Below, in pieces: positions 1 to 64,000 of a DNA stretch of 64,000 nucleotides; the first letter of the stretch is position 1; every line of letters starts with the position of its first letter. This stretch comes from Paenibacillus ferrarius (lineage in GTDB: Bacteria > Bacillota > Bacilli > Paenibacillales > NBRC-103111). The stretch covers positions 62,001-126,000 of the forward strand of contig NZ_MBTG01000012.1 in NCBI RefSeq assembly GCF_002027705.1, in the 5' to 3' direction. A program made the position numbers and the translations under genes. Under the pieces are notes generated by a model. It had not been told where the DNA came from. It did not search any database and was given only the letters and a program-made list of their open reading frames with translations.

Positions 1-806
1 ACCAAGAGCTCCAGCATGCTTTGAATACTTTGCAGAAAACCCAGGAACAGCTTGTCCAATCAGAGAAAATGGGTGCCTTAGGAAATCTTGTAGCTGGAGT
101 GTCGCATGAAATTAATACACCGATCGGAATCGGTGTTACTGCTGTCTCCTATTTGGATCAGAAGACGAAGGATTTCAAAAGCTTGTATGAAGCTGGTAAA
201 ATGAAAAAGTCGGATTTGGAACATTTTCTGTCTATTGTCGGAGAAACGAATACGATGGTGCAGTCCAATTTGGAACGCGCATCCTCTTTGGTGCGCAGTT
301 TCAAGCAAATTTCCGTCGATCAGAGTGTTGAAGTGAAGCGAACGTTTCATCTGAAAGAATATTTAGAGGGAATCATCGCCAGCTTAAAGCCAACGCTGAA
401 GAAAACAAAGCTTCGCGTGGATGTTTATTGTGATGCTCGACTGAATCTTTATACATACCCAGGCGCTTTATCTCAGTTGATTACGAATTTGGTTATGAAC
501 TCATTGAATCATGCTTACGACATCGAGGAAGAAGGCAGTTTAAGTATTCGTGTTACAGATGATCAAGAAACGATTACTATTGTTTATTCGGATGACGGCA
601 GAGGCATGCCGCAGGAAGTGTTGGATCATATTTTTGATCCATTCTTCACAACCAGCCGTGGAAAAGGTGGTACAGGGTTAGGAATGAATATCGTTTATAA
701 CCTCGTTACCCAATCTATGAACGGAACCATTCATTGCTGCAGCACAGTAGGGCAAGGAAGTTTGTTTATCATTACGATACCGAAAGAGGAGGAAGCCGAG
801 CTATGA
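1..806 (+). CDS. Sensor histidine kinase, C-terminal part (5' end outside window)
   Basis: The frame is open to the left edge, so only the C-terminal part of the kinase is present. A short coiled segment leads into the dimerisation/phosphoacceptor helix with SHEINTP (the phosphorylated His), then a HATPase_c domain with the N box NLVMNSLNHAYD, the G1 box DDGRGM, the F box IFDPFF and the G2 box GGTGLGMNIV. All catalytic boxes look intact. Its stop codon overlaps the start of the downstream regulator by four bases (ATGA at 803-806), so the two are translationally coupled and very probably form a two-component pair. The sensory domain lies outside the window, so the signal is unknown. Confidence 0.93.
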   Translation, partial: QELQHALNTLQKTQEQLVQSEKMGALGNLVAGVSHEINTPIGIGVTAVSYLDQKTKDFKSLYEAGKMKKSDLEHFLSIVGETNTMVQSNLERASSLVRSFKQISVDQSVEVKRTFHLKEYLEGIIASLKPTLKKTKLRVDVYCDARLNLYTYPGALSQLITNLVMNSLNHAYDIEEEGSLSIRVTDDQETITIVYSDDGRGMPQEVLDHIFDPFFTTSRGKGGTGLGMNIVYNLVTQSMNGTIHCCSTVGQGSLFIITIPKEEEAEL

Positions 807-2368
807 CGAGTTCATTTGGGTCCATAGACCAAGACGAGCTTCTTTTTGCGGAGGAAGAAGTTGCAGATGCTACAGTTGACACCTCCATCGAGCAGGAACC
901 ATGGGTTGTCTTGATTGTGGATGATGAGAAGCAAATTCATCAAGTGACGAAAATGGTGCTGGATGACTTCGAGTTTGCTGGCAAGAAACTTGAGTTTCAC
1001 AGTGCATATTCGGCCTTGGAAGCCAGACAGCTGTTGAAACAGCAGCCGAATGCAGCACTTATCTTATTGGATGTTGTGATGGAGTATGAGGATGCAGGTC
1101 TTCAGACGGTTAAGTACATTCGCGAGGAATTGAAAAATACGGCAATCCGTATTATTTTACGAACGGGCCAGCCTGGACAAGCACCTGAGCGCACGGTCAT
1201 TATGGATTATGATATTAATGATTACAAAGAAAAAACGGAGCTTACTACACAGAAGCTTTTTACTACTGTGGTTACGGCGCTGCGTTCTTATCGGGATTTG
1301 AAGACGATTGAGAAAAGCAGAGCAGGACTTGAAGAAATTATCAAATCGGCCTCGACGTTGTTTGAATTGCAATCCATGAAGAAATTTGCCTCTGGCGTCT
1401 TGACGCAAATGACATCGATTGTAAATTTGCACCAAAATGCGATTCACTGCAGCTTCGCTGTCACAAAGGGTGTCGAGGACATTTATATTCTAGCAGCAAG
1501 CGGCGATTATGCCTCGAATCAGGACGAGCGTGCACGCGATGTTGTACCACGCGAAATGCTGGAAGAGATCGAGCAAGCTTTTCAAACCAAGAAAAGCAGC
1601 TTTGCTTCGGATCGCTTTGTGATCTATTTCCAAAGCAAAATGGGGATGGAAAACGTCATCTATATGAATGGCTTCAAGGCGTTAAGCGAGTGGGAGCGTT
1701 ATCTAGTTGATATTTATTGCGCGAATGTTTCCGTGGCTTTCGAGAACCTTTATTTGAATGAGGAACTTGAGAGTACACAGCAAGAAATCATCTATACGAT
1801 GGGCGAAATCACGGAAACTAGATCCAAGGAAACCGGGCATCATGTGAAAAGGGTCGCAGAATACTCGCGGCTCCTTGCGCTCAAATATGGGCTGCCTGAG
1901 CAGGAAGCAGAAGTCATTCGTCTAGCTTCTCCGATGCACGATGTCGGCAAAGTTGGAATTCCAGATGCGATCCTGAATAAGCCAGGTCCATTGACGACAG
2001 AAGAATTCGATATCATGAAGACGCATTCGAATCTTGGCTACGAAATGCTGAAGCATTCGAACAAGCAAGTGCTGAATGCTGCGGCAATTATCGCAGGACA
2101 ACATCATGAACGTTATGATGGTACGGGTTACCCCTTGGGCCTGAAGGGAGAAGATATTCACCTATATGGTCGTATAACGGCTTTGGCCGATGTCTTTGAT
2201 GCCCTGTGCAGCGATCGGGTATATAAGAAAGCATGGGAGTTGGATCGTGTTCTGGATTTGCTGAAGGCGGAACGAGGGAAGCATTTCGATCCGGATATCG
2301 TCGATATTTTTCTTTCCCATTTAGACGAGTTTTTGGTCATTAAAGAGCTGTACAAAGAACAACGTTAA
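803..2368 (+). CDS. Response regulator with DUF3369-like and HD-GYP domains
   Basis: 521 residues. The ATG at 803 is preceded by GAGGAGG and overlaps the kinase stop, so it is preferred over the upstream in-frame TTG at 734. Residues about 34-160 are a receiver domain: acidic pair D40-D41, phosphoacceptor D90 in LILLDVV, and the Thr of ILRTG. A middle region of about 150 residues resembles the DUF3369 linker found in such proteins. The C-terminus is an HD-GYP domain with MHDVGKVGIPD and HHERYDGTGYP. HD-GYP proteins hydrolyse cyclic di-GMP; that activity is inferred from the motifs. The cognate kinase would control it by phosphorylation of D90. Confidence 0.92.
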   Translation: MTSSFGSIDQDELLFAEEEVADATVDTSIEQEPWVVLIVDDEKQIHQVTKMVLDDFEFAGKKLEFHSAYSALEARQLLKQQPNAALILLDVVMEYEDAGLQTVKYIREELKNTAIRIILRTGQPGQAPERTVIMDYDINDYKEKTELTTQKLFTTVVTALRSYRDLKTIEKSRAGLEEIIKSASTLFELQSMKKFASGVLTQMTSIVNLHQNAIHCSFAVTKGVEDIYILAASGDYASNQDERARDVVPREMLEEIEQAFQTKKSSFASDRFVIYFQSKMGMENVIYMNGFKALSEWERYLVDIYCANVSVAFENLYLNEELESTQQEIIYTMGEITETRSKETGHHVKRVAEYSRLLALKYGLPEQEAEVIRLASPMHDVGKVGIPDAILNKPGPLTTEEFDIMKTHSNLGYEMLKHSNKQVLNAAAIIAGQHHERYDGTGYPLGLKGEDIHLYGRITALADVFDALCSDRVYKKAWELDRVLDLLKAERGKHFDPDIVDIFLSHLDEFLVIKELYKEQR

Positions 2369-2675
2369 TGACATTAATGGTTCACATCGTGTTATGCAGG
2401 AATAAATTAAGCGCAATAACAATAGGCAACTCAGAGCTCTTATCTTCGGATAAGGGTTCTATTTGTGCTGCGTCAGCGATATCAACCTCTTGCTTATTTC
2501 TTCGTAAAATCCGGCAAAATTACGGTTAATCTACGATAATAACGGAATCCGTCGAAGAAAATAGGTCGAAATCGGCTTCTTTGTCTCTTTTTCGAAGATA
2601 GAGGAGCGTTTCTTTTAATTTACATTTCCTGTATGCTAGAAAAGGGCTTGAGACAGATAGAAAGAAGGTGTCACC
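2369..2675. other. Intergenic region after the two-component operon
   Basis: No credible reading frame. It holds a 12-pair hairpin at 2433-2460 and the ribosome binding site of the patatin-like gene (GAAAGAAGGTG near 2660). Nothing else was recognised. Confidence 0.6.
2433..2460 (+). terminator. Hairpin with UUCG tetraloop
   Basis: AGAGCTCTTATC (2433-2444) pairs with GATAAGGGTTCT (2449-2460), allowing G-U pairs, around a C(UUCG)G tetraloop. It lies 65 bases after the HD-GYP stop. The following T tract is weak (ATTTGTG), so it may be a terminator or an mRNA-stabilising hairpin. Confidence 0.5.
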
Positions 2676-3527
2676 ATGCAAGGCGTTGGACTCGTACTGG
2701 AAGGCGGAGGTATGCGAGGGGTATACACCGCAGGAGTCTTGGAATATTTTATGGAGCAGGATTGGTATTTTCCCTATGTTGTAGGGGTGTCAGCGGGGGC
2801 GTGTAACGCCGTTTCGTACATCTCCAAACAACCTGGCCGGAATAAGAAAGTGACCATTGACTATATTGGAGATCACCGATATTTAAGTTACCGTAATCTA
2901 TGGCGTCACAAAAGTATATTCGGGATGGATTTCATTTTCAATGAATTACCGAATGTGTTAGTTCCTTTTGATTATGATGCCTTCTATAATTCGCCGCAAC
3001 AGTTCGCTATCGGTACGACCGATGCGCATACAGGGGAACCTGTTTACTACACGAAACATCAACTTATGAAGCAAACGATGCCCATTGTTCAGGCTTCTAG
3101 TTCATTGCCATTCGTAGCAAAGCCGATTCATTATGAAGGCCGCACCTTATTTGATGGCGGATTGGTCGATCCGATTCCGGTTCAGAAGTCGGTTGCAGAT
3201 GGGAATCGGAAACATATTATTGTTCTTACCAAAGAGCAAGGCTATCGAAAAAGTCCATTCAAACAAGGTTGGCTTGCCAAAAGTTTTTATCCGAAATATG
3301 ACGGTTTGGTGAATGTACTTGTGAATCGAAGCGAAATCTATAATGGAACACTGGAGACCATCGCAAAAATGGAAAAAGAGGGAAGTGCGATCATTATTCG
3401 CCCATCTTCCAAAGTGGTCGTGGGCCGTATGGAGAAAAATCCGAAGAAGCTGGAAGACCTGCATGAGTTAGGCTATGCGGATGCTAAGCGAATGGGATCT
3501 CAGCTAAAAAGTTGGTTATTAACATAA
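2676..3527 (+). CDS. Patatin-like phospholipase family protein
   Basis: 283 residues. The N-terminus carries the glycine-rich oxyanion motif LEGGGMRGVYTAGV, followed by the nucleophile elbow GVSAGA (catalytic Ser) and later DGGLVDPIP (catalytic Asp of the Ser-Asp dyad). This is the bacterial RssA/YjjU-like patatin group, which hydrolyses acyl esters of phospholipids or other lipids. There is no signal peptide, so it is probably cytoplasmic. The ATG has a spaced GAAGGTG ribosome binding site. The downstream PhnB-like gene begins just after the stop, so they may be co-transcribed. Confidence 0.88.
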   Translation: MQGVGLVLEGGGMRGVYTAGVLEYFMEQDWYFPYVVGVSAGACNAVSYISKQPGRNKKVTIDYIGDHRYLSYRNLWRHKSIFGMDFIFNELPNVLVPFDYDAFYNSPQQFAIGTTDAHTGEPVYYTKHQLMKQTMPIVQASSSLPFVAKPIHYEGRTLFDGGLVDPIPVQKSVADGNRKHIIVLTKEQGYRKSPFKQGWLAKSFYPKYDGLVNVLVNRSEIYNGTLETIAKMEKEGSAIIIRPSSKVVVGRMEKNPKKLEDLHELGYADAKRMGSQLKSWLLT

Positions 3528-3550
3528 ACCGTATGAAAGGAGCTGTTGAA

Positions 3551-3958
3551 GTGGAGTCACCTAAGCAAAAGGTCACAACATTTCTCATGTTTGAAGGGCA
3601 GGCTGAGGAAGCAATGAACCTATATACTTCTATATTTGATCAGTCCGAAATCCTAACCATTCAACGATATGGTCCTCATGAAGCTGGGGCGGAAGGCAGC
3701 GTGCTGAAGGCGACATTTTCTATGCATGGACAAACCTTTATGTGTATAGATAGCAGTGTGAAGCATGAATTCACATTCACGCCTTCAATTTCCCTTTATG
3801 TTACCTGTGAAACAGAAGAAGAAATTAATCGTGTTTTTGAAAAGCCGGCGCAAGACGGGAAAGTTTATATGCCGTTGGGAAACTATCCATTCAGTGAGCG
3901 GTTTGGTTGGGTCGGGGATAAGTTCGGTGTGTCTTGGCAGTTGAATCTAGGCGGTTGA
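3551..3958 (+). CDS. PhnB-like / VOC superfamily protein
   Basis: 135 residues with the start KVTTFLMFEGQAEEAMNLY typical of the 3-demethylubiquinone-methyltransferase-like (PhnB) branch of the vicinal oxygen chelate superfamily. The GTG at 3551 is chosen because AAAGGAG at 3536-3542 lies eight bases upstream; a longer in-frame start at 3512 would overlap the lipase gene and lacks a ribosome binding site. The C-terminus GWVGDKFGVSWQLN is typical of the family. Members are single-domain proteins of mostly unknown substrate. Confidence 0.85.
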   Translation: MESPKQKVTTFLMFEGQAEEAMNLYTSIFDQSEILTIQRYGPHEAGAEGSVLKATFSMHGQTFMCIDSSVKHEFTFTPSISLYVTCETEEEINRVFEKPAQDGKVYMPLGNYPFSERFGWVGDKFGVSWQLNLGG

Positions 3959-3960
3959 AT

Positions 3961-4003
3961 AAAAAAATGCAGCACTTGGCGTTAGCCAAATGCTGCATTT
4001 TTC
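3961..4003 (+). terminator. Intrinsic terminator after the PhnB-like gene
   Basis: AAAAATGCAGCA pairs perfectly with TGCTGCATTTTT, with an inner CTTGGC/GCCAAA extension. It is A-rich on one side and T-rich on the other, so it can serve both this operon and the convergent YjcZ-like gene. Confidence 0.9.
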
Positions 4004-4021
4004 AATACATTTACTTGCTTA

Positions 4022-4120
4022 TTACCATACGAATGCGGAAGTGATAATGACCAAAAGAATGAAAAGAACCAATACAGCTGCGGAACTGTTACCTCTGTAG
4101 CCTTCGACTTCGTAGCCCAT
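4022..4120 (-). CDS. YjcZ-family sporulation miniprotein
   Basis: A 32-residue protein: a Gly/Tyr-containing head (MGYEVEGYRGNS), one hydrophobic helix rich in Leu, Val and Ile, and an aromatic end (FVW). This is the architecture of the YjcZ family, small single-helix proteins made during sporulation in Bacillales. The ribosome binding site AAAGGAGAG lies about ten bases before the ATG. The gene is monocistronic and convergent with the PhnB-like gene, sharing its terminator. Confidence 0.85.
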   Translation of the reverse strand: MGYEVEGYRGNSSAAVLVLFILLVIITSAFVW

Positions 4121-4311
4121 AATTAAGCACTCTCCTTTAGAACTAAAATGTATTACGAAGATAGCTTATGCAAATGTTTGTCCTTATGATTGGGCAAGCC
4201 GACCATTTTATGGAAATGAACTGGAGTAGGTTCACTAGTTCAACTTATTTTTCAAGGATAACTTGCTTAATTTGATCAGTAGGGGTATATTTCTCATATG
4301 TGAATTGAATA

Positions 4312-4405
4312 AACACCATCCGGGAGCTTGAGCAGTCAGGCTGAGAGTGCGGGATATGCCGCTGACCGTCCGATCTGATCTAGTTAATGCTAGCGCAGAG
4401 AATGA
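4312..4405 (+). promoter_or_regulatory. TPP riboswitch (THI element)
   Basis: The conserved core is visible: CTGAGA at 4341-4346, CTGATC at 4375-4380, and TTAATGCTAGCGCAGAGAA at 4384-4402. It stands in front of a thiamine-precursor transport operon, as expected for a TPP sensor. The first strand of helix P1 is less clear, so the ends are approximate. Confidence 0.93.
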
Positions 4406-4443
4406 TTATACACTACAATTTAGTGTATTATTGGTCAACGTAT

Positions 4444-4478
4444 AAGTCGCGAGAGACATTTGTCTTCTGCGGCTTTTT
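4444..4478 (+). terminator. Expression-platform terminator of the TPP riboswitch
   Basis: AAGTCGCGAGAGACA and TGTCTTCTGCGGCTT form a long stem with a few G-U pairs and one or two mismatches, followed by a T run. Its place about 40 bases behind the aptamer and 165 bases before the first gene suggests transcription attenuation by TPP. Confidence 0.82.
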
Positions 4479-4646
4479 ATATCTTTTCTTTTAAATCATG
4501 AAGTAATGCCAGCGTAGAGAATTCACACAAATGCACGTCCTTTCGGGCTTGTTTCGTTAGGGGTTATCATTTTCTACTTTTGGCGCTCCTGGATCACGGG
4601 GGCTTTTTCTTATGGTTGGATGGAGAGACGAGAGGGGAAACAAGGA

Positions 4647-5669
4647 ATGAAATGGAAGAAAATTGCACCACTCATGTTGGTAAGTTTAACGGTAGCTTTA
4701 GCAGGATGCGGCAAGCAAGCAGACGAGCCAAGCGCAAGCGCATCGACGAAACCGGTTAAAACGTTGACCAATGTCAAGGTAGTTCTGGATTGGACACCGA
4801 ATACGAATCATACCGGGTTGTATGTGGCTAAGGATCAAGGCTTCTTTGAGCAAGAGGGACTGAATGTACAAATCATTGCACCTGGTGAAGGCGGCGCTGA
4901 TGCCATGATCGCTTCAGGTGCGGCGGAGTTCGGCGTGAGTTACCAGGAGAGCATTACGCAAGGGCGTATACAAGGGGTTCCGTTGGTATCTATTGCCGCT
5001 GTCATCCAGCACAACACATCCGGATTTGCTTCGCCGGTAGCCAAGAACATCAAGTCCCCCAAAGATTTCGAAAACAAAACTTATGGGGGTTGGGGAGCAC
5101 CTGCGGAAAGTGCGATGATCGATTCCCTCATGCAAACCGAGAAAGCAGATCCCAACAAAGTGAAGATCGTCAATATTGGAGAAGCTGATTATTTCACAGC
5201 AGTGAAGCGGGATATTGATTTTGCATGGATTTACTACGCGTGGACAGGCGTGGATGCTGAGCTGCGCGGTGAGCCGCTGAACATGATTTATTTGAACAAG
5301 TATTCCGATAAACTAGATTACTATACACCAGTTTTGGCAACGAATGAGAAAATGATCAAAGAAAAGCCGGAGCTCGTTAAAGCTTTCGTGGCCGCTGCTT
5401 CAAAAGGCTATCAGTTCGCTATCAGCAAACCAGAGGATGCCGCTAACATTTTGATCAAAGCAGTTCCTGATCTGGATAAAAAGCTTGTTGTGGCCAGTCA
5501 GAAATGGCTCAGCACTCGTTATCAAGACGATGCTCCTCGTTGGGGCGAGCAAAAACGGACAGTTTGGGAAAATTATGCGAATTGGATGCTGGAGCATAAG
5601 TTGCTGGAGAAAAACCTCGATGTCGATGCTGCATTCACGAATAATTTTTTACCGGTGAGCTCCAAATAA
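4647..5669 (+). CDS. thiY: Thiamine-precursor ABC transporter, substrate-binding lipoprotein (ThiY/NMT1 type)
   Basis: 340 residues. The ATG at 4647 follows AGAGGGG and starts a clean lipoprotein signal (MKWKK, hydrophobic stretch, lipobox LAGC); the upstream ATG at 4620 would put nine charged residues before it. The mature part has the NMT1/THI5-like fold with VVLDWTPNTNHTGLYVAKDQG, GGADAMIASGAAEFG and VKRDIDFAWIYYAWTG. In this family the ligand is HMP or formylaminopyrimidine, used to build thiamine. It is first in an operon behind a TPP riboswitch with permease and ATPase genes, which supports the assignment. The exact ligand is inferred. Confidence 0.92.
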   Translation: MKWKKIAPLMLVSLTVALAGCGKQADEPSASASTKPVKTLTNVKVVLDWTPNTNHTGLYVAKDQGFFEQEGLNVQIIAPGEGGADAMIASGAAEFGVSYQESITQGRIQGVPLVSIAAVIQHNTSGFASPVAKNIKSPKDFENKTYGGWGAPAESAMIDSLMQTEKADPNKVKIVNIGEADYFTAVKRDIDFAWIYYAWTGVDAELRGEPLNMIYLNKYSDKLDYYTPVLATNEKMIKEKPELVKAFVAAASKGYQFAISKPEDAANILIKAVPDLDKKLVVASQKWLSTRYQDDAPRWGEQKRTVWENYANWMLEHKLLEKNLDVDAAFTNNFLPVSSK

Positions 5670-5708
5670 ATTTCCAATTCAGGTGAGGTTTTGAAAGGAG
5701 AAATAAAC

Positions 5709-5999
5709 ATGGCTAATGCACTTGTCAGTATTCAAATTATTCCTAAAACGAAAAACAACGAAGACGTAATTCCTTATGTAGATCGTGCGATCGAGGTCAT
5801 TGCTAAATCTGGTGTCAAATATTTCGTGTCCCCGCTGGAAACAACGATGGAAGGGGAACTTGATCAACTTCTCGCCATCATACAGGATATGAACGATGCC
5901 ATGATTGAGATGGGCAGTCCGAATGTTATCTCGCAAGTGAAAATATATTTTAACCCGTCTGGCGCCTCGATGGACAAACTGACGGAGAAGTACAGATAA
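5709..5999 (+). CDS. Thiamine-binding DUF77/MTH1187 family protein
   Basis: 96 residues beginning MANALVSIQIIPKTKN, with the family's ferredoxin-like fold and VSPLETTMEGELDQLL. The ATG at 5709 has AAAGGAGA eight bases upstream. Members of this family (B. subtilis YqgV, YkoF-like domains) bind thiamine or its HMP moiety. Within this operon it probably hands over or buffers the imported pyrimidine; this role is inferred from position. Its stop overlaps the permease start (TAATG). Confidence 0.87.
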   Translation: MANALVSIQIIPKTKNNEDVIPYVDRAIEVIAKSGVKYFVSPLETTMEGELDQLLAIIQDMNDAMIEMGSPNVISQVKIYFNPSGASMDKLTEKYR

Positions 6000-6766
6000 T
6001 GAAACAGCAGCGCTGGTTCAGAGCAGGATGGCCACCTCTAGTTGTGGTCATCCTTCTGCTGCTTATATGGCAGCTTGTAGTAACTTGGGGAGGCACAGCC
6101 AGCTGGCTGCTGCCAAGTCCACTTAAAATATGGCAAGATGGCACGACCGATATGCCGCGCGTCTGGATGCACACCTTTGCAACATTCCGTTTAATGCTAA
6201 TCGGTTTCTTCGTCGGAGTGACAGTTGGTGTTATTGTTGCTAGCTGCTTGCACCGAGTGCCCGTCCTAAAGGCAGGCTTTTATCCGCTTCTGATCCTCTC
6301 GCAGAACGTCCCTACGATTGCCCTTGGGCCGCTTCTGATTATCTTATTTGGGTTCGGTCTCTTACCTAAAGTTATTTTAATTTCACTGGTCTGTTTCTTT
6401 CCTGTGACGATGTCAACGTTGGATGGCTTTATGCAAACAGATCGCAGCATGTACAACTACATGCAGATGATTGGTGCCAGCAAACGGCAAATCTTTTATA
6501 AATTAGAGCTGCCGCATGCATTGCCTGCTCTATTTACCGGGCTCAAAATATCAGCTACCTATAGTGTAATGGGGGCAGTTATTGCCGAATGGCTCGGAGG
6601 CGGTGTAGGGCTAGGTTATTATATGATTTTGCAGAAATCTGCCTTTCGTGCGGACCGTGAGTTTGTTGCTATTTTTATCATCGTAGTTCTAAGTTTGCTA
6701 TTCTTTTGGCTAATTGCCGGACTTGAGAAATGGGTTATTCGCTGGAACGCGAAACGATCATCCTAG
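5999..6766 (+). CDS. thiX: Thiamine-precursor ABC transporter permease
   Basis: 255 residues, about six membrane helices, with the BPD-type permease loop near PALFTGLKISATYSVMGAVIAEW. The N-terminus has a single helix followed by SWLLPSPLKIWQD, typical of the SsuC/ThiX-type permeases. The start codon overlaps the stop of the DUF77 gene by one base. It works with the lipoprotein upstream and the ATPase downstream. Confidence 0.9.
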   Translation: MKQQRWFRAGWPPLVVVILLLLIWQLVVTWGGTASWLLPSPLKIWQDGTTDMPRVWMHTFATFRLMLIGFFVGVTVGVIVASCLHRVPVLKAGFYPLLILSQNVPTIALGPLLIILFGFGLLPKVILISLVCFFPVTMSTLDGFMQTDRSMYNYMQMIGASKRQIFYKLELPHALPALFTGLKISATYSVMGAVIAEWLGGGVGLGYYMILQKSAFRADREFVAIFIIVVLSLLFFWLIAGLEKWVIRWNAKRSS

Positions 6767-6784
6767 AGGTAAGGGAGGTGTGGT

Positions 6785-7552
6785 ATGAACAAACTGGAGC
6801 TTAAAAGCATACATCAAACCTTCACTGGCAAAAAGCAGCGAACTTCTGTGCTGTCGGATATCTCACTCCATGTGAAAGAGGGAGAGTTCGTTTCCGTTAT
6901 TGGTCCTTCCGGCAGCGGAAAGAGTACGCTTTTTCATATTATTGGCGGTCTCATTGCTCCTTCCTCGGGAGAAGTATGGCTGGATGGCCGCAATGTCACC
7001 GGAAGGAAAGGCTTGATCAGCTATATGCCTCAACAGCCTGCTTTGTTTCCGTGGCGGAACATTGAGTCTAACGTAGCTCTTGCGCAGGAAGTAGCGGGAG
7101 AAAGTCGTGATGCTGCATTGGAAAAAGCAAGAGAGTGGCTGCCTAAAGTCGGATTAAGCGGTTATGAGCGTGAGTACCCTCATGTCTTATCTGGCGGCAT
7201 GCAGCAACGTGTATCTTTTCTGAGAGCTTTGCTTGGCCCACAAGAGGTTATGTGCTTGGACGAGCCCTTCGGCTCGTTGGATGCGCTAACCCGGCAAGAA
7301 ATGCAGGCATGGCTGCTGAATATATGGGAGCAAAACAAACGATCCATTCTGTTTGTAACGCATAGTATTGAGGAAGCGCTGTTCTTGTCTGATCGGATCT
7401 ATGTTCTGTCAAATAAGCCTGCAAGAATATTAGAGGAGCTCGTTGTACCTTTCGCAAGGCCTCGGCAGGAAGATGTCTTGCTCAAAGCTGAATTTCATGA
7501 GCTAAGGCAGCATATACAAAGTAGATTGCGTCAGGAGTTGTCACATGAATAA
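6785..7552 (+). CDS. thiZ: Thiamine-precursor ABC transporter ATP-binding protein
   Basis: 255 residues. Walker A GPSGSGKST, Q loop MPQQPALFPW, signature LSGGMQQR, Walker B VMCLDEPFGSLD and switch His in FVTHSIEEA are all intact. It belongs to the SsuB/TauB/ThiZ branch. The ribosome binding site GGGAGGTG precedes the ATG. The reading frame overlaps the next gene by eight bases. Confidence 0.92.
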   Translation: MNKLELKSIHQTFTGKKQRTSVLSDISLHVKEGEFVSVIGPSGSGKSTLFHIIGGLIAPSSGEVWLDGRNVTGRKGLISYMPQQPALFPWRNIESNVALAQEVAGESRDAALEKAREWLPKVGLSGYEREYPHVLSGGMQQRVSFLRALLGPQEVMCLDEPFGSLDALTRQEMQAWLLNIWEQNKRSILFVTHSIEEALFLSDRIYVLSNKPARILEELVVPFARPRQEDVLLKAEFHELRQHIQSRLRQELSHE

Positions 7553-8342
7553 AGCCATTGATGCGCATATTCATCTTGATATGTATTCGGAAACGGAAGT
7601 GCAGGAGATCGTATCAGACTTAACGGAAATGAATGTTGAATGTGTCATTGCCGTGTCCAGGCATCTGGCCTCTTGCATAGCTACGAAGCAGTTGAAGAAA
7701 GACGCACCCAATCAAATATTTACTGCTTATGGATTTCATCCTGAGCAAGAGCTGCCCCATGAAGCTCAGCTGAATGAGTTAATATCATGGATACGTGAAG
7801 AAGCAAATGAGATGGTAGCTGTAGGTGAGATTGGTCTGCCTTATTATAGTAGACTGGAAGCGGAGGAGCAGGGGCTGACTTTGGATTTGGCGCCATATGT
7901 CACGCTTCTGGATACCTTGCTGAAGCTTGCTGCGGAATTGGCAAAACCGGTTGTTCTGCATGCTGTCTATGAGGATGCGGAGATCGTTTGTGATCTTCTG
8001 GAGAAGCATGGCATCACCAAAGCACATTTTCATTGGTTTAAAGGGGCACCTCATGTAGTTAAGCGTATGATAAATGCAGGTTATATGATCTCGATTACAC
8101 CGGATGTGCTTTATGAAGAAGAAATAAGAACCCTTGTTCGTAGTTATCCGATTAAACAGTTAATGGTCGAAACTGACGGACCTTGGCCGTTCGAGGGTCC
8201 CTTCAAGGGGCAAGTAACGCATCCTCGGATGATACATGCCGTTATTGAACAGATTGCGCTTCTGCATGGCTTGACTGCTGAGGAGGCAGGAAGCATTATA
8301 TTGGAGAATACCAAGCGATTCTATGGTCTTTCTACATTTTAG
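7545..8342 (+). CDS. TatD-family metal-dependent hydrolase in the thiamine operon
   Basis: 265 residues with the TatD/amidohydrolase motifs: AHIHLD near the N-terminus, GEIGLPYY, a His in VLHAVYED, FHWFKG, and VETDGPWPF near the C-terminus. These provide the expected metal ligands. It starts inside the end of the ATPase gene and is the last gene of the TPP-controlled operon. TatD proteins are usually nucleases or deacylases. Here a role in processing the imported pyrimidine, such as removing an N-formyl group, is possible but is only inferred from the neighbours. Confidence 0.85.
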   Translation: MNKAIDAHIHLDMYSETEVQEIVSDLTEMNVECVIAVSRHLASCIATKQLKKDAPNQIFTAYGFHPEQELPHEAQLNELISWIREEANEMVAVGEIGLPYYSRLEAEEQGLTLDLAPYVTLLDTLLKLAAELAKPVVLHAVYEDAEIVCDLLEKHGITKAHFHWFKGAPHVVKRMINAGYMISITPDVLYEEEIRTLVRSYPIKQLMVETDGPWPFEGPFKGQVTHPRMIHAVIEQIALLHGLTAEEAGSIILENTKRFYGLSTF

Positions 8343-8401
8343 TAAATACTGAACTAAAACTGAATTAAATACTGAATTAAATACTAACTACTAAATCAAA
8401 C

Positions 8402-8449
8402 TGGACATGTGTTCGTAATAGAATTATAATAATTAAGAACACATGTTCT
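8402..8449 (+). promoter_or_regulatory. tag promoter with two LexA (SOS) boxes
   Basis: A sigma-A promoter is visible: -35 TGGACA (8402-8407), 17-bp spacer, -10 TATAAT (8425-8430). Two 14-mers match the Bacillus LexA consensus CGAACRNRYGTTYG at 12 of 14 positions: TGGACATGTGTTCG (8402-8415, covering the -35) and AGAACACATGTTCT (8436-8449, just downstream of the -10). LexA bound at either would block RNA polymerase. Confidence 0.82.
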
Positions 8450-8473
8450 ATATTTGGTGAGGTGAGTTTAAAA

Positions 8474-9034
8474 ATGACTGTCCGATGCGGTTGGGTCAAT
8501 GATGATCCATTATATGTAGATTACCATGATCATGAGTGGGGGGTGCCTGTCCATGATGATCAAAAGTTGTTCGAGATGCTTAATTTGGAAGGTGCACAAG
8601 CAGGACTGAGCTGGTATACAATTCTGAAGAAGCGTGAGGGCTACCGAGCAGCTTTCGATGAATTTGATCCGCACATCATTGTGAATTATCAGGATGAGAA
8701 GCTGAATGAGCTTCTGCAGAATCCAGGGATTGTACGCAATCGCTTGAAAATCGCGGCTGTGGTTCAGAATGCGCATTCCTTCTTGGCAGTGCAAAAAGAA
8801 TTTGGATCGTTTGATCAATACATATGGGGATTTGTCGGCGGCAAGCCATTAAACAATCATTGGGAAAGCATGAGTCAAGTACCTGCGACATCTGCGATTT
8901 CGGATGCGATGAGCAAAGACTTAAAGAAGCGTGGTTTTAAGTTTGTTGGGTCGACAATTTGCTATGCTTATATGCAAGCTGTAGGAATGGTCAATGACCA
9001 TATTCAAACTTGTATTCGATACGGCAGCGAGTAG
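8474..9034 (+). CDS. tag: DNA-3-methyladenine glycosylase I
   Basis: 186 residues. The ATG at 8474 has AGGTGAG seven bases upstream and is preferred over the GTG at 8462. The sequence is a close fit to Tag: RCGWVNDDPLYVDYHDHEWG, GAQAGLSWYTILKKRE, and the C-terminal NDHIQTC. The N-terminal Cys and His and C-terminal His and Cys are the expected structural zinc ligands. Tag removes 3-methyladenine from alkylated DNA in base excision repair. Its promoter carries two LexA boxes, so it should be induced by DNA damage. Confidence 0.94.
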   Translation: MTVRCGWVNDDPLYVDYHDHEWGVPVHDDQKLFEMLNLEGAQAGLSWYTILKKREGYRAAFDEFDPHIIVNYQDEKLNELLQNPGIVRNRLKIAAVVQNAHSFLAVQKEFGSFDQYIWGFVGGKPLNNHWESMSQVPATSAISDAMSKDLKKRGFKFVGSTICYAYMQAVGMVNDHIQTCIRYGSE

Positions 9035-9040
9035 GAAATT

Positions 9041-9090
9041 AAAGGGCTATCTGAGGCGGGGAATTATCCCCTATCGGGCAGCCCTTTTTT
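9041..9090 (+). terminator. Terminator between tag and the convergent SOS gene
   Basis: AAAGGGCT pairs with AGCCCTTT around an inner GGGG/CCCC stem, followed by six T residues. It directly follows tag. Confidence 0.85.
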
Positions 9091-9112
9091 GTATTCATTA
9101 TTTTTGAAGCAA

Positions 9113-9415
9113 TTATGCGTATTGAAGCTGTTTCTCCATAAGGTTCGTTTTAATTAAGTAAATCCGCTTACGAATATAGAAATCATAAACAGCACCGGTT
9201 AATTCTCGTGGCTTAATGCGGTTGTTCGTGTCATTGTCTATGATTATCACCGAACCGTCATCATAAAACTTGAACGTATAATCGGCGTAATGGGAATGTG
9301 CTTCATCCAACATGTCGTCAATCTGTCCGGGAAGAAGATGGTCAGTGTCACACAATGCCTTGTGGTACCAATAATCTCTCTCGATAAAGCGAAAATTGTG
9401 ACTAGTGTTCATCAT
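9113..9415 (-). CDS. Uncharacterised 100-residue protein with LexA-controlled promoter
   Basis: 100 residues from the ATG at 9415, which has GAGGAGG eight bases upstream; the longer frame from 9445 would start inside a LexA box. It is soluble, acidic in the middle (QIDDMLDEAHSHYADYTFKF) and basic and aromatic near the C-terminus (YDFYIRKRIYLIKTN). I do not recognise a family. There is no signal peptide, no membrane helix and no helix-turn-helix I can name, so it does not look like YneA. The promoter has two LexA boxes around the -10, so it is probably part of the SOS response, together with the convergent tag gene. Confidence 0.8.
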   Translation of the reverse strand: MMNTSHNFRFIERDYWYHKALCDTDHLLPGQIDDMLDEAHSHYADYTFKFYDDGSVIIIDNDTNNRIKPRELTGAVYDFYIRKRIYLIKTNLMEKQLQYA

Positions 9416-9438
9416 GTTAACAACCTCCTCATCTAATT

Positions 9439-9480
9439 GGAACATTTGTTCTTGTTTTCATTATAACAAACAAACGTTCG
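9439..9480 (-). promoter_or_regulatory. Promoter of the 100-residue gene with two LexA boxes
   Basis: Read on the minus strand: CGAACGTTTGTTTG (9480-9467, 13 of 14 consensus positions), then -10 TATAAT (9465-9460), then AGAACAAATGTTCC (9452-9439, 12 of 14). The arrangement, one box upstream and one downstream of the -10, is the same as at tag. Confidence 0.82.
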
Positions 9481-9832
9481 TATTGGAAGAGGAATCTTTG
9501 AAAAATGGGAATTATTTTCATATAAATGAGGTGATTTTATAAGAATCTTTTGCAGATTAAGTGAGGGGGGAATAAGTTTAGAGCTTTTATCCAGTTTAGT
9601 GGGATTCGGGGCGGGACTTTGATAGAGGTATTTGGTTGACTGATAATGGAGTTTGAGGGTTGGGTCTTCTGTTAACAGAATGTTAAAGTCTGTGGAATGG
9701 ACTTTGGTTAGCTTATGATGAGGACCTGTTGGTGGGCCTTCGGTTAACGGAATATGAAACCCTATGTGGATGGTATGTTAGTTCCCGGAATAAGGGTGCT
9801 TGAGAGCAAGGTACTCGGTTTTTCGAACAAAA
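9481..9832. other. Intergenic stretch without recognised gene
   Basis: No convincing coding sequence. Two similar segments with an embedded GTTAAC palindrome, TTCTGTTAACAGAAT near 9668 and TTCGGTTAACGGAAT near 9740, are the only structure seen. Repeat family R1 begins directly after. Confidence 0.5.
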
Positions 9833-10121
9833 GCCTGCAAAAATGCAGGTATTTTCTGTTGAAACGTACAAAAATTAGGATATTCCTGCAATTATGCAGG
9901 CTTTTTAAGGTATTTGATCCGAAAAGCCAGAAAAGGCCTCAAAAAGATGCATAATTGCAGGAATTTAGCGATAAAGTGTCCTTCGAGCTAAAAAAGATGC
10001 ATAATCGCAGGAATTTATCCGCTATGGGGTCATTCGAGCTCAAAGGAAGCATAGTCGTAGGAGTTTAGGTGGTAAAGAGTCTTTCGAGCTCGAAGAATCA
10101 TTAGTCGCAGGAGTTTAATGT
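9833..10121. repeat. R1 repeat, locus A (50-bp tandem units plus hairpins)
   Basis: Starts with two CCTGC...GCAGG hairpin motifs (near 9834 and 9888), then four copies of a unit whose core is GATGCATAATCGCAGGAATT, beginning at 9946, 9996, 10046 and about 10096, an almost exact 50-bp period. The last two copies are more diverged. Related units occur at 20.5, 36.5 and 61.3 kb. It is non-coding. Confidence 0.85.
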
Positions 10122-10336
10122 TTAAGTGCCTTTCGACTAATTGAGCCACAGTGGCTTGCTGTAAGACTTAGCCAGTCGAGGATCCAGCCGCTTCCTTTCG
10201 CGACCCAACGAGCTGGCACAATACAATTAGTGGACGAGTAAATTATATTGTATATACAAAGCTGATGCGCTTCGGCAGGGTATTTCGCGTAAACGCAGCT
10301 TGGTTAGGGAACTAAGCTCACGAATAAGTTAAACTA

Positions 10337-10367
10337 AAGAAGCTAAACTCCTCGAGTTTAGCTTCTT
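10337..10367 (-). terminator. Terminator overlapping the bdr stop codon
   Basis: A perfect 14-pair stem (10337-10350 with 10354-10367) with a three-base loop. The TAA stop of bdr lies inside the first arm as read on the minus strand, so the last codons are part of the hairpin. The T run behind it is short. Confidence 0.8.
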
Positions 10368-11353
10368 GTCGGACGGCCGCTTATTGCTGAGCGTATGTGT
10401 TTCGTTATCGCGAGTCCGTGCAAACGACCCGATTCAATGAAGATTTCATTGGCATCATATTTGGATGAAGCGACAACACCCGCAACATATAAACCGGGAA
10501 TGTTGGTTTCCATGGTTTCGGGATCAACGAGCGGAGCGTTGGTTTCTTCATGAAAAGTTACCCCGATGGAAGTCAGAAGATGACGATCCGGTCTGAAGCC
10601 GGTGAGTGCCAGAACGAAGTCGTTGTCCAACGTGACATGTTCGGATTCTTTGCGTACAAGAACGGTATGTTCTTCAATACGCTCAACTTGGGAATTAAAC
10701 CACATGCGAATGCGTCCTTTGTTGACCATACTTTCAAAAATGGGGCGAACCCACGGTTTGATATTGGCTGAGAAATGGGGGCCGCGATAGATGACGGTTA
10801 CCTCCGCACCCACTCGTATCAAATCCATTGCGGCGTCGACGGCGGAATTGTTGCCACCGATGATTGCTACTTTGGTTCCCGTATACGGGTGCGCTTCTTT
10901 ATAGTAATGAGTCGTTTTCGGCGAATCTTCACCGGGGATACCGAGTAAATTAGGGTGATCGAAGTAGCCGGTAGCTACGATGACATGCTGGGCAGTGTAC
11001 GATTTTTTTTGGCCAAATGGATTCGTTGTCTGTACGTGAAATCCTGCGTCCAGCTTTTCAATGGAAATAACTTCCTCATAAGACTGGATGCGCAGCTGTT
11101 CTCTGCGTGCGACTTCTCTGTAATAGACCAATGCTTCTTGACGATACGGTTTTTCATGAGGGGTTGTAAAAGGATAGCCGCCAATTTCTAGCAGTTCAGG
11201 GGTGCTGAAGAATTGCAAATAGGTAGGATATAAATAAATGGCATTGACGATACTGCTTTTTTCTATAACTAAAGGTGACAGACCTTCTCGCTGCAAAGCA
11301 ACAGCGGCGGACAACCCGCAAGGTCCAGCTCCAATGATAATGACATGTTCCAC
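10358..11353 (-). CDS. bdr: Bacillithiol disulfide reductase (YpdA family)
   Basis: 331 residues with the FAD-binding IIGAGPCGLSAA at the N-terminus and the NADPH-binding VAIIGGNNSAVDAA in the middle, and the characteristic YPTYLQFFSTPELLEIGGYPF segment split across this family's substrate pocket. YpdA/Bdr is an NADPH-dependent flavoprotein that reduces bacillithiol disulfide, the low-molecular-weight thiol system of Bacillales. There is no CxxC pair, as expected for YpdA and unlike thioredoxin reductase. It is monocistronic. Confidence 0.9.
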   Translation of the reverse strand: MEHVIIIGAGPCGLSAAVALQREGLSPLVIEKSSIVNAIYLYPTYLQFFSTPELLEIGGYPFTTPHEKPYRQEALVYYREVARREQLRIQSYEEVISIEKLDAGFHVQTTNPFGQKKSYTAQHVIVATGYFDHPNLLGIPGEDSPKTTHYYKEAHPYTGTKVAIIGGNNSAVDAAMDLIRVGAEVTVIYRGPHFSANIKPWVRPIFESMVNKGRIRMWFNSQVERIEEHTVLVRKESEHVTLDNDFVLALTGFRPDRHLLTSIGVTFHEETNAPLVDPETMETNIPGLYVAGVVASSKYDANEIFIESGRLHGLAITKHIRSAISGRPTRS

Positions 11354-11434
11354 GTAATAGCCTCCTTGATAACGGAATTCTCATTCCATAGTAGCGCAAG
11401 CAGGGGAGGTTGCCAAGTTAGTCGGCAAAAAGAG

Positions 11435-11483
11435 AAGCAGAAAACCTCTCCATACGTTCAGACGTTGGAGAAATTTTCTGCTC
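11435..11483 (-). terminator. Terminator of the small hydrophilic gene
   Basis: AGCAGAAAA pairs with TTTTCTGCT, with an inner CTCTCCA/TGGAGA stem. On the minus strand it is followed by CTCTTTTT. It lies just behind the 58-residue gene. Confidence 0.8.
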
Positions 11484-11500
11484 TCAGGAAACAGACACCG

Positions 11501-11677
11501 TTACTTTTGGTTCAGTTGGTTCTCTTCGTTCGCTTCGCTAATATCGTCTTTGGCGAGATTGATGGTTGTTAGGCTAGGCGCATTTTCCAAAGTGTCGTTC
11601 ACGAAGGCTAAATCTTGATTTTTGGCGTTCGTATTGGTGGTTCCTGTGTAATTGCCGGCATGCTTGTTGTTTTCCAT
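11501..11677 (-). CDS. Small hydrophilic hypothetical protein
   Basis: 58 residues, very rich in Asn, Thr and acidic residues (ENNKHAGNYTGTTNTNAKN...), with no hydrophobic core, so probably disordered. The ATG at 11677 has AAAGGA eight bases upstream and is preferred over the ATG at 11686. Its composition recalls small acid-soluble or other spore-associated small proteins, but I recognise no family. Its own terminator supports it as a real gene. Confidence 0.6.
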   Translation of the reverse strand: MENNKHAGNYTGTTNTNAKNQDLAFVNDTLENAPSLTTINLAKDDISEANEENQLNQK

Positions 11678-11805
11678 TGAAGTCATCCTTTCACAAACAG
11701 TTTAAGGTTCAGCCTTAACGTTTACACATGTTAGTGATTTTATGCTCCAATCAATGACAAAATCCGCTATAATAGAGGCAGATCGTTCAAAAAGGAGTAG
11801 AGATT

Positions 11806-12105
11806 ATGAGTATTCAGCATATGGTTATTTTTAATTTACATGCAGGTAAAGATACAGACGAGGCGCAAAATTTCCTGAGCAGCAGTGCAGAAGAATTGGC
11901 CGGTATTCCCGGTGTTGAGCAGTTTCAGGTTTTGCGGCAAGTAAGCGTGAAGAACGATTATGACTATGGATTCTCAATGGTGTTTGCGGATCAAGCTGTG
12001 TATGATGCTTATAATAGCCATCCGGTACATACTCGCTATGTCGCAGAACGTTGGATGAAGGAAGTTAGCCGGTTTCAAGAAATTGATTTTACTGTTATGG
12101 CATAA
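11806..12105 (+). CDS. Dabb (stress-responsive A/B barrel) family protein
   Basis: 99 residues with the dimeric alpha/beta-barrel signature: MVIFNLHAG at the start, a central GIPGVEQFQVL, DYGFSMVFADQAVYDAYNSHPVH, and a C-terminal hydrophobic strand. The ribosome binding site AAAGGAG precedes the ATG. Family members include stress-induced proteins and small cyclases; the function here is not predictable. The Nudix gene follows 29 bases later, probably in the same transcript. Confidence 0.87.
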   Translation: MSIQHMVIFNLHAGKDTDEAQNFLSSSAEELAGIPGVEQFQVLRQVSVKNDYDYGFSMVFADQAVYDAYNSHPVHTRYVAERWMKEVSRFQEIDFTVMA

Positions 12106-12134
12106 CAAAGATCGAGGGGAGTGTTGAACGTATT

Positions 12135-12773
12135 TTGACGAAGACGGAAGAGATATTTGATATTTATGATGAAAAAATGAATTGGTTGGGTGTAGCGCCA
12201 CGCTCAGAAGTCCATGCCAAAGGGCTTTGGCACCAAACTTTTCAATGTTGGATTGTTACTTATGAAAGAGGCGAGCCAGAACTGCTGCTTCAGTTAAGAC
12301 ATCCGGAAAAGGACCTGTTCCCCAACCTGTTGGATATTTCGTGCGCAGGCCATCTTGCAGCCGGTGAAACGACGGAAGAAGGAGCGCGAGAGCTGGAGGA
12401 AGAGCTTGGCTTGAAGGTGGCGTTTAATCAATTATTGCCTTGTGGAATGTTTGCGGAAGAGGATTTGATCTCGGAGAAGTTGATTGATCGTGAGTTCTGT
12501 CATATGTTTTTGTACCGCTGTGATCAATTACTTAGTGCTTATACGTTGCAGGCGGATGAAGTTAGCGGTATATTTGCTGTAAGTGCTGCCCATCTAGAGC
12601 AATTGATCCGACATGAGACGAATCAGTTGACGGCCAGAGGTTATCTTTTGGATACGGATGGTCAAAAAATCGAGAAAAACCTGCCTATAGGCTTGATGGA
12701 TATGGTTCCGCATCCTGCGGCTTACTTTGAATTTCTCTTTGGCAAGTTGAGGGAATACGGGCTTATGGCATGA
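12135..12773 (+). CDS. Nudix hydrolase, isopentenyl-diphosphate-isomerase-like
   Basis: 212 residues from a TTG at 12135 with GAGGGGAG about 13 bases upstream; no better start is in frame. The N-terminus FDIYDEKMNWLGVAPRSEVHAKGLWHQTF is typical of the IDI-like Nudix branch. The Nudix box, GHLAAGETTEEGARELEEELGL split across the loop-helix, is one residue shorter than the canonical 23-residue box but keeps the REXXEE metal ligands (here RELEEE). The substrate is unknown. Confidence 0.86.
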   Translation: MTKTEEIFDIYDEKMNWLGVAPRSEVHAKGLWHQTFQCWIVTYERGEPELLLQLRHPEKDLFPNLLDISCAGHLAAGETTEEGARELEEELGLKVAFNQLLPCGMFAEEDLISEKLIDREFCHMFLYRCDQLLSAYTLQADEVSGIFAVSAAHLEQLIRHETNQLTARGYLLDTDGQKIEKNLPIGLMDMVPHPAAYFEFLFGKLREYGLMA

Positions 12774-12775
12774 AA

Positions 12776-12810
12776 AAGAACCGAGGCAGGGAGCCTGCTC
12801 GGTTCTTCTT
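12776..12810 (+). terminator. Terminator after the Nudix gene
   Basis: AAGAACCGAGGCAGG pairs with CCTGCTCGGTTCTT around a GAG loop with one bulged base, followed by CTT. Shared with the convergent small membrane protein gene. Confidence 0.85.
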
Positions 12811-12825
12811 GCGTCTGGGAACGGA

Positions 12826-12990
12826 CTAAACAAAATACTTAGTCGCTATGTAGGAATAACCGACGTAGCACGCAACGGAAAGTGCGATACAGACAATACC
12901 CAGTGCTGTTTTGCGCTTAAAAAGAAGCAGGAATCCAGCACTAAAAGCCGATCCCATAATTAACATTGAAATAAAAGTTAAAACACCCAT
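12826..12990 (-). CDS. Small two-helix membrane protein
   Basis: 54 residues encoding two hydrophobic helices (about 2-24 and 29-48) joined by a short basic loop KRKTA. AAGGAG lies eleven bases upstream of the ATG at 12990. It follows the DUF2533 gene in the same direction 15 bases later, so they are likely an operon. No family recognised. Confidence 0.7.
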   Translation of the reverse strand: MGVLTFISMLIMGSAFSAGFLLLFKRKTALGIVCIALSVACYVGYSYIATKYFV

Positions 12991-13005
12991 TTGCGTCGTA
13001 TCTCC

Positions 13006-13260
13006 TTACCCTTTGTTTACGTAATCGTGCACCATATCTTTAGTTACATAAGAACGGAGCGGAGAAATACCTTCTTTGGCATGGGCGATGATGTGAGCTG
13101 TTATGGCGTTGATGGTATCAACGGTAAACGGAAGCCCGCGTTTGCACAGGTCAACTGCCTCGTCAATGGCTTGCTCGCGCTGTGCATCCAGCTCAGAAAA
13201 GCGCACGAGATGCAGATGTTGAGCATTCGAATGTTTAGATATCGCTTCATGTACGTTCAT
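13006..13260 (-). CDS. DUF2533 (YpbS-like) family protein
   Basis: 84 residues starting MNVHEAISKHSNAQHLHLVRF. The ATG at 13260 has AAAGGAGAT seven bases upstream, so it is preferred over the longer frame from 13293. It is helical and charged, with RFSELDAQREQAIDEAVDLC typical of the small Bacillales family DUF2533 (YpbS). Function unknown. It is followed by the small membrane protein gene. Confidence 0.72.
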   Translation of the reverse strand: MNVHEAISKHSNAQHLHLVRFSELDAQREQAIDEAVDLCKRGLPFTVDTINAITAHIIAHAKEGISPLRSYVTKDMVHDYVNKG

Positions 13261-13401
13261 CTTAAAGATCTCCTTTAGTGACCAGATTCTCATTCAGTAT
13301 ACACGATTGAGAGCCTGAGTAACAGTTGTGATGCGATGAAAAGCTAAGAAATAGACAAGCTAATTCGATATAAAAAGACTTATAAGCTCGGAGTGAAATA
13401 A

Positions 13402-15888
13402 ATGAATAGGCTGCCTATTGAGTCTGTACTTCCGCAATTATTAGAAGTTTTGAGCTTGCAGCCATGTGCGGTACTCGTTGCTCAGCCAGGTGCAGGGAAA
13501 ACAACGCAAGTTCCGCTTGCGATCCTTAAGGCAGCTTGGCTGCAGGATCAGAAAATCCTCATGCTGGAGCCGAGAAGATTGGCAGCTCGTGCTGCAGCCA
13601 GATACATGTCCAAGCTTCTGGGGGAAGAGGTGGGGAACACCGTTGGGTACCGGGTGAAAAATGATACGCGTGTTGGACCTAACACCCGTATTGAAGTGAT
13701 CACCGAGGGTGTCCTGACACGGATGCTTCAAAGCGATCCTGCTCTGGAAGGGGTAGGTATCGTTATTTTTGATGAGTTTCATGAACGGAATTTACATGGA
13801 GATATCGGGCTGGCATTGAGCAGGCAGACACAATCTCTTCTGCGAGAGGATCTGCGTATTCTGATTATGTCGGCGACGATCGAGGCTGAACCTGTTGCGG
13901 CTATGCTGGATAATGCTCCCATTATCCAGAGTGAAGGTCGAGTTTTTCCTGTGAGTACCCATTATTTGACGAGCAAATGGAGTGGTCGGCTGGAAGTGCC
14001 TGTCGTAAAGAGCATTCAGCAGGCTTTGCAAGAAAACGAAGGGAATATTCTTGTATTCCTACCCGGAGCAGCTGAAATTCATCGTGTAGCAAGTCAGCTT
14101 GCCGCTTTAAAATGGGGAAAAGAGATCGAAATAGCCCTGTTATACGGCAATCTCTCTCAAGAAGCGCAGGATCGAGCACTTTCGGCAAGCGATGAAGGCT
14201 GCCGTAAGGTTGTGCTCGCGACCTCTATTGCCGAGACGAGCTTGACTGTCGAAGGGATTACGGTCGTTATTGACAGCGGCCTGATGCGCGTTCCGCGGTT
14301 CTCGCCGCGCACCGGCATGACCCGTCTGACGACGGTGCCGGTTTCGGTGGCCTCTGCCGATCAACGCAGAGGCCGGGCAGGCCGTCTCGGGCCAGGCGTG
14401 TGCTACCGCCTCTGGACCGAGACCGAGCAGCGGCAGCTCCCGCCAAGCAGCACGCCAGAGATCCGCGAAGCGGATCTGGCGCCGCTTGCGCTGGAGCTGG
14501 CCGCCTGGGGCGTGCCAGACCCCGCTGCGCTGGTCTGGCTGGACCCGCCGCCTGCTGCTGCTTACCAGCAGGCGCGGGATCTGCTCGTGCAGCTTGGCGC
14601 GCTGCACGAGAACGGAGGCCTAACGCCGCACGGCAAGCGCCTGGCGTCGTTAGGCCTGCACCCGAGGCTTGCGCACATGGTGCTGCAAGCCATCCCGCTT
14701 GAGCTCGGCACGCTGGCGTGCGAGCTCGCGGTCATGCTCGGCGAGCGCGATTTCATGCGCGCTGCGGCCGAGCGAGATGCGGATGTACGCACCCGCATCG
14801 AAGTGCTCTGGCGCGCTGCGCAGGGCGAGCAGCGCGCAGACGTTGACTTTGGCTTATGCCGGCGCATCGCGGCGGAAGCCAAAGTGCTCATGCAGGCGCT
14901 CGGCATCAGCCCGAGCGCTCAGCGGGCCTCGGCGAGCGGGATGCTGCTCGCCTTCGCTTATCCCGATCGCATCGCACAGCGGCGATCGACGGGCAAGTTC
15001 TTGCTCAGCAGCGGGCGTGGCGCTGCACTGCCTGACCTTCAGCCAATATCGGCTGAGCGGTACCTTGTTGCCGCGGAGCTGGACGACAACGGCGCCGAGA
15101 GCCGGATTTATTTGGCGGCTCCGATCCAGGAAGATGAGCTGCTTGACCTATTTGCGGATCGCTTGCAGCAAGAACAAGAGGTGCTCTGGGATCATGCAAT
15201 GGGGACGGTAAGAGCAAAACAGCGCTTGCGATTGGGAGCGATCATTATGAAAGAAAGCCAATTGCAGGAGCCTAATCCTGAATTGGTTGTACAAGCATGG
15301 ATTTCTGGAATTCAGGCTGAATCCCTAGAGCTGCTCCCCTGGACGCGGAGTGCGCGTCAACTGCAAGAACGAGTGAACTTTTTGCATCGATTTGATGACC
15401 AATGGCCGGATATGCGTGAAGAGACATTGCTGGCTGGCGCGGCAGAGTGGCTGGGTCCCCACCTGTATGGACTCAAAAGCAAAGGTGCGCTGGGTCGTCT
15501 GAACTTGACAAGTATATTAGAAGAAATGCTAACATGGGAGCAGCGTAGATGGTTGGAAGAGTGGGCGCCAACACACATTCAGGTCCCTAGCGGATCGCGT
15601 ATCCCCGTTGATTACAGCGTGAGCGAGGCGCCTTCTATCGCGGTTCGTTTGCAAGAAATGTTTGGGCTTGCAGACACGCCGCGGATTGCCAAGGGCAGGG
15701 TAGCTGTAACCGTGCATTTATTGTCGCCCGCACAACGTCCTGTGCAGGTTACCAAGGATTTGGCGAGCTTTTGGCGAGAAGCGTATTTCGAGGTCAAAAA
15801 AGACCTCAAAGGCCGTTATCCCAAACATTACTGGCCGGATGATCCGATGGCAGCCATGCCCACGAACCGCGCTAAACCGCGTTCCTAG
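13402..15888 (+). CDS. hrpB: ATP-dependent helicase HrpB
   Basis: 828 residues. DExH helicase motifs in order: motif I AQPGAGKTT, Ia EPRRLAARAAA, motif II DEFHERN, motif III MSATI, motif V TSIAETSLT, motif VI QRRGRAGR. The helicase-associated domain and the HrpB-specific C-terminus follow (FWREAYFEVKKDLKGRYPKHYWPDDP). HrpB-type helicases are DEAH-like and of unclear substrate. The part from about 14.28 to 15.1 kb is much richer in G+C than the ends of the same gene, which creates long shadow frames on both strands. Confidence 0.95.
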   Translation: MNRLPIESVLPQLLEVLSLQPCAVLVAQPGAGKTTQVPLAILKAAWLQDQKILMLEPRRLAARAAARYMSKLLGEEVGNTVGYRVKNDTRVGPNTRIEVITEGVLTRMLQSDPALEGVGIVIFDEFHERNLHGDIGLALSRQTQSLLREDLRILIMSATIEAEPVAAMLDNAPIIQSEGRVFPVSTHYLTSKWSGRLEVPVVKSIQQALQENEGNILVFLPGAAEIHRVASQLAALKWGKEIEIALLYGNLSQEAQDRALSASDEGCRKVVLATSIAETSLTVEGITVVIDSGLMRVPRFSPRTGMTRLTTVPVSVASADQRRGRAGRLGPGVCYRLWTETEQRQLPPSSTPEIREADLAPLALELAAWGVPDPAALVWLDPPPAAAYQQARDLLVQLGALHENGGLTPHGKRLASLGLHPRLAHMVLQAIPLELGTLACELAVMLGERDFMRAAAERDADVRTRIEVLWRAAQGEQRADVDFGLCRRIAAEAKVLMQALGISPSAQRASASGMLLAFAYPDRIAQRRSTGKFLLSSGRGAALPDLQPISAERYLVAAELDDNGAESRIYLAAPIQEDELLDLFADRLQQEQEVLWDHAMGTVRAKQRLRLGAIIMKESQLQEPNPELVVQAWISGIQAESLELLPWTRSARQLQERVNFLHRFDDQWPDMREETLLAGAAEWLGPHLYGLKSKGALGRLNLTSILEEMLTWEQRRWLEEWAPTHIQVPSGSRIPVDYSVSEAPSIAVRLQEMFGLADTPRIAKGRVAVTVHLLSPAQRPVQVTKDLASFWREAYFEVKKDLKGRYPKHYWPDDPMAAMPTNRAKPRS

Positions 15889-15921
15889 CCTATTTTGTAC
15901 GAGAAGGGAACTGAATCACTC

Positions 15922-16641
15922 ATGGCAAGGCACTCCGATCAGGAGGAAATCGTCATCTATATATCAGCTGGTTTTGCAACGGCCCCTTATTTTCTGGATG
16001 CGTTTGGTGCGGCGATGGCTGAACGTTACGCGAGTGAGGGCATCCGTGCCCGAGTCGTGATTCATTATCCTTATGGGGATTGGTCGCGTGAACGCCGGAA
16101 GCAGCTGAAGGAGATCGTCAGCGATCTTTGGAACAACGCTCACCGGAAGCCGTCTTATTACGGAGGAAAGAGCTTAACCAAGTTAATCACACAGGATTTT
16201 ATGCCAGGACAAAAGCTCCTTCTAATCGGCCATAGTGCTGGTGCGGTAGCCTCTGTGCAAGCAGCTGAAATACTGGAGAAACAAGGGATTCCACTTCTTG
16301 GCGTGATCCAAATTGGTTCTCCCAAATGTGCGATTCCTTCATTAATCAAGCACAAAGTACTTTATTTGAAGGCTGCTAATCAATTGGATCAATCCACAGA
16401 TCCTATTCCGCGACTGGGTACTTGGGGAGGCTGGGCGAAGTCCCGGATGGGGACATTCCGCTGGAATGGCCTGAAGCATGCCCCGATTCATCGCCGTACC
16501 TTGTATGTAATAGGGGGACATGCGGATTATTTTAGAGACCATAATCCATACATATGGCAGGATGCCACGAACCTGCAGACGACCGTACAAACCATTTGGC
16601 AATGGTTAAATCGAACAGAAAAGGATGATGAACATGATTGA
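15922..16641 (+). CDS. Alpha/beta hydrolase fold protein
   Basis: 239 residues from the ATG at 15922, about 12 bases behind AGAAGGGA. A nucleophile elbow LIGHSAGAVAS and a late His in VIGGHADYFRDHNPY suggest a Ser-His hydrolase. There is no signal peptide. It lies 33 bases after hrpB and overlaps the next gene by eight bases, so the three may be co-transcribed. The substrate is unknown. Confidence 0.8.
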   Translation: MARHSDQEEIVIYISAGFATAPYFLDAFGAAMAERYASEGIRARVVIHYPYGDWSRERRKQLKEIVSDLWNNAHRKPSYYGGKSLTKLITQDFMPGQKLLLIGHSAGAVASVQAAEILEKQGIPLLGVIQIGSPKCAIPSLIKHKVLYLKAANQLDQSTDPIPRLGTWGGWAKSRMGTFRWNGLKHAPIHRRTLYVIGGHADYFRDHNPYIWQDATNLQTTVQTIWQWLNRTEKDDEHD

Positions 16642-16897
16642 AGTACTACAAGCGCATATGGAACACAGCAAAGAAGAAGGTTACATCGGAAAAGTGGAAT
16701 TTAAAGTAGAAGGTCACGAACATCCCTACGAGATCACGCTTCATAGCAAACGCGGCAAGGATGACTGGAGCTATGCATTGAACTTCTTGAACGAATCCGG
16801 CAAGGAAGAGGATATCGAAGCGGTCGAAGAGCTGCTGGAAGAAGATGAATACTTCGATAAGCTAGTTGAAGCGGCGCAGAGCTCATTAACGAAGTAG
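16634..16897 (+). CDS. Small acidic hypothetical protein
   Basis: 87 residues from the ATG at 16634, with AAAGGATGA ten bases upstream. It begins MIEVLQAHMEHSKEEGYIG and ends in a strongly acidic helix (EDIEAVEELLEEDEYFDKLVEA). It overlaps the end of the hydrolase gene by eight bases and is followed by a terminator. No family recognised. Confidence 0.75.
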   Translation: MIEVLQAHMEHSKEEGYIGKVEFKVEGHEHPYEITLHSKRGKDDWSYALNFLNESGKEEDIEAVEELLEEDEYFDKLVEAAQSSLTK

Positions 16898-16982
16898 ATT
16901 GCATGGTTGGAGAGAGAAGCTGGCTCTAATGGAAGTAAGGCAAAAAGACGGACTATCAAGCTATTTGTGCAGTCCAAAAAGG

Positions 16983-17019
16983 ACCTTCAACCCCACTTTC
17001 GTGGAGCTGAAGGTTTTTT
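16983..17019 (+). terminator. Terminator after the hrpB-hydrolase cluster
   Basis: ACCTTCA pairs with TGAAGGT around an inner CCCAC/GTGG stem with a TTTC loop, then six T residues. Confidence 0.88.
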
Positions 17020-17095
17020 CATCGGCGTGGACTTAGTGAAGATTGCTTGCTCCACTCAGCTTTATACGGCTCTGCCAACCAACGAATCGCTCCCT

Positions 17096-17128
17096 ATATG
17101 TACATACAAGTTAAGTGAGTGATATAAT
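17096..17128 (+). promoter_or_regulatory. araR promoter with AraR-like operator
   Basis: ATATGTACATACAAGT at 17096-17111 matches the perfect palindrome in front of araB at 13 of 16 positions. A -10 TATAAT lies at 17123-17128, so the operator covers the -35. This fits autoregulation of araR. Confidence 0.78.
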
Positions 17129-17158
17129 ACGTTCAGAATCAAACGCACGAGGTGAAAG

Positions 17159-18271
17159 ATGAAAGAGAAGCAACTACCGAAATATATGCAGCTGAAACAA
17201 GAAATTTTATCATGGCTTCACGCAGGGAAGCTGAAAGCAAATGACCAAATGCCTTCAGAAAATGAAATTGCCGAGCAGTTTCAGATGAGCCGTCAAACCG
17301 TCCGTCAGACATTCGGGGAATTGGAGCAGGAAGGCTGGCTGTATCGCATGCAAGGCAAGGGGACTTATGTGTCTACGCCCCACACCCAAAAAAGTCGAGA
17401 TGTGCAGACAATCGGCATCCTGACGACCTATATATCTGATTATATTTTTCCGCATATTGTAAGAGGAGCAGAGTCGGCTTTACGTGCCCGCGGCTATCGG
17501 CTGCTGTTGTCTTCGACGGATAATGATAAGGAAAAAGAGAAAGAAAGCTTGCAGATGATGTTGAGCCAGCCGCTGAGCGGCCTGATTATTGAGCCGACAA
17601 GAAGTGCAGAAGGGAATCCGAATTTAAGCTTTTATTTATCTTTGGATTATCAGCATATTCCGTATTTAATGATCAATGAGCGATATCCGGAAATGAATTG
17701 TCCTTCTTTGATTGTAGATGATGAAGAGGGTGGATTTAAGGCGGCGCAGCATCTTATTGAATTAGGGCACCGCCGGATTGCCGGTTTTTTCAAAACGGAT
17801 GATTTGCAAGGCGTTAACCGGTTGAAAGGCTTCTTGCGCGCGCATCAGCAATATCAGATTCCTTTGCTTCCTGAGCTTGTTATTCATTACACGACAGCTG
17901 AAAAAGGACAGAAGCCTTACGAGAGTGCTATTGATCTCATCAATCAGCAGACTGAACGGCCAACAGCCTTCGTCTGTTATAACGATGAACTAGCGATTCA
18001 TTTGTTGGAAGCTGTACGTATAACAGGTTTGCAGGTGCCCCAAGATATTTCCTTAGTTGGTTTTGATGACTCTTCATTAGCATTGGCAACCGAAGTGAAG
18101 CTGACGACACTTACGCATCCCAAAACACAATTAGGAACTGACGCAGCGGAGCTTTTAATTGATATGATAGAGAACAAACGGAGAAATGGCAGTGAAGCTG
18201 GGAAAGTGTATCAGCCGGAGTTGATCATTCGAGAGTCAACGATAGGTGTAATGCCATCTCAGACCGATTAG
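17159..18271 (+). CDS. araR: Arabinose operon repressor AraR (GntR/LacI chimera)
   Basis: 370 residues. An N-terminal GntR-type winged helix (residues about 5-70: MPSENEIAEQFQMSRQTVRQ, YRMQGKGTYV) is fused to a LacI/periplasmic-binding-like sensor domain (VQTIGILTTYISDYIFPHIV, LIVDDEEGG, TAFVCYNDELAIHLLEA, ISLVGFDDS). This chimera is typical of AraR, which binds L-arabinose and represses the ara genes. The operator palindromes in front of araR and araB support the name. The regulator is intact although the operon it controls is decayed. Confidence 0.92.
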   Translation: MKEKQLPKYMQLKQEILSWLHAGKLKANDQMPSENEIAEQFQMSRQTVRQTFGELEQEGWLYRMQGKGTYVSTPHTQKSRDVQTIGILTTYISDYIFPHIVRGAESALRARGYRLLLSSTDNDKEKEKESLQMMLSQPLSGLIIEPTRSAEGNPNLSFYLSLDYQHIPYLMINERYPEMNCPSLIVDDEEGGFKAAQHLIELGHRRIAGFFKTDDLQGVNRLKGFLRAHQQYQIPLLPELVIHYTTAEKGQKPYESAIDLINQQTERPTAFVCYNDELAIHLLEAVRITGLQVPQDISLVGFDDSSLALATEVKLTTLTHPKTQLGTDAAELLIDMIENKRRNGSEAGKVYQPELIIRESTIGVMPSQTD

Positions 18272-18404
18272 AGAACAAAGAAGTGGAAGGCAGCTCAAAG
18301 TAGAATAGAAGAGGGATGGGTGTGAGGGTGGAAAGGCGCTTAGCGGTTGGAACCCCACATCCATCCCTCCCCATGGACAAAAGTATGGGGTTACACGCAA
18401 AAGG

Positions 18405-18435
18405 ACCGTCAGGATGTTTTTCCTGACGGTTTTTC
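18405..18435 (+). terminator. Terminator after araR
   Basis: ACCGTCAGGA and TCCTGACGGT form a perfect ten-pair stem with a TGTTTT loop, followed by five T residues. Confidence 0.9.
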
Positions 18436-18454
18436 TTATGTGAATGGAAAGCAG

Positions 18455-18701
18455 GGGACTCCCCCTTGAGAAGGGTTGAAGTGAAAAGCTGATTTCATTG
18501 GATTACTTCCAATGCAAGCTAGTTTGAAGAGCTGGAAGGACAATTTCACTGGATATACTCCAATGAATAATCTAAAAAGCAGGTATTTTGTGAGTGAATG
18601 GAGATTTTCATTGGATTAATTCCAGTGCAAGCTTGCAATAAGCCCTATAATGGTTGATTTCATTGGACAAATTCCAATGAGAAGAATAAATGGTTAACCG
18701 A
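18455..18701. repeat. R2 repeat, copy 1 (four CATTGGA/TCCAATG dyads)
   Basis: A non-coding element of about 247 bp that aligns along its whole length with 59372-59629. It contains four inverted repeats of the form CATTGGA-N4/5-TCCAATG at about 18496, 18547, 18609 and 18661, spaced 50-62 bp apart, and ends GAAGAATAAA...AACCGAC. It lies between araR and the araB remnant. Confidence 0.85.
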
Positions 18702-18873
18702 CGTCTGAGCTCCAAATGAGGATATAGATCAACTCAACTCTAATGGGAGGAAGTCTATGTAACAATAGGAATGCTGAGGAGTTGCATGGTCTGCCGTCCT
18801 GCTGCTAAGTCTGCTGCATCGCCGTGCGGCATGAAAAGAACAGAAAGTTCTTCTGGTAAAAAAGTCATAGTCA

Positions 18874-18897
18874 ACTTGTACGTACAAGTGATATACT
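18874..18897 (+). promoter_or_regulatory. araBA promoter with perfect AraR operator
   Basis: ACTTGTACGTACAAGT at 18874-18889 is a perfect 16-bp palindrome and matches the known AraR box type. The -10 TATACT follows at 18892-18897. The regulatory site is intact although the genes behind it are not. Confidence 0.88.
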
Positions 18898-18934
18898 CAT
18901 TTCTAGAGGCACATTAATTCGAAGGAGGCTCTCC

Positions 18935-19021
18935 ATGTCTAAAAAATATGCGATTGGCGTTGATTATGGAACCGAATCCGGCCGTGCCGTTAGATTATAC
19001 CCAATCAACCAAGGAGGCTAA
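18935..19021 (+). pseudogene. araB: Ribulokinase araB, reduced to a 28-codon remnant
   Basis: Behind GAAGGAGG, the ATG at 18935 starts MSKKYAIGVDYGTESGRAV, the exact N-terminus expected of L-ribulokinase (FGGY phosphate-binding motif DYGTESGR). It then runs into RLYPINQGG and stops at 19021. A full araB is about 550 codons, so nearly all the gene has been deleted in one step, leaving the start and the ribosome binding site AAGGAGG of araA. No kinase activity is possible. Some other ribulokinase would be needed for arabinose use. Confidence 0.88.
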
Positions 19022-19026
19022 CTAGC

Positions 19027-20413
19027 ATGAACCCTTTTAAAGAGAAAGTATTTTGGTTCGTAACCGGGAGTCAACATTTATATGGACCAGAGACTTTGCT
19101 TCAAGTGGAAGAGCATTCCAAACAAATGACAGAAGGCATTGACGCTAATGAGTCCATTCCTAGCAAATTGATTTTCAAACCGGTGCTTGTGGATTGCCGG
19201 CTTAGCCGAATACCGCAAGCCGCTGCTTCACCTGCATACACAGTTCAACCGCGATATTCCGTGGGAAACGATCGATATGGACTTCATGAACCTGAATCAA
19301 GCGGCTCATGGTGACCGTGAGTATGGCTTTATCGGTGCGCGCATGGGCATTTCCCGCAAAGTGGTTGTTGGTTATTGGGAAGACCCAGCTGTCCTTGGCC
19401 GCATAGCAGGGTGGATGCGTACGGCTGTTGCGTTCGTTGAAGGACGCAGTCTGAAAGTAGCGCGATTTGGCGATAACATGCGTCAGGTTGCAGTGACAGA
19501 AGGCGATAAAGTGGAAGCTCAAATCAAATTTGGCTGGTCCATCAATGGGTATGGTGTTGGTGATCTCGTCCAGCGTGTAGGAGATATTACGGAGTCTCAA
19601 GTGGATCAATTAATGGATGAATACAGCGAAAAGTATGACATTACAGAAGAAGGCCGCTCAGCAGGTCCTGTACGCGAGGCTATTCGCGAGCAGGCACGTA
19701 TTGAGCTTGGACTGAAGGGCTTCTTGGAAGAAGGCGGCTTCGGTGCATTTACGACGACTTTCGAGGATTTGTATGGGCTGAAGCAGCTTCCAGGACTTGC
19801 CGTTCAACGCTTGATGGAGCAAGGCTATGGCTTCGGCGGAGAAGGCGACTGGAAAACAGCCGCACTCACACGCGTGATGAAAATCATCGCAAATAACAAA
19901 GGTACGTCCTTCATGGAAGATTACACATACCATATGGAGCCAGGTCAAGAACTGGTTCTCGGTGCCCACATGCTTGAAATCTGTCCGACAATTGCCGCTA
20001 CGCGTCCAAAAATTGAGGTTCACCCGCTTGGTATTGGCGGCAAAGAGGATCCGGCTCGCCTTGTATTTGACGGTTCTTCCGGTGCTGCTCTGAATGCATC
20101 GCTCATTGATATGGGCAACCGGTTCCGACTGCTGATTAACGAGGTAGATGCTGTTCAACCAGCCAAAGCTATGCCGAAATTGCCGGTAGCACGCGTGCTG
20201 TGGAAGCCGCAGCCTTCCTTGCGTGACTCTGCTGAATCTTGGATTTATGCTGGCGGTGCACATCACACGGTATTCTCTTATAACGTAAGTACAGAGCAGT
20301 TGGTTGATTGGGCTGAGTTAGCAGGCGTGGAAGTTGTCATTATTAATAAACATACGAATCCTTTGCAGTTCCGCAATGAGCTTCGTTGGAGCGAAGTGGC
20401 GTGGAAACGCTAA
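19027..20413 (+). pseudogene. araA: L-arabinose isomerase araA with internal deletion and frameshift
   Basis: The start at 19027 gives MNPFKEKVFWFVTGSQHLYGPETL up to IFKPVL near 19186, then the frame changes. From 19190 on, [22 protein letters not shown] continues to the normal C-terminus [13 protein letters not shown]. Compared with the family (about 495 residues) roughly 35 codons between FKPVL and MWIAGL are missing, including the ITWMHTFSPAKM region, and the joint is out of frame. The downstream 408 codons, with the active-site regions [21 protein letters not shown] and AGGAHH, are otherwise intact. This argues for a recent event. Confidence 0.9.
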
Positions 20414-20496
20414 GCGAAAATTCGGAAGCCGGCCGAAACCATTTGCAGTGTTGCGCGAACAAATAGGTAATGACTATAACTCGCCTATTCTGAAAA

Positions 20497-20690
20497 AAAC
20501 TGCGTTGATGCAGGCTTTTGGGATCAGATCGCGTGAAAAGCGGAGAAAGCCTGCGATTGTGCAGGCTTTCTCATGTTTTTCCATCCTGGGATGGCAAAAA
20601 GGTCTCAAAAGGATGCATCATTGCAGGCTTTTCCCTTTTACCCCGGTTTCCAAGACGAAAAGGATGCATAATCGCAGGAATTACGCGTTA
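20497..20690. repeat. R1 repeat, locus B
   Basis: Units CCTGCGATTGTGCAGGCTTTCTC (near 20551), GGATGCATCATTGCAGGCTTTT (near 20612) and GGATGCATAATCGCAGGAATT (near 20661) are spaced about 50-60 bp apart, in the 517-bp gap behind araA. They match the units at 9.9, 36.6 and 61.3 kb. Apparent open frames across this region are products of the repeats. Confidence 0.8.
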
Positions 20691-20930
20691 ACTGAGCCAA
20701 AGTTAGCCGTGAGGCAGCGTGAGGCAGGGTGGCGTTTCCTACGCATATGACTGCCCTAAATTAGGGTTATTTGGTAGGGGGCAGCCTATTTCCACATGCT
20801 GTAAGAGAAAAGTCACATTTATCGATGTCAGTAAAATTTTCATCCATTGACTTCTTTATTTAAGATGCTATAAAGTGAATTCATATAAGCTTGTCCTGGA
20901 TTGGACAATATTGTGGGAGGCTAACACGAA

Positions 20931-21932
20931 ATGACGACGAAAGCGTATGAAGGTACCTATCAAGGAGAGAACGCGATTTGGCTGCAGGCTGGCCGTTATG
21001 AAGCGGTTGTTTTGCCTGAAATCGGAGCTAATCTCATTGCATTTAGAGATACGGAGAAAGAATATAAGTTTCTGCGCGAGCCTTCTTTAGAAGAAATGGA
21101 TTCGTTCAAAGAGCGTCCAATCGTACATGGCATTCCAGTGCTATTCCCGCCTAATCGTTATCAGGATGGCAAATTTCCTTGGAATGGCAAAGTGTATGAA
21201 TTCCCGGTGAATGAACCCGCAACAGGCAACCATTTACACGGTTTTGTACACAATATTCCATGGACTGTTGAGAAATTCGGCGCGGACGAATCAGAAAGTC
21301 ATGTGACATTGGCTTTGCAGGTGAGAGAAGGTCATTCCGTTTATGCGTATTTACCGCATTCTTTTACAATTCGTTTGACATACACATTAAATGAGTTCGG
21401 TTTACATCAAGATATTGCTGTACATAATGAAGGCACAGACGCTATGCCGTGTTTGTTGGCCTATCATACGACGATCAATGCGCCTTTTGCACCGAACAGT
21501 CAGCCTTCCGATTATGGGTTCAAAATGACGATCGGCAACCGCTGGAAGTTAAATGAAAGAATGCTGCCGACAGGTGAATATCAATCGTTAACAGCGGATG
21601 AAGAGAAGATGAAAGTAGGCGGCTTGTCGCCGTTCTTTGCATCCATGGACAACCACTATACAACAGCGCCGCAAAACGGCCGTAATTATATGGAGTTGAC
21701 AGATTCCCGCGAAGGGATCAAACTTGTCTATGATGTAGGAACCTCCTACAAGCAATGGATGATCTGGAATAATGGCGCTTCGGAAGGGTTCTTCTGTCCA
21801 GAACCGCAAATGAATCTGGTGAATGCTCCGAATGTCGATCTGCCTGCCGGAGAGATCGGTTTGGTATCGCTGGAGCCAGGCGAGGTTTGGGGCGAAAGAG
21901 CAAGACTATATACCATTGACTTGAAGAAATAA
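20931..21932 (+). CDS. Aldose 1-epimerase family protein
   Basis: 333 residues with the GalM-like beta-sandwich signature: VVLPEIGANLIAFRD, PVLFPPNRYQDGKFPWNGKVYEFP, a catalytic His in NHLHGFVHNIPW, and HTTINAPF. The C-terminus has EGFFCPEPQMNLVNAPN. GalM-type enzymes interconvert alpha and beta anomers of sugars. Its place just behind the ara genes suggests a role with arabinose or another plant sugar, but it has its own GGGAGG ribosome binding site and a gap of 517 bp. Confidence 0.86.
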   Translation: MTTKAYEGTYQGENAIWLQAGRYEAVVLPEIGANLIAFRDTEKEYKFLREPSLEEMDSFKERPIVHGIPVLFPPNRYQDGKFPWNGKVYEFPVNEPATGNHLHGFVHNIPWTVEKFGADESESHVTLALQVREGHSVYAYLPHSFTIRLTYTLNEFGLHQDIAVHNEGTDAMPCLLAYHTTINAPFAPNSQPSDYGFKMTIGNRWKLNERMLPTGEYQSLTADEEKMKVGGLSPFFASMDNHYTTAPQNGRNYMELTDSREGIKLVYDVGTSYKQWMIWNNGASEGFFCPEPQMNLVNAPNVDLPAGEIGLVSLEPGEVWGERARLYTIDLKK

Positions 21933-22024
21933 AATGATACGTACCCCTTTGGCGCATGGAGAGAATCCGACGTGATGATCTGCAGGCAGCGAGGGGTATT
22001 TTTTCGGAAAGGTAAGGTGTACGA

Positions 22025-22198
22025 ATGGACAATCAAGAAAATGCGCAAATGGAAGCATATATTGCGGAAAATAAGAAATTAAAGCAGGAGAACGAACGAT
22101 TGAAACAAGAAATTGCCAGATTACGCGGTGTTAAACGGCCATCAGGTGAAGCTATGGATACGATGTCGACGAAGTTGAAAGAGGCATTAAGAGAATAA
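22025..22198 (+). CDS. Small coiled-coil protein
   Basis: 57 residues. Residues about 7-35 form a leucine-zipper-like coiled coil (AYIAENKKLKQENERLKQE) with Leu and Ile at heptad positions; the rest is polar and ends KLKEALRE. GGAAAGGTAAGG precedes the ATG at 22025. No family recognised. Confidence 0.65.
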   Translation: MDNQENAQMEAYIAENKKLKQENERLKQEIARLRGVKRPSGEAMDTMSTKLKEALRE

Positions 22199-22277
22199 AA
22201 AGCGTTCATATTAAAGCTTGTTCGACAAATGCGATGGCATTCGGTATAATGAAAACTGCCAAAAGGAGGGAAAAGAA

Positions 22278-22610
22278 ATGAACGAAACCTTACCACCAAA
22301 AACGTGTTCGATCGACCGACTTGTAACCAAAGAAGCGGAAGTTAGCAAGGTACTCGCTGGATCCAAAACAGCTTGCAGACGCAATGGACGCTATGCCGAT
22401 ATCGGTGAAACGATGGAGCTGAATGGCAACTCATTCACGGTGACCAAAGTGTACCAACAATCACTAGGTGAGTTAACTGTTGAAGATGCAAAGGCTGAAG
22501 GGCATGAAACTGTCGAGGAATACCGCGATAGCATTCTATCTATTCATCCAGGTATGCCATGGCTGCCGCAAATGAAAGTATGGGTTCACGAATTCCAAAA
22601 ATCGGAATAA
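22278..22610 (+). CDS. ASCH-domain (PUA-like) protein
   Basis: 110 residues from the ATG at 22278, with AAAGGAGGG upstream; the longer frame from 22218 lacks a ribosome binding site. The sequence GSKTACRRNGRYADIGETMELNG, FTVTKVYQQSLGELTVEDAKAEGHETVEEY is typical of ASCH domains, a PUA-like fold thought to bind RNA. Specific target unknown. Confidence 0.82.
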   Translation: MNETLPPKTCSIDRLVTKEAEVSKVLAGSKTACRRNGRYADIGETMELNGNSFTVTKVYQQSLGELTVEDAKAEGHETVEEYRDSILSIHPGMPWLPQMKVWVHEFQKSE

Positions 22611-22619
22611 AACAAACGA

Positions 22620-22653
22620 AAAACAGTGCGGATCTAAGGATCTGCACTGTTTT
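22620..22653 (+). terminator. Terminator after the ASCH gene
   Basis: AAAACAGTGCGGATC pairs with GATCTGCACTGTTTT (one G-U pair) around a TAAG loop. Confidence 0.88.
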
Positions 22654-22676
22654 GTTAAATTTTTTTCATAGAATGG

Positions 22677-23123
22677 ATGATGGTTTTGAGTTGGTATGTT
22701 TGCCTTTTATATCTCCATATTTTCAGTGTTGTATTAAGCATTGGGCCTTATTTTATTCTATTTCCGCTGCTGGCCAAAATTCGAACAGCGCCTTTCGAGC
22801 AGCTGCCTGATTATCTGGAGCCGTTCCGTATCACGGTGCGATTAACGAAACATGCCGGTCATGTGCTTGTGGCAACGGGTATTATTCTTACATGGATAAC
22901 GTCGTGGACGTGGGATACGTCCTGGATTGTCGTCACCGTTTTGATTATGGTCGCTTCTCTGTACTTTATTGCACGGGCCTTTTCACCACTGCTGCGCAAG
23001 CTCAAAGCGCCTCATGAAGACCGCAATGACTTAGTAAATAAGCTGCGCAAAGCGTTAATCTGGTATGTGATTATTACGCTCTCCATGATGTGGTTTATGG
23101 TGGCTAAACCGAACATATGGTAA
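22677..23123 (+). CDS. Four-helix membrane protein, DUF2269-like
   Basis: About 148 residues with four hydrophobic segments (about 5-30, 58-78, 82-102, 125-144). It resembles DUF2269-type small membrane proteins of Bacillales. No clear ribosome binding site precedes the ATG at 22677, so the start is uncertain. It converges on the methyltransferase gene with only four bases between the stops. Confidence 0.65.
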   Translation: MMVLSWYVCLLYLHIFSVVLSIGPYFILFPLLAKIRTAPFEQLPDYLEPFRITVRLTKHAGHVLVATGIILTWITSWTWDTSWIVVTVLIMVASLYFIARAFSPLLRKLKAPHEDRNDLVNKLRKALIWYVIITLSMMWFMVAKPNIW

Positions 23124-23127
23124 TGTG

Positions 23128-23826
23128 CTAAACGTTTGGTTTGCGAGCATACATGACTACGAAATTATAATATTTGTAGACGCAGTCGACATCAATGAAA
23201 CCAGTGGTTCGCAGCCAACCCAGCTGCAGATCAAGGGGAGCCATCTTATCCAGCTTCGTCCTTTCATAAGCGGCTTGCAAGGCTTCATAGCTTAAGTCGG
23301 TTGCTTCTATTTTGGCCTCCCAATCGGAACGGTAAAGCTGATCGAGAAAGGGGCTGCTGCCCAGCACTTGATCGGCATTGACGAAAAGGCCGCCTGGCTT
23401 AAGCAGTTTATAAATGTGATCAAATAAGATTTGCTTCGCAGCATCCTCAAGATGATGGATGGAGAGGGCAGAGACGATACAGTCAAAAGGCTCAGAGCTT
23501 TCGAACGTACTGTAATCGCCGGTAAACATCGTTATGTTAGGTTGATTGTCTCCAAAACGAAGTTTGGCAACATCAAGCATCCCCTGTGAAAGATCGATTA
23601 AGGTGAGCTTGGCGGCAGGATTTTGCTCAAGGATATAAGATGAGAAAAGTCCTGTACCGGCACCTAGGTCCAGTATTCGCGGCGCTGGCTGGTTGGTTTG
23701 AGCCAAAGCAGCGGCCGTCTGGTAGAAGTCGTCGAAACAGGGAATCAGCTTTCTTCGCTGGCTGTCATACTTTTCCGCTACTTCATTAAATTTCATCGTA
23801 ATATTCTCATTTGACTGCTTATCCAT
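23128..23826 (-). CDS. Class I SAM-dependent methyltransferase
   Basis: 232 residues from the ATG at 23826; a GTG at 23838 is possible but overlaps the GGAG site. SAM-binding motif I is ILDLGAGTGLFSSYIL, followed by LTLIDLSQGML and a typical SIHHLED after motif II and LLKPGGLFVNAD. Monocistronic. The substrate is unknown. Confidence 0.87.
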   Translation of the reverse strand: MDKQSNENITMKFNEVAEKYDSQRRKLIPCFDDFYQTAAALAQTNQPAPRILDLGAGTGLFSSYILEQNPAAKLTLIDLSQGMLDVAKLRFGDNQPNITMFTGDYSTFESSEPFDCIVSALSIHHLEDAAKQILFDHIYKLLKPGGLFVNADQVLGSSPFLDQLYRSDWEAKIEATDLSYEALQAAYERTKLDKMAPLDLQLGWLRTTGFIDVDCVYKYYNFVVMYARKPNV

Positions 23827-23976
23827 GGTTAGATCCACTCCGTTCTGTTGAATGCTTGCTAGGTTATGGAGTTCATTCTAACTGGAAAACGGCAAGAAAT
23901 CTAAGACATAAAACCGATTATCTTTATAGGTATAAACTATAAATGGGATGCTGCCTATTGGGAAATAGGCATTGGT

Positions 23977-24405
23977 TCATGCTTTAACACGTCGAAATAA
24001 ATGATGGATGACCTCTGAGAAGACGAGACCGATAGCGATAGCACCAGATAACATGAACGCTTTTGCAGCCATCTGTACGGCCAAATCGTAGTTATTGAGG
24101 ACGACATTCCTCATGGCATCATAGGCTAAACCGCCGGGAACTAACGGGATAATCCCAGAGACGCTAAAGACGATGACAGGTGTTTTGTAGATTTTAGCGA
24201 AAAATTGGCTGACTACGGTAACGAAAAATGAAGCGATCAACGTAGCCAGAATGGGATTAAGGGGAATCAATTGACAAGATACGTACAGCATCCAACCAAC
24301 CATACCCACGAAACCACATTGGACAAGTGATCGTTTGGGCACGTTGAAAAGGATAGCGAAAGCGGCTGTTGCGATAAAGCTCGTAAGGAGCTGCTGAAGC
24401 ATCAT
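23977..24405 (-). CDS. Threonine/serine exporter, small subunit (YjjB/DUF3815)
   Basis: 142 residues with about four membrane helices and the ThrE C-terminal-domain motif SGIIPLVPGGLAYDAMRNVV. It begins by overlapping the stop of the upstream DUF1212 gene by four bases. Together the two correspond to the two halves of ThrE, as in E. coli YjjB and YjjP. Amino acid export is inferred from the family. Confidence 0.87.
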   Translation of the reverse strand: MMLQQLLTSFIATAAFAILFNVPKRSLVQCGFVGMVGWMLYVSCQLIPLNPILATLIASFFVTVVSQFFAKIYKTPVIVFSVSGIIPLVPGGLAYDAMRNVVLNNYDLAVQMAAKAFMLSGAIAIGLVFSEVIHHLFRRVKA

Positions 24406-25181
24406 CCCATCATCCCCTCCCCGCTATAAAAGGAAAGCACGAACGCGATGCCGGCTCCAATGGCAAAAGCGGTTAAGAAAGCTTCTGCCCCCTTGGAAAC
24501 GCCGGATACGAAATGTCCAGCCATTAAATCTCTCACCGCGTTCGTGATGAGCAGGCCAGGGACAAGCGGCATAACGGAGCCGATGATGATGATATCCAGA
24601 TCATGTCCCAGCTTGAGGGATACGAAGAGGAAAGCCATCGTCCCAATGAGCAAGGAAGCCAGAAACTCGGCAAAAAACTTGATGGGCACTAAGCGGTGAA
24701 AATAACCAAGGAATGCAAAGCCAGCACCACCGGCAACGAAAGCGGGCAGGAAATCCGACCATTTGCCTTGAAACATCATTAAGAAGCAACCGCTGGCAAT
24801 GGCTGCGGATAAGATTTTGATCCACGTCGGATATCCGGCTTTGGCAACCTCGATCTCTTCCAGCAGCCAATGAGCCTCAGAGGGGGTAAGCTCGCCTCTG
24901 CTGATCTGTCTGGAAATAGCATTCACGACCGTCACTTTGTGCAGATCGGTAGAACGGGCGGAAATACGGATAAGGCGGGTCGTTTGCTCTGGACCATCAA
25001 TAGAGAATATGATGCCGGTAGGCGTCACAAAGCTATGTGAGTTAGGAATGCCAAAGGCTTTGGCCACATGGCTCATCGTATCTTCAACGCGGTAGGTTTC
25101 GCCGCCATTTTCTAGCATGATTTTGCCTGCGAGTAAACAGACTTGCGCGATTTCGTAGTTGGTGCTGGAGGGATGCTCCAT
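24402..25181 (-). CDS. Threonine/serine exporter, large subunit (YjjP/DUF1212)
   Basis: 259 residues. The soluble N-terminal half has the DUF1212 signature ENGGETYRVEDTMSHVAKAFG and FVTPTGIIFS; the C-terminal half has about five helices with SVMPLVPGLLITNAVRDLMAGHFVSG. It forms a two-gene operon with the DUF3815 subunit. Confidence 0.88.
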   Translation of the reverse strand: MEHPSSTNYEIAQVCLLAGKIMLENGGETYRVEDTMSHVAKAFGIPNSHSFVTPTGIIFSIDGPEQTTRLIRISARSTDLHKVTVVNAISRQISRGELTPSEAHWLLEEIEVAKAGYPTWIKILSAAIASGCFLMMFQGKWSDFLPAFVAGGAGFAFLGYFHRLVPIKFFAEFLASLLIGTMAFLFVSLKLGHDLDIIIIGSVMPLVPGLLITNAVRDLMAGHFVSGVSKGAEAFLTAFAIGAGIAFVLSFYSGEGMMG

Positions 25182-25281
25182 GGTTATTGTTCACTCCTGC
25201 ATAGATATTTGCCAAAAGTATACTATACCATGAAATCATAATAAAATTAATGGAGCCGGCATCATCGAGAAGGAGAGTGTC

Positions 25282-26130
25282 ATGAACAAAGCGATATATT
25301 TGACAGATCTAGATGGAACACTGCTTAGTTCTAATGCAACTTTGTCTGAATTTACGACCAGAGTGCTCAAAGACAGCTTGGAGGAAGGCGCGATCATAAG
25401 CTATGCTACGGCACGCAGCTATCAAAGCTCGAATGCGATTGTTTCACAAATTCCATGGATCTATCCATTGGTACTGTATAATGGCGCCTTGCTGTATGAT
25501 CCTGTACACAAAAGCGTGCTGGACGGATATTGGCTGGATCCTGAAACAACAAATGTGATTCTTCAGTTAGGCAGATCTCTCGGCATCCTGCCGCTTTTGT
25601 TTGCACTGGATAAGGAGGATCAAGAACGTGTGTGGCATGAAAAGCTGTTCCGCACAGGAGATCTTGAATTCGCAGCTAGTCGGCCAAATGATCCGAGATT
25701 CCATGAAGTAGCTGAGCTCGAATGTCGGGAACATTGGCGGACGCTCATAATCACGTTTATTGGTCATCTCGATGAGCTTATTCCGTTGAAACATGCAGTG
25801 ACTACGGTGTTGGGGGCGCAGGTTCACCTTCATTTGATGAAGGATACGTATATCAAAGATCACTATTTCCTTGAGTTCAGCCATCCTTTGGCGAACAAAC
25901 AGGAAGGCTTGCGGCTTTGGGCAGCCCATATTGGATGCGCTGGTGTGGATGTTACTGTTTTTGGCGATAATCTAAATGATGTAGGCATGTTTCTTGCAGC
26001 AGGTCATAAAGTTGCTGTGGCGAATGCGCATCCAGATCTTTTGCTAATGGCAGATGAAGTGATTTCAAGTAATGATCAAGATGGTGTAGCTGCCTACATC
26101 GCGGCGAAAAGCAAAGAAAAATCGGGCTAA
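25282..26130 (+). CDS. Cof-type HAD-IIB family hydrolase
   Basis: 282 residues. Motif I YLTDLDGTLL carries the nucleophile Asp; motif IV is FGDNLNDVGMF. A large cap domain lies between, as in Cof-type sugar phosphatases and flavin or pyridoxal phosphatases. GAGAAGGAGAG precedes the ATG. The substrate is unknown. Confidence 0.88.
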   Translation: MNKAIYLTDLDGTLLSSNATLSEFTTRVLKDSLEEGAIISYATARSYQSSNAIVSQIPWIYPLVLYNGALLYDPVHKSVLDGYWLDPETTNVILQLGRSLGILPLLFALDKEDQERVWHEKLFRTGDLEFAASRPNDPRFHEVAELECREHWRTLIITFIGHLDELIPLKHAVTTVLGAQVHLHLMKDTYIKDHYFLEFSHPLANKQEGLRLWAAHIGCAGVDVTVFGDNLNDVGMFLAAGHKVAVANAHPDLLLMADEVISSNDQDGVAAYIAAKSKEKSG

Positions 26131-26168
26131 TTGGTGTATAATGGAATCAAAAATAGCGAGGTTAGGGC

Positions 26169-26714
26169 ATGCCAAGGTATATCGCACTTTTGCGCGGAAT
26201 TAATGTAAGCGGTCAAAAGATCATAAAAATGGATAAGCTGCGAGACATTTTTGAGTCGATGGGGTTTCAAAAGGTTATTACCTATATTCAAAGCGGAAAT
26301 GTCATTTTCAATAGTGACGATGGCCCTGATGAAGTCAGAGATCGTATTGTCAGCGAGCTGCTTAGTCAACTTAACTTCGACATTCCTGTTGTTATTCGTA
26401 CCGTTGATCAGTTCAAAGAGGTTGTTAACCAAACACCGCATGCTGTCATAAAAACGGAAGAAAATGAAGCCAGATATATCACCTTCCTATCCCAACAGCC
26501 ATCGGCGGAACGTCTTGCTAAATTAGAATCCTTTCAAAACGAAGTGGACGAGTTTCAGGTCATAGGCTTAACTGTTTATTTGCTTATTCGTAAAAATTAT
26601 GGGGAATCCAAATTCAACAACAATTTTCTGGAGAAGAAATTAGGCGTAACGGCAACAACGCGAAATTGGGAAACCGTCAACAAATTGATTCTTCTGGCAG
26701 AAGAAGGAGGTTAA
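26169..26714 (+). CDS. DUF1697 family protein
   Basis: 181 residues with the family hallmarks RYIALLRGINVSGQKIIKM, YIQSGNVIFNS and a C-terminal TTRNWETVNKL. It is soluble and of unknown function. Six bases separate it from the DUF6157 gene, so the two are an operon. Confidence 0.88.
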   Translation: MPRYIALLRGINVSGQKIIKMDKLRDIFESMGFQKVITYIQSGNVIFNSDDGPDEVRDRIVSELLSQLNFDIPVVIRTVDQFKEVVNQTPHAVIKTEENEARYITFLSQQPSAERLAKLESFQNEVDEFQVIGLTVYLLIRKNYGESKFNNNFLEKKLGVTATTRNWETVNKLILLAEEGG

Positions 26715-26720
26715 TCCAAG

Positions 26721-27170
26721 ATGGCTTATGAAGAGGCGAAAATGAGTTATACCAATACCTTTATTCAGGTTTCGGCTGACTGTCCGGTTGAAATGGGCAT
26801 TGTCCCAGCGATGAAACAGGAAAGCAAAACCGCGCATTTCATCCAATATGAGCTGCTGTCACAAAACCCGTATTCCTTTACACAAGGTGAGCTAATCTAT
26901 CAAGTACATGTGCAGCATAAGCAAATACCGCTGGACGAAATTGAAGCTCGCAGCGAGGAAATTCGCGAAGCGCTTTTTGCCAAAAGTCATCCGTGCTTAA
27001 GAGCGTCCATGCTTCCGAAGAAATACGGCTGGGGCGTGCATTACAATGATGAAGGGAAAATAGCGATCTATCCCGTGGAATCTGAAGCGTATCAGCAGTT
27101 TGTTGAAGCTGGCAGCCAAGGAACGGATGGCCCTAAGCTTTTATTTGCAATGCGCAATTCTCGAGGTTGA
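26721..27170 (+). CDS. DUF6157 family protein
   Basis: 149 residues with SYTNTFIQVSADCPVEMG and LLSQNPYSFTQGELIYQVHV, as in DUF6157. GAAGGAGG precedes the ATG at 26721; the family's usual start is seven residues later (MSYTNTF at 26742). The C-terminus LPKKYGWGVHYNDEGKIAIYP is well conserved. Function unknown. Confidence 0.8.
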   Translation: MAYEEAKMSYTNTFIQVSADCPVEMGIVPAMKQESKTAHFIQYELLSQNPYSFTQGELIYQVHVQHKQIPLDEIEARSEEIREALFAKSHPCLRASMLPKKYGWGVHYNDEGKIAIYPVESEAYQQFVEAGSQGTDGPKLLFAMRNSRG

Positions 27171-27189
27171 ATTGAAAAGGAATGATCAT

Positions 27190-27219
27190 GGAATCCTGAA
27201 ACCAAGGGATTCTTTTTTT
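27190..27219 (+). terminator. Terminator after the DUF6157 gene
   Basis: GGAATCC pairs with GGGATTC around a TGAAACCAA loop, then seven T residues. Confidence 0.85.
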
Positions 27220-27227
27220 GCGTTGAA

Positions 27228-27257
27228 TTGACATTCTAATAAACAAAATAATATAAT
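27228..27257 (+). promoter_or_regulatory. Sigma-A promoter of the DUF2087 operon
   Basis: -35 TTGACA (27228-27233) and -10 TATAAT (27252-27257) both match the consensus exactly, 18 bp apart. Confidence 0.85.
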
Positions 27258-27295
27258 GTCTAGTATAATATAAACTTTATCGAGGAGTGTTTGAA

Positions 27296-28051
27296 TTGGA
27301 GATGTCAGAAAGGTTCTGGCAGGCCTCGTTCGAGGAATGGAAGCGCGGCTATGTGCAGGATGAAGATGATTATACTTGTTTGTTATGCGGCAAAAGAAGC
27401 GAAAAGGGTGTTATTTATCCGGTAGATGAGCTTTTGTATGATGCTGAGCGGTATATGAAATGGCATATTGGGGAGGCCCATGGTTCGGTTTTTCAGTATT
27501 TGATCAGCCTAGACAAGAAACTGACTGGACTTACCGATCATCAGAATAGCTTGCTGAAGCTGTTCTATGAGGGAAAGAGCGACAGCGACATTCAAGAAGA
27601 ATTGAGCATCGGCAGTGCCTCCACCATTCGTAACCATCGGTTTGGTTTGAAGGAGAAGGAACGCCAGGCCAAGGTATTTCTGGTGTTGATGGAACTTTTG
27701 AAGGATAAAGACCAACATGCGCCTGCTTTTGTAGATATTCCAAAAACCGCCAAAATGGTGGATGCACGTTATAATATTACCGAAGATGAGAAAGCTAAAA
27801 TCATCAAAAAATATTTCCCAAACGGCTCTGACGGTGAATTGCTCTCTTTCACACAGCAAGAAAAGCACAAAGTTGTTGTGCTGCGCGAAATTGCCAAACG
27901 GTTTGAACCGGATCACTTTTACAATGAGCAAGAAGTTAATGAGATACTTGAACCGGCATTCCATGACTATGTCAAATTACGCAGATATTTAATTGAATAT
28001 GGTTTTCTCGATCGCGAACCTGACGGCAGCCAATATTGGTTGAAAGGTTGA
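27296..28051 (+). CDS. DUF2087-containing putative transcription regulator
   Basis: About 251 residues. GAGGAG at 27282-27287 fits the TTG at 27296 (or the ATG at 27302). The N-terminus has a CLLCG pair and a later HIGEAH that may bind zinc. A LuxR-like helix-turn-helix follows (LTDHQNSLLKLFYEGKSDSDIQEEL). The C-terminal 85 residues are a DUF2087 domain (YFPNGSDGELLSFTQQEKHKVVVLREIA to DREPDGSQYWL). It heads an operon with a GIY-YIG-like gene. Confidence 0.82.
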   Translation: MEMSERFWQASFEEWKRGYVQDEDDYTCLLCGKRSEKGVIYPVDELLYDAERYMKWHIGEAHGSVFQYLISLDKKLTGLTDHQNSLLKLFYEGKSDSDIQEELSIGSASTIRNHRFGLKEKERQAKVFLVLMELLKDKDQHAPAFVDIPKTAKMVDARYNITEDEKAKIIKKYFPNGSDGELLSFTQQEKHKVVVLREIAKRFEPDHFYNEQEVNEILEPAFHDYVKLRRYLIEYGFLDREPDGSQYWLKG

Positions 28052-28085
28052 ATGGACCAACATGAACAAAAAGGAGCCAGATGAA

Positions 28086-28439
28086 ATGAACCGCAGGCAA
28101 GAACTACAGCTGCAATACAAAGAAACGAAGAAAGAAGCTGGGGTTTTTCAATTTCGCAACACAATCAACGACAAACGCTGGGTCGTAGGCACGAAAAATT
28201 TGAGAACGATGAACGGCAAGCGTCTTGAACTTGAAATGGGGAATCACCGGAACAAACCGCTGCAGAAAGAGTGGAACGAATTCGGCAGTGATGCTTTCGT
28301 GCTGGAAGTACTAGAAGTGCTTGAAGTGAAAGAGACAGGCTACTTCGACGAAAACGATGCTCTGAAGAAGCTCGAAGACAAATGGCTCGAGGAGCTGCAG
28401 CCTTTTGATGACCGCGGCTACAATAAGCGCAAAGTGTGA
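28086..28439 (+). CDS. GIY-YIG nuclease family protein
   Basis: 117 residues from the ATG at 28086 (AAAAAGGAG nine bases upstream; the ATG at 28062 lies before this site). It has GVFQFRNTINDKRWVVGTKNLRTMNGKR, a degenerate form of the GIY...YIG core, and LQKEWNEFGSDAFVLEVLE. The first Tyr of GIY and the second Tyr of YIG are replaced (Phe and Val), so catalysis is doubtful. It follows the DUF2087 gene by 34 bases. Confidence 0.78.
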   Translation: MNRRQELQLQYKETKKEAGVFQFRNTINDKRWVVGTKNLRTMNGKRLELEMGNHRNKPLQKEWNEFGSDAFVLEVLEVLEVKETGYFDENDALKKLEDKWLEELQPFDDRGYNKRKV

Positions 28440-28446
28440 GTGATGA

Positions 28447-28484
28447 AAGAGGTTGGGCGGCTGAGGCTGCTTGACCTCTTTTTT
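28447..28484 (+). terminator. Terminator of the DUF2087-GIY-YIG operon
   Basis: AAGAGGT pairs with ACCTCTT around an inner GC-rich stem, then six T residues. Confidence 0.85.
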
Positions 28485-28494
28485 GCACAAGGAT

Positions 28495-28587
28495 AGTAAG
28501 TGATAATGGAAAGTGAACACTGATAGAGAGTGAACACTGATAAAGAGTAAACAATAATAGAAAGCGAAAACTAATAGAAAGTAAACG
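28495..28587. repeat. 17-bp tandem repeat, about 5.5 copies
   Basis: Units of the form AGTGAACACTGATAGAG begin at 28495, 28512, 28529, 28546, 28563 and 28580. The middle copies are nearly identical; the outer ones are diverged. Non-coding. Confidence 0.85.
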
Positions 28588-28669
28588 TTTCGGTTCCCGT
28601 TACTTGGCGGATACGAATGCGAAGTCAGACTCGAATGCTTCCGCGACCGCTGCCTCTAACCTTAAGCAC

Positions 28670-28805
28670 GAATATGGACCTTAAGCCAGAGCCGAGCTCA
28701 AGCCCGAGCCTGAAGCCGAGCCGAGCCCAAGCACGAATCTGAGTCCGAGTCTATGCCTAGCCTAAGAACGAGCTTGAAGCTGACCCCGACCCCGACCCTA
28801 ACCTA
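28670..28805. repeat. Low-complexity GAGCC/AAGCC region
   Basis: A run of imperfect short units such as GAGCCGAGC, CCCGAGCCTGAAG and GACCCCGACCCC. No frame stays open on either strand long enough to be a gene. It may be a degenerate simple-sequence repeat. Confidence 0.65.
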
Positions 28806-28810
28806 GCATC

Positions 28811-29064
28811 AGAAAAAGCAGCTCCCCCCGCAAAACCGAGCCGAGCCTGCCAAAAAAGCAGACTCAGCAGTTAAAAGTAGCAAACCACTGCTGAGCCGTC
28901 GAAAAAGGCAGTCTCAACACCAGAAAAAGCAGCTCCCCCCGCAAAACCGAGCTGAGCCTGCCAAAAAAGCAGTCTCAGCAGTTAAAAAGTAGCAACCCGT
29001 GGCTGAGCCGTCGAAAAAGGCAGTCTCAGCACGAGAAGAAGCAGCTCCCCCCGCAAAATTTATC
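28811..29064. repeat. 111-bp tandem repeat, about 2.2 copies
   Basis: Copies start at 28811, 28922 and 29034 (period 111-112 bp), each beginning AGAAAAAGCAGCTCCCCCCGC. The third is cut short at 29064. Each copy contains several AAAAAGCAG or AAAAAGGCAG boxes, so the unit itself is built from smaller repeats. It lies about 90 bp before the polysaccharide deacetylase gene. Confidence 0.88.
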
Positions 29065-29152
29065 TGGCACGGTGTGAATAAGGCATGCATCATCCGAGAA
29101 TTTCTGCAAAAACTAATGTGAAATAATGCCCAGTTTTTGGAGGAGTGGTGAT

Positions 29153-29971
29153 ATGCCGATGATGTTAAAAAGGTTGCGGCTCGCAACATCAACGAAGATC
29201 GCGACCATCGCCGCGATCATCCTAGCATCCGTGGCGTGCTTCACACACGCCACGGCATACGCAGCCGAGACGCACGGGATTCAGATCCCCGTGCTGAATT
29301 ACCACAGCATCGGGGTGGAGTCGGGGAACACTTATGTGCTCCCACCCGATGAATTCGCGCGCCAAATGGCTTATTTGGCTGCGCAGCATTACACCCCGCT
29401 AACGCTGGGCGACTTCGTTCGCATCATCGAGAAGAAGCAGCCGTCACCGCCGAAGCCTGTGCTGCTCACATTCGATGACGGCTACGCGAACAATGCCGAG
29501 GTGGCGCTGCCCATCCTGCAGCGGTACGGTTTTCCGGCGACGCTTTTCCTGTCGACGGGGGCTGTTGGCCAGCCGGGTTACTTGAGCTGGCCGCAGGTAC
29601 AAGAACTGAGCGCGGCGGGGTGGGACATTGCGCCGCATGGCATAACACATCCGCATCTGCCTAAGGTCAGCCGTGAGCAGCAGCGCGAAGAGCTTGCTGA
29701 ATCGCGCCAAGTGATTGAGCATGAGCTGGGGAAGCGAGTGGATGTTTTTGCTTATCCATATGGCGAATACAACGCGGATACGTTGAAGCTTTTAAGCGAA
29801 CTGGGGTATCGGTATGCCTTTACGATACAAGAGGGTTGGGCTTCATCCAACCAATCCCCATACAAACTTAGGAGGCTGGTTGTACATGAAGAGGAAAGTC
29901 TTGAAGATTGGATACAAAGACTTCAACGTGCTGAAGACAAAACGGCACGTTTGAAGAAGGTGATGAGTTGA
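29153..29971 (+). CDS. Secreted polysaccharide deacetylase
   Basis: 272 residues from the ATG at 29153 (GGAGGAG seven bases upstream). A signal peptide runs to about residue 31 (basic KRLRL, hydrophobic core, AYA). The NodB domain has TFDDGYANN (catalytic Asp and metal Asp), HGITHPHL (metal His residues) and YPYGEYN. It should remove N-acetyl groups from a cell-wall or secreted polysaccharide. The first two thirds of the gene are visibly richer in G+C than the last third. Confidence 0.91.
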   Translation: MPMMLKRLRLATSTKIATIAAIILASVACFTHATAYAAETHGIQIPVLNYHSIGVESGNTYVLPPDEFARQMAYLAAQHYTPLTLGDFVRIIEKKQPSPPKPVLLTFDDGYANNAEVALPILQRYGFPATLFLSTGAVGQPGYLSWPQVQELSAAGWDIAPHGITHPHLPKVSREQQREELAESRQVIEHELGKRVDVFAYPYGEYNADTLKLLSELGYRYAFTIQEGWASSNQSPYKLRRLVVHEEESLEDWIQRLQRAEDKTARLKKVMS

Positions 29972-30180
29972 TCGTGTTGAAGTGTTCCGATTGGTGTACC
30001 ATTTTGTTTTTGGATGATGTAACGCGCACGGCGTTCACGTTCTTCCAAGTCTCCTGTACGAGTTGGTTAGCGTAGTCGGCAAGATGTTGGATAATCGGCT
30101 CTTTTTGCTCGAAACAACGCCTAACAGCCTTAATAACACAAGGAGATGAAGCACTGAAGTCCAGCAATGGACTGCAAGTG
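29972..30180 (-). pseudogene. Unidentified coding remnant, frameshifted
   Basis: On the minus strand one frame reads VIKAVRRCFEQKEPIIQHL then ADYANQLVQETWKN, and the next frame continues EERERRARYIIQKQNGTPIG then TLQHDQLI. The two parts join well across a frame change near 30040, which suggests a broken gene fragment. I cannot name the family. No start with a ribosome binding site is present, and nothing beyond about 29990 looks coding. Confidence 0.4.
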
Positions 30181-30318
30181 CTTTTACATGGTTTTCGGTG
30201 AATTTCTCTAATCCATACTAAAGCTTTGGTTTAATAGTGGATATAACGAGATTTTTTAGTATAATCGTACATAGAGTTAATATTTCTCACTATACTATTT
30301 TGTTTAAGGAGTCGTATC

Positions 30319-31251
30319 ATGTCAAAAACACTTATTTTCGGACATAAAAATCCGGACACAGATTCAATTACTTCAGCAATTGCTTACGCTGCATTGAAAA
30401 CAAAACTAGGTCAAGAGGTTGAAGCTGTTCGTCTTGGCAGTGTAAACGGTGAAACGCAATATGCGCTTGACACGTTTAAAGTGGCAGCCCCTCGTCAAGT
30501 TGAGACTGTAGCTAATGAAGCTGAGAATGTTATCCTGGTTGACCATGTAGAGCGTCAACAAAGTGCAACAGACATCGATCAAGTACGCGTTGTGGAAGTT
30601 ATTGATCACCACCGTATTGCTAACTTCGAAACAAGCCACCCACTTTACTACCGTGCTGAGCCAGTTGGTTGCACAGCGACCATCCTGAATAAATTGTACA
30701 AAGAAAATGGCGTATCTATTGATAAAGAGATCGCAGGCTTGATGCTTTCGGCCATCATTTCCGATTCCTTGTTGTTCAAATCTCCGACTTGCACGGAGCA
30801 AGATGTGGCTGCAGCTCGTGAGCTTGCAGAAATCGCGGGCGTTAACGCGGAAACTTACGGTCTTGAAATGTTGAAAGCTGGGGCGGATCTCAGCGACAAA
30901 ACAGTTGCCCAATTGATCTCCCTGGATGCCAAAGAATTCCAAATGGGCAGCTACAAGGCTGAAATCGCTCAAGTTAACGCTGTTGATGTGAACGATGTGC
31001 TTTCCCAGCAAGCTGAAATTGAATCTGCTTTGAATGCTATCATTGCTGAGAAAAACTTGGACTTGTTCTTGTTCGTAGTTACGGATATTTTGAACAACGA
31101 CTCCGTTGGCTTGGCACTTGGCCGCAAAGCGGACGCTGTTGAGAAAGCTTACAACGTTACCCTTGTAGACAACAAAGCATTGCTTAAAGGTGTCGTTTCC
31201 CGTAAATCGCAAATTGTGCCTGTTCTTACTGACATTTTCAATAGCCTGTAA
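30319..31251 (+). CDS. ppaC: Manganese-dependent inorganic pyrophosphatase
   Basis: 310 residues of the DHH family II pyrophosphatase: [13 protein letters not shown] at the N-terminus, ILVDHVE, the DHH motif [11 protein letters not shown], and [13 protein letters not shown]. The C-terminal DHHA2 part ends with a basic [10 protein letters not shown] substrate-binding motif. It hydrolyses PPi to orthophosphate with Mn or Co and so pulls biosynthetic reactions forward. AAGGAG precedes the ATG. Codon use is biased towards strongly expressed-gene codons. Confidence 0.95.
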
Positions 31252-31299
31252 GTGTACGATTGCTGTAAGGGTGAATAACCTCAAGAAGCATGACAGACG

Positions 31300-31334
31300 A
31301 TCACCCTCACTTTCTTAAAGTGGGGGTGATTTTC
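31300..31334 (+). terminator. Terminator after ppaC
   Basis: ATCACCCTCACTTT pairs with AAAGTGGGGGTGAT around a CTT loop, then TTTC. Confidence 0.85.
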
Positions 31335-31415
31335 GTAAGTATTTCCCCGAGTTTTGGTTGTGCCGCAATCTTTTGGTATGATAGAGATGAGATTACAGAA
31401 AGAGGTGAGCAGGAA

Positions 31416-32399
31416 ATGGTTAACAACAACCAGCAAGGAAGCTATGAGAAGGCGACATTCGCCGGTGGGTGTTTCTGGTGTATGGTAACACCGTTCGAGG
31501 AGCTGCCAGGTATTATATCTGTCGTATCCGGTTATATTGGCGGCCATACCAGCAACCCAACTTACAAAGAAGTGTGTTCGGAGACGACGGGCCATGCAGA
31601 AGCCGTTCAAATTACCTTCGATCCCGTTCTATATCCTTATACAAAATTGTTAGATACTTTTTGGCGCCAGATTGATCCAACGGACGCAGGCGGTCAATTC
31701 CATGACAGGGGCTCCTCGTATCGAACAGCCATTTTTGCTCATACGGATGAGCAGAAGGAACAAGCGGAGGTTTCGAAACAAGCTTTGCAGGCAAGCGGCC
31801 GATTCGACCGTCCGATTGTGACGGAGATTGTTCCTATCGCGGCAGAAGCTTTTTACCCAGGGGAAGATTATCATCAGGACTATCATCACAAAAATCCACT
31901 TCGTTATAAGGCTTATCGGAAAGGGTCCGGCCGTGACTCGTATATTGAGAAGCATTGGAATACGGAGCGGGACAAAGCTGAGCGCAAGCAAAAGTTAACG
32001 CCGCTGCAATACGAAGTGACACAAAACAATGCAACCGAGCGGCCGTTCGACAATGAGTTCTGGGATTCCCATGAGAAGGGGCTCTATGTGGACATCGTTT
32101 CTGGTGAACCGTTGTTCACGTCTATCGATAAATTCGATTCAGGCTGTGGATGGCCTAGCTTTACCAAACCGTTATTTGCGGGAAATGTCAAAGAAAAAAC
32201 GGATGTCAGCCATTTCATGGTTCGTACTGAAGTTCGCAGTCATGAAGCGGATTCCCATCTCGGGCATGTGTTTAATGATGGTCCTGGGCCAAACGGGCTT
32301 CGCTACTGCATTAATTCGGCAGCACTCCGCTTTATTCCGCTTGAAGAGCTTGAGAAGGAAGGCTACGGGGTTTACCTGCAATTTTTTGAAGAGAAGTAA
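31416..32399 (+). CDS. msrAB: MsrA-MsrB fusion methionine sulfoxide reductase
   Basis: 327 residues from the ATG at 31416 (AGAGGTGAG seven bases upstream). Residues about 10-165 are MsrA with the catalytic GGCFWC; residues about 185-320 are MsrB with GCGWPSF and the catalytic Cys in RYCINSA. The two halves reduce the S and R epimers of methionine sulfoxide. MsrB lacks the CxxC zinc pairs of some homologues. No secretion signal, so it acts in the cytoplasm. Confidence 0.94.
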
Positions 32400-32454
32400 A
32401 ACACGCATAGGGTAAGTCCTTCCATCAGGCGCATACACTTAATCATGGATCGTT

Positions 32455-32693
32455 AAAGCGGGAGGCTTGATGTTCATGGTGGTATCGCCAGATATAATGG
32501 ATACAACGGAAGCATTCCAGGACCAACCATCTGGGTTCTGCCTGGAGATTGGGTGACGATTCGCGTGCGCAATCAATTGCCGGAGGCAACCAGTGTTCAT
32601 TGGCATGGTCTTGATGTACCGAATCGCATGGATTGTGTTCCCGCTGTGGAACCTTCTTACATTGGTCAAGGTCAGTTTTATGATATGTTTAAA
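32455..32693 (+). pseudogene. Multicopper oxidase remnant
   Basis: A frame without start codon encodes ARYNGYNGSIPGPTIWVLPG, then DWVTIRVRNQLPEATSVHWHG and LDVPNRMDCVPAVEPSYIGQ. This is the first cupredoxin domain of a multicopper oxidase, including the HWHG copper ligands, about 80 residues of a protein usually over 450. It lacks its N-terminus and everything after the first domain, and ends in a terminator. It cannot be functional. Confidence 0.85.
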
Positions 32694-32698
32694 AAAGT

Positions 32699-32742
32699 AA
32701 AAAGACGCAAACTCGGAGTCAATTCCGGGGTTGCGTCTTTTT
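32699..32742. terminator. Bidirectional terminator
   Basis: AAAAAGACGCAA pairs with TTGCGTCTTTTT around an inner CTCGG/CCGGG segment. It closes the multicopper oxidase remnant and the convergent small membrane gene. Confidence 0.85.
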
Positions 32743-32760
32743 ACATTAGGCATGTTTAGT

Positions 32761-32976
32761 TTAGGTTTGATTGACCACATACAGAATTAAAGCAAGTACG
32801 CCAAGAGCAATGGCCACTACGTAGAAGAGTGTAAGACGGGACCAATTTCCCTTTGTTTTATTATCGTAATCGGGGTTGCCGACTTTGTTGGCTCGCGAGT
32901 TTCCAATGAGTACAGTAAACAAGACGCCAGCGATTAAAATGATCGAAAAGATGATGTAATACACACTGCCTGCCAT
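32761..32976 (-). CDS. Small two-helix membrane protein
   Basis: 71 residues: a hydrophobic helix (about 5-25), a polar loop SRANKVGNPDYDNKTKGNWSR, and a second helix (about 48-68). The upstream ribosome binding site is weak, but the two-helix pattern and terminator support it. No family recognised. Confidence 0.65.
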   Translation of the reverse strand: MAGSVYYIIFSIILIAGVLFTVLIGNSRANKVGNPDYDNKTKGNWSRLTLFYVVAIALGVLALILYVVNQT

Positions 32977-33059
32977 GCCAGCACCGCTTTCTGATCTTTT
33001 TTACTTTTATTTTCACTATTATAGACGAAATATTTGCGAAAACAAAATGGACTCGGACA

Positions 33060-33950
33060 TTATTCCTTGTACCAAGGGTTCAAGTGGATGAGTACTTCAT
33101 CAACGTCCTGGTGCTGCTCCTTGATCGACTCTTTGATGGCGCGAGTAATATCATGGCCTTGCTGAATCGTTAGTTCGCCTGGAATGGATACTCTGGCATC
33201 AACCAAAATGTAATGGCCATGTTCTCTCGCTCGAATACGATCAATTCGCTTGACCTGAGGGATGGCTTGGATTAATTGACTGTATTGGAATAGCTTCTGC
33301 TGATCAACAGTTTTCTCCATGAGAATATCGAAGGATTCCTTACCCATCTCCACACCCAAACGTAGAACTAATAACGAAACAATAATACCAGCGGCCGCAT
33401 CGCCATAGGATAACCAGTGAATGCCATAAGATTTGCCAATAAAAGCTAAGCCAATCCCAACTACGGCTGCTAACGACGCGTAAACATCGGCTAAATGGTC
33501 TTTGGCCGTAGCGATGAGCCCTTTGCTGCTCGTTGCTAGTCCAATCCGCATCGTGTACACATAAAGTGCGTATTTCCAGATCATCGATAGGAAAGCTGCG
33601 ATAAGTGCAATGTAACTTGGTGCGAGCGGTTCGTGGAAAAAGGCAGCTGTGGCATGATAACCAATATAAAGCGCTGCTAAGACAAGAATAAAAGCGACAA
33701 ATCCGGAGCCCAGTACTTCTGCTTTGCCATGACCATAGGGATGGTCTTCATCGGCAGGAAGCTTAGAAATACGCATGGCACTAAGTGCTGCAACTGTGGC
33801 AATGATGTCACCGGCATTATGGACGCCATCGGCTAATAAAACCTCACTTTGAAAGATGAGACCGATAATAATCTTCATAATGGTAAGAATGATGTTGCTG
33901 ATGAGCGATAGCCATATTGCCCATACGGATGATTTGTTGTTGCTGTTCAT
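33060..33950 (-). CDS. Cation diffusion facilitator (CDF) family transporter
   Basis: 296 residues from the ATG at 33950 (AGGAGG nine bases upstream). Six membrane helices; the metal sites of CDF exporters are visible as LADGVHNAGD in helix 2 and AKDHLADVYAS in helix 5, plus the loop DHPYGHGKAE. A cytoplasmic C-terminal domain follows with GHYILVDARVSI. It exports a divalent metal such as zinc, manganese or iron by proton antiport; the metal cannot be told from the motifs with certainty. Its leader contains a terminator-like hairpin. Confidence 0.9.
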   Translation of the reverse strand: MNSNNKSSVWAIWLSLISNIILTIMKIIIGLIFQSEVLLADGVHNAGDIIATVAALSAMRISKLPADEDHPYGHGKAEVLGSGFVAFILVLAALYIGYHATAAFFHEPLAPSYIALIAAFLSMIWKYALYVYTMRIGLATSSKGLIATAKDHLADVYASLAAVVGIGLAFIGKSYGIHWLSYGDAAAGIIVSLLVLRLGVEMGKESFDILMEKTVDQQKLFQYSQLIQAIPQVKRIDRIRAREHGHYILVDARVSIPGELTIQQGHDITRAIKESIKEQHQDVDEVLIHLNPWYKE

Positions 33951-33985
33951 CAATGATGACCTCCTACAGAAGTGTTTCCCCAAGG

Positions 33986-34018
33986 AAAAAAAATCCCTTG
34001 ACCAAGGGTCAAGGGATT
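33986..34018 (-). promoter_or_regulatory. Attenuator-like terminator hairpin in the CDF leader
   Basis: On the minus strand AATCCCTTGACC pairs perfectly with GGTCAAGGGATT (34018-33992) and is followed by eight T residues. It sits about 40 bases before the CDF start codon, with no minus-strand gene upstream, so it is placed to stop transcription within the leader of this gene. GAAGTGTT (33969-33976) and AACACTTC (34073-34080) are complementary and flank it. Confidence 0.75.
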
Positions 34019-34169
34019 AGCTTCATTTTTATATGGGAATAGGAATCTAGTACAAAATAATAGGGCATATTCAACACTTCACTTTACAGAAATATCTTTG
34101 TATAATACCACACATAGTAGAAATTAACAAACCATGATGCAGCTGTCTAGAAATAAGATAAACCTCATC

Positions 34170-34181
34170 GGGGGGGGGGGG
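34170..34181 (+). repeat. G12 homopolymer upstream of the kinase-like gene
   Basis: Twelve consecutive G residues end directly before GAGAGAAGGA, the ribosome binding site of the gene at 34192. Such tracts change length easily by slippage. It is in the 5' untranslated region, not in the coding sequence. Confidence 0.9.
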
Positions 34182-34191
34182 AGAGAAGGAA

Positions 34192-34848
34192 ATGCTGAAG
34201 CCGTGGCTGATCGAAATTCAACATCATTTGCTGCCTAATTTGGAGATTCATAGCGAAGATCCCTTTGAACCGATTGTTGTTCATGTGTACCCGAAGCCAT
34301 GGCGGCTTGTAGGATCTGGGAATTATGCAGCAGTTCTGATGCATCCTGGTTATCCCGATGTCGTTGTTAAAGTATATGCACCCGGCAGACCTGGCATCGA
34401 AGAAGAGACAGAAGTGTATAAACGGATAGGAAAGCACCCGGCATTCTCAGAATGCTTGCATGCAGGAGAGAACTTTTTGGTGCTGCGCCGCTTAACGGGA
34501 GTAACGTTATACAACTGTTTGCAGCGCGGGCTTGCGATACCGCGGCAAGTTATCACAGATATCGATCAAGCGCTTGACTACGCAGCGAGTCGCGGCTTGA
34601 ATCCGCATGATGTTCATGGGAAAAATGTGATGATGCTGGATGGACGAGGGCTTGTCGTCGATGTGTCTGATTTCATGAAAAGCGAATATTGTTCCATGTG
34701 GGATGATTTGAAGAATGCTTATGACCGTTTCTATTATCCTTGGGTACGCGGGATGCGCATCCCCGGATTTGCCTTGAATGTGGTTAGAAAAAGCTACCGC
34801 AAATGGAAGAGGTTTCGCAGGGCTCGCGGCACCAGTCGTTCCGTGTAG
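34192..34848 (+). CDS. Protein kinase-like (RIO/LPS-kinase type) protein
   Basis: 218 residues. It has a glycine-rich loop LVGSGNYAAVL, the ATP-binding Lys in DVVVKVYAPG, a catalytic-loop-like NPHDVHGKNVMM and a metal-site-like VVDVSDF. The protein is smaller than eukaryotic-type kinases and fits the RIO/LPS-kinase-like group. The canonical catalytic Asp is HDVHGKN rather than HRDLKPEN. A basic C-terminus (RKSYRKWKRFRRARG) may contact membrane or nucleic acid. AGAGAAGGA precedes the ATG, directly behind a G12 tract. The HPr-like gene follows by 34 bases. Confidence 0.8.
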   Translation: MLKPWLIEIQHHLLPNLEIHSEDPFEPIVVHVYPKPWRLVGSGNYAAVLMHPGYPDVVVKVYAPGRPGIEEETEVYKRIGKHPAFSECLHAGENFLVLRRLTGVTLYNCLQRGLAIPRQVITDIDQALDYAASRGLNPHDVHGKNVMMLDGRGLVVDVSDFMKSEYCSMWDDLKNAYDRFYYPWVRGMRIPGFALNVVRKSYRKWKRFRRARGTSRSV

Positions 34849-34882
34849 GAGCAACAATTCTATATACGAGGAAGGTATGACT

Positions 34883-35152
34883 ATGAGAGTTCATGAATTT
34901 ATTATTGGACGGGACTTGCAGCGCAGTGATTTGTCCGAGATTTCAGCGAAATCATCTCATTTTATTTCGGATATTACGATAGATTTTGAGCTTGAGCTTG
35001 AGCATAAATCGTTTCACGTGGATGTGAAAAGCTTGCTCGGCATGCTTCTTGTGCCAATCAAGGCAGGTACGTCCATCCGTTTGTTGACGAGAGGCAAAGA
35101 TGAGGAAGAGGCGATGCACTTCATATTTGCGCTCTTCGAATCGTATCGATGA
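34883..35152 (+). CDS. HPr-like protein lacking the phosphorylatable His
   Basis: 89 residues from the ATG at 34883 (GAGGAAGG seven bases upstream). The second half, FHVDVKSLLGMLLVPIKAGTSIRLLTRGKDEEEA, matches the HPr fold around its regulatory Ser (the Ser of VDVKSLLG at the place of HPr Ser46). The first helix has no equivalent of the active His15 (the region reads GRDLQRSDLSEISAKSS), so it cannot carry PTS phosphate. In that it resembles Crh. It lies behind the kinase-like gene, and the pair may work together. Confidence 0.8.
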   Translation: MRVHEFIIGRDLQRSDLSEISAKSSHFISDITIDFELELEHKSFHVDVKSLLGMLLVPIKAGTSIRLLTRGKDEEEAMHFIFALFESYR

Positions 35153-35309
35153 AAGGCATATGACACAATATTTGACCTTAAAAGCACAAGATTGGATAGA
35201 GATTGTACATTCAAAAAGGGATAAAATGAGTTTGTGAAGCTTATTGTACACCATTTAGGAATGATACAGAAGAAGCTGAATTAAGGTCGACATTGAAGGA
35301 GTGTGCAGG

Positions 35310-36344
35310 ATGAGCAAATATCGCGTCGTCGTCGTAGGCTGCGGCAGCATGGCAAGAGTATGGGTTGAATATATGTTGAAGCGTGAAGACAGCGTCATTA
35401 CAGCGCTGGTAGATATCAAGACGGAATTCGCACAAGCGATGGCGGATCGCTACGGCTTAACTTGCGGCATATACACGAACTTGGAGCAGGCGATTCAAGA
35501 AACCAAAGCCAATCTTGTGCTGGACATCACTATTCCTGATAGCCATTTCCAAGTGTGCACAACCGCTATGCGTTTAGGCTGCAATGTTTTCGGAGAGAAG
35601 CCGATGGCAGCAACCATGGCGGAAGCGCGAGAAATAGTACAGCTGGCGGAGCGAACGGGGAATTCACTCTCCGTTATGCAAAACCGCCGCTATCTGGCGA
35701 ATATCCGCGCCATGCGGGACCTCATTACGGCGGGTACGATTGGCCGTGTTGGATATGTAGGCGCCGATTTCTTCATCGGCGCCCATTTCGGTGGCTTCCG
35801 CGATGCGATGGACAGTCCGCTTATTCTAGACATGGCGATCCATACGTTCGATCAGGCGCGGTTTATAACAGGGGCAGACCCCGTGTCGGTGTACTGCCAG
35901 GAATTCAACCCGCCCGGCTCCTGGTATGCGGGCAATGCCTCGGCGATCTGCATCTATGAGATGTCAGACGGCTCTGTGTTCTGCTACCGCGGCTCCTGGT
36001 GCGCAGAAGGTATGCCGACCTCTTGGGAGTCGGCGTGGCGCGTAACAGGCGAGCAGGGCTCCGTCATGTGGGACGGAGAAAGCGCTCCTTACGCCGAGAT
36101 CGTCACCGCCGGAGATCAAACGGGCAAATTCATCCGCGATTGTACGAGAGTGGAAGCGGATGTGAACTGGACTGGCAGCAGCGGCCATGCCGGCTGCTTG
36201 GATGAGATGTTTTTGGCGCTGGAGCAAGGCCGCCCGGCCGAGACGGACTGCCGTGACAACATCAAGAGTATGGCGATGGTACTGGGCGCTATTGAAAGCG
36301 CCAAACTTGCTCAAAAGGTTGATTTGCGGAATTACTGGCGATAA
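35310..36344 (+). CDS. Gfo/Idh/MocA family oxidoreductase
   Basis: 344 residues from the ATG at 35310 (GAAGGAG eight bases upstream). A Rossmann motif VVVVGCGSMARVW opens the NAD(P)-binding half; the conserved EKP is in VFGEKPMA; the second half has LDMAIHTFDQARFITG with the catalytic-type His and Asp. Members oxidise or reduce sugars and inositols. The middle of the gene is richer in G+C than its start. No sugar operon surrounds it, so the substrate is not predicted. Confidence 0.9.
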   Translation: MSKYRVVVVGCGSMARVWVEYMLKREDSVITALVDIKTEFAQAMADRYGLTCGIYTNLEQAIQETKANLVLDITIPDSHFQVCTTAMRLGCNVFGEKPMAATMAEAREIVQLAERTGNSLSVMQNRRYLANIRAMRDLITAGTIGRVGYVGADFFIGAHFGGFRDAMDSPLILDMAIHTFDQARFITGADPVSVYCQEFNPPGSWYAGNASAICIYEMSDGSVFCYRGSWCAEGMPTSWESAWRVTGEQGSVMWDGESAPYAEIVTAGDQTGKFIRDCTRVEADVNWTGSSGHAGCLDEMFLALEQGRPAETDCRDNIKSMAMVLGAIESAKLAQKVDLRNYWR

Positions 36345-36483
36345 GCGGCAACCCAGCTGCACCAAAATGGAGCTGTCCCAAATATCAAGTTTGGGGTTTA
36401 AGCTTAGATAGTGTGAAGAGGATTACTTTGCAGCTTCATGCGGGATTTTTGTGGGTTTCTAGTTTGGTTGGGACTTAACGGAA

Positions 36484-36742
36484 AACCTGCGAAAGTGCAG
36501 GAATTTGCGGGCGGACGGGGTTAAAAAGCGGGAATGCCTGCAATTGTGCAGGCATTTTCAGTAAATCCAGCCTATCAGCCAGAATAAGCCTCAAAAAGAT
36601 GCACAAACGCAGGAATTGCATGATTGGGGCTATTCCAAGCCTCCAAAAGATGCACAATTGCAGGAATTTTCATGATTGAGGTCATAAAGATGCACAATTG
36701 CAGGAATTTCATGATTGAGGTCCAAAAGATGCACAATTCGGG
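36484..36742. repeat. R1 repeat, locus C
   Basis: Two CCTGC...GCAGG hairpin motifs (near 36486 and 36536) are followed by GATGCACAA(T/A)YGCAGGAATT units starting at 36598, 36649, 36689 and 36728, the last three 39-40 bp apart with identical spacer text ATGATTGAGGTC. The last is cut off after CAATTCG. Non-coding. Confidence 0.85.
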
Positions 36743-36844
36743 GGTATACCAGTATAGCTGGAGCAGGACAACATCAAGCCAATGAGCAAGGTGACGGAAA
36801 ACGAGCGCCATAATGAGCCTTGACGGCGGTTTTCTTGCACATTC

Positions 36845-36898
36845 AAAAAGGAGCTGCCCTCAAGTAGGTTTACCTACTTATAGGACAACTCCTTTTTG
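36845..36898 (-). terminator. Terminator of the YitT gene
   Basis: AAAAAGGAG pairs with CTCCTTTTT around an inner AAGTAGG/CCTACTT stem. It lies 29 bases behind the YitT stop codon. Confidence 0.85.
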
Positions 36899-36926
36899 TA
36901 TTTTCATCTGCAAATCAAAGGCCGAT

Positions 36927-37823
36927 TTAGTGAATATCTTTCTTCTTGAATCTTCCGCCCTTGACATCATGGATGTTCCCGATAGCCAGGAATGCTCTCG
37001 GATCCAGTTCGTCAACGATGGATTTTAATTTGGCTTCTTCAAGGCGGGTGATGACGCTGAAGATTACTTTTTTGTCATCGCCGGTAAAAGCGCCTTCGCC
37101 TTTCAGGTAGGTAACGCCGCGGCCCAAACGGTACGTGATGGCTTCTCCGATGGTTTCGTACTCATCGCTGATAATCCACACGGATTTGGATTGATCCAGC
37201 CCTTCAATGACGATATCAATCATTTTGAAGGCGATGAAGTAAGCAATCAGCGAGTACATGGCATGATCCCAGCCAAATACGAAGCCTGCGCTTCCTAGGA
37301 TGAAGAAGTTGAAGAACATGACGATTTCACCAACAGAGAATGGCGACTTTTTGCTGATCAAGATCGCGACAATTTCTGTTCCATCCAAGGAACCGCCTGA
37401 TCGAATGACAAGCCCGACACCAATACCTAAGATGATACCTCCGAAAACAGCTGCTAATAAGGGATCAATTGTAATGGCTTGAACGGGGTGCAGCAAGTAA
37501 GTGCCAACCGACATCAGTATGACCGAAAATAAGGTGGATAAGGCGAATGTTTTACCGATTTGTTTGTAGCCCAAAAGCAAGAATGGCAAGTTCAGCAAAA
37601 TTAAAAATATACCTAGCGGGAAATGCGTTAAATGAGCGAGGATAATGGATATCCCGACAATTCCGCCGTCGATGATGTTGTTGGGGACCAGGAAAATTTC
37701 CAGTCCAACCGATACTAAGCCAGATCCGAGAATCATGAATAGGATTCTTCGCAGAAATTTGGAGCGAGTTAATTTGCGATGTTGGGAGCTTGCGTGTTCT
37801 GCTCCAGCTAATGTGTTTGACAT
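36927..37823 (-). CDS. YitT family membrane protein
   Basis: 298 residues with about five membrane helices (MILGSGLVSVGLEIFLVPNNIIDGG, PFLLLGYKQIG, GGSLDGTEIVAI) and a C-terminal soluble DUF2179 domain (GRGVTYLKGEGAFTGDDKKVIFSVI). YitT-type proteins are common in multiple copies in Bacillales; the function is not settled. GAGGAA precedes the ATG. Confidence 0.9.
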   Translation of the reverse strand: MSNTLAGAEHASSQHRKLTRSKFLRRILFMILGSGLVSVGLEIFLVPNNIIDGGIVGISIILAHLTHFPLGIFLILLNLPFLLLGYKQIGKTFALSTLFSVILMSVGTYLLHPVQAITIDPLLAAVFGGIILGIGVGLVIRSGGSLDGTEIVAILISKKSPFSVGEIVMFFNFFILGSAGFVFGWDHAMYSLIAYFIAFKMIDIVIEGLDQSKSVWIISDEYETIGEAITYRLGRGVTYLKGEGAFTGDDKKVIFSVITRLEEAKLKSIVDELDPRAFLAIGNIHDVKGGRFKKKDIH

Positions 37824-37856
37824 GTAGGTTCCTCTTTCCCTAATTCAATTCTTTTT

Positions 37857-38222
37857 CTAGGTCGAAAAATAATGAATGAGGCCCGTATAACCCGAAACGA
37901 ATTTGAGAAAGGCGAGGAGTATTTCTTTTAGTCGCAGCCATATTTTGGATAAGATATAAACAATAAAAATGACAAAAATGGTAATATGATATTGGGCGAA
38001 AAAATCATTCAGCCATCGAATTTTATCGATATGCTGGAAAAATGTTTTTTTGGTTAGTGAATGTTCTTGTATGCTCAAGACTTGAGTCGTATTCGCCAGC
38101 ACAAGTATCTCGTTATCTGATGAGAAATGATGGGAAATCGGTGGTGTCAACGGAAAAATAAATAAGCCGAGGATGATCCATACCAAGATTTGCCACTGAT
38201 ACTTTCGTAGAAAAAGACGCAA
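37857..38222 (-). CDS. Hypothetical two-helix membrane protein
   Basis: 121 residues from a TTG at 38222, which has AGGAGGGGA seven bases upstream; a longer frame runs to 38276 without a site. Two membrane helices at about 12-30 and 82-105 enclose an extracytoplasmic loop of about 50 residues. No family recognised. It lies just upstream of YitT in the same direction. Confidence 0.65.
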   Translation of the reverse strand: MRLFLRKYQWQILVWIILGLFIFPLTPPISHHFSSDNEILVLANTTQVLSIQEHSLTKKTFFQHIDKIRWLNDFFAQYHITIFVIFIVYILSKIWLRLKEILLAFLKFVSGYTGLIHYFST

Positions 38223-38342
38223 GGAGTATCCCCTCCTGATCCTAACTTTGAACCAAATTTGCTTGAATTGTAGCATTTCAACTTGTCAGAGTCAAACCTT
38301 GCAGAAGGTTTTTGCACTCTTGACCGTTCTTTATTTCATCGC

Positions 38343-38373
38343 TTGACCTTAACGTAAGGTTAAGGTTTATCGT
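38343..38373 (+). promoter_or_regulatory. MerR-type promoter/operator
   Basis: -35 TTGACC (38343-38348) and -10 TATCGT (38368-38373) are separated by 19 bp, which is too long for normal promoters but typical of MerR-activated ones. The spacer is filled by the dyad ACCTTAAC-N5-GTTAAGGT (38346-38366). No merR-like gene lies nearby. Confidence 0.8.
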
Positions 38374-38400
38374 TAGGAAATAACAAAGGAGGTCATGAAG

Positions 38401-39108
38401 ATGTCAAGAGAAACTGAAATCTATCAAGATAATACGCATACGTACGATGAATTAATCAGCAAGCAGCCACCTCTAGATAAGGTAATCAATGAGATAAGAC
38501 CTTATTATCAATTAGATGTTGTAGATCTGGGAGCAGGAACGGGAAGATTCGCTTTATTTCTGGTGGAGCAAGTCAATTCACTTCTGTGCTTGGATAATGC
38601 GAAGCCCATGTTGGCCGTATTAGAAGAAAAGCTGAGCCAAACCGCGTATACGAACTGGCAAACGATGGTTTCAGACCACAGAGAGCTGCCGATTGCAGAT
38701 AACAGCAAGGACTTGGTTCTAGCGGGTTGGACGTTATGTTATTTAGCTAGCTCGAGTCTGGATAATTGGGAGCACAATTTGGAGCAAATGATGGCGGAGA
38801 TGACAAGAATTCTTCGTCCGGATGGCACTATCATCATCTTTGAAACGTTGGGTACTGCCGTTATAAGTCCAACTAAACATGATTATTTAAGTTCTTATTA
38901 TGATCTGTTGGAAAGCAAATATGGATTTGAACATTCGTTTATTCGTACTGACTATGCCTTCCATGATCTGGAAGAAGCTGTTCAGCTTACTTCGTACTTC
39001 TTCGGGGAGGAAATAGCAGGGCGAGTAGCAGAAAACGGTTGGCATATCGTACCAGAATTTGCCGGTATTTGGGTTAAACATAAGGGGCTGGAAGTAAAAA
39101 TGGACTAA
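38401..39108 (+). CDS. SAM-dependent methyltransferase under MerR-type control
   Basis: 235 residues from the ATG at 38401 (AAAGGAGGT seven bases upstream). Motif I VVDLGAGTGRFALFLV, then SLLCLDNAKPML, SKDLVLAGWTLCYLASS and ILRPDGTIIIFETLG. It resembles ubiquinone/menaquinone-type and small-molecule methyltransferases. Its promoter carries a MerR-family operator, so it is probably induced by a small molecule, such as a toxic drug or aldehyde. The substrate is unknown. Confidence 0.87.
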   Translation: MSRETEIYQDNTHTYDELISKQPPLDKVINEIRPYYQLDVVDLGAGTGRFALFLVEQVNSLLCLDNAKPMLAVLEEKLSQTAYTNWQTMVSDHRELPIADNSKDLVLAGWTLCYLASSSLDNWEHNLEQMMAEMTRILRPDGTIIIFETLGTAVISPTKHDYLSSYYDLLESKYGFEHSFIRTDYAFHDLEEAVQLTSYFFGEEIAGRVAENGWHIVPEFAGIWVKHKGLEVKMD

Positions 39109-39273
39109 TCATTTTTTTGAGAGGAATTTGTGTTAGCAATCACCAAATAATATCGTAACAACGTATAATAGACAAATTCATAAGAGTATAGTCCAATTGA
39201 ACTATAGCCATACTTAAGATTCCGTTTATTCATCACATTAATGGTCCAGCAGCTGTAGGGGGAGATTGCTTGT

Positions 39274-41196
39274 ATGTGGACTTTCATACAAAAAAATACG
39301 TGGTTTCGCTATGTGATTGCTGGCATGGTCTCTTTTGGATTATTCCTAGGATTATATCACATCATTACGGTTGAAGGGGCAGATAACAATCCGCGGTTCA
39401 TGATGATCCGGTTGGAAGACATCGGACCTGGCGGTTATTATAGTACGCTCGAAGGCATCGGCAAGTTGAGAGCTGTTCTCTCCTACTTAAATGAGCAGAA
39501 CGTGCATTACAGTCTGGCTGTCATCCCAAGGTGGAAGAATATCATGCCTGATGGCACCCGGTATGATCGCTCGATAGATCAGTTGGATAACAGCTACATT
39601 CAGTCGTTTGACAAGGTTCTTCGAGAAGCCGCTCAGTCCAACGGCACAATCGGCATGCACGGTTATACGCACCAAGTCGGGGACGAGCGCCGTGAGGATG
39701 GACATCAAGCTTCTGGCATTGGCAACGAGTTTAATGTTCCTGATGTTCCGGAAACGATGACGGCTGCATTCGCGCTGAACCGAGTCAAGGAAGGGCTGTC
39801 GCGCTTCCAAGCTGCCGGATTTATGCCTCATTTCTGGGAAGCGCCTCATTATCACACAACACCGGAACAGGATAAGGTATTCCGTTCTTATTTTGGGCTT
39901 CAGTATCAGCCGGATACCAGTATCAACTCGAATCCGCCGTTCGCGCAATATGAGAATGTGCTCAATACGAGCAATGGAATTCCGTCTTTTGGTAATGTAT
40001 ATGTGCCTACTACGCTTTCTTATATCCCGAGCGGTAAGGATGAGAAATTTATCTTGAATCAGTTAGGCAAAATGGAGCGAATTAATTCTTTTTTCTATCA
40101 TCCATTTTTGGAATTTAGTCATTTGGAACCTGTCTTGGATGAATGGGGAAGTCCAGTTGTCAAAGACGGAATTCCCGCTTATCAGTACATGCATGATAAC
40201 AAAAGTGTCTTGCAAAAGTTGATCACGCAACTGCATCAAAAGGGCTATCCATTTTACTCGATTCACGATTATATTCCTTTTACGCCTGCTCAGCGACTGA
40301 AAATAGGAAGTGCGAAGTCTACGCTGGTTCAGGTCGGTCATGTAACTGGAAGAAGCGAGGCTGATATTGTATCTTGGGATAAGAAAACCGGCAATATCGC
40401 GGTAACGCAGGGGAAATTCTCAGCTATCCGCAATGAAAGCCAACCAGCACCGCAGACAGCCGCTACGATTCCTTATGTCGATGGCTCGGCTTTTGCCTTA
40501 AACAGTCGCGACAATCAGCATAAAGAAGGACTCTGGGTGGTCACACCAACGGGGAAGCTTGAAGCGTACTCATCATTGGCCAATGGATTTACGAAAAAGC
40601 AAAGCTGGAAAATTCCTGCCAACCGTTGGTATGATCTATATGAGCTGCGCCAGCCAAATGGGGATTGTATCCTTGCTGGACAGTCTATAGACCGCAGTCA
40701 GCTTCTTGGCGTCTACGTGCACGGGAATGAAGTGAAGCCTATTAAGCCATACACGTTCCGAACCAGCTCTTCCCGGGATCTAATCGTTAGAAATGTCAAG
40801 AATCAAAATCGGCAAAGTCTATTATTATTTAAAGAAAATACGTCGCAAGGCGTGGAGTTTGAGCTGGATAAAACAGCAATGCAGTGGAATCTAAACAAAG
40901 TGTTCTTAGATATTCCTGAAGAGCTTGGCAATATCCGATTTGGTGATTTTAACGGCGATGGCAAAGAAGATATTTTACGCTATGATGCGAAAAATATGAC
41001 CAGCCGCGTGTACCAAGGAACAACGGAGAATGAGTATCAACTGCTGTCCGTGTTTGGACCGTGGGGCAAAGCGAATGGACGTATAGTTGTCGCGGATTTC
41101 GATGGCAACGGGAAAGACGATATTGCCAGGTATCCCAGCGATGATGCTTTTCTCGATGTTGCGTTGTCGTTTCAAAGTCAGAATGCCAAGGAATAG
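39274..41196 (+). CDS. DUF2334 polysaccharide deacetylase-like protein with FG-GAP repeats
   Basis: 640 residues. An N-terminal membrane anchor (about 11-31) is followed by a DUF2334 domain with FMMIRLEDIGPGG, SLAVIPRW and IGMHGYTHQ, a divergent NodB-type deacetylase fold. The C-terminal part contains at least two FG-GAP/VCBS-type segments with Ca-binding DFNGDGKEDIL and DFDGNGKDDIA. It is probably exported and anchored outside the membrane. GGGGGAGA precedes the ATG. The substrate is unknown. Confidence 0.85.
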   Translation: MWTFIQKNTWFRYVIAGMVSFGLFLGLYHIITVEGADNNPRFMMIRLEDIGPGGYYSTLEGIGKLRAVLSYLNEQNVHYSLAVIPRWKNIMPDGTRYDRSIDQLDNSYIQSFDKVLREAAQSNGTIGMHGYTHQVGDERREDGHQASGIGNEFNVPDVPETMTAAFALNRVKEGLSRFQAAGFMPHFWEAPHYHTTPEQDKVFRSYFGLQYQPDTSINSNPPFAQYENVLNTSNGIPSFGNVYVPTTLSYIPSGKDEKFILNQLGKMERINSFFYHPFLEFSHLEPVLDEWGSPVVKDGIPAYQYMHDNKSVLQKLITQLHQKGYPFYSIHDYIPFTPAQRLKIGSAKSTLVQVGHVTGRSEADIVSWDKKTGNIAVTQGKFSAIRNESQPAPQTAATIPYVDGSAFALNSRDNQHKEGLWVVTPTGKLEAYSSLANGFTKKQSWKIPANRWYDLYELRQPNGDCILAGQSIDRSQLLGVYVHGNEVKPIKPYTFRTSSSRDLIVRNVKNQNRQSLLLFKENTSQGVEFELDKTAMQWNLNKVFLDIPEELGNIRFGDFNGDGKEDILRYDAKNMTSRVYQGTTENEYQLLSVFGPWGKANGRIVVADFDGNGKDDIARYPSDDAFLDVALSFQSQNAKE

Positions 41197-41237
41197 GATT
41201 TTCAAGCGGGAAGGGCACTCAGTCAGGGAGGAAGAAA

Positions 41238-41669
41238 GTGAGAGCACCGATTTTGTATGGGTCCGTCCATGTGTTATTTTATCGGGACGAAGAGGTTTTA
41301 TTGTTAAAACGGCAAAACACCGGCTTTCAAGACGGGATGTGGAGTGTTGTGGCCGGCCGTATGGATGGCAATGAAGAGGTTGTATCAGCTGCGATCAGGG
41401 AAGCCAAAGAAGAAGCAGGCGTGGTCATCCAACCAACGGAGATTGAGGTCATCGGCGTTATGCACCGAAAAAACACATCTTCCGAATGGGTGGATTTCTT
41501 CCTAATCGCTCATCGCTGGCAAGGAGAAATAAGGAATGAAGAGCCTGAAAAATGTGAGCAGTTGAAGTGGTTTCCTGTGAATGAGCTGCCAAGTGAGATG
41601 ATTCCTTACATTCGAATTGCTCTGGAGAAGGAATCGCGAGGCGTTTGGTTTGAGAGTATAGGGTGGTAA
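41238..41669 (+). CDS. Nudix hydrolase
   Basis: 143 residues from a GTG at 41238 behind GGAGGAAGAAA. The canonical Nudix box is GRMDGNEEVVSAAIREAKEE with AGV completing it. LYGSVHVLFYRDEEVLLLKR is the typical first strand. It is followed by a terminator. The substrate, probably a nucleotide derivative, cannot be predicted. Confidence 0.9.
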   Translation: MRAPILYGSVHVLFYRDEEVLLLKRQNTGFQDGMWSVVAGRMDGNEEVVSAAIREAKEEAGVVIQPTEIEVIGVMHRKNTSSEWVDFFLIAHRWQGEIRNEEPEKCEQLKWFPVNELPSEMIPYIRIALEKESRGVWFESIGW

Positions 41670-41686
41670 TAGAGCTATTTGCGATG

Positions 41687-41714
41687 AAAAGGACTGCATC
41701 CGTGCAGTTCTTTT
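41687..41714 (+). terminator. Terminator after the Nudix gene
   Basis: AAAAGGACTGCA pairs with TGCAGTTCTTTT (one G-U) around a TCCG loop. Confidence 0.88.
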
Positions 41715-41789
41715 CTCATTTCATTCGGACCAGGCGGACTGCGACTGCATACAGTGATAAAGATGATCCTATTTGGTGAAGGTGATAAC

Positions 41790-42845
41790 GTGCGTAATGT
41801 GGTCGGCATTCTTCTGGATCGAAAGACGTACTTAGGTATTCCCAGTCAGCAAACTGGCTATGAACGCATCGATCTTTACAATAAAGCAGCTAAGAAACTA
41901 GGGATGACGCCCTTTTACATGTGTTTGCCGCAGATAAGCGGGAAGTCCTCGCTAGGTTTCCTCTATGAGAATAAAAAATATCGGCTGGTTCGAATGTCGC
42001 TGCCCAAAGTAACGCATAATCGTGCTATGTCGCTGACGTCTTATTTGACAAAAAAGTTATCTATGCTTTCAAGAAGCAGCAAGGTGTTCAACGAGCAAAA
42101 TCGATACGATAAACTGCGCATTTACAAGCTGCTCGAAGCACAAGAGTCTGTCAGAGCGTATTTGCCTCTCTCGATGGCTTACTCCCCCAAACGGCTAGTG
42201 AAGGCGATGAGTCACTACTCATCTCTGTTCATTAAGCCGACGAATAGCAGTATTGGCAAAGGCGTTATTCAACTAACACGCAAAGACGATGAGAATTGGC
42301 AGCTTTGTTGGAGCAATAAAAAGCCAGCAGTAGTCAGCGAGACGAAGGCGATCGCTTTTATTCGTGAGAAGGTGGGCTCCCAAAGGTATATGATTCAAAA
42401 AGCGATTGCTCTTGCCAAGTATCGTGGAAGACCTTATGATCTTCGGGTGTCGGTCCAGCGCGGAGACGAAGGGAAATGGCAAGTGAACGGCATTGCAGGA
42501 AAAGTAGCCGCAGCAGGACGTCACGTCACGAACTTGGCTAAAGGAGGAGCAGCGAGACATTGTGAGGATTTATTTCGAAGCAGCGGATTCGATCCGACTC
42601 GGATGAAGAAATCCATTGAACAAGCTTCGCTTCTTATAGTAGAAAGCTTAGCGCGGCGAATTCCTCAAGTGGCTGATGTGGGCCTAGACATTGGTGTTGA
42701 CGAACAAGGCCGTATCGGATTAATTGAGGTCAATTGCAGGGATCAGAGGTATGAATTTAAAGAGCTGAAAATGAATGAATCATTTTATAAAACGTATGAA
42801 ACCCCTATGAAATATGCCAAATATCTTCTGAAGAAACGACATTGA
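41790..42845 (+). CDS. YheC/YheD-family ATP-grasp, endospore coat-associated
   Basis: 351 residues from a GTG at 41790 with AAGGTG six bases upstream (a GTG at 41754 is also in frame). N-terminus VVGILLDRKTYLG and MTPFYMCLPQI, then the ATP-grasp core with FIKPTNSSIGKGVIQL, YMIQKAIALAKYRGRPYDLRV and ADVGLDIGVDEQGRIGLIEVN. YheC and YheD are found on the B. subtilis endospore coat. The chemical reaction is unknown. Confidence 0.87.
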   Translation: MRNVVGILLDRKTYLGIPSQQTGYERIDLYNKAAKKLGMTPFYMCLPQISGKSSLGFLYENKKYRLVRMSLPKVTHNRAMSLTSYLTKKLSMLSRSSKVFNEQNRYDKLRIYKLLEAQESVRAYLPLSMAYSPKRLVKAMSHYSSLFIKPTNSSIGKGVIQLTRKDDENWQLCWSNKKPAVVSETKAIAFIREKVGSQRYMIQKAIALAKYRGRPYDLRVSVQRGDEGKWQVNGIAGKVAAAGRHVTNLAKGGAARHCEDLFRSSGFDPTRMKKSIEQASLLIVESLARRIPQVADVGLDIGVDEQGRIGLIEVNCRDQRYEFKELKMNESFYKTYETPMKYAKYLLKKRH

Positions 42846-42992
42846 GGAAGATCAGCCCTAAGACATTAGGGCTTCTACATAGAAACTTGAGAAATGGGGC
42901 GTACCCCTATTTTAATTAGCTTATTCATCTAGGTCACAAGATGCCTGACGCGAATATACTTAACTATGGCGTTGTAAAGGTGGTATTTGATA

Positions 42993-43181
42993 GTGAAAAG
43001 AGTATTAGTGATAAAAATGAATTTATTGCCCTGGTACAATGAGCTGGATGATTATTTAGAAATCGAGCATCCGGCGTTCCCAGAGCTTGTCCGTGAACGG
43101 ATTACGAAGTTTGGCCTTTATACGATTATTAGCATCAGCCGTTATGAAACTCGGTTAAGAGAGGAAAGCTCTGAATCTTAA
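42993..43181 (+). CDS. Small hypothetical protein
   Basis: 62 residues from a GTG at 42993, with AAAGGTGG nine bases upstream. It starts MKRVLVIKMNLLPWYNELDDYLEIEHPAFPE in two parts and ends acidic. It is followed by a strong terminator. No family recognised. Confidence 0.65.
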   Translation: MKRVLVIKMNLLPWYNELDDYLEIEHPAFPELVRERITKFGLYTIISISRYETRLREESSES

Positions 43182-43183
43182 TA

Positions 43184-43212
43184 AGAGGCTGTCTCCTAAG
43201 TGAGACAGCCTT
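43184..43212. terminator. Bidirectional terminator
   Basis: GGCTGTCTC pairs with GAGACAGCC around CTAAGT, between the convergent small gene and the PAP2 gene. Confidence 0.85.
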
Positions 43213-43214
43213 AC

Positions 43215-43871
43215 CTATTTGGATTGCTTAGAATAGGCCCGATATTCTTTGTACCATTGAAACAGCCAAACGGCTAAGGTGAAGCAGAACCCGCTTGCCA
43301 AATAGCCGCCAAATATATCACTAGGATAATGCACGCCTAGGTAAATTCTACTTGTCCCAATACAGAGAATCATAAAGCTGCTTAGGACGATTAAGCTGAT
43401 TCTGCCTGTGCGGGAAGCAATATGACGCCAGAGGAGAAAGGCAAGTGAAGAGTAGAGCGCAAAGGCTGCCATCGAGTGTCCGCTCGGGAAACTATAGCCG
43501 GTTTCTTCGATAAGCCGATGAAGATCTGGTCTTTGCCGAACAAAATAGTGCTTAAGCAGTTGATTGATAATGCCGGTCGCGCTCATCATAACCAGAAGGA
43601 AAATCAGTTCCAACCGGTGATGAAGCACAAAGTACAGGAAAAGAGCGGCCGCAAGTGTAATGACGACCACCATCGTAGTAGAGCCGATGAAGGTAAAAAT
43701 TTTCATAAACGATGTAATTCCCGGAGATTCTAAACCTTGAATGAATGAGATGATGGATTGATCGAACTGGGCGATCCAATGTCCTTTGATCATAGATGCA
43801 ACTAAGATGAAGCAGCAAAGCGATAACAGGCTAAGCAGAAGGACAATTGTAAATTTTAGTTTTGGGCTCAT
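43215..43871 (-). CDS. PAP2 family phosphatase
   Basis: 218 residues with six membrane helices and the three lipid phosphate phosphatase motifs KHYFVRQRP, SFPSGHSMAAF and SRIYLGVHYPSDIFGG. The active site faces outside. It dephosphorylates lipid pyrophosphates such as undecaprenyl pyrophosphate or phosphatidylglycerol phosphate. AGGTGA precedes the ATG. Confidence 0.92.
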   Translation of the reverse strand: MSPKLKFTIVLLLSLLSLCCFILVASMIKGHWIAQFDQSIISFIQGLESPGITSFMKIFTFIGSTTMVVVITLAAALFLYFVLHHRLELIFLLVMMSATGIINQLLKHYFVRQRPDLHRLIEETGYSFPSGHSMAAFALYSSLAFLLWRHIASRTGRISLIVLSSFMILCIGTSRIYLGVHYPSDIFGGYLASGFCFTLAVWLFQWYKEYRAYSKQSK

Positions 43872-43974
43872 GTTTGTTCACCTATCCATATGTTTATTTA
43901 CAATAATTTAACATATCAATAGTATAACATTCCCAAGCTTCATTCAAATTGTGTTGGAATTTGGAAATATTATT

Positions 43975-44274
43975 TTAAAGATGAAACCTCTCGATCTGCT
44001 GCCATTGATTTTCAATTTGCATAATTTTCTTCTGTACAGGCCCAAACAAGTCATAGTGCGGATAGGAGGGGCTGTGATGAATATACTGCGGGTTAAGCCC
44101 GCGAGAAAGACACCACTTTGTCAATTTATCTAAATCCGCGCAACCCACTTTGGTAACGGTCCGGATATCTGGAAAACGAGCATCTTGCCAATAATGGGTT
44201 AGGAATGCAATGTCGCCGCGGCTTACAGCAGCTTTCCAGGCTTGTAGTTCTTCTCTTTTTATGCCGAATGCCAT
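43975..44274 (-). CDS. YneQ-like protein
   Basis: 99 residues with MAFGIKREELQAWK, IAFLTHYWQDARFPDIRTVTKVG and HHSPSYPHYDLFG, matching the small cytosolic family of B. subtilis YneQ. AAGGAAGG precedes the ATG. The function is unknown; the conserved Cys and His residues suggest a small-molecule or metal site. Confidence 0.82.
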   Translation of the reverse strand: MAFGIKREELQAWKAAVSRGDIAFLTHYWQDARFPDIRTVTKVGCADLDKLTKWCLSRGLNPQYIHHSPSYPHYDLFGPVQKKIMQIENQWQQIERFHL

Positions 44275-44336
44275 AGGGGATTCCTTCCTTACGCAATTTT
44301 ATCAATATAAAAGGCTTAGAATAAACAAAAGTGTGT

Positions 44337-44389
44337 TATAATTATACAATAACCAACAAAAAGAGGCAGGAAATGACCTGCTTTTTTTT
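44337..44389 (+). promoter_or_regulatory. Promoter -10 followed at once by a terminator
   Basis: A TATAAT at 44337-44342 is followed by GGCAGG/CCTGC hairpin (44364-44383) and eight T residues, giving a predicted transcript of only about 40 bases. It lies 195 bp before the next plus-strand gene, so it may be a leader attenuator or a very short RNA. No good -35 is visible. Confidence 0.45.
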
Positions 44390-44583
44390 ATTTTCAAAAT
44401 GAATTTCGCTTTTGTATTGCTTCATACGTATGAAAACAAGTAAAATAGAAGAGAAGCATTTCTATGTACGATGTTTAGCCGACTAGTGGATTGAATCCTT
44501 TTCAATGAAAAGAACCTTGCAAACTCAACAAGTTCAATACCCACAAGAAAATAAACGGTTTAATGGAAAAGGGGCATTTAAAG

Positions 44584-44892
44584 GTGAACGTTCATTTGAA
44601 TTTTACGAACAAAGGCAAATTGGTGATTGAAAATTTTAATAATGAGGAACTTATTGAAATTTTCAGCCGATACATCAACACGTTGACGAAGAAATATGCG
44701 GTTGATATCAAAGTACCTGTAGATGCAAATCAGAATATTGTAGAGGATGGCTCTTTTAAGGTTGTTCTATCCAATGTACAATGTGATGTTGAAACTTTTT
44801 TCAAAGAACTCGGCAGAGATATTAAAGTGCCTTTGAAGAAAAGGACAGACGGTAAACTGGAGAACGTGTTTAAAATTCAAGTGGTTGAGTAA
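44584..44892 (+). CDS. Hypothetical protein, first gene of a pair
   Basis: 102 residues from a GTG at 44584 with GAAAAGGGG nine bases upstream (an ATG at 44563 is in frame but has no site). It is soluble with alternating charged strands (VNVHLNFTNKGKLVIENFNNEELIE). It is followed 15 bases later by the next hypothetical gene. No family recognised. Confidence 0.7.
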   Translation: MNVHLNFTNKGKLVIENFNNEELIEIFSRYINTLTKKYAVDIKVPVDANQNIVEDGSFKVVLSNVQCDVETFFKELGRDIKVPLKKRTDGKLENVFKIQVVE

Positions 44893-44907
44893 GTTACGGA
44901 GGCTTGT

Positions 44908-45378
44908 ATGCTTAGTTTGGAAGAGAAATTAGCAATCGTGGAATCATTCCCCGAGCTGCAGCGCAAGGATGTTTCACTGGGACGTATTAATTTTCATTAT
45001 GAAGACAGCGTATATGATAAGAAGTCGGTTGTTTATCATCTGCATCCTAATGGAAATGGCTATGTTTATGCCGAATTTATTAAAGGCTACACAACGGATA
45101 ATAAGGGTTTAGTCAATATTCGGGATTTCAACGAGGAGGAGCTGCGCTCCATTATCGAGAAATCGATCCTTTCTTTATCAGGAAATTCTTCCAAGAAAGC
45201 AGTCCAATCTGATCCGGTGACGGAAGAGAAATGGGTGGATGAAGATGGCCACCAGCTTGCCGTTACATTCGTTGAGGATTTATGGTATGTCTATGCCGGA
45301 AGCAACTTGGATTGTGCTTTTGAAACCTATGAAGAGGTAGAAGAGTACATGGAAGAAGAAGGATTTGCCAAAAAATAA
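44908..45378 (+). CDS. Hypothetical protein, second gene of a pair
   Basis: 156 residues starting MLSLEEKLAIVESFPELQRKD. A first soluble domain ends around residue 90 and a second with WVDEDGHQLAVTFVEDLWYVYAGSNLD follows; the C-terminus is very acidic. ACGGAGG precedes the ATG. It has its own terminator. No family recognised. Confidence 0.75.
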   Translation: MLSLEEKLAIVESFPELQRKDVSLGRINFHYEDSVYDKKSVVYHLHPNGNGYVYAEFIKGYTTDNKGLVNIRDFNEEELRSIIEKSILSLSGNSSKKAVQSDPVTEEKWVDEDGHQLAVTFVEDLWYVYAGSNLDCAFETYEEVEEYMEEEGFAKK

Positions 45379-45396
45379 ACCGCAGCCACAATAGGA

Positions 45397-45425
45397 GAAC
45401 CTCATCATCAGATGAGGTTTCTTTC
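45397..45425 (+). terminator. Terminator of the hypothetical pair
   Basis: GAACCTCATC pairs with GATGAGGTTTC around an ATCA loop, then CTTTC. Confidence 0.85.
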
Positions 45426-45542
45426 TTATGTAACGACAAGCTATAGCTGACTAATCAGGGTGGCGTAGTGCTCAAATAACGGATTGTGCTATAATAAATG
45501 GAAAATGCCAGCTAAGTCTACTAGAGAGTATCGGAGGATGTC

Positions 45543-46313
45543 ATGAAATTTCGACCTTGCATCGATTTACATAATGGGAAAGTGAAACAAATCGTAGGTG
45601 AGTCGCTAGGTACGGAGGGCAAAGAGGTCATTGAGAACTTCGTATCTTCGTATGATTCAACCTATTACGCCGAGATGTTCAAACAGGATCGCTTAACAGG
45701 CGGCCATGTGATTATGTTAGGTGGGGGGAACAAAGAAGAAGCCGTGGCTGCGCTGCAAGCTTATTCAGGCGGCTTGCAAATTGGCGGTGGTATTACTGCT
45801 GAGAATGCGAGCGAATACTTGGAGCATGGCGCGTCCCATGTGGTAGTAACCTCGTATATCTTCCGTGACGGTCAGCTTCATCAGGATCACCTGCACAAGA
45901 TTGTTTCGGAAGTTGGGAAGAATAGATTAGTGATTGATCTCAGCTGCAAAGAGAAAGACGGCAAATGGTTTGTCGCTACGAATCAATGGAAGCAATTAAG
46001 TGACTTTGAAGTCAATGAGCAATCCATTCGTTATTTGGAGCAGTTTTGTGACGAGTTTCTCATTCATGCTGTCGATGTAGAAGGCAAACAAAGCGGTATC
46101 CAGCAAAGTCTGGTCAGTTCTTTGGCGCAGTGGGTAACCATTCCTACCACGTATGCTGGCGGAGCCCGCTCTTTTGCAGATATAGAGCTGTTCCAAGGAT
46201 TATCGCAAAGCAAGCTGGATATCACGATCGGCAGCGCATTGGACATATTTGGCGGCAAGCTTTCTTACAAAGAAGTTGTAACGTATATGAATGAGCTTGC
46301 CACTAGAAAGTAA
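45543..46313 (+). CDS. hisA: Phosphoribosylformimino-AICAR isomerase, eukaryotic-type HisA
   Basis: 256 residues that fit the yeast HIS6/plant type of the isomerase better than bacterial HisA: FRPCIDLHNGKVKQIVG, YYAEMFKQD, GGLQIGGGIT, RLVIDLSCKEKDGKWFVATN, EFLIHAVDVEGKQSGI, YAGGARSFADIELF, DITIGSALDIFGG. The (beta/alpha)8 barrel and both phosphate sites are recognisable. It catalyses the fourth step of histidine synthesis. No other his gene is nearby. GGAGGATG precedes the ATG. Confidence 0.9.
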   Translation: MKFRPCIDLHNGKVKQIVGESLGTEGKEVIENFVSSYDSTYYAEMFKQDRLTGGHVIMLGGGNKEEAVAALQAYSGGLQIGGGITAENASEYLEHGASHVVVTSYIFRDGQLHQDHLHKIVSEVGKNRLVIDLSCKEKDGKWFVATNQWKQLSDFEVNEQSIRYLEQFCDEFLIHAVDVEGKQSGIQQSLVSSLAQWVTIPTTYAGGARSFADIELFQGLSQSKLDITIGSALDIFGGKLSYKEVVTYMNELATRK

Positions 46314-46387
46314 TCAGGCCCAAAGTAGCGGATGCTCTAAAGCTTAGAGTGTCGGCTGCTTTTTTGGCAAGAGGGGAAGTACAGATC

Positions 46388-47758
46388 ATGAGTCTTTGGC
46401 AAAGACTTTATTATGCGGGCATGGTGCTAACCCTGTTATTAGCAGTTCTGGGAGAGTTAATCTGGCTGCCTGATCCTATGCGAATCGGAACGAGCATTTA
46501 TTGGATTGATCTCATTGATTTACTGATCTATGTGTTGGCTTTGGTGCCGTGTCTCTGGCTGGCTGCTGCGCTCTTGCAGCTTGCCTCAAATAAACGGACA
46601 TGGGTGCGAATCAGATGCCTCGCAATCGCTATTGCCGCACTTGCTAGTATAGCTATTTTGCTGACGATTCCGAAACGAATTGAGTATTCGGCAACTGTTT
46701 TCGTCTTAACCTTGCTGCTTGTTTTTGTAGATTTGATCTTCCATGAGCGGTCGTATCGTAAGCTGCCTATCCAAAGTATTGTAGGGTTTATTGCTACGTT
46801 ATGTCTGCTTGTCGTGTTGTTCTGGCCTACGAAATATTTGGTGACGTATCCAGGCTTGACGCTTAACATGAACCGATACGCACAAGCGCCAAGCGGACAT
46901 ACGCATGGAGAGATTTCCGGAGTTCTTGTGTTTGAACGTCCGGCTTTCCCGATTGACTGGCTGTATGCGAAGCTTTTTCCTAAGTATTCGTTTGAAGTCG
47001 AGGATTTGGGTATGTCACTGGGGGAATACAATGAAGAAGTTCGCATCATGAAGGCGGACGCGAATACGGCCGGAAGTGCAGTTGCTTTTCAGAAGGTAGG
47101 TATGGGCAAGGGAATAACATCGCATGGCGTTCGAGTTACCGCTATCGTGAAGGACAGTCCGGCCTTGAATGTGCTGCAGCCAAGCGATGTGATCGTGCAA
47201 GTCAGCGGAAAGGCCGTTACGATGATCCAAGAACTGACGGATGTCATGAAAACGACAAAACCAGGTGCTTCTGTTTCCGTTACGGTGCTGCGCGGCGGGC
47301 AAACGACCGCGCTTTCGGTGAATACGCGGGCTAATCCGGATGATCCCAGTCGAGCTGCTTTTGGCATCCAAGTTGCGAATGAGCTGGAATATGATGTTCC
47401 GGAAACGGTGAATTACCACAACTATTTATTGCACGAAGGCGGTCCCTCACATGGGGCTATGCTGGCTCTTACGCTCATTGATCAACTTACCCCTTGTGGT
47501 GTTACTTATGGACATCATGTCGCAGGCACTGGTACTATAGAACCTGATGGTTCAATCGGCCCTGTGGGTGGATTAGAGCAGAAAGCCTATACGGTAAGCC
47601 GTACAGACGCTGACGTTTTCTTCGTGCCGGCTTCGAATGAATCCGAGGCGAGAAAAGGCGCGGACAACTTATTGATTGTACCTGTACAAACCCTGGATGA
47701 TGTCTTAAATTGGCTGAAAAGCCATCCGAAAACGGCAAGCAGCGCTTCTTGTTCTTAA
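46388..47758 (+). CDS. Membrane-anchored PDZ-Lon-type protease (S16)
   Basis: 456 residues from the ATG at 46388 (GAGGGGAAG nine bases upstream). About five hydrophobic helices fill the first 150 residues, then a PDZ domain (VRVTAIVKDSPALNVLQPSDVIVQV) and a C-terminal Lon proteolytic domain with the catalytic Ser in GGPSHGAMLAL and Lys in VGGLEQKAY. It resembles YlbL but with many more N-terminal helices. It has no ATPase, so it would cut small or unfolded substrates at the membrane. It converges on the next gene with a four-base overlap. Confidence 0.88.
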   Translation: MSLWQRLYYAGMVLTLLLAVLGELIWLPDPMRIGTSIYWIDLIDLLIYVLALVPCLWLAAALLQLASNKRTWVRIRCLAIAIAALASIAILLTIPKRIEYSATVFVLTLLLVFVDLIFHERSYRKLPIQSIVGFIATLCLLVVLFWPTKYLVTYPGLTLNMNRYAQAPSGHTHGEISGVLVFERPAFPIDWLYAKLFPKYSFEVEDLGMSLGEYNEEVRIMKADANTAGSAVAFQKVGMGKGITSHGVRVTAIVKDSPALNVLQPSDVIVQVSGKAVTMIQELTDVMKTTKPGASVSVTVLRGGQTTALSVNTRANPDDPSRAAFGIQVANELEYDVPETVNYHNYLLHEGGPSHGAMLALTLIDQLTPCGVTYGHHVAGTGTIEPDGSIGPVGGLEQKAYTVSRTDADVFFVPASNESEARKGADNLLIVPVQTLDDVLNWLKSHPKTASSASCS

Positions 47759-48633
47759 TCTCTTGCCGCTTCATAAAGCTTGCGTGCAATTCGTTTGGGA
47801 TCGTATTGGACGGTCGACATATGATCGCCATTCGTTTGAATGAGTCGAAACAAGCCCAAACGGCTAGACATATGCGGATGCCAGCCATAATCGGGACTGC
47901 CCAAAGGCAAGACCGTGTCATCGGTTAGGAATAGATAGCTTCTTGGTACGGTCAAACTGTAAAATTTCTTCAGGTCCAGCTTCTCATAGAAAGGTCCTGC
48001 CGGTTCGGGAGTAATGGCTTTGTACAGATGCTGGACCTGCTCCAAGCTTGCCAAGTTGGCGAAGGATTCTCTATACAGCGGAAACGGAAGCATAATGGTA
48101 TTGTCCTTCGAGCTTTTGCGGAGCTGATCAAACACGGTTCTAACCGCTGGGGGAAACTCATCCGCGAGCATTTCTCCGTCTTTCAGAACAAAGGCGTTAA
48201 GGAAAACGAGCCGTTTCAAACGATCGGGTACCCGCTGCGCCACCGTTTGCACGAGCGACCCTCCGAAGCTATGTCCGACAAGAATGATGTTTTGCAGCTG
48301 ATTAGATACGATATAGTCAGCAATGGATTTGGTTATCATCGCATGTGTAACAGCTTTGTTAGGGTCTGCCCCATGTCCTGGATATTCAGGCACATAGACG
48401 GTATGGCCTTTTTTGCGCAGCTCAGCAGCGAGTCCCGCCCAGAAGCTGGCATCCGCCCAGGAGCCGTGGATGAGTACAAAAGTAAGCGGCTGCTCGCGTT
48501 CACGAAAGTCGAACTCATCGTCGGCAGCCCAAGGGGCTGGTGTTCGAAAAGGCCAACTCGAAGTTGGGTAAGGCGATTGCCCTGGTTGAGGAAACGGCCA
48601 AGCTTGAGGCTGAAAGTCAAAGTTGCGAAACAT
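47755..48633 (-). CDS. Alpha/beta hydrolase
   Basis: 292 residues with a Pro/Trp-rich N-terminal extension (about 45 residues) before the fold FVLIHGSWADASFWAGL. The nucleophile is in LVGHSFGGSLVQ and the late His in NGDHMSTVQ. It resembles salicylate-esterase-like hydrolases (MeSA-like, HNL-type). AAAGGAAG precedes the ATG. The substrate is unknown. Confidence 0.87.
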   Translation of the reverse strand: MFRNFDFQPQAWPFPQPGQSPYPTSSWPFRTPAPWAADDEFDFREREQPLTFVLIHGSWADASFWAGLAAELRKKGHTVYVPEYPGHGADPNKAVTHAMITKSIADYIVSNQLQNIILVGHSFGGSLVQTVAQRVPDRLKRLVFLNAFVLKDGEMLADEFPPAVRTVFDQLRKSSKDNTIMLPFPLYRESFANLASLEQVQHLYKAITPEPAGPFYEKLDLKKFYSLTVPRSYLFLTDDTVLPLGSPDYGWHPHMSSRLGLFRLIQTNGDHMSTVQYDPKRIARKLYEAARD

Positions 48634-48728
48634 AGTGAACTTCCTTTCAAATAAGATGTAACACTATATGCCCAGCTTTTGTTATTTGCTCCTAGAAACA
48701 GAAAAGACGTCCGAGTTGGACGTCAACG

Positions 48729-49433
48729 TTAGTGCACACGTCCAGTGAAGTTGTCACCTTTACGTGCGGCAGGCAGGTGGATCGTTTTTACATGTTCACT
48801 ATGAATAATTGACTTCCCGGTTGCTGTATGAACTTCCAAAAATGGATGTTCAGACGGAGACAGAACGCCGATCTTGTTCGGATTTTCACCGAGATCAAAG
48901 ACAACAAACATATTCTCAAGCTTCTTCAACTGCTGCTCAAAAGTTCGTGAGAAGGTAACTTGCGCGGGTTGTACAAGAAAATGTTCTAATTTCATGGCGT
49001 AGGGTGTTGTATTAGGGTGATAAGGAACGACATATTTCACATGCCTCATGGATATAAAAATCGTATGGAAAATCGGAGAATGAAAGGCAAAATAATCATT
49101 CATGATATGGGTTAAATAGCCATGTACACTTTGGTTGCCTGTAATATAGACCTCAACGAAAACTCCTTTGGCGCTCATGAGCATCTTGCGATAGGAAATG
49201 GCGGAGGATTCGAGATCAAACGGATATTCCGTAGGAGGATCTATGAATTTGCTTGGATTCGGATTGAGCCGAACATATTGCAAATGGATCGTTGGAATAT
49301 AGTAAAAATTCAATTCGTCATAAATAACAATAAGATCACTGCTAACCTCCAGTAAAACTCCTCTAATAGGCTTCTGTCCCCCGGAAAAGGTAAGCTCTAC
49401 TTGTTTATCTATCATCGTATTCAATGTTTCCAT
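48729..49433 (-). CDS. Spore coat-type protein with Sm-like repeats
   Basis: 234 residues of three similar units of about 75 residues (FTSGGQ..., FVEVYITGNQSVHGYLTHIM, FVVFDLGENPNKIGVLSP), each with the HGYL or GVLLEV core and a final VKYV or IHL strand. It is clearly paralogous to the gene at 53569: FVEVYITGNQSVHGY and FVEIYLSDHQTLHGY align without gaps. Together with the adjacent CotB-like gene it is probably a spore coat protein. GAGGAGG precedes the ATG. Confidence 0.78.
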   Translation of the reverse strand: METLNTMIDKQVELTFSGGQKPIRGVLLEVSSDLIVIYDELNFYYIPTIHLQYVRLNPNPSKFIDPPTEYPFDLESSAISYRKMLMSAKGVFVEVYITGNQSVHGYLTHIMNDYFAFHSPIFHTIFISMRHVKYVVPYHPNTTPYAMKLEHFLVQPAQVTFSRTFEQQLKKLENMFVVFDLGENPNKIGVLSPSEHPFLEVHTATGKSIIHSEHVKTIHLPAARKGDNFTGRVH

Positions 49434-49489
49434 AGTTTCATTCCTCCTCTCAATCTAGTAGAAAGTCTAAACTGTATGAAGTGTAAGTA

Positions 49490-49533
49490 AAAACCCCAAA
49501 AGGCGCGTTGGTTGCCGAAGCAATCAACGCGCC
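49490..49533 (-). terminator. Terminator of the cotB-like gene
   Basis: On the minus strand GGCGCGTTGATTGC pairs with GCAACCAACGCGCC (one G-U) around a TTCG tetraloop, followed by TTTTGGGGTTTTT. Confidence 0.9.
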
Positions 49534-49569
49534 TGCGACGAGATTGGGATTATTCGATATAGGAGGAAC

Positions 49570-50097
49570 TTATCGCGTGCGATATTTTTTTAATAATAGT
49601 TTGATAGCTACGATTTGAGCTGCTGTGGCTTTATTGCTTTTGTTGGACTTATTGGATTTATTGGATTTGTTGCCACCGCTGTTGTTTTTATTGATCGCAT
49701 TGATGCTTTTGATATGGAAGATAGGAATTCGAACGATTTCATTGTTAACGACAAGCAACAAGTTGTTATCCCAAGTTTCTACGACGACACCTTCGATTTT
49801 CTCAGGGCCACCCCGATTGATTTGGACAAAAGTATATTTGAATTGAGACAAAACACCTTCAAAGTTGTGAGCTTGATCAACACGTGCAGTAGTTTTATAA
49901 GATCTGCTTACGTTGCCATTCGTTGCGCTAAGGCTTTTGATGTGTTGCAATTGGATGTAAACCGTTGTGCCATCTTTCAATTGAAGGACGAGGTAATCGT
50001 GATGAACAACGACTAATCTACCGACGATGGAATCAGGACCTCCCCGATTGACTTTAACCTCAGTACCAATCAGTGTACCCAAATAGTTTAAACTCAT
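49570..50097 (-). CDS. cotB: Spore coat protein, CotB-like
   Basis: 175 residues. Two Sm-like units match B. subtilis CotB: VKVNRGGPDSIVGRLVVVHHDY with VYIQLQHIKSL, and FVQINRGGPEKIEGVVVETW with RIPIFHIKSI. After them comes a short tail of SNK repeats (SNKSNKSNKSNKSNK), in place of the long Ser/Lys-rich tail of CotB that CotH phosphorylates. It is divergent from the CotG-like gene and near cotH, as in B. subtilis. GAGGGGAAA precedes the ATG. Confidence 0.83.
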   Translation of the reverse strand: MSLNYLGTLIGTEVKVNRGGPDSIVGRLVVVHHDYLVLQLKDGTTVYIQLQHIKSLSATNGNVSRSYKTTARVDQAHNFEGVLSQFKYTFVQINRGGPEKIEGVVVETWDNNLLLVVNNEIVRIPIFHIKSINAINKNNSGGNKSNKSNKSNKSNKATAAQIVAIKLLLKKYRTR

Positions 50098-50402
50098 TTT
50101 GTCATTTCCCCTCTCAGGATTGTTTATTGTTTGTACTCTCTAATAAGCAGCAGTTACTAGTGTCTGTTCACCTCCTATACGTTTGTCATTGCTGCTCATT
50201 TGTAATATAAGTATATGTATCCTTGAAAGATTGGTACTAGATTTCAATCTATTTTCGAGCTGATTGAGAGACATTCCACATTGAACTAGAGTGCATTGGA
50301 ATGCATTATTCTAATTATTTTTGTTTATATCAACCAATGTCTCTATCCGATTTAAGCCTCCTATCATAGACTACACTATTAAACTATAAGGAGGTTTTTC
50401 AT
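50098..50402. promoter_or_regulatory. Divergent promoter region between cotB-like and cotG-like genes
   Basis: A CATAGACTA at 50365-50373 fits the sigma-K -10 consensus CATAnnnTA for the plus-strand gene. On the minus strand a CATATACTT-like -10 around 50210-50218 lies about 16 bases from an AC. Late mother-cell expression is therefore likely, but -35 elements are weak. Confidence 0.5.
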
Positions 50403-50669
50403 ATGTTGGTTAGTGTTTCTAACAAATGTGATTGTGACAAAACAAAAGGGAACCGAACGCAAGGCGGCAAATCGAAAGGGAACAAAACACAAGGTCAAAG
50501 GTCAAAAGGCAACAAATCCGAGTACCACAAAACACAAGGCCAGAAAAGCAGAGGCAACAAATCCAATAAATCCAATAAATCTAACAAATCAGGCAATCAC
50601 AAAACTCAAGGCGGCAAATCTCACGGAGATAAATCACGAGGGAACAAAAGCCGTGGCAATTGTTCTTAA
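50403..50669 (+). CDS. cotG: CotG-like Lys/Ser/Asn/Gly-rich repeat protein
   Basis: 88 residues made of repeats of the KTQGxKSxGNKS type (GNRTQGGKSKGNKTQGQRSK..., SNKSNKSNKS, GNHKTQGGKSHGDKSRGNKS). Two Cys residues near the start and one at the end could form disulfides. CotG of B. subtilis is likewise a short Ser/Lys/Arg repeat protein phosphorylated by CotH. AAGGAGG precedes the ATG by eight bases, and cotH follows. Confidence 0.78.
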   Translation: MLVSVSNKCDCDKTKGNRTQGGKSKGNKTQGQRSKGNKSEYHKTQGQKSRGNKSNKSNKSNKSGNHKTQGGKSHGDKSRGNKSRGNCS

Positions 50670-50694
50670 TCTCGAATAAATTAGTGTAGGTTGA

Positions 50695-50724
50695 AAGTCT
50701 ATCTCCTGTAGATAGGCTTTTTAT
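50695..50724 (+). terminator. Weak terminator between cotG-like and cotH
   Basis: AGTCTATC pairs with GATAGGCT around TCCTGTA, followed by five T residues. Confidence 0.7.
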
Positions 50725-50746
50725 TATGTAGAAAAGGCGGTGTAGA

Positions 50747-51799
50747 ATGATACCGACTCGACATCTCGTAATCCCGGAAAAGCTGCTCAAAAAGTTGAAT
50801 GCAGATATATGGAGCAAGCAATTCGTGAACGGAGTCCTAATTTCCAGAGGAAACCGCGGCGCGATTAAAGTTCGCTATCGAGGTGGACATACGCGCGACT
50901 ACACGAAGAAATCATACGAAATTGTGAGCAGGGGAAAGACCTACCATCTCAATGCGGAATATGACGATCCTTCTATGATTCGGAATGCGCTCTCATTTCG
51001 TTTTTTTCAAAAAATTGGGGTGCCAAGTCCACACACCAAGCATGTGCATTTGAAGCTTAATGGCGTGAGTCAAGGGATTTATTTGGAAATTGAGGCCGTC
51101 GACAAGCATTTCTTTCAATTGAGAAAGATAGGCGCGCAATCACTCTTTTATGCTGTGGATGATGAAGCTAACTTCGAAGCTATTCATCCTGAAACGAAGA
51201 AAATGAAAAGCTCCATGCTAGCAGGATATGAACAAGTTATGGGTGTCAGCAGCGAGAAAAAAGCGCTAAGTACATTCATTGCCCAAATAAATAAATTATC
51301 TGGCAAGCCTTTAGCCGACTATTTGCGAACTCATTTGGATGTTGATAATTATTTACGCTGGTTGGCTGGCGCTGTCTTTACGGGAAACTTTGACGGATTT
51401 GATCAAAACTACGCTATTTACAGGCATAAAGCAACGAAGCTGTATCGAATCATTCCATGGGATTATGAAGGTACATGGGGAAGAAACTGTTACGGCAAAG
51501 TTTGCGGAAGCGACTTAGTTCGAGTCAATGGATATAACGGACTTAGTGAGAAGGTGTTGGGGTTCAGAAGCGGGAGAATTCGATATAAACAAATATTAAA
51601 TCATATTTTACGTTCTTCCTTTACTTGGAAGCGTATCTCTCCGATAGTCGAACATTTGCATGGGAATATTGCCCCCTATATGCGAGAGGACACGAATCGC
51701 AAATGGCCTTATTCCGAGTTCAAAGATGAACCTGATTTGATAAGAAATTATGTGAAGGAACGGAGATCAATTATTAAACAAGAAATGGAGAAATTATAA
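50747..51799 (+). CDS. cotH: CotH spore coat protein kinase
   Basis: 350 residues of the CotH kinase family: IKVRYRGGHTRDYTKKSYEI, NAEYDDPSMIRNALSFRFFQ, NGVSQGIYLEIEAVDKHFF, NFDGFDQNYAIYRH and the metal-site motif IPWDYEGTWG. CotH is an atypical protein kinase that phosphorylates CotB and CotG on Ser during late sporulation; here both candidate substrates are adjacent. AAAGGCGG precedes the ATG. Confidence 0.92.
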   Translation: MIPTRHLVIPEKLLKKLNADIWSKQFVNGVLISRGNRGAIKVRYRGGHTRDYTKKSYEIVSRGKTYHLNAEYDDPSMIRNALSFRFFQKIGVPSPHTKHVHLKLNGVSQGIYLEIEAVDKHFFQLRKIGAQSLFYAVDDEANFEAIHPETKKMKSSMLAGYEQVMGVSSEKKALSTFIAQINKLSGKPLADYLRTHLDVDNYLRWLAGAVFTGNFDGFDQNYAIYRHKATKLYRIIPWDYEGTWGRNCYGKVCGSDLVRVNGYNGLSEKVLGFRSGRIRYKQILNHILRSSFTWKRISPIVEHLHGNIAPYMREDTNRKWPYSEFKDEPDLIRNYVKERRSIIKQEMEKL

Positions 51800-51805
51800 C
51801 CCAGC

Positions 51806-51832
51806 CAGATGCTCACAGCATGTGGTTTTTTT
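51806..51832 (+). terminator. Terminator after cotH
   Basis: CCAGATGCT pairs with AGCATGTGG (inner mismatch) around CAC, followed by seven T residues. Confidence 0.8.
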
Positions 51833-51985
51833 GTGTCTCTTTATTCGAGCTGTTAAGACAATAGTGGAAAATTGAAAGGATGAGGGTACCTGTTTATAGC
51901 AAACTACATAGAGGTTCCGTATACATACTGTATCAGTATCTACTAATGATAGATGGTAGTAGATGGTAGAAGGGAGGGAGTGACA

Positions 51986-52144
51986 ATGGTCGTTCTTTTC
52001 ATCATTTTGTTGGCTGGAATTCTATTATTTTTCGTCGTTAAACCGCCGTATACCGAGTATGAAGCAGAAGAAGCTTATGAGCATGCAGCTGCACCTGATT
52101 TATCTATGTCAGACATTGCGTACATTAAGAGAATGGATGCCTGA
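51986..52144 (+). CDS. Small single-helix membrane protein
   Basis: 52 residues from the ATG at 51986 (GGGAGGGAG seven bases upstream): an N-terminal hydrophobic helix VVLFIILLAGILLFFVV and an acidic tail YTEYEAEEAYEHAA. No family recognised. It lies 56 bases before the ArsB-type gene. Confidence 0.7.
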   Translation: MVVLFIILLAGILLFFVVKPPYTEYEAEEAYEHAAAPDLSMSDIAYIKRMDA

Positions 52145-52200
52145 TTCATTGCTGTGTGAATGAAATGCGATAATTTCTCTGGAATTGGGGTGAAAAATTC

Positions 52201-53538
52201 ATGATTGGTTCCGCAACGGTATCCCTTACGATTGCTGCATTTGTAATGACGGTTATACTCATTCTATGGCGCCCTAAGGAGATTAATGAGGCGATTCCGG
52301 CCACAGGAGGGGCCATTCTTGTCCTTTTGAGCGGAAGTGTTTCTTTGACAGATTTACTCAAAATAACAAATACAATCAGTGATGCGGCAATCACTATTAT
52401 GGCCACCATCGTTATGGCGATTGTTTTAGAGAGCTTTGGATTCTTTCAATGGGCTGCCGAAGGACTGATGGCCCGTGCCAAAGGTTCTGGCATTCGCTTA
52501 TTCTGGTATGTTAACTTACTTTGCTTTCTGATGACCTTATTTTTTAATAATGACGGCAGTATTATGATAACAACACCGATTCTAATCATCGTTCTCCAAA
52601 ATTTAGGCTTGAAAAACCATCAAAAAATACCGTATCTACTCTCAGGTGCCCTGATTGCTACCGCTTCAAGCGCACCGATCGGCGTCAGCAATATTGTTAA
52701 TCTTATCGCACTCAAAATTGTTGGCATGGATTTGTACATGCATACGTTAATGATGTTTATCCCGTCTACACTCGGCTTGCTGTTTTTCTTGCTTCTCTTG
52801 TTCCTCTGCTTCTATCGCACTCTTCCCAAAAAACTGCCAAGGATGGGTCCTGGCAAACATCCATTGCATGTCAAATCTCCAAATCTTCTCCCCGTTGCCA
52901 AAAATAGAACGAGATTCATGACCAATATCTTACTATTTGTTTTCATGGTGCGTGTGAGTCTATTCGCAGCCTCATATTTAGGTATACCGGTTAGCATTGT
53001 AGCGGTTTCAGGTTCCTCTGTTCTACTGCTGTGGCGTTGGTTGTATTTGAGAATATCCCCCGCTGATATGCTAAAGAAGACGCCTTGGCACATACTCATC
53101 TTCGCCTTTGGAATGTATGTCATTATTTATGGGTTAAACAATATCGGTCTTGCGGAAATGCTTGTCCGTTATTTAAAACCATTGGCTTCCGGCGATATGC
53201 TAAATAGCAGTTTGTTAATGGGTGGACTCGTCACGGTAATGTCAACCCTTGTTAATAATCATCCAGCTCTGATGATCGGTACTATTACCTTAACAGGAAT
53301 GGCGTTAGATCCACTTACTCTCAAAGTAACTTATTTGGCAAGCGTTGTGGGTAGTGATCTAGGGTCATTATTGCTTCCAATTGGTACGCTGGCTTCCCTG
53401 ATCTGGCTTCATATTCTGAAAGAAAACAAAGTGAAAGTGAGCTGGAAGGAATATTGCAAAGTTACGTTTATAACAATTCCTCCTGCTTTGATTTTTACGC
53501 TTGTGTGTCTTGCATTTTGGGTTAGCTGGCTCTATTAA
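52201..53538 (+). CDS. ArsB/NhaD-family transporter (anion permease)
   Basis: 445 residues with about eleven helices and conserved SITLFFNNDGSIMITTP-type core (FFNNDGSIMITTP) and the second re-entrant motif VNNHPALMIGTI. This is the ArsB/YdfA group, which exports arsenite or an anion. No arsR or arsC is nearby, so arsenic is not assured. It is placed inside the spore coat block. Confidence 0.86.
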   Translation: MIGSATVSLTIAAFVMTVILILWRPKEINEAIPATGGAILVLLSGSVSLTDLLKITNTISDAAITIMATIVMAIVLESFGFFQWAAEGLMARAKGSGIRLFWYVNLLCFLMTLFFNNDGSIMITTPILIIVLQNLGLKNHQKIPYLLSGALIATASSAPIGVSNIVNLIALKIVGMDLYMHTLMMFIPSTLGLLFFLLLLFLCFYRTLPKKLPRMGPGKHPLHVKSPNLLPVAKNRTRFMTNILLFVFMVRVSLFAASYLGIPVSIVAVSGSSVLLLWRWLYLRISPADMLKKTPWHILIFAFGMYVIIYGLNNIGLAEMLVRYLKPLASGDMLNSSLLMGGLVTVMSTLVNNHPALMIGTITLTGMALDPLTLKVTYLASVVGSDLGSLLLPIGTLASLIWLHILKENKVKVSWKEYCKVTFITIPPALIFTLVCLAFWVSWLY

Positions 53539-53568
53539 AAAGGTTGGTCAAAAAGGAGGTTTTCAATC

Positions 53569-54243
53569 ATGATGATTTTCAATCTGTATATTGGCAAATT
53601 GGTGCATATTGAATTACTTGGAGATCGCGATAAAATGGGCTATTTAATTGATGCAGGGTCGGATATCATCGTCATTTACATGGATAAGAAATATGTGTAC
53701 CTACCAATCACACATATCAAAAATATTGAGCTAAATACAGAAGACAATGCGAATCAGGATGCACCACCCGATCCGATTAGTCAAACAGGCCACATCAATT
53801 TTGTTGGCGTACTGCATAATGCAGTTGATAGATTTGTAGAAATTTATTTGTCTGATCATCAAACATTACACGGATACGTGAAATATATTGCGCAAGATTA
53901 TTTGGTTTTCTATTCGGCACTTTATCCAAAGCTGTATATTCCCATCATTCATATCAAATGGATTAGTCCCTATGAATCTCATCAAACGCCATATTCCATG
54001 AACCAAAAGAATTGGACAACAGATACTGCGGATTCTTCGTTAGACACACTTCCTCCTACATTCGGACAAGTATTGAAAGGGTTAGAAGGAGAAATGATTT
54101 GCTTGGATGCTGGATTACATGCGAGTCAAATCGGATTGCTTGAGAAAATGAATGATTCTTTCATAGAACTCGTAACAGCTGATGAAAATAAGCTGCACTT
54201 CAACGTACAGCACATTAGAAACTGTATTTCTTTTGTGAAGTGA
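53569..54243 (+). CDS. Spore coat-type protein with Sm-like repeats, paralogue
   Basis: 224 residues of three units, paralogous to the minus-strand gene at 48729: FVEIYLSDHQTLHGYVKYIAQDY, IPIIHIKWISPYESHQTPYSM and the last unit MICLDAGLHASQIGLLEKM. AAAGGAGGT lies eight bases before the ATG. Probably a coat or spore-surface protein from its CotB-like fold and neighbours. Confidence 0.78.
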   Translation: MMIFNLYIGKLVHIELLGDRDKMGYLIDAGSDIIVIYMDKKYVYLPITHIKNIELNTEDNANQDAPPDPISQTGHINFVGVLHNAVDRFVEIYLSDHQTLHGYVKYIAQDYLVFYSALYPKLYIPIIHIKWISPYESHQTPYSMNQKNWTTDTADSSLDTLPPTFGQVLKGLEGEMICLDAGLHASQIGLLEKMNDSFIELVTADENKLHFNVQHIRNCISFVK

Positions 54244-54258
54244 CAAGCAGTGTATTGA

Positions 54259-54300
54259 AAAAGCCAATTACCGACTCTACATCGGTCATTGGCTTTCTTT
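54259..54300 (+). terminator. Terminator after the coat paralogue
   Basis: AAAGCCAAT pairs with ATTGGCTTT around an inner ACCGA/TCGGT stem, then CTTTTT. Confidence 0.9.
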
Positions 54301-54372
54301 TTGTCCAGCTCACACTTTATGGTAAGATGAAAGTGATTTTTTTCATACTAGGAGCAGGGTAGGTTCAAGGTG

Positions 54373-55908
54373 ATGTCGCAAATCGAACAACATGTTTATC
54401 GTTATAGCAAAGCTCCGATCTGGGAGCTGCAGCGGGCTTATTATGAAGAGCAAGGCATTGGCGCATGGCAGGGGGATGAGGTTCCGTCTTACATAACGAG
54501 CAATCCGCTGCTGGCTGCTTCGTATGCCGAGATGATTTTTGGCTTTCTGCAGGATCGTGCGAGGTTGGGGGATACGTCAGAAACAGTTACCATTCTCGAA
54601 CTCGGTGCCGGATCAGGCCGATTAGCCTTTCATATCATGAAAGAACTGTCGGAGCTAACCGCATATGCAGGCATTCCCATTCCGCCTTATCGTTATGTGA
54701 TGAGTGACTTGGCGACAGGCAATGTGGCCTTCTGGCAGCAGCATCCAGGTCTGATTCCGTTTGTAGAGCAAGGGGTATTGGACTTTGCCGTATTTGATGC
54801 GGTAGAAGATACAGAGCTTATTTTGACACAGTCAGGAATTCGAATTCGTGAGGGGGATTTGCAGCAGCCGCTGTTCATCGTTGCTAATTATTTTTTTGAT
54901 AGTATACCGCAGGAATTAATTTATGTAGAAGATAATCAAATCTATGAATGTCTGGTTGCGATGGAGCTTCCCGAACATGCCGCGCAGCTGAGTGCTTCTG
55001 ATAAACTGAAACAGATTGCTTGCGAGTATCAGTATCGTAAATCGGCTGAATACGAACAGCAATCCTATCGCTACAGAGTACTTATGGAGCTATACGCAGC
55101 TAAACTCGAAGACTCGCACGTGCTCTTTCCGGAAGCGGGGCTCCGATGTCTGGAACGACTTGGCCAGTTCTCACAGGAAGGCTTTCTTCTGCTAACCGCG
55201 GACAAAGGCGATCATCGCTTAGAAAGCTGGGAATATAATGAGCCACCTGAGCTGATTCATCATGGAAGCTTTTCATTGACAGCTAATTATCACGCGATCT
55301 CGACGTATTTTGAGCATAACGGGGCTTTGAGTTTATTCACTCAACACGCTTACCACCACTTGAACGTTGGTTGTATTCTTATGTTGGCAGAACCTTTGAG
55401 CTATGGACATTCGCGCTTAGCCTATCGCCGATTCATCGAACAGTTCGGACCTGATGATTTTATTACGGTGAAGGAGTGGCTGGATCCTTATGCGCCCGTT
55501 TTGAACATCCCGGAAATGTTAGCCTTTTGGCGATTGAGCGGCTATGATACGCAGTTCTTTTTACAAAATTCGAAGCGTTTGGCTGAGTTGCTGATAAGCG
55601 GGGAAGAGGCTGATTTTGGGGGAATCGCACAAGGCATCGCTTTGATGTGGAGAGGGTACTATCCGCTGGACATTACGCATCATTTGGCGCTGGAGAGTGC
55701 TTCGCTTCTTTATGGGATGGAGATGTTTCAAGAAGCCTTGCCGTACTACCTATTAACATTGAAAACTTACGAGGATGTGTCCATTCTCTATGAAATGGCG
55801 ATTTGCTATTATGAGTTAAATGAGGCCGAAAAGTCAAAAGAATTCGCTCAAAGAACTCTAGCCTATGATTCTATACATGAAGGAGCACTTGCTTTACTAA
55901 ATCTTTGA
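54373..55908 (+). CDS. SAM-dependent methyltransferase with TPR-like C-terminus
   Basis: 511 residues. Motif I ILELGAGSGRLAFHIM and ANYFFDSIPQELIYV resemble the MidA/Methyltransf_28 type methyltransferases acting on proteins. After residue 430 a helical TPR-like segment follows (EALPYYLLTLKTYEDVSILYEMAICYYELNEAEK). GTG at 54370 and ATG at 54373 are both possible. The substrate is unknown. The downstream gene follows 36 bases later. Confidence 0.83.
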   Translation: MSQIEQHVYRYSKAPIWELQRAYYEEQGIGAWQGDEVPSYITSNPLLAASYAEMIFGFLQDRARLGDTSETVTILELGAGSGRLAFHIMKELSELTAYAGIPIPPYRYVMSDLATGNVAFWQQHPGLIPFVEQGVLDFAVFDAVEDTELILTQSGIRIREGDLQQPLFIVANYFFDSIPQELIYVEDNQIYECLVAMELPEHAAQLSASDKLKQIACEYQYRKSAEYEQQSYRYRVLMELYAAKLEDSHVLFPEAGLRCLERLGQFSQEGFLLLTADKGDHRLESWEYNEPPELIHHGSFSLTANYHAISTYFEHNGALSLFTQHAYHHLNVGCILMLAEPLSYGHSRLAYRRFIEQFGPDDFITVKEWLDPYAPVLNIPEMLAFWRLSGYDTQFFLQNSKRLAELLISGEEADFGGIAQGIALMWRGYYPLDITHHLALESASLLYGMEMFQEALPYYLLTLKTYEDVSILYEMAICYYELNEAEKSKEFAQRTLAYDSIHEGALALLNL

Positions 55909-55944
55909 TATTCAAGGTTCAAAACACATAGAAGTGGTGATACG

Positions 55945-56496
55945 ATGAACGAACAGGAACTTGCAGCAAAAGAATTGTTTATGTTGTACCGAGGTCATTT
56001 CATTCAGATGCACAAAAATGGCGTGCTCGAGGCATATAAAAAAGGCGGAATTGAAAGAGAGATAGAAATCACATGGTATCATGAGATAATTGATAAGCTT
56101 ACTGGCGAATTATCTATTCGAGATTGGGAGGCGATGGCCGGGCTAGAGGCACTTGCTAAGTATTATCAGGATGCTCGCCTACTGGCAGGGATAATGACTT
56201 TTGTAACCCGCCACATTATGGGGGCTGATAGTATCGTTAAGCTTATGTATGCCGAGAGATTACTTGCCATTCTTCAATCTTTAAAATCGGTTTTACCGGA
56301 TGACCAACGATATTTGGCCTATCAACAAACGCTTAAGATTTTAGAAGATATCAGTCTTAAACCTTTGATTATAGATCCAGGGCATGAGCTGGAGTTGTTT
56401 AATTTGAAAGATAAAAAATCGCTGAACAATCGTGTGAAAAAGTCCATGGATGAGATCAATACGATCCGTTTTACGAAGCTTTTCTCCAAAGAGTGA
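55945..56496 (+). CDS. Hypothetical helical protein
   Basis: 183 residues, mostly alpha-helical and soluble, beginning MNEQELAAKELFMLYRGHF. The start context GTGGTGATACG is a modest ribosome binding site. It follows the methyltransferase gene and may be co-transcribed with it. No family recognised. Confidence 0.7.
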   Translation: MNEQELAAKELFMLYRGHFIQMHKNGVLEAYKKGGIEREIEITWYHEIIDKLTGELSIRDWEAMAGLEALAKYYQDARLLAGIMTFVTRHIMGADSIVKLMYAERLLAILQSLKSVLPDDQRYLAYQQTLKILEDISLKPLIIDPGHELELFNLKDKKSLNNRVKKSMDEINTIRFTKLFSKE

Positions 56497-56533
56497 ACGA
56501 ACCAAGCGAGCAAATGACACACATGGTGAATTA

Positions 56534-56573
56534 AAAAAAGCTCAACCCCGAAGTAACTAAGCAAGGGTTGAGC
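56534..56573 (-). terminator. Terminator of the NlpC/P60 gene
   Basis: GCTCAACCC (56540-56548) pairs with GGGTTGAGC (56565-56573). On the minus strand seven T residues follow. Confidence 0.9.
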
Positions 56574-56594
56574 GTCTATGTAAGAAATAGTGTT

Positions 56595-57290
56595 TTACAT
56601 TCTACGACCTGTAATATAGTGGTTTGTCCAATAGGCATTCGTGAAGTCTGAGACGACGATGCCCTGATTAGGCAAATTATTAATGAACTGACCATTGCCC
56701 ATGTAGATGCCGACATGATTGACTACGCCTGGCGTCCCTACACTGAAGAAGACTAAGTCTCCTGCTTTCAGATTGCTTTTGGCCACATAGGAGCCTGCTT
56801 GCGATTGTGCTTTGGAAGAACGCGGGATGTCAATACCGTTAAGCGCAAAGACATATTGCGTGAATGATGAGCAATCTAAACGAAGGCGCTGTAGATCTTT
56901 GGAACCGAAAACATAGGTAACTCTGCCTTTGAAAGAATTAGCCGTATCGATGAGTTTAGTAGCTATACTAGAAGCAGGGGGAGATGAAGGCGGTTTGCTA
57001 GTCTCGTGAACGGTAACATAAGACCGGGAAACATAGCCTTGTTTACCTTGATAATCAACCAAAACCCAATAGTCATTGGCGGCTTCAACCGAAAGGGTTG
57101 TCCCGGCATTAATAAAACCTATAACCGCGGCACTGGTACTTTGATCGACTCGGAAGTTAACCCCTTTATTCACAGTTGCAGTTGCAACGGGAGCAGCTAG
57201 CGCACTGGCTGAAAATCCACCAAGCATTGAGAGCGTAAGACCTAATGATAAAATTGCTGTTTTTCCAAAGTAGTGTTTCTTTTTGTGCAT
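56595..57290 (-). CDS. Secreted SH3-NlpC/P60 peptidoglycan hydrolase
   Basis: 231 residues. A signal peptide (basic KKKHYFGK, hydrophobic core, SALAAP near residue 32) is followed by an SH3b domain (VNKGVNFRVDQSTSAAVIGFI) and a NlpC/P60 domain with the catalytic Cys in RLDCSSFTQYV and His in NHVGIYMGNG. Such enzymes cut the gamma-D-Glu to diaminopimelate bond of wall peptides. AAGGAGG precedes the ATG. Confidence 0.93.
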   Translation of the reverse strand: MHKKKHYFGKTAILSLGLTLSMLGGFSASALAAPVATATVNKGVNFRVDQSTSAAVIGFINAGTTLSVEAANDYWVLVDYQGKQGYVSRSYVTVHETSKPPSSPPASSIATKLIDTANSFKGRVTYVFGSKDLQRLRLDCSSFTQYVFALNGIDIPRSSKAQSQAGSYVAKSNLKAGDLVFFSVGTPGVVNHVGIYMGNGQFINNLPNQGIVVSDFTNAYWTNHYITGRRM

Positions 57291-57655
57291 GAAAGACTTC
57301 CTCCTTATGGAATAAATGATGGGCGCTTTGCGCCATCTACCCTCACTTTACCACAAGTAAAAACTCCTAGAATTTACCGAAGACAGCGGAAAGTCATGGC
57401 ATATCTAGTATTTTCAACGATTATTAGAAATTAGTTAAAAATTGATGAGTAAATTTTCCTTGACAGGCAAATGAAGAGCAACTTATCAATGTAAGCCTTT
57501 TCATAGTTAAAGCTGGTGGATGGCTTTATGACAACTTTACAATAGCTTAACAATACAAAATGAAAAATACTTGCAACATTATACAAACAGGCAGCGTTAA
57601 GAAGATAACTCGAAAGCGAGGATGATCTACAAACAACTCAAAGGAGAGAAATCGC
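57291..57655. other. Divergent intergenic region
   Basis: Promoter region of the NlpC/P60 and SLH genes. Around 57538-57554 TTTACA and TTAACA stand 11 bp apart, which resembles half sites of a PhoP box, but only two are present. No coding frame. Confidence 0.4.
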
Positions 57656-58564
57656 ATGAAAAAAATAGCAACTTTAACTTTAACCACTTTATTGGCAAGC
57701 AGTTTGACTTTCGGTACTGCATTTGCCTTTTCTGATGTGGAGGCTGATCAAGCAGAGGCCGTTAAGGCATTGCAAGAACGTGGAGTAGTAAGCGGATTTG
57801 ATAGTGAGCATTTTGTGCCGAAGGGTAAAATCAGCTATGCGCAAACCGTGCAAATGATCGTCAAAGGGTTGAACTTGAACTTGGATACGATTCGTTTCAT
57901 CAAACAACCCCTAGCTTCTGACACATATACGAACATTCCGAATGATGCTTGGTATGCGGATGCTTTCATTATTGCTCACTATAATGGATTGGAAATTGCT
58001 AAGGATGTCAACCCGAATGCCACGATTACCCGAGAGCAATTCGGAGATCTGTTAGTTCGCGCACTTGAGAAAAAAGGGAACTTCCCCTTGATCAAAATGT
58101 TCATTGAAATCAAGGATGCAGACCAAATTAATGTCGATTATCAAGGTACATTGCAGCGTTTGCTGCTCTATAAAATAACGAAGCTGGATCAAGATGGCAA
58201 GTTTAATCCCAAAGCTGAAGTGACGCGAGGCGAGGCGGCTAACTGGCTGTACCAAGCAACGAAAGTCATGAATGCTCATGCACAAGCTCCCGTACCTGCT
58301 GAAGAAATAGCGGTAAAGATTGATAAAGTGAATGATGACGTGAACAAGATTACCCTTTCCAGAGGCGATAAGCCGAATCCGGGGTACACAATCGAAATTA
58401 CCGGCATTCAGTTCAAAGATGATGGTCAAGCGGTGATTACGTATACGCTGCATGATCCGAAGCCTGATATGATGTACCCTGCAGTGATAACAGAAGCGAA
58501 AGCAACGACTTATGTTTCTTCCAAATTTAAAGCCACTGCTGAACTTGCGGCAGCAAATAAATAA
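57656..58564 (+). CDS. SLH-domain protein with C-terminal PrcB-like domain
   Basis: 302 residues. A signal peptide (MKKIATLTLTTLLASS... TAFAF) precedes three SLH modules (FSDVEADQAEAVKALQERGVVSGF, NIPNDAWYADAFIIAHYNGLE, DADQ...GKFNPKAEVTRGEAANWLYQ) that anchor to wall polysaccharide, and a C-terminal PrcB-like domain (NPGYTIEITGIQFKDD, VITYTLHDPKPDMMYP). It should sit on the cell surface. GGAGAG precedes the ATG. Confidence 0.9.
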   Translation: MKKIATLTLTTLLASSLTFGTAFAFSDVEADQAEAVKALQERGVVSGFDSEHFVPKGKISYAQTVQMIVKGLNLNLDTIRFIKQPLASDTYTNIPNDAWYADAFIIAHYNGLEIAKDVNPNATITREQFGDLLVRALEKKGNFPLIKMFIEIKDADQINVDYQGTLQRLLLYKITKLDQDGKFNPKAEVTRGEAANWLYQATKVMNAHAQAPVPAEEIAVKIDKVNDDVNKITLSRGDKPNPGYTIEITGIQFKDDGQAVITYTLHDPKPDMMYPAVITEAKATTYVSSKFKATAELAAANK

Positions 58565-58570
58565 TTAATG

Positions 58571-58609
58571 AAGTGCTGTTACCTTTGCGGAGGTGGCGGC
58601 ACTTTTTTT
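58571..58609 (+). terminator. Terminator after the SLH gene
   Basis: AAGTGCTG pairs with CGGCACTT around an inner ACC/GGT stem, followed by seven T residues. Confidence 0.87.
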
Positions 58610-58696
58610 GTGCCATGGCACCCTGCTATTTGACCTGTCCAAAGCTGAATTTCTCGCATACGATACAGCATCCTATTTTAATAAGAGGTGAGAGAA

Positions 58697-58870
58697 ATGA
58701 AGGTCAATTACTTTACGTTAAGCCTAGGTTTATTAGGGGCTGCCAAACTGATCTTGAACGCATTTGGTCTTGATCTTATTCAAGACGATAATATGAATGC
58801 TATTGCCAATGGGGTAGCAGCCGTGCTTTCGATTATCGGTGTCTATGCGAACCATCAGAAATCAGAATAG
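58697..58870 (+). CDS. Small holin-like membrane protein
   Basis: 57 residues from the ATG at 58697 (AGAGGTGAG upstream): helix 1 LSLGLLGAAKLILNAFGLDLI, a polar turn DDNMN, and helix 2 AIANGVAAVLSIIGVYA, ending NHQKSE. This matches small phage holins of Bacillales. No phage genes surround it, so it is a lone copy or a domesticated one. Confidence 0.65.
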   Translation: MKVNYFTLSLGLLGAAKLILNAFGLDLIQDDNMNAIANGVAAVLSIIGVYANHQKSE

Positions 58871-58891
58871 GTTTATGGTTGGAGATACGGC

Positions 58892-58919
58892 CCTGGGTAT
58901 TGACTCAGGCTTTTTTTTG
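58892..58919 (+). terminator. Terminator after the holin-like gene
   Basis: GCCCTGGG and CTCAGGC pair imperfectly, followed by seven T residues. Confidence 0.65.
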
Positions 58920-59023
58920 TTGGCAGGAAGAAGGGAGTTGATGGTTGTTGCCGAAAAGGTAAGTGAAAGTGATCTTACATAGAAATCAGTGAGACAACCT
59001 TCGGGAAAGGAAGAGATCTCGAT

Positions 59024-59391
59024 ATGCGTAACGAAAAAGCAGATCTGGCGCAGCTTTTGGATTTTGCCAATGCCAATTCAGGAATTATTAGACGAAGATC
59101 AAGAAATTCAAAAAGTGGGCATGCACAGCGATGCTGCTTATGTGACTAAGAAACCTGCGAAAGAAAATTTCGAAAAAGCTGTGAATGAAATTTTATGGTG
59201 CTCAACGAACACAGGGAAAGGTTTATGGAGAGATGAGCTTCCCTATGCCAAATATATGTTTGATGTGATTGTTCGAAAGGCACTAATCGACCTTGCAGCC
59301 AGGTATATTGGCATGCAAGAGGGGTGGCAGGTGAATACGGGACTGGCCGGCAGATGGTTTAAGCGATATTTGGGGGCATCCCCCCTCCCTT
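59024..59391 (+). pseudogene. Aminoglycoside 6-adenylyltransferase (AadK/ANT(6) type), decayed
   Basis: Behind GGAAAGGAAGAG, the ATG at 59024 gives MRNEKADLAQLLDFANAN, the typical N-terminus. Then the frame changes near 59078 and reads LLDEDQEIQKV, SDAAYVTKKP, ILWCSTNTGKGLWRDELPYAKYM, ARYIGMQEGW and GRWFKRYL, which corresponds to residues about 125-225 of the about 285-residue enzyme. About 100 codons, including the nucleotidyltransferase GSR motif, are missing, and the C-terminus is cut off where R2 begins. It cannot confer resistance. Confidence 0.85.
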
Positions 59392-59629
59392 GAGAAAGGA
59401 TGAAATGAAAGGCTGGTTTCATTGGATTATTTCCAATGCGAGCTAGTTTTAAGAGTTTGAAGGAAGATTTCAATGGAAAATCTCCAATGCATATTCTAAA
59501 AAGCAGACATTTTTGAGGTTTTTATTGGATTTTCATTGGCATATTTCCAGTGAAAGTTCTCAATTAGACCTTTGATAGTTGATTTCAATGGACAAATTCC
59601 AATAGGAAGAATAAATCTTTTCACCGACC
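59372..59629. repeat. R2 repeat, copy 2
   Basis: Aligns along its full length with 18455-18701. The same dyads recur: TTCATTGGATTATTTCCAATG (near 59418), CAATGGAAAATCTCCAATG, CATTGGCATATTTCCAGTG and CAATGGACAAATTCCAAT. It ends GAAGAATAAATCTTTTCACCGAC. Its left end coincides with the break in the ANT(6) pseudogene. Confidence 0.85.
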
Positions 59630-59749
59630 AAAGCAGAAGGCACAGCATTTCCGCACGGTTCCTTGGAAGGCTTGCTGCTGATTTATTATTTGTTGAAGCG
59701 TTGTTGAGGCTTAAATTAGATGATTTGTACGGACAGAGGAGGTAATATA

Positions 59750-60034
59750 TTGAGAGGGATCATTATTTTTATTGGAATCATCATTCTGAATCTCGCATTA
59801 TTCATCTCTACAAGCATTTACGGAATGGTTATCGTAGATTTTTCGTTCATTATAACTTTGCTTATTGTTCTATATGATGATCAAAAAGGCATTTTGCATA
59901 AATTTAACAAAAGAAAAGAATCAGAGAGCTTCAAATCACTTATTAAACAAAGGGAACAATCAGAAGAACAATTTGATGTGAAGGATCTGCCATCTCTTAA
60001 GGACATTGAAGACATGAATAATCAGAAAGACTAA
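59750..60034 (+). CDS. Hypothetical two-helix membrane protein
   Basis: 94 residues from a TTG at 59750 (AGAGGAGGT about seven bases upstream; the ATG at 59720 lacks a site). Two hydrophobic helices (about 2-22 and 24-43) are followed by a charged tail with KGILHKFNKRKESESFKSLI. The next gene follows 17 bases later. No family recognised. Confidence 0.72.
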   Translation: MRGIIIFIGIIILNLALFISTSIYGMVIVDFSFIITLLIVLYDDQKGILHKFNKRKESESFKSLIKQREQSEEQFDVKDLPSLKDIEDMNNQKD

Positions 60035-60051
60035 AAAGGAGTGTGCTGTTT

Positions 60052-60879
60052 ATGATTCAATATCGAAACGAACACGTAACTGTGTTCCAGAGCGTTCTAT
60101 ATCAAACAACATCTACCGTTTTGCAAACCGAAGATCTTATACTTGTTGTGGACCCCAATTGGTTGCCTAATGAAGTGGAAGAGATTCAGCAATATGTCAA
60201 TAGGATTAAAGGAGAGCGGGATATTTACTTGTTGTTCACGCATGGGGACTTTGATCATATTATTGGTTATCAAGCATTTCCCGATGCCCAAACGATAGGG
60301 AGTGCTGGGCTGCAGCAGCATCCGCAGAAGGAACGTAAGCTCCAATTAATCCGCGAGTTCGATGCCAAGCATTATGTGGTGAGGAATTATCCAGTATCTT
60401 TTCCAGAGCTGGACTTTGTAATCCATAAGGATGGCGAAAAGCTTCAACTTGGAAGCACGACGCTAACCTTTTATAAGGCTCCAGGTCATACAGCAGATGG
60501 ATTGATCACGATCATTGAACCACAGGGAATCTTGATTGCGGGTGATTATTTATCTGATTTCGAGCTGCCTTTTATTTATCAAAGCGCCAAAGGCTATCGT
60601 CAAACTTTGGATAAAGTCAAACATCTATACGAAACATATCGCGTTAATTTGCTCGTTCCTGGCCATGGGGCAGCTACCGGGGATTCAGTTGAAATGCAGA
60701 GGCGTCTTATGATGGCATCCGATTATTTGGATCGTCTCTGCCGGGCAGTCATCGAAAACGATGAGCTGGCGCTAGAAGTTCTGAAGCAGGAGCATGCTTT
60801 CCCATCGAGCTTTACAGAAGAATGTCATCAGGAAAATGTTCAAGTGATCCGAAGGGAATTTGTAGATTCCCATGTATAA
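60052..60879 (+). CDS. Metallo-beta-lactamase-fold hydrolase
   Basis: 275 residues from the ATG at 60052 (AAAAGGAG ten bases upstream). Metal motif FTHGDFDHII (first His replaced relative to HxHxDH), then a conserved Asp in IAGDYLSDFE and His in VPGHGAATGD. The fold is common to thiol and lactone hydrolases. Because the HxHxDH motif is HGDFDH, one metal may be weakly held. Substrate unknown. Confidence 0.85.
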   Translation: MIQYRNEHVTVFQSVLYQTTSTVLQTEDLILVVDPNWLPNEVEEIQQYVNRIKGERDIYLLFTHGDFDHIIGYQAFPDAQTIGSAGLQQHPQKERKLQLIREFDAKHYVVRNYPVSFPELDFVIHKDGEKLQLGSTTLTFYKAPGHTADGLITIIEPQGILIAGDYLSDFELPFIYQSAKGYRQTLDKVKHLYETYRVNLLVPGHGAATGDSVEMQRRLMMASDYLDRLCRAVIENDELALEVLKQEHAFPSSFTEECHQENVQVIRREFVDSHV

Positions 60880-61109
60880 GAATGGCCAGAGCGGGCATCC
60901 TATTTCATGACGGTGAAACAAGAGAGGTGTGGTTCCGTTGAGCATTCAACGAGATAAATACCAGGGAAGTTGTTGTTGAATCCATATAGAAGCGAGGAGA
61001 TGTGCCGCAGACACTTCAGTGTAGTACACGTACTGCATAAATGGATGAGGTAAGGACCAAGCCAAAGTAAGGTTCATCGCATAAGTACCAACTATCAATT
61101 CACCGTCAC
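60880..61109. other. Intergenic stretch without recognised gene
   Basis: No coding frame of note. A short dyad AGTACACGTACT lies near 61031. The terminator at 61110 and repeat locus D follow. Confidence 0.5.
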
Positions 61110-61150
61110 AAGGGGCTGTCCTACAAGTAGATTTACTTGTGGACAGCCTT
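61110..61150. terminator. Terminator hairpin
   Basis: AAGGGGCTGTCCTACAAGTA pairs with TACTTGTGGACAGCCTT with one or two bulges around GATTT. It resembles the hairpins at 36845 and 43184. Confidence 0.82.
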
Positions 61151-61261
61151 CTTCATCCTGAAAATGGATGTTTTTGGAAACAATTTATTATACTTCATTG
61201 GGATGTTTGGAGCGACTTTGAGTAGTGCCCATGCTGGTCACGTCCGTCCGTATATTTCTGA

Positions 61262-61455
61262 TAATTCCTGCAAATATGCATCCTTTTCGTCTTAGGAATA
61301 GGTAAAAGGGTGAAAAGCCTGCGGTTATGCATCCTTTGGAGACCTTTTTTCGGTTCTAGGAAGAAAAAGCTTAAAAAGCCTGTATAATCGCAGGTTTTCT
61401 CATGTTTTCACTCGATATAATGGGAAAAGGCTGCACTTATGCAGGCATTTTCAAA
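61262..61455. repeat. R1 repeat, locus D
   Basis: Units in the inverted orientation: AATTCCTGCAAATATGCATCC (near 61263), AGCCTGCGGTTATGCATCC (near 61316), AGCCTGTATAATCGCAGG (near 61376) and GGCTGCACTTATGCAGGCATT (near 61428). Period about 52-60 bp. Confidence 0.8.
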
Positions 61456-61529
61456 TCGGTGAGCTGCGGACATTGTTTATAGGTGGCACATTTAGGTTAG
61501 GGAGTATATTACAAATAGGAGGGATGATG

Positions 61530-61691
61530 ATGCAAGAGCTGGTGGGTCTTTGTCGAGAATGCAAGAAAGAAATTTATTGTATGGAAGGTTTTCTCACCGG
61601 AGTTCATACAGAAGATCAAACCTTGCTTTGTTTTATTTGTTCAGACAAGGCGCAGTCCACTTGTGGAGATGATGGTGCTTCTACGGAATAG
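61530..61691 (+). CDS. Zinc-ribbon-like miniprotein
   Basis: 53 residues from the ATG at 61530 (GGAGGG six bases upstream; two further ATG codons lie at 61524 and 61527). MQELVGLCRECKKEIYC and LLCFICSDKAQSTC give two CxxC pairs, so it should bind zinc. The function is unknown; such proteins are common in Bacillales. It has its own terminator. Confidence 0.75.
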   Translation: MQELVGLCRECKKEIYCMEGFLTGVHTEDQTLLCFICSDKAQSTCGDDGASTE

Positions 61692-61727
61692 AGGTTATGG
61701 CTGTATGCCACTTATAAGCGCGATCGC

Positions 61728-61754
61728 AAACGCACGGGGATGTGCGTTTTTTTG
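61728..61754 (+). terminator. Terminator after the zinc-ribbon gene
   Basis: AAACGCAC pairs with GTGCGTTT around GGGGAT, followed by further T residues. Confidence 0.87.
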
Positions 61755-61983
61755 TGTTTAAAAGTGCCCTCTGTTTTTTAAACAAAGACAACGGTTTATT
61801 AGATGGGAATATTCGCCAATTGCGACTATGATCAGAACTATATTTGAAGTTAGGAGGTTGGCACTTTATGTAACCTGCGAGTACGAAGTTCATGTCGAAG
61901 GATGGTGATGATGAAATACGCCGTAAAGCGGCTATCTAGGAAAGAATGCTTTTTAGTAATGAAAACGCATACACGACAGGCGT

Positions 61984-62231
61984 GTTAATTCTGCACGAAG
62001 TGGTGGTTTAATTCTGTGTAAAGTGGTGTTTAATTCTGCACGAAGTGGTGGTTTAATTCTGTGTAAAGTGGTGTTTAATTCTGTACGAAGTGGTGGTTTA
62101 ATTCCACATAAAGTGGTGGATTATTTCTGTACAAAGTGATGGGTTAATTCTGTATAAAGTGGTGATTAATTCTTTACAAAGTGATGGGTTTAATTCCGCA
62201 TAAAGTGGCGGATTAATTCTGTACAAGGACA
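61984..62231. repeat. Tandem repeat of 22-24 bp, about 11 copies
   Basis: Units of the form TTAATTCTGTACAAAGTGGTGG run from 61984 to about 62231. Lengths alternate between 22, 23 and 24 bp. They end 12 bases before the ribosome binding site of the next gene, so they are in its promoter or leader. The minus-strand frame seen here is a product of the repeat. Confidence 0.92.
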
Positions 62232-62256
62232 TTAATACAACAGAGGAGGCATGACT

Positions 62257-64000
62257 GTGAAGATTCACATGAAGCGAATGATTTTGATTGTCCTTAGTTT
62301 TATAATGTTGATTTATACCATTGCGGCAGGAATTCCATTTCAGGTACAACCGGCGCATGCTGCTGGCTCCCAGCAAACATGGAAGTTCGATTTTGGGACG
62401 GCGACTAGTCCAACCATGGAAGGCTTTACTGCCGTTCACGATAAACTCCTATACACACCTGAGCTTGGGTATGGTTTAACGGCTAATGTGAATTCGAGAT
62501 ATCGAACAGGGGTTGGCGATAATCTGACAGCGGACTTTTTTATCCCAGGTGCTTCGAATCCTTATACGTTTAAAGTGGATGTTCCTAATGGAAGCTATGA
62601 TGTGACGGTTTATTCCGGTGATTTGCTGACAGGTACATCGACGACGAAGACATCTGTCACGATTGAAGGTCAATTGATGGGGACTATTCAATCCCGTCAA
62701 GCAGTCAACTCTGCGACTTACCGTGTGACGGTGAGCGATGGTCAAATGACGCTGGATTTTGGCAATAATGGCTATGTTAACGGAATTACCATTTCGCCAG
62801 TTCTAAATGTGCCGCCAGCTGTTCCTGATGGACTAGCAGTGACCCAAATTACAACTGCTGGCACTACGCCATCAGTCACCCTGCATTGGAACAGCGTGAC
62901 TGATGCCGTGTACTATGATTTATACCGAACAACCGTGGGCAATACGGTTAACGCTCAATTGATTCGAGTTACTGAGCCAGATTATGTAGATACGAGTGTT
63001 ACTTTAGGCTATAGCTATTCTTACCAAGTTGCTGCTGTTAATGCAGGAGGGGCTGCCTCAGCTCAAAGCGCAGCTGTTATAGCGGAGGTTGCACAGCCTT
63101 CGCTGCAAATTCCGGCTGCGCCAACGAACCTAACGGTAAGCAAGGTGGAAGCGCAAGCGGTGAGCTTGCAGTGGGCAGCTTCGACCGGTGCGAATGGCTA
63201 TATGATTTATCGAGCTAGCTCGCTAAATGGCGAGTTCGCTAATGTTGGGCAATCAACCACAACAACTTTCACCGATGCGTCGGCGGACACCTCAACAGTT
63301 CAGTATTATCAAGTGAAAGCAACGAACAGTGCAGGTGTCTCGGCTGCTTCGAGTACAGTTTCCAGCACGAAGTATGTGCCTGCCCAGCCGCTTCCTGAAG
63401 GCTCGCCATTCAAGTTCGACTTCGGGCCCGGAGCCTTAGCAGATGGGTATATCCGCGTAACGGCTGCCTCCGCTTATTCGGCGCAGATGAAGTATGGATT
63501 TGCGAACACGCAGCTTGTCAGTGAAGGCGATCGGGGAACGGCAGATCCACTGAAATCGGATTTTGTTTCACCTGCGGGAACAGCCTTCCAAATTGATTTG
63601 CCGCACGGTGATTACAAGGTAGCGATCCTAGCAGGCGATGCAGCCGCTGCGACAGATGTAGCCATCAAAGCCGAATCCATTCAGAAGGTCGCTCAAACGA
63701 CGAAGGAGGCGGGGCAATTCCTCGAAACTTCTTTCGACATTGCCTTGGTTGACGGCCAGCTAAACTTGGAGTTTAGCGGGACAGCGCCGAAAATCAATTC
63801 GCTAGTTATTACGAAGCAGGAGACTCGTCAAGCCGGTGAAATTCCTACGATTTATTTGGCCGGGGATTCAACGGTACAAACCTATGAAGAATATTGGAAG
63901 CCTCAGGCGGGCTGGGGGCAAATGATTCCTCGTTATTTCACGGATAATGTGACATTTTCCAATCGTTCCATCGGTGGTCGAAGCTCCAAATCGTTTATTG
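62257..64000 (+). CDS. Secreted rhamnogalacturonan acetylesterase-like protein, partial
   Basis: 581 residues, open to the right edge. The GTG at 62257 has GAGGAGG seven bases upstream; an ATG at 62251 lies too close. A signal peptide ends at AHAAG (about residue 36). Then come an N-terminal beta-sandwich (TWKFDFGT, TYRVTVSDGQMTLDFGNNG), two fibronectin III domains (about residues 190-280 and 290-380), a second beta-sandwich (FKFDFGPGALADGYIRVTA), and the GDSL-type start of the esterase IPTIYLAGDSTVQTYEEYW with the catalytic Ser in AGDST. It should deacetylate pectin outside the cell. Confidence 0.9.
   Translation, partial: MKIHMKRMILIVLSFIMLIYTIAAGIPFQVQPAHAAGSQQTWKFDFGTATSPTMEGFTAVHDKLLYTPELGYGLTANVNSRYRTGVGDNLTADFFIPGASNPYTFKVDVPNGSYDVTVYSGDLLTGTSTTKTSVTIEGQLMGTIQSRQAVNSATYRVTVSDGQMTLDFGNNGYVNGITISPVLNVPPAVPDGLAVTQITTAGTTPSVTLHWNSVTDAVYYDLYRTTVGNTVNAQLIRVTEPDYVDTSVTLGYSYSYQVAAVNAGGAASAQSAAVIAEVAQPSLQIPAAPTNLTVSKVEAQAVSLQWAASTGANGYMIYRASSLNGEFANVGQSTTTTFTDASADTSTVQYYQVKATNSAGVSAASSTVSSTKYVPAQPLPEGSPFKFDFGPGALADGYIRVTAASAYSAQMKYGFANTQLVSEGDRGTADPLKSDFVSPAGTAFQIDLPHGDYKVAILAGDAAAATDVAIKAESIQKVAQTTKEAGQFLETSFDIALVDGQLNLEFSGTAPKINSLVITKQETRQAGEIPTIYLAGDSTVQTYEEYWKPQAGWGQMIPRYFTDNVTFSNRSIGGRSSKSFI

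Follow-up and report, generated by a model that had tools for sequence, protein, structure and literature searches.

A nameless gene of Paenibacillus ferrarius is probably a single-gene SOS unit that is repressed by LexA at two predicted operators. It lies on the minus strand at positions 9113..9415 of the window, by which we mean the whole 64,000-nucleotide stretch of DNA that was analysed, and it is convergent with tag on the plus strand. LexA control of this gene is strongly supported by comparison: the main copy has paired boxes in every one of the 111 genomes with a homologue, and boxes of this type also occur in the organism's own lexA-yneA region. On the best reading of the sequences, the product would be an undescribed, tightly repressed, soluble putative SOS effector. 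A preliminary description of this DNA had proposed that both convergent genes are DNA-damage inducible via LexA. The comparison favours this proposal for the nameless gene throughout the order (111/111) and for tag within the genus. The strongest part of the observation is the nameless gene, and its weakest part is the upstream box of tag.

Promoter architecture of the nameless gene

The open reading frame, which has homologues, comprises 100 codons from the first ATG and 99 from the second, and corresponds to the long form of the family. An AGGAGG motif was read from the sequence 8 nt ahead of the first ATG. The promoter contains a -35-like hexamer TTCCAA (9483..9488, minus strand), which was read from the sequence and from aligned promoters. 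A -10 hexamer TATAAT (9460..9465, minus strand) follows at a distance of 17 bp; the same place was matched in a genome-wide promoter-box scan. Box 1, CGAACGTTTGTTTG (9467..9480, minus strand), is located inside the spacer between the two hexamers. Box 2, AGAACAAATGTTCC (9439..9452, minus strand), starts 7 bp past the -10 hexamer. Between the gene and tag, a bidirectional, terminator-like inverted repeat was recognized by eye at approximately 9046-9090.

Quality of the LexA-like sites and their expected number

Together with two sites at the tag promoter, these boxes make up four LexA-like 14-mers, for which 12 to 13 of 14 consensus positions had been claimed. Rescoring against CGAACRNRYGTTYG on the better strand confirmed their coordinates and match counts, which are 12, 12, 12 and 13 of 14 for 8402-8415, 8436-8449, 9439-9452 and 9467-9480, respectively. 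With up to three mismatches allowed, the loose consensus occurs at 146 sites in the window, compared to 127 expected. In the whole genome, CGAACNNNYGTTYG gave no excess (24 matches versus 56 for the reversed control pattern), and a pattern for box pairs was not enriched (4+4 versus 2+4 in the reversed control, i.e. 8 versus 6 on both strands). The loose palindrome is therefore common in window and genome, and the case rests on the place, the quality and the conservation of the boxes. With respect to place, boxes after a -10 hexamer were found 30 times genome-wide versus 11 times in the reversed control, and boxes before a -10 hexamer 22 times versus 13 times.

For the assessment of quality, a scoring matrix was derived from 61 distinct boxes of the lexA/yneA regions of 30 genomes. 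The training set included the boxes of the host's own lexA and excluded the four boxes under test. By this matrix, the sites at 9467 and 9439 rank first and second in the window, the site at 8436 ranks third and the site at 8402 ranks tenth. In eight simulated windows, the number of equally good sites per 64 kb was 0.12 for 9467, 0.12 for 9439, 0.38 for 8436 and 10.1 for 8402. The score of the 8402 site is at chance level in the window; since its training sites had RAAC/GTTY half-sites, the matrix is biased against the GGAC half-site of 8402. The argument that a pair of boxes at both promoters makes chance unlikely thus holds for the nameless gene, whereas for tag it holds in part, for the site at 8436. 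Rank 4 is occupied by AGAACCCTTGTTCG at 8127-8140, which lies within a tatD-like gene upstream. Sites like this one recur at the same place in some relatives, which is perhaps merely an effect of the coding sequence.

Conservation of the paired boxes

The nameless protein occurs in all 24 other sampled genomes of the genus, and the nearest named relative seen, P. alba LMG 31323, contains a protein that is 99% identical. Within the order, homologues were detected in 111 of 296 sampled genomes and in 23 of 48 genera. The gene is absent from the other 185 of the 296 genomes, and its function must therefore be dispensable. Beyond the order, no homologue was found: sampling of the class (299 genomes) and of the phylum (398 genomes) gave the own genome as the sole match, and both samples also contain members of the order that lack the gene. 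The gene is not known to be a member of the LexA regulon of Bacillus.

A total of 116 rows were scanned. Two duplicates (L075 = L083 and L076 = L085) reduce these to 114 loci, namely 111 main copies and three second copies. A search for homologues with adjacent boxes had been proposed in the preliminary description. At least two boxes were found within 130 nt upstream of the start codon in each of the 111 main copies, and an orthologous main copy devoid of boxes, on which the claim for this gene might have failed, was looked for and not seen. Among random 130-nt control segments of the same loci, 391 of 20,210 contain one or more boxes and 0 of 20,210 contain two. The three second copies (L138, L159 and L160) have no boxes. 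Judged by a loose promoter pattern, box 1 is located inside a spacer of 16-18 bp in 109 of 111 loci (17 bp in 76, 16 bp in 32 and 18 bp in one). The start-to-start distance of the two boxes closest to the start codon is 26-32 nt in 109 of 111 loci and 59 nt in L095 and L096. Identity to the window's protein decreases to 31% among the 91 other aligned members. The promoter arrangement has therefore been kept where the protein is much changed. From the place and the conservation of the boxes, we infer that LexA binds to them and that the gene is induced by DNA damage.

The predicted LexA regulon of the host genome

The host genome (G000; 9.18 Mb in 73 contigs, 99.82% complete, 7.49% contamination) contains both lexA and recA. 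In each of 30 genomes compared, lexA is present and 2 to 6 RAACNNNNGTTY boxes lie upstream of it. In the host, the gene divergent from lexA codes for a LysM protein of 139 residues that has a hydrophobic segment and is of the YneA type. A divergent gene with a hydrophobic stretch adjoins lexA in 29 of the 30 genomes, and a crude LysM pattern was found in 22. In the promoter of the own yneA, TTGACT and TATTCT are separated by a 17-bp spacer with a box inside it, and a second box follows; a strict promoter pattern recovered this arrangement in 15 of 30 genomes. The promoter of the nameless gene thus resembles that of yneA, with one box in the 17-bp spacer and a second one past the -10 hexamer, and in both cases a single small product is encoded. 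The likeness is one of promoters only. YneA contains a LysM domain and a hydrophobic segment, whereas the nameless protein contains neither, and the two sequences are unrelated. None of the 114 family members has a hydrophobic or membrane-type segment; their top 19-residue Kyte-Doolittle mean is 0.82, compared to 2.45 for the own YneA-like protein.

Upstream of recA, a GAAY-N4-GTTC box is present in 29 of 29 loci (L219-L247; the thirtieth was too short and was left out), and it is mostly a single, weaker box of the GAAT type. A loss of recA control was considered, as the strict RAACNNNNGTTY is absent from 27 of these 29 upstream regions, but it was rejected: all 29 have a box when GAAT half-sites are allowed. 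Good boxes also lie at the own promoters of a YolD-like gene, a DinB-family gene, a gene for a C5 DNA methylase and two genes for zinc-ribbon proteins of the IS1595 type, a set that is in keeping with a LexA regulon. In Bacillus, YolD and DinB are linked to LexA. In the case of the C5 cytosine DNA methylase gene (PF00145; L261, C19:87618-87637), CGAACAAACGTTTG stands directly before TATAAT with the same spacing as in the nameless gene, and the methylase is possibly under LexA. At the two loci for IS1595-type zinc-ribbon proteins (L274, C3:102537-102561; L277, C4:211728-211753), TATAAT is followed by a strong box; both genes may be derived from transposases and be under LexA. L271 (C1:156341-156362) codes for a protein of 77 residues that matches no Pfam family; here one box lies 57 nt upstream of the -10 hexamer and another just past it. 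At L049 (C56:181046-181096), two boxes precede the gene of a 299-residue protein that is phage antirepressor-like by eye.

The operator type of the nameless gene is that of the Bacillus LexA regulon, for which PMC4551915 cites the consensus CGAAC-N4-GTTCG. The following mechanism is proposed. In an undamaged cell, one LexA dimer would be bound between the -35 and the -10 hexamer and a second one just past the -10, and with both in place RNA polymerase could not start. DNA damage would lead to RecA-driven self-cleavage of LexA, by which both sites would be freed. The small soluble protein would then be made together with the division inhibitor YneA. In this genus, tag would have joined the same control, chiefly via its downstream box. 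According to PMC12700426, the properties of LexA boxes did not predict SOS timing in Caulobacter; a double box need therefore not mean that a gene is late or harmful.

Predicted control of tag within the genus

The tag gene (8474..9034, plus strand) codes for 3-methyladenine DNA glycosylase I; it starts with an ATG at 8474, and a GTG start at 8462 is possible. The product is a full member of its family, with scores of 288.8 bits for PF03352 and 252.9 bits for TIGR00624 (cut-off 232.5), both over the cut-offs. It is set apart by the LexA-type boxes at its promoter, whose conservation, in the loci compared, is confined to this genus. The promoter consists of a -35 hexamer TGGACA (8402-8407, plus strand) and, 17 bp further on, a -10 hexamer TATAAT (8425..8430, plus strand), which was matched in the genome-wide promoter-box scan. 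The downstream box, AGAACACATGTTCT (8436..8449, plus strand), begins 5 bp past the -10 hexamer. The weaker site, TGGACATGTGTTCG (8402..8415, plus strand), starts at the first base of the -35 hexamer and lies over it.

The downstream box GAACNNNNGTTY is present in 30 of 30 distinct promoters of the genus, the own one included. In contrast, the upstream box GGACNNNNGTTC is present in 16 of 30, and only one of nine tag promoters of other genera has a box, which is a downstream one (L084). LexA control of tag, as predicted from its promoter, is supported within the genus. Whether the pair of boxes at tag is partly due to chance is evenly balanced. In that case only the downstream box would work, and the likeness of the upstream site to a box would follow from the -35 hexamer TGGACA. 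This agrees with the chance-level matrix score of 8402 and with the retention of TGGACA in 29 of 30 promoters, compared to 16 of 30 for the full GGACNNNNGTTC; however, the other half-site is intact in these 16 promoters, which is more than a -35 hexamer requires.

Tag and the nameless gene are also adjacent and convergent in nine loci from other genera, and most of these tag genes lack a box. The neighbourhood therefore seems to be older than the shared control. Given boxes in 30 of 30 promoters inside the genus and one of nine outside, the control of tag looks like a local addition, whereas that of the nameless gene is order-wide. Genes similar to tag are listed in the SOS regulons of other Firmicutes. 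For Leptospira, a fold change of 0.96 is given for tag in PMC3789691.

Properties of the nameless protein

The protein exists in a long form of 98-100 residues and a short form of 71-76 residues, which lacks about residues 15-42. In an alignment of 92 members, R8, D44, T46, F47, N60 and L71 are invariant, and E11, F49, G53, I57, D59, G73, F78, Y79, I84, I87, L91 and A99 occur in at least 90%. The median dN/dS value is 0.034 for the 196 of 300 same-genus pairs with usable dS, whose median dS of 1.29 is near saturation. The protein is under strong purifying selection. Its C-terminal 30 residues are basic on average (+2.9).

No consistent family was found for the 92 members in Pfam (best E 0.011), NCBIfam (best E 0.00052, one member) or PADLOC (best E 0.0012, mad7, nine members). 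A PADLOC re-scan of ten members, which were not selected to contain the nine mad7 matchers, gave no match, and neither did PHROGs for the window's protein. The weak matches in the Pfam, NCBIfam and PADLOC libraries were attributed to chance, and so were two poor hits among solved structures, to GABARAP (E 0.16) and to a yeast protein (E 0.46). Averaging a Chou-Fasman prediction over the aligned members suggested the order strand, helix, strand, strand, followed by a C-terminal part of mixed character; this is too weak a basis for conclusions. A resemblance to the order of elements in DinI was not supported, as a comparison by hhalign with a manually entered sequence of E. coli DinI gave a probability of 0.2%. 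In searches of the open literature, no paper was found that, judged by its title and the beginning of its abstract, gives an account of a Paenibacillus LexA regulon or of this protein. As far as the searched libraries and the literature show, the protein family is new; the LexA control itself is of a known kind.

Proteins of the DinI kind are small soluble SOS products with phage relatives, and the C-terminal part of DinI is acidic. The nameless protein is likewise small, soluble and a predicted SOS product with phage relatives. It differs from DinI in its basic C-terminal part and in the lack of a relation detectable by hhalign.

Gene neighbourhood and phage relatives

The neighbours of the nameless gene vary between genera in the 116 rows, and a constant partner was sought among these rows and not found. 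The tag gene is near in 35 loci. In 23 loci, a gene that is HAD-like by eye follows downstream on the same strand at gaps of 46-475 nt, which do not suggest a firm operon.

A tblastn search with the window's protein against phage and plasmid collections gave no match, nor did the L138 protein against the phage collection. Viral scans with the profiles A1 and A3 found nothing. The profile A2, led by the box-less second copies, identified relatives with 35-39% identity on four IMG/VR contigs of 121,816-217,570 bp, of which L186 and L187 are near-identical. No boxes were found in the 250 nt before the start of these relatives. In L186, the relative is one of a series of small genes. Upstream in the same contig (at about 2948-3459) lies a toxin gene of the PemK/MazF-like type, and a perfect GAACAAATGTTC stands approximately 100 nt before that gene.

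Possible functions of the nameless protein

The suggestion of the preliminary description that the protein functions in repair or cell-cycle control is a plausible guess. Tentatively, we consider it a binding-type effector that may restrain replication or the cell cycle during DNA repair. Two observations led to this proposal: the other own promoter that shows the complete arrangement belongs to the division inhibitor, and copies without boxes are present in large phages. A bolder version, which we regard as rather unlikely, is that the family, shared by this order of Gram-positive spore-formers and its large phages, provides a soluble checkpoint protein as a second one in addition to YneA in the membrane, and that phages express it constitutively to bring the cell into the same state.

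Under unchanged LexA control, the protein could instead be an accessory of DNA repair or recombination; it might, for example, modulate the RecA filament or a nuclease. We regard this as a possible though not a probable role. The predicted SOS control, the basic C-terminal 30 residues, the convergent tag neighbour in 35 loci and the copies on large phage contigs are all consistent with it. However, the tag neighbourhood is confined to part of the family while most other neighbours vary, the DinI profile comparison gives no relation, and no repair family was found in Pfam, NCBIfam or the solved structures.

It is quite unlikely that the gene is a domesticated or still mobile phage gene, that is, a phage early protein that was captured, put under LexA and acts on phages or prophages at SOS induction. 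Four large viral contigs with relatives at 35-39% identity would fit such an origin, as would the location of the three box-less second copies amid genes that are phage-like by eye and the identical length of 164,118 for one viral contig and the contig of L160. Yet the host form and its promoter are conserved across the order sample, the dN/dS value is 0.034, the phage and plasmid collections gave no match, and no PADLOC match is outstanding. That the boxes bind a GAAC-N4-GTTC repressor other than LexA is highly improbable: although GAACGACCGTTC pairs at C12:243210, between genes that are FAD-dependent oxidoreductase-like and TetR-like by eye, suggest that similar palindromes can serve other regulators, the same kind of box is concentrated between lexA and yneA and precedes lexA in all 30 genomes, and the matrix built from lexA/yneA boxes alone ranks the two boxes of the nameless gene first and second in the window. 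Roles other than restraint, repair and a phage-related function share the rest of the probability.

Bacterial SOS regulons hold most of the known DNA-damage checkpoint and mutagenesis genes and are little charted outside a few models. The retention of the boxes in the compared relatives marks the nameless gene as a putative component of the DNA-damage response of these soil bacteria that has been overlooked. The conservation of a promoter was by itself enough to single out a nameless protein family that is kept by many bacteria of the Paenibacillus group and is also phage-borne. Direct tests of function can start from the genomes listed, from the conserved promoter and from a protein that is small and soluble.
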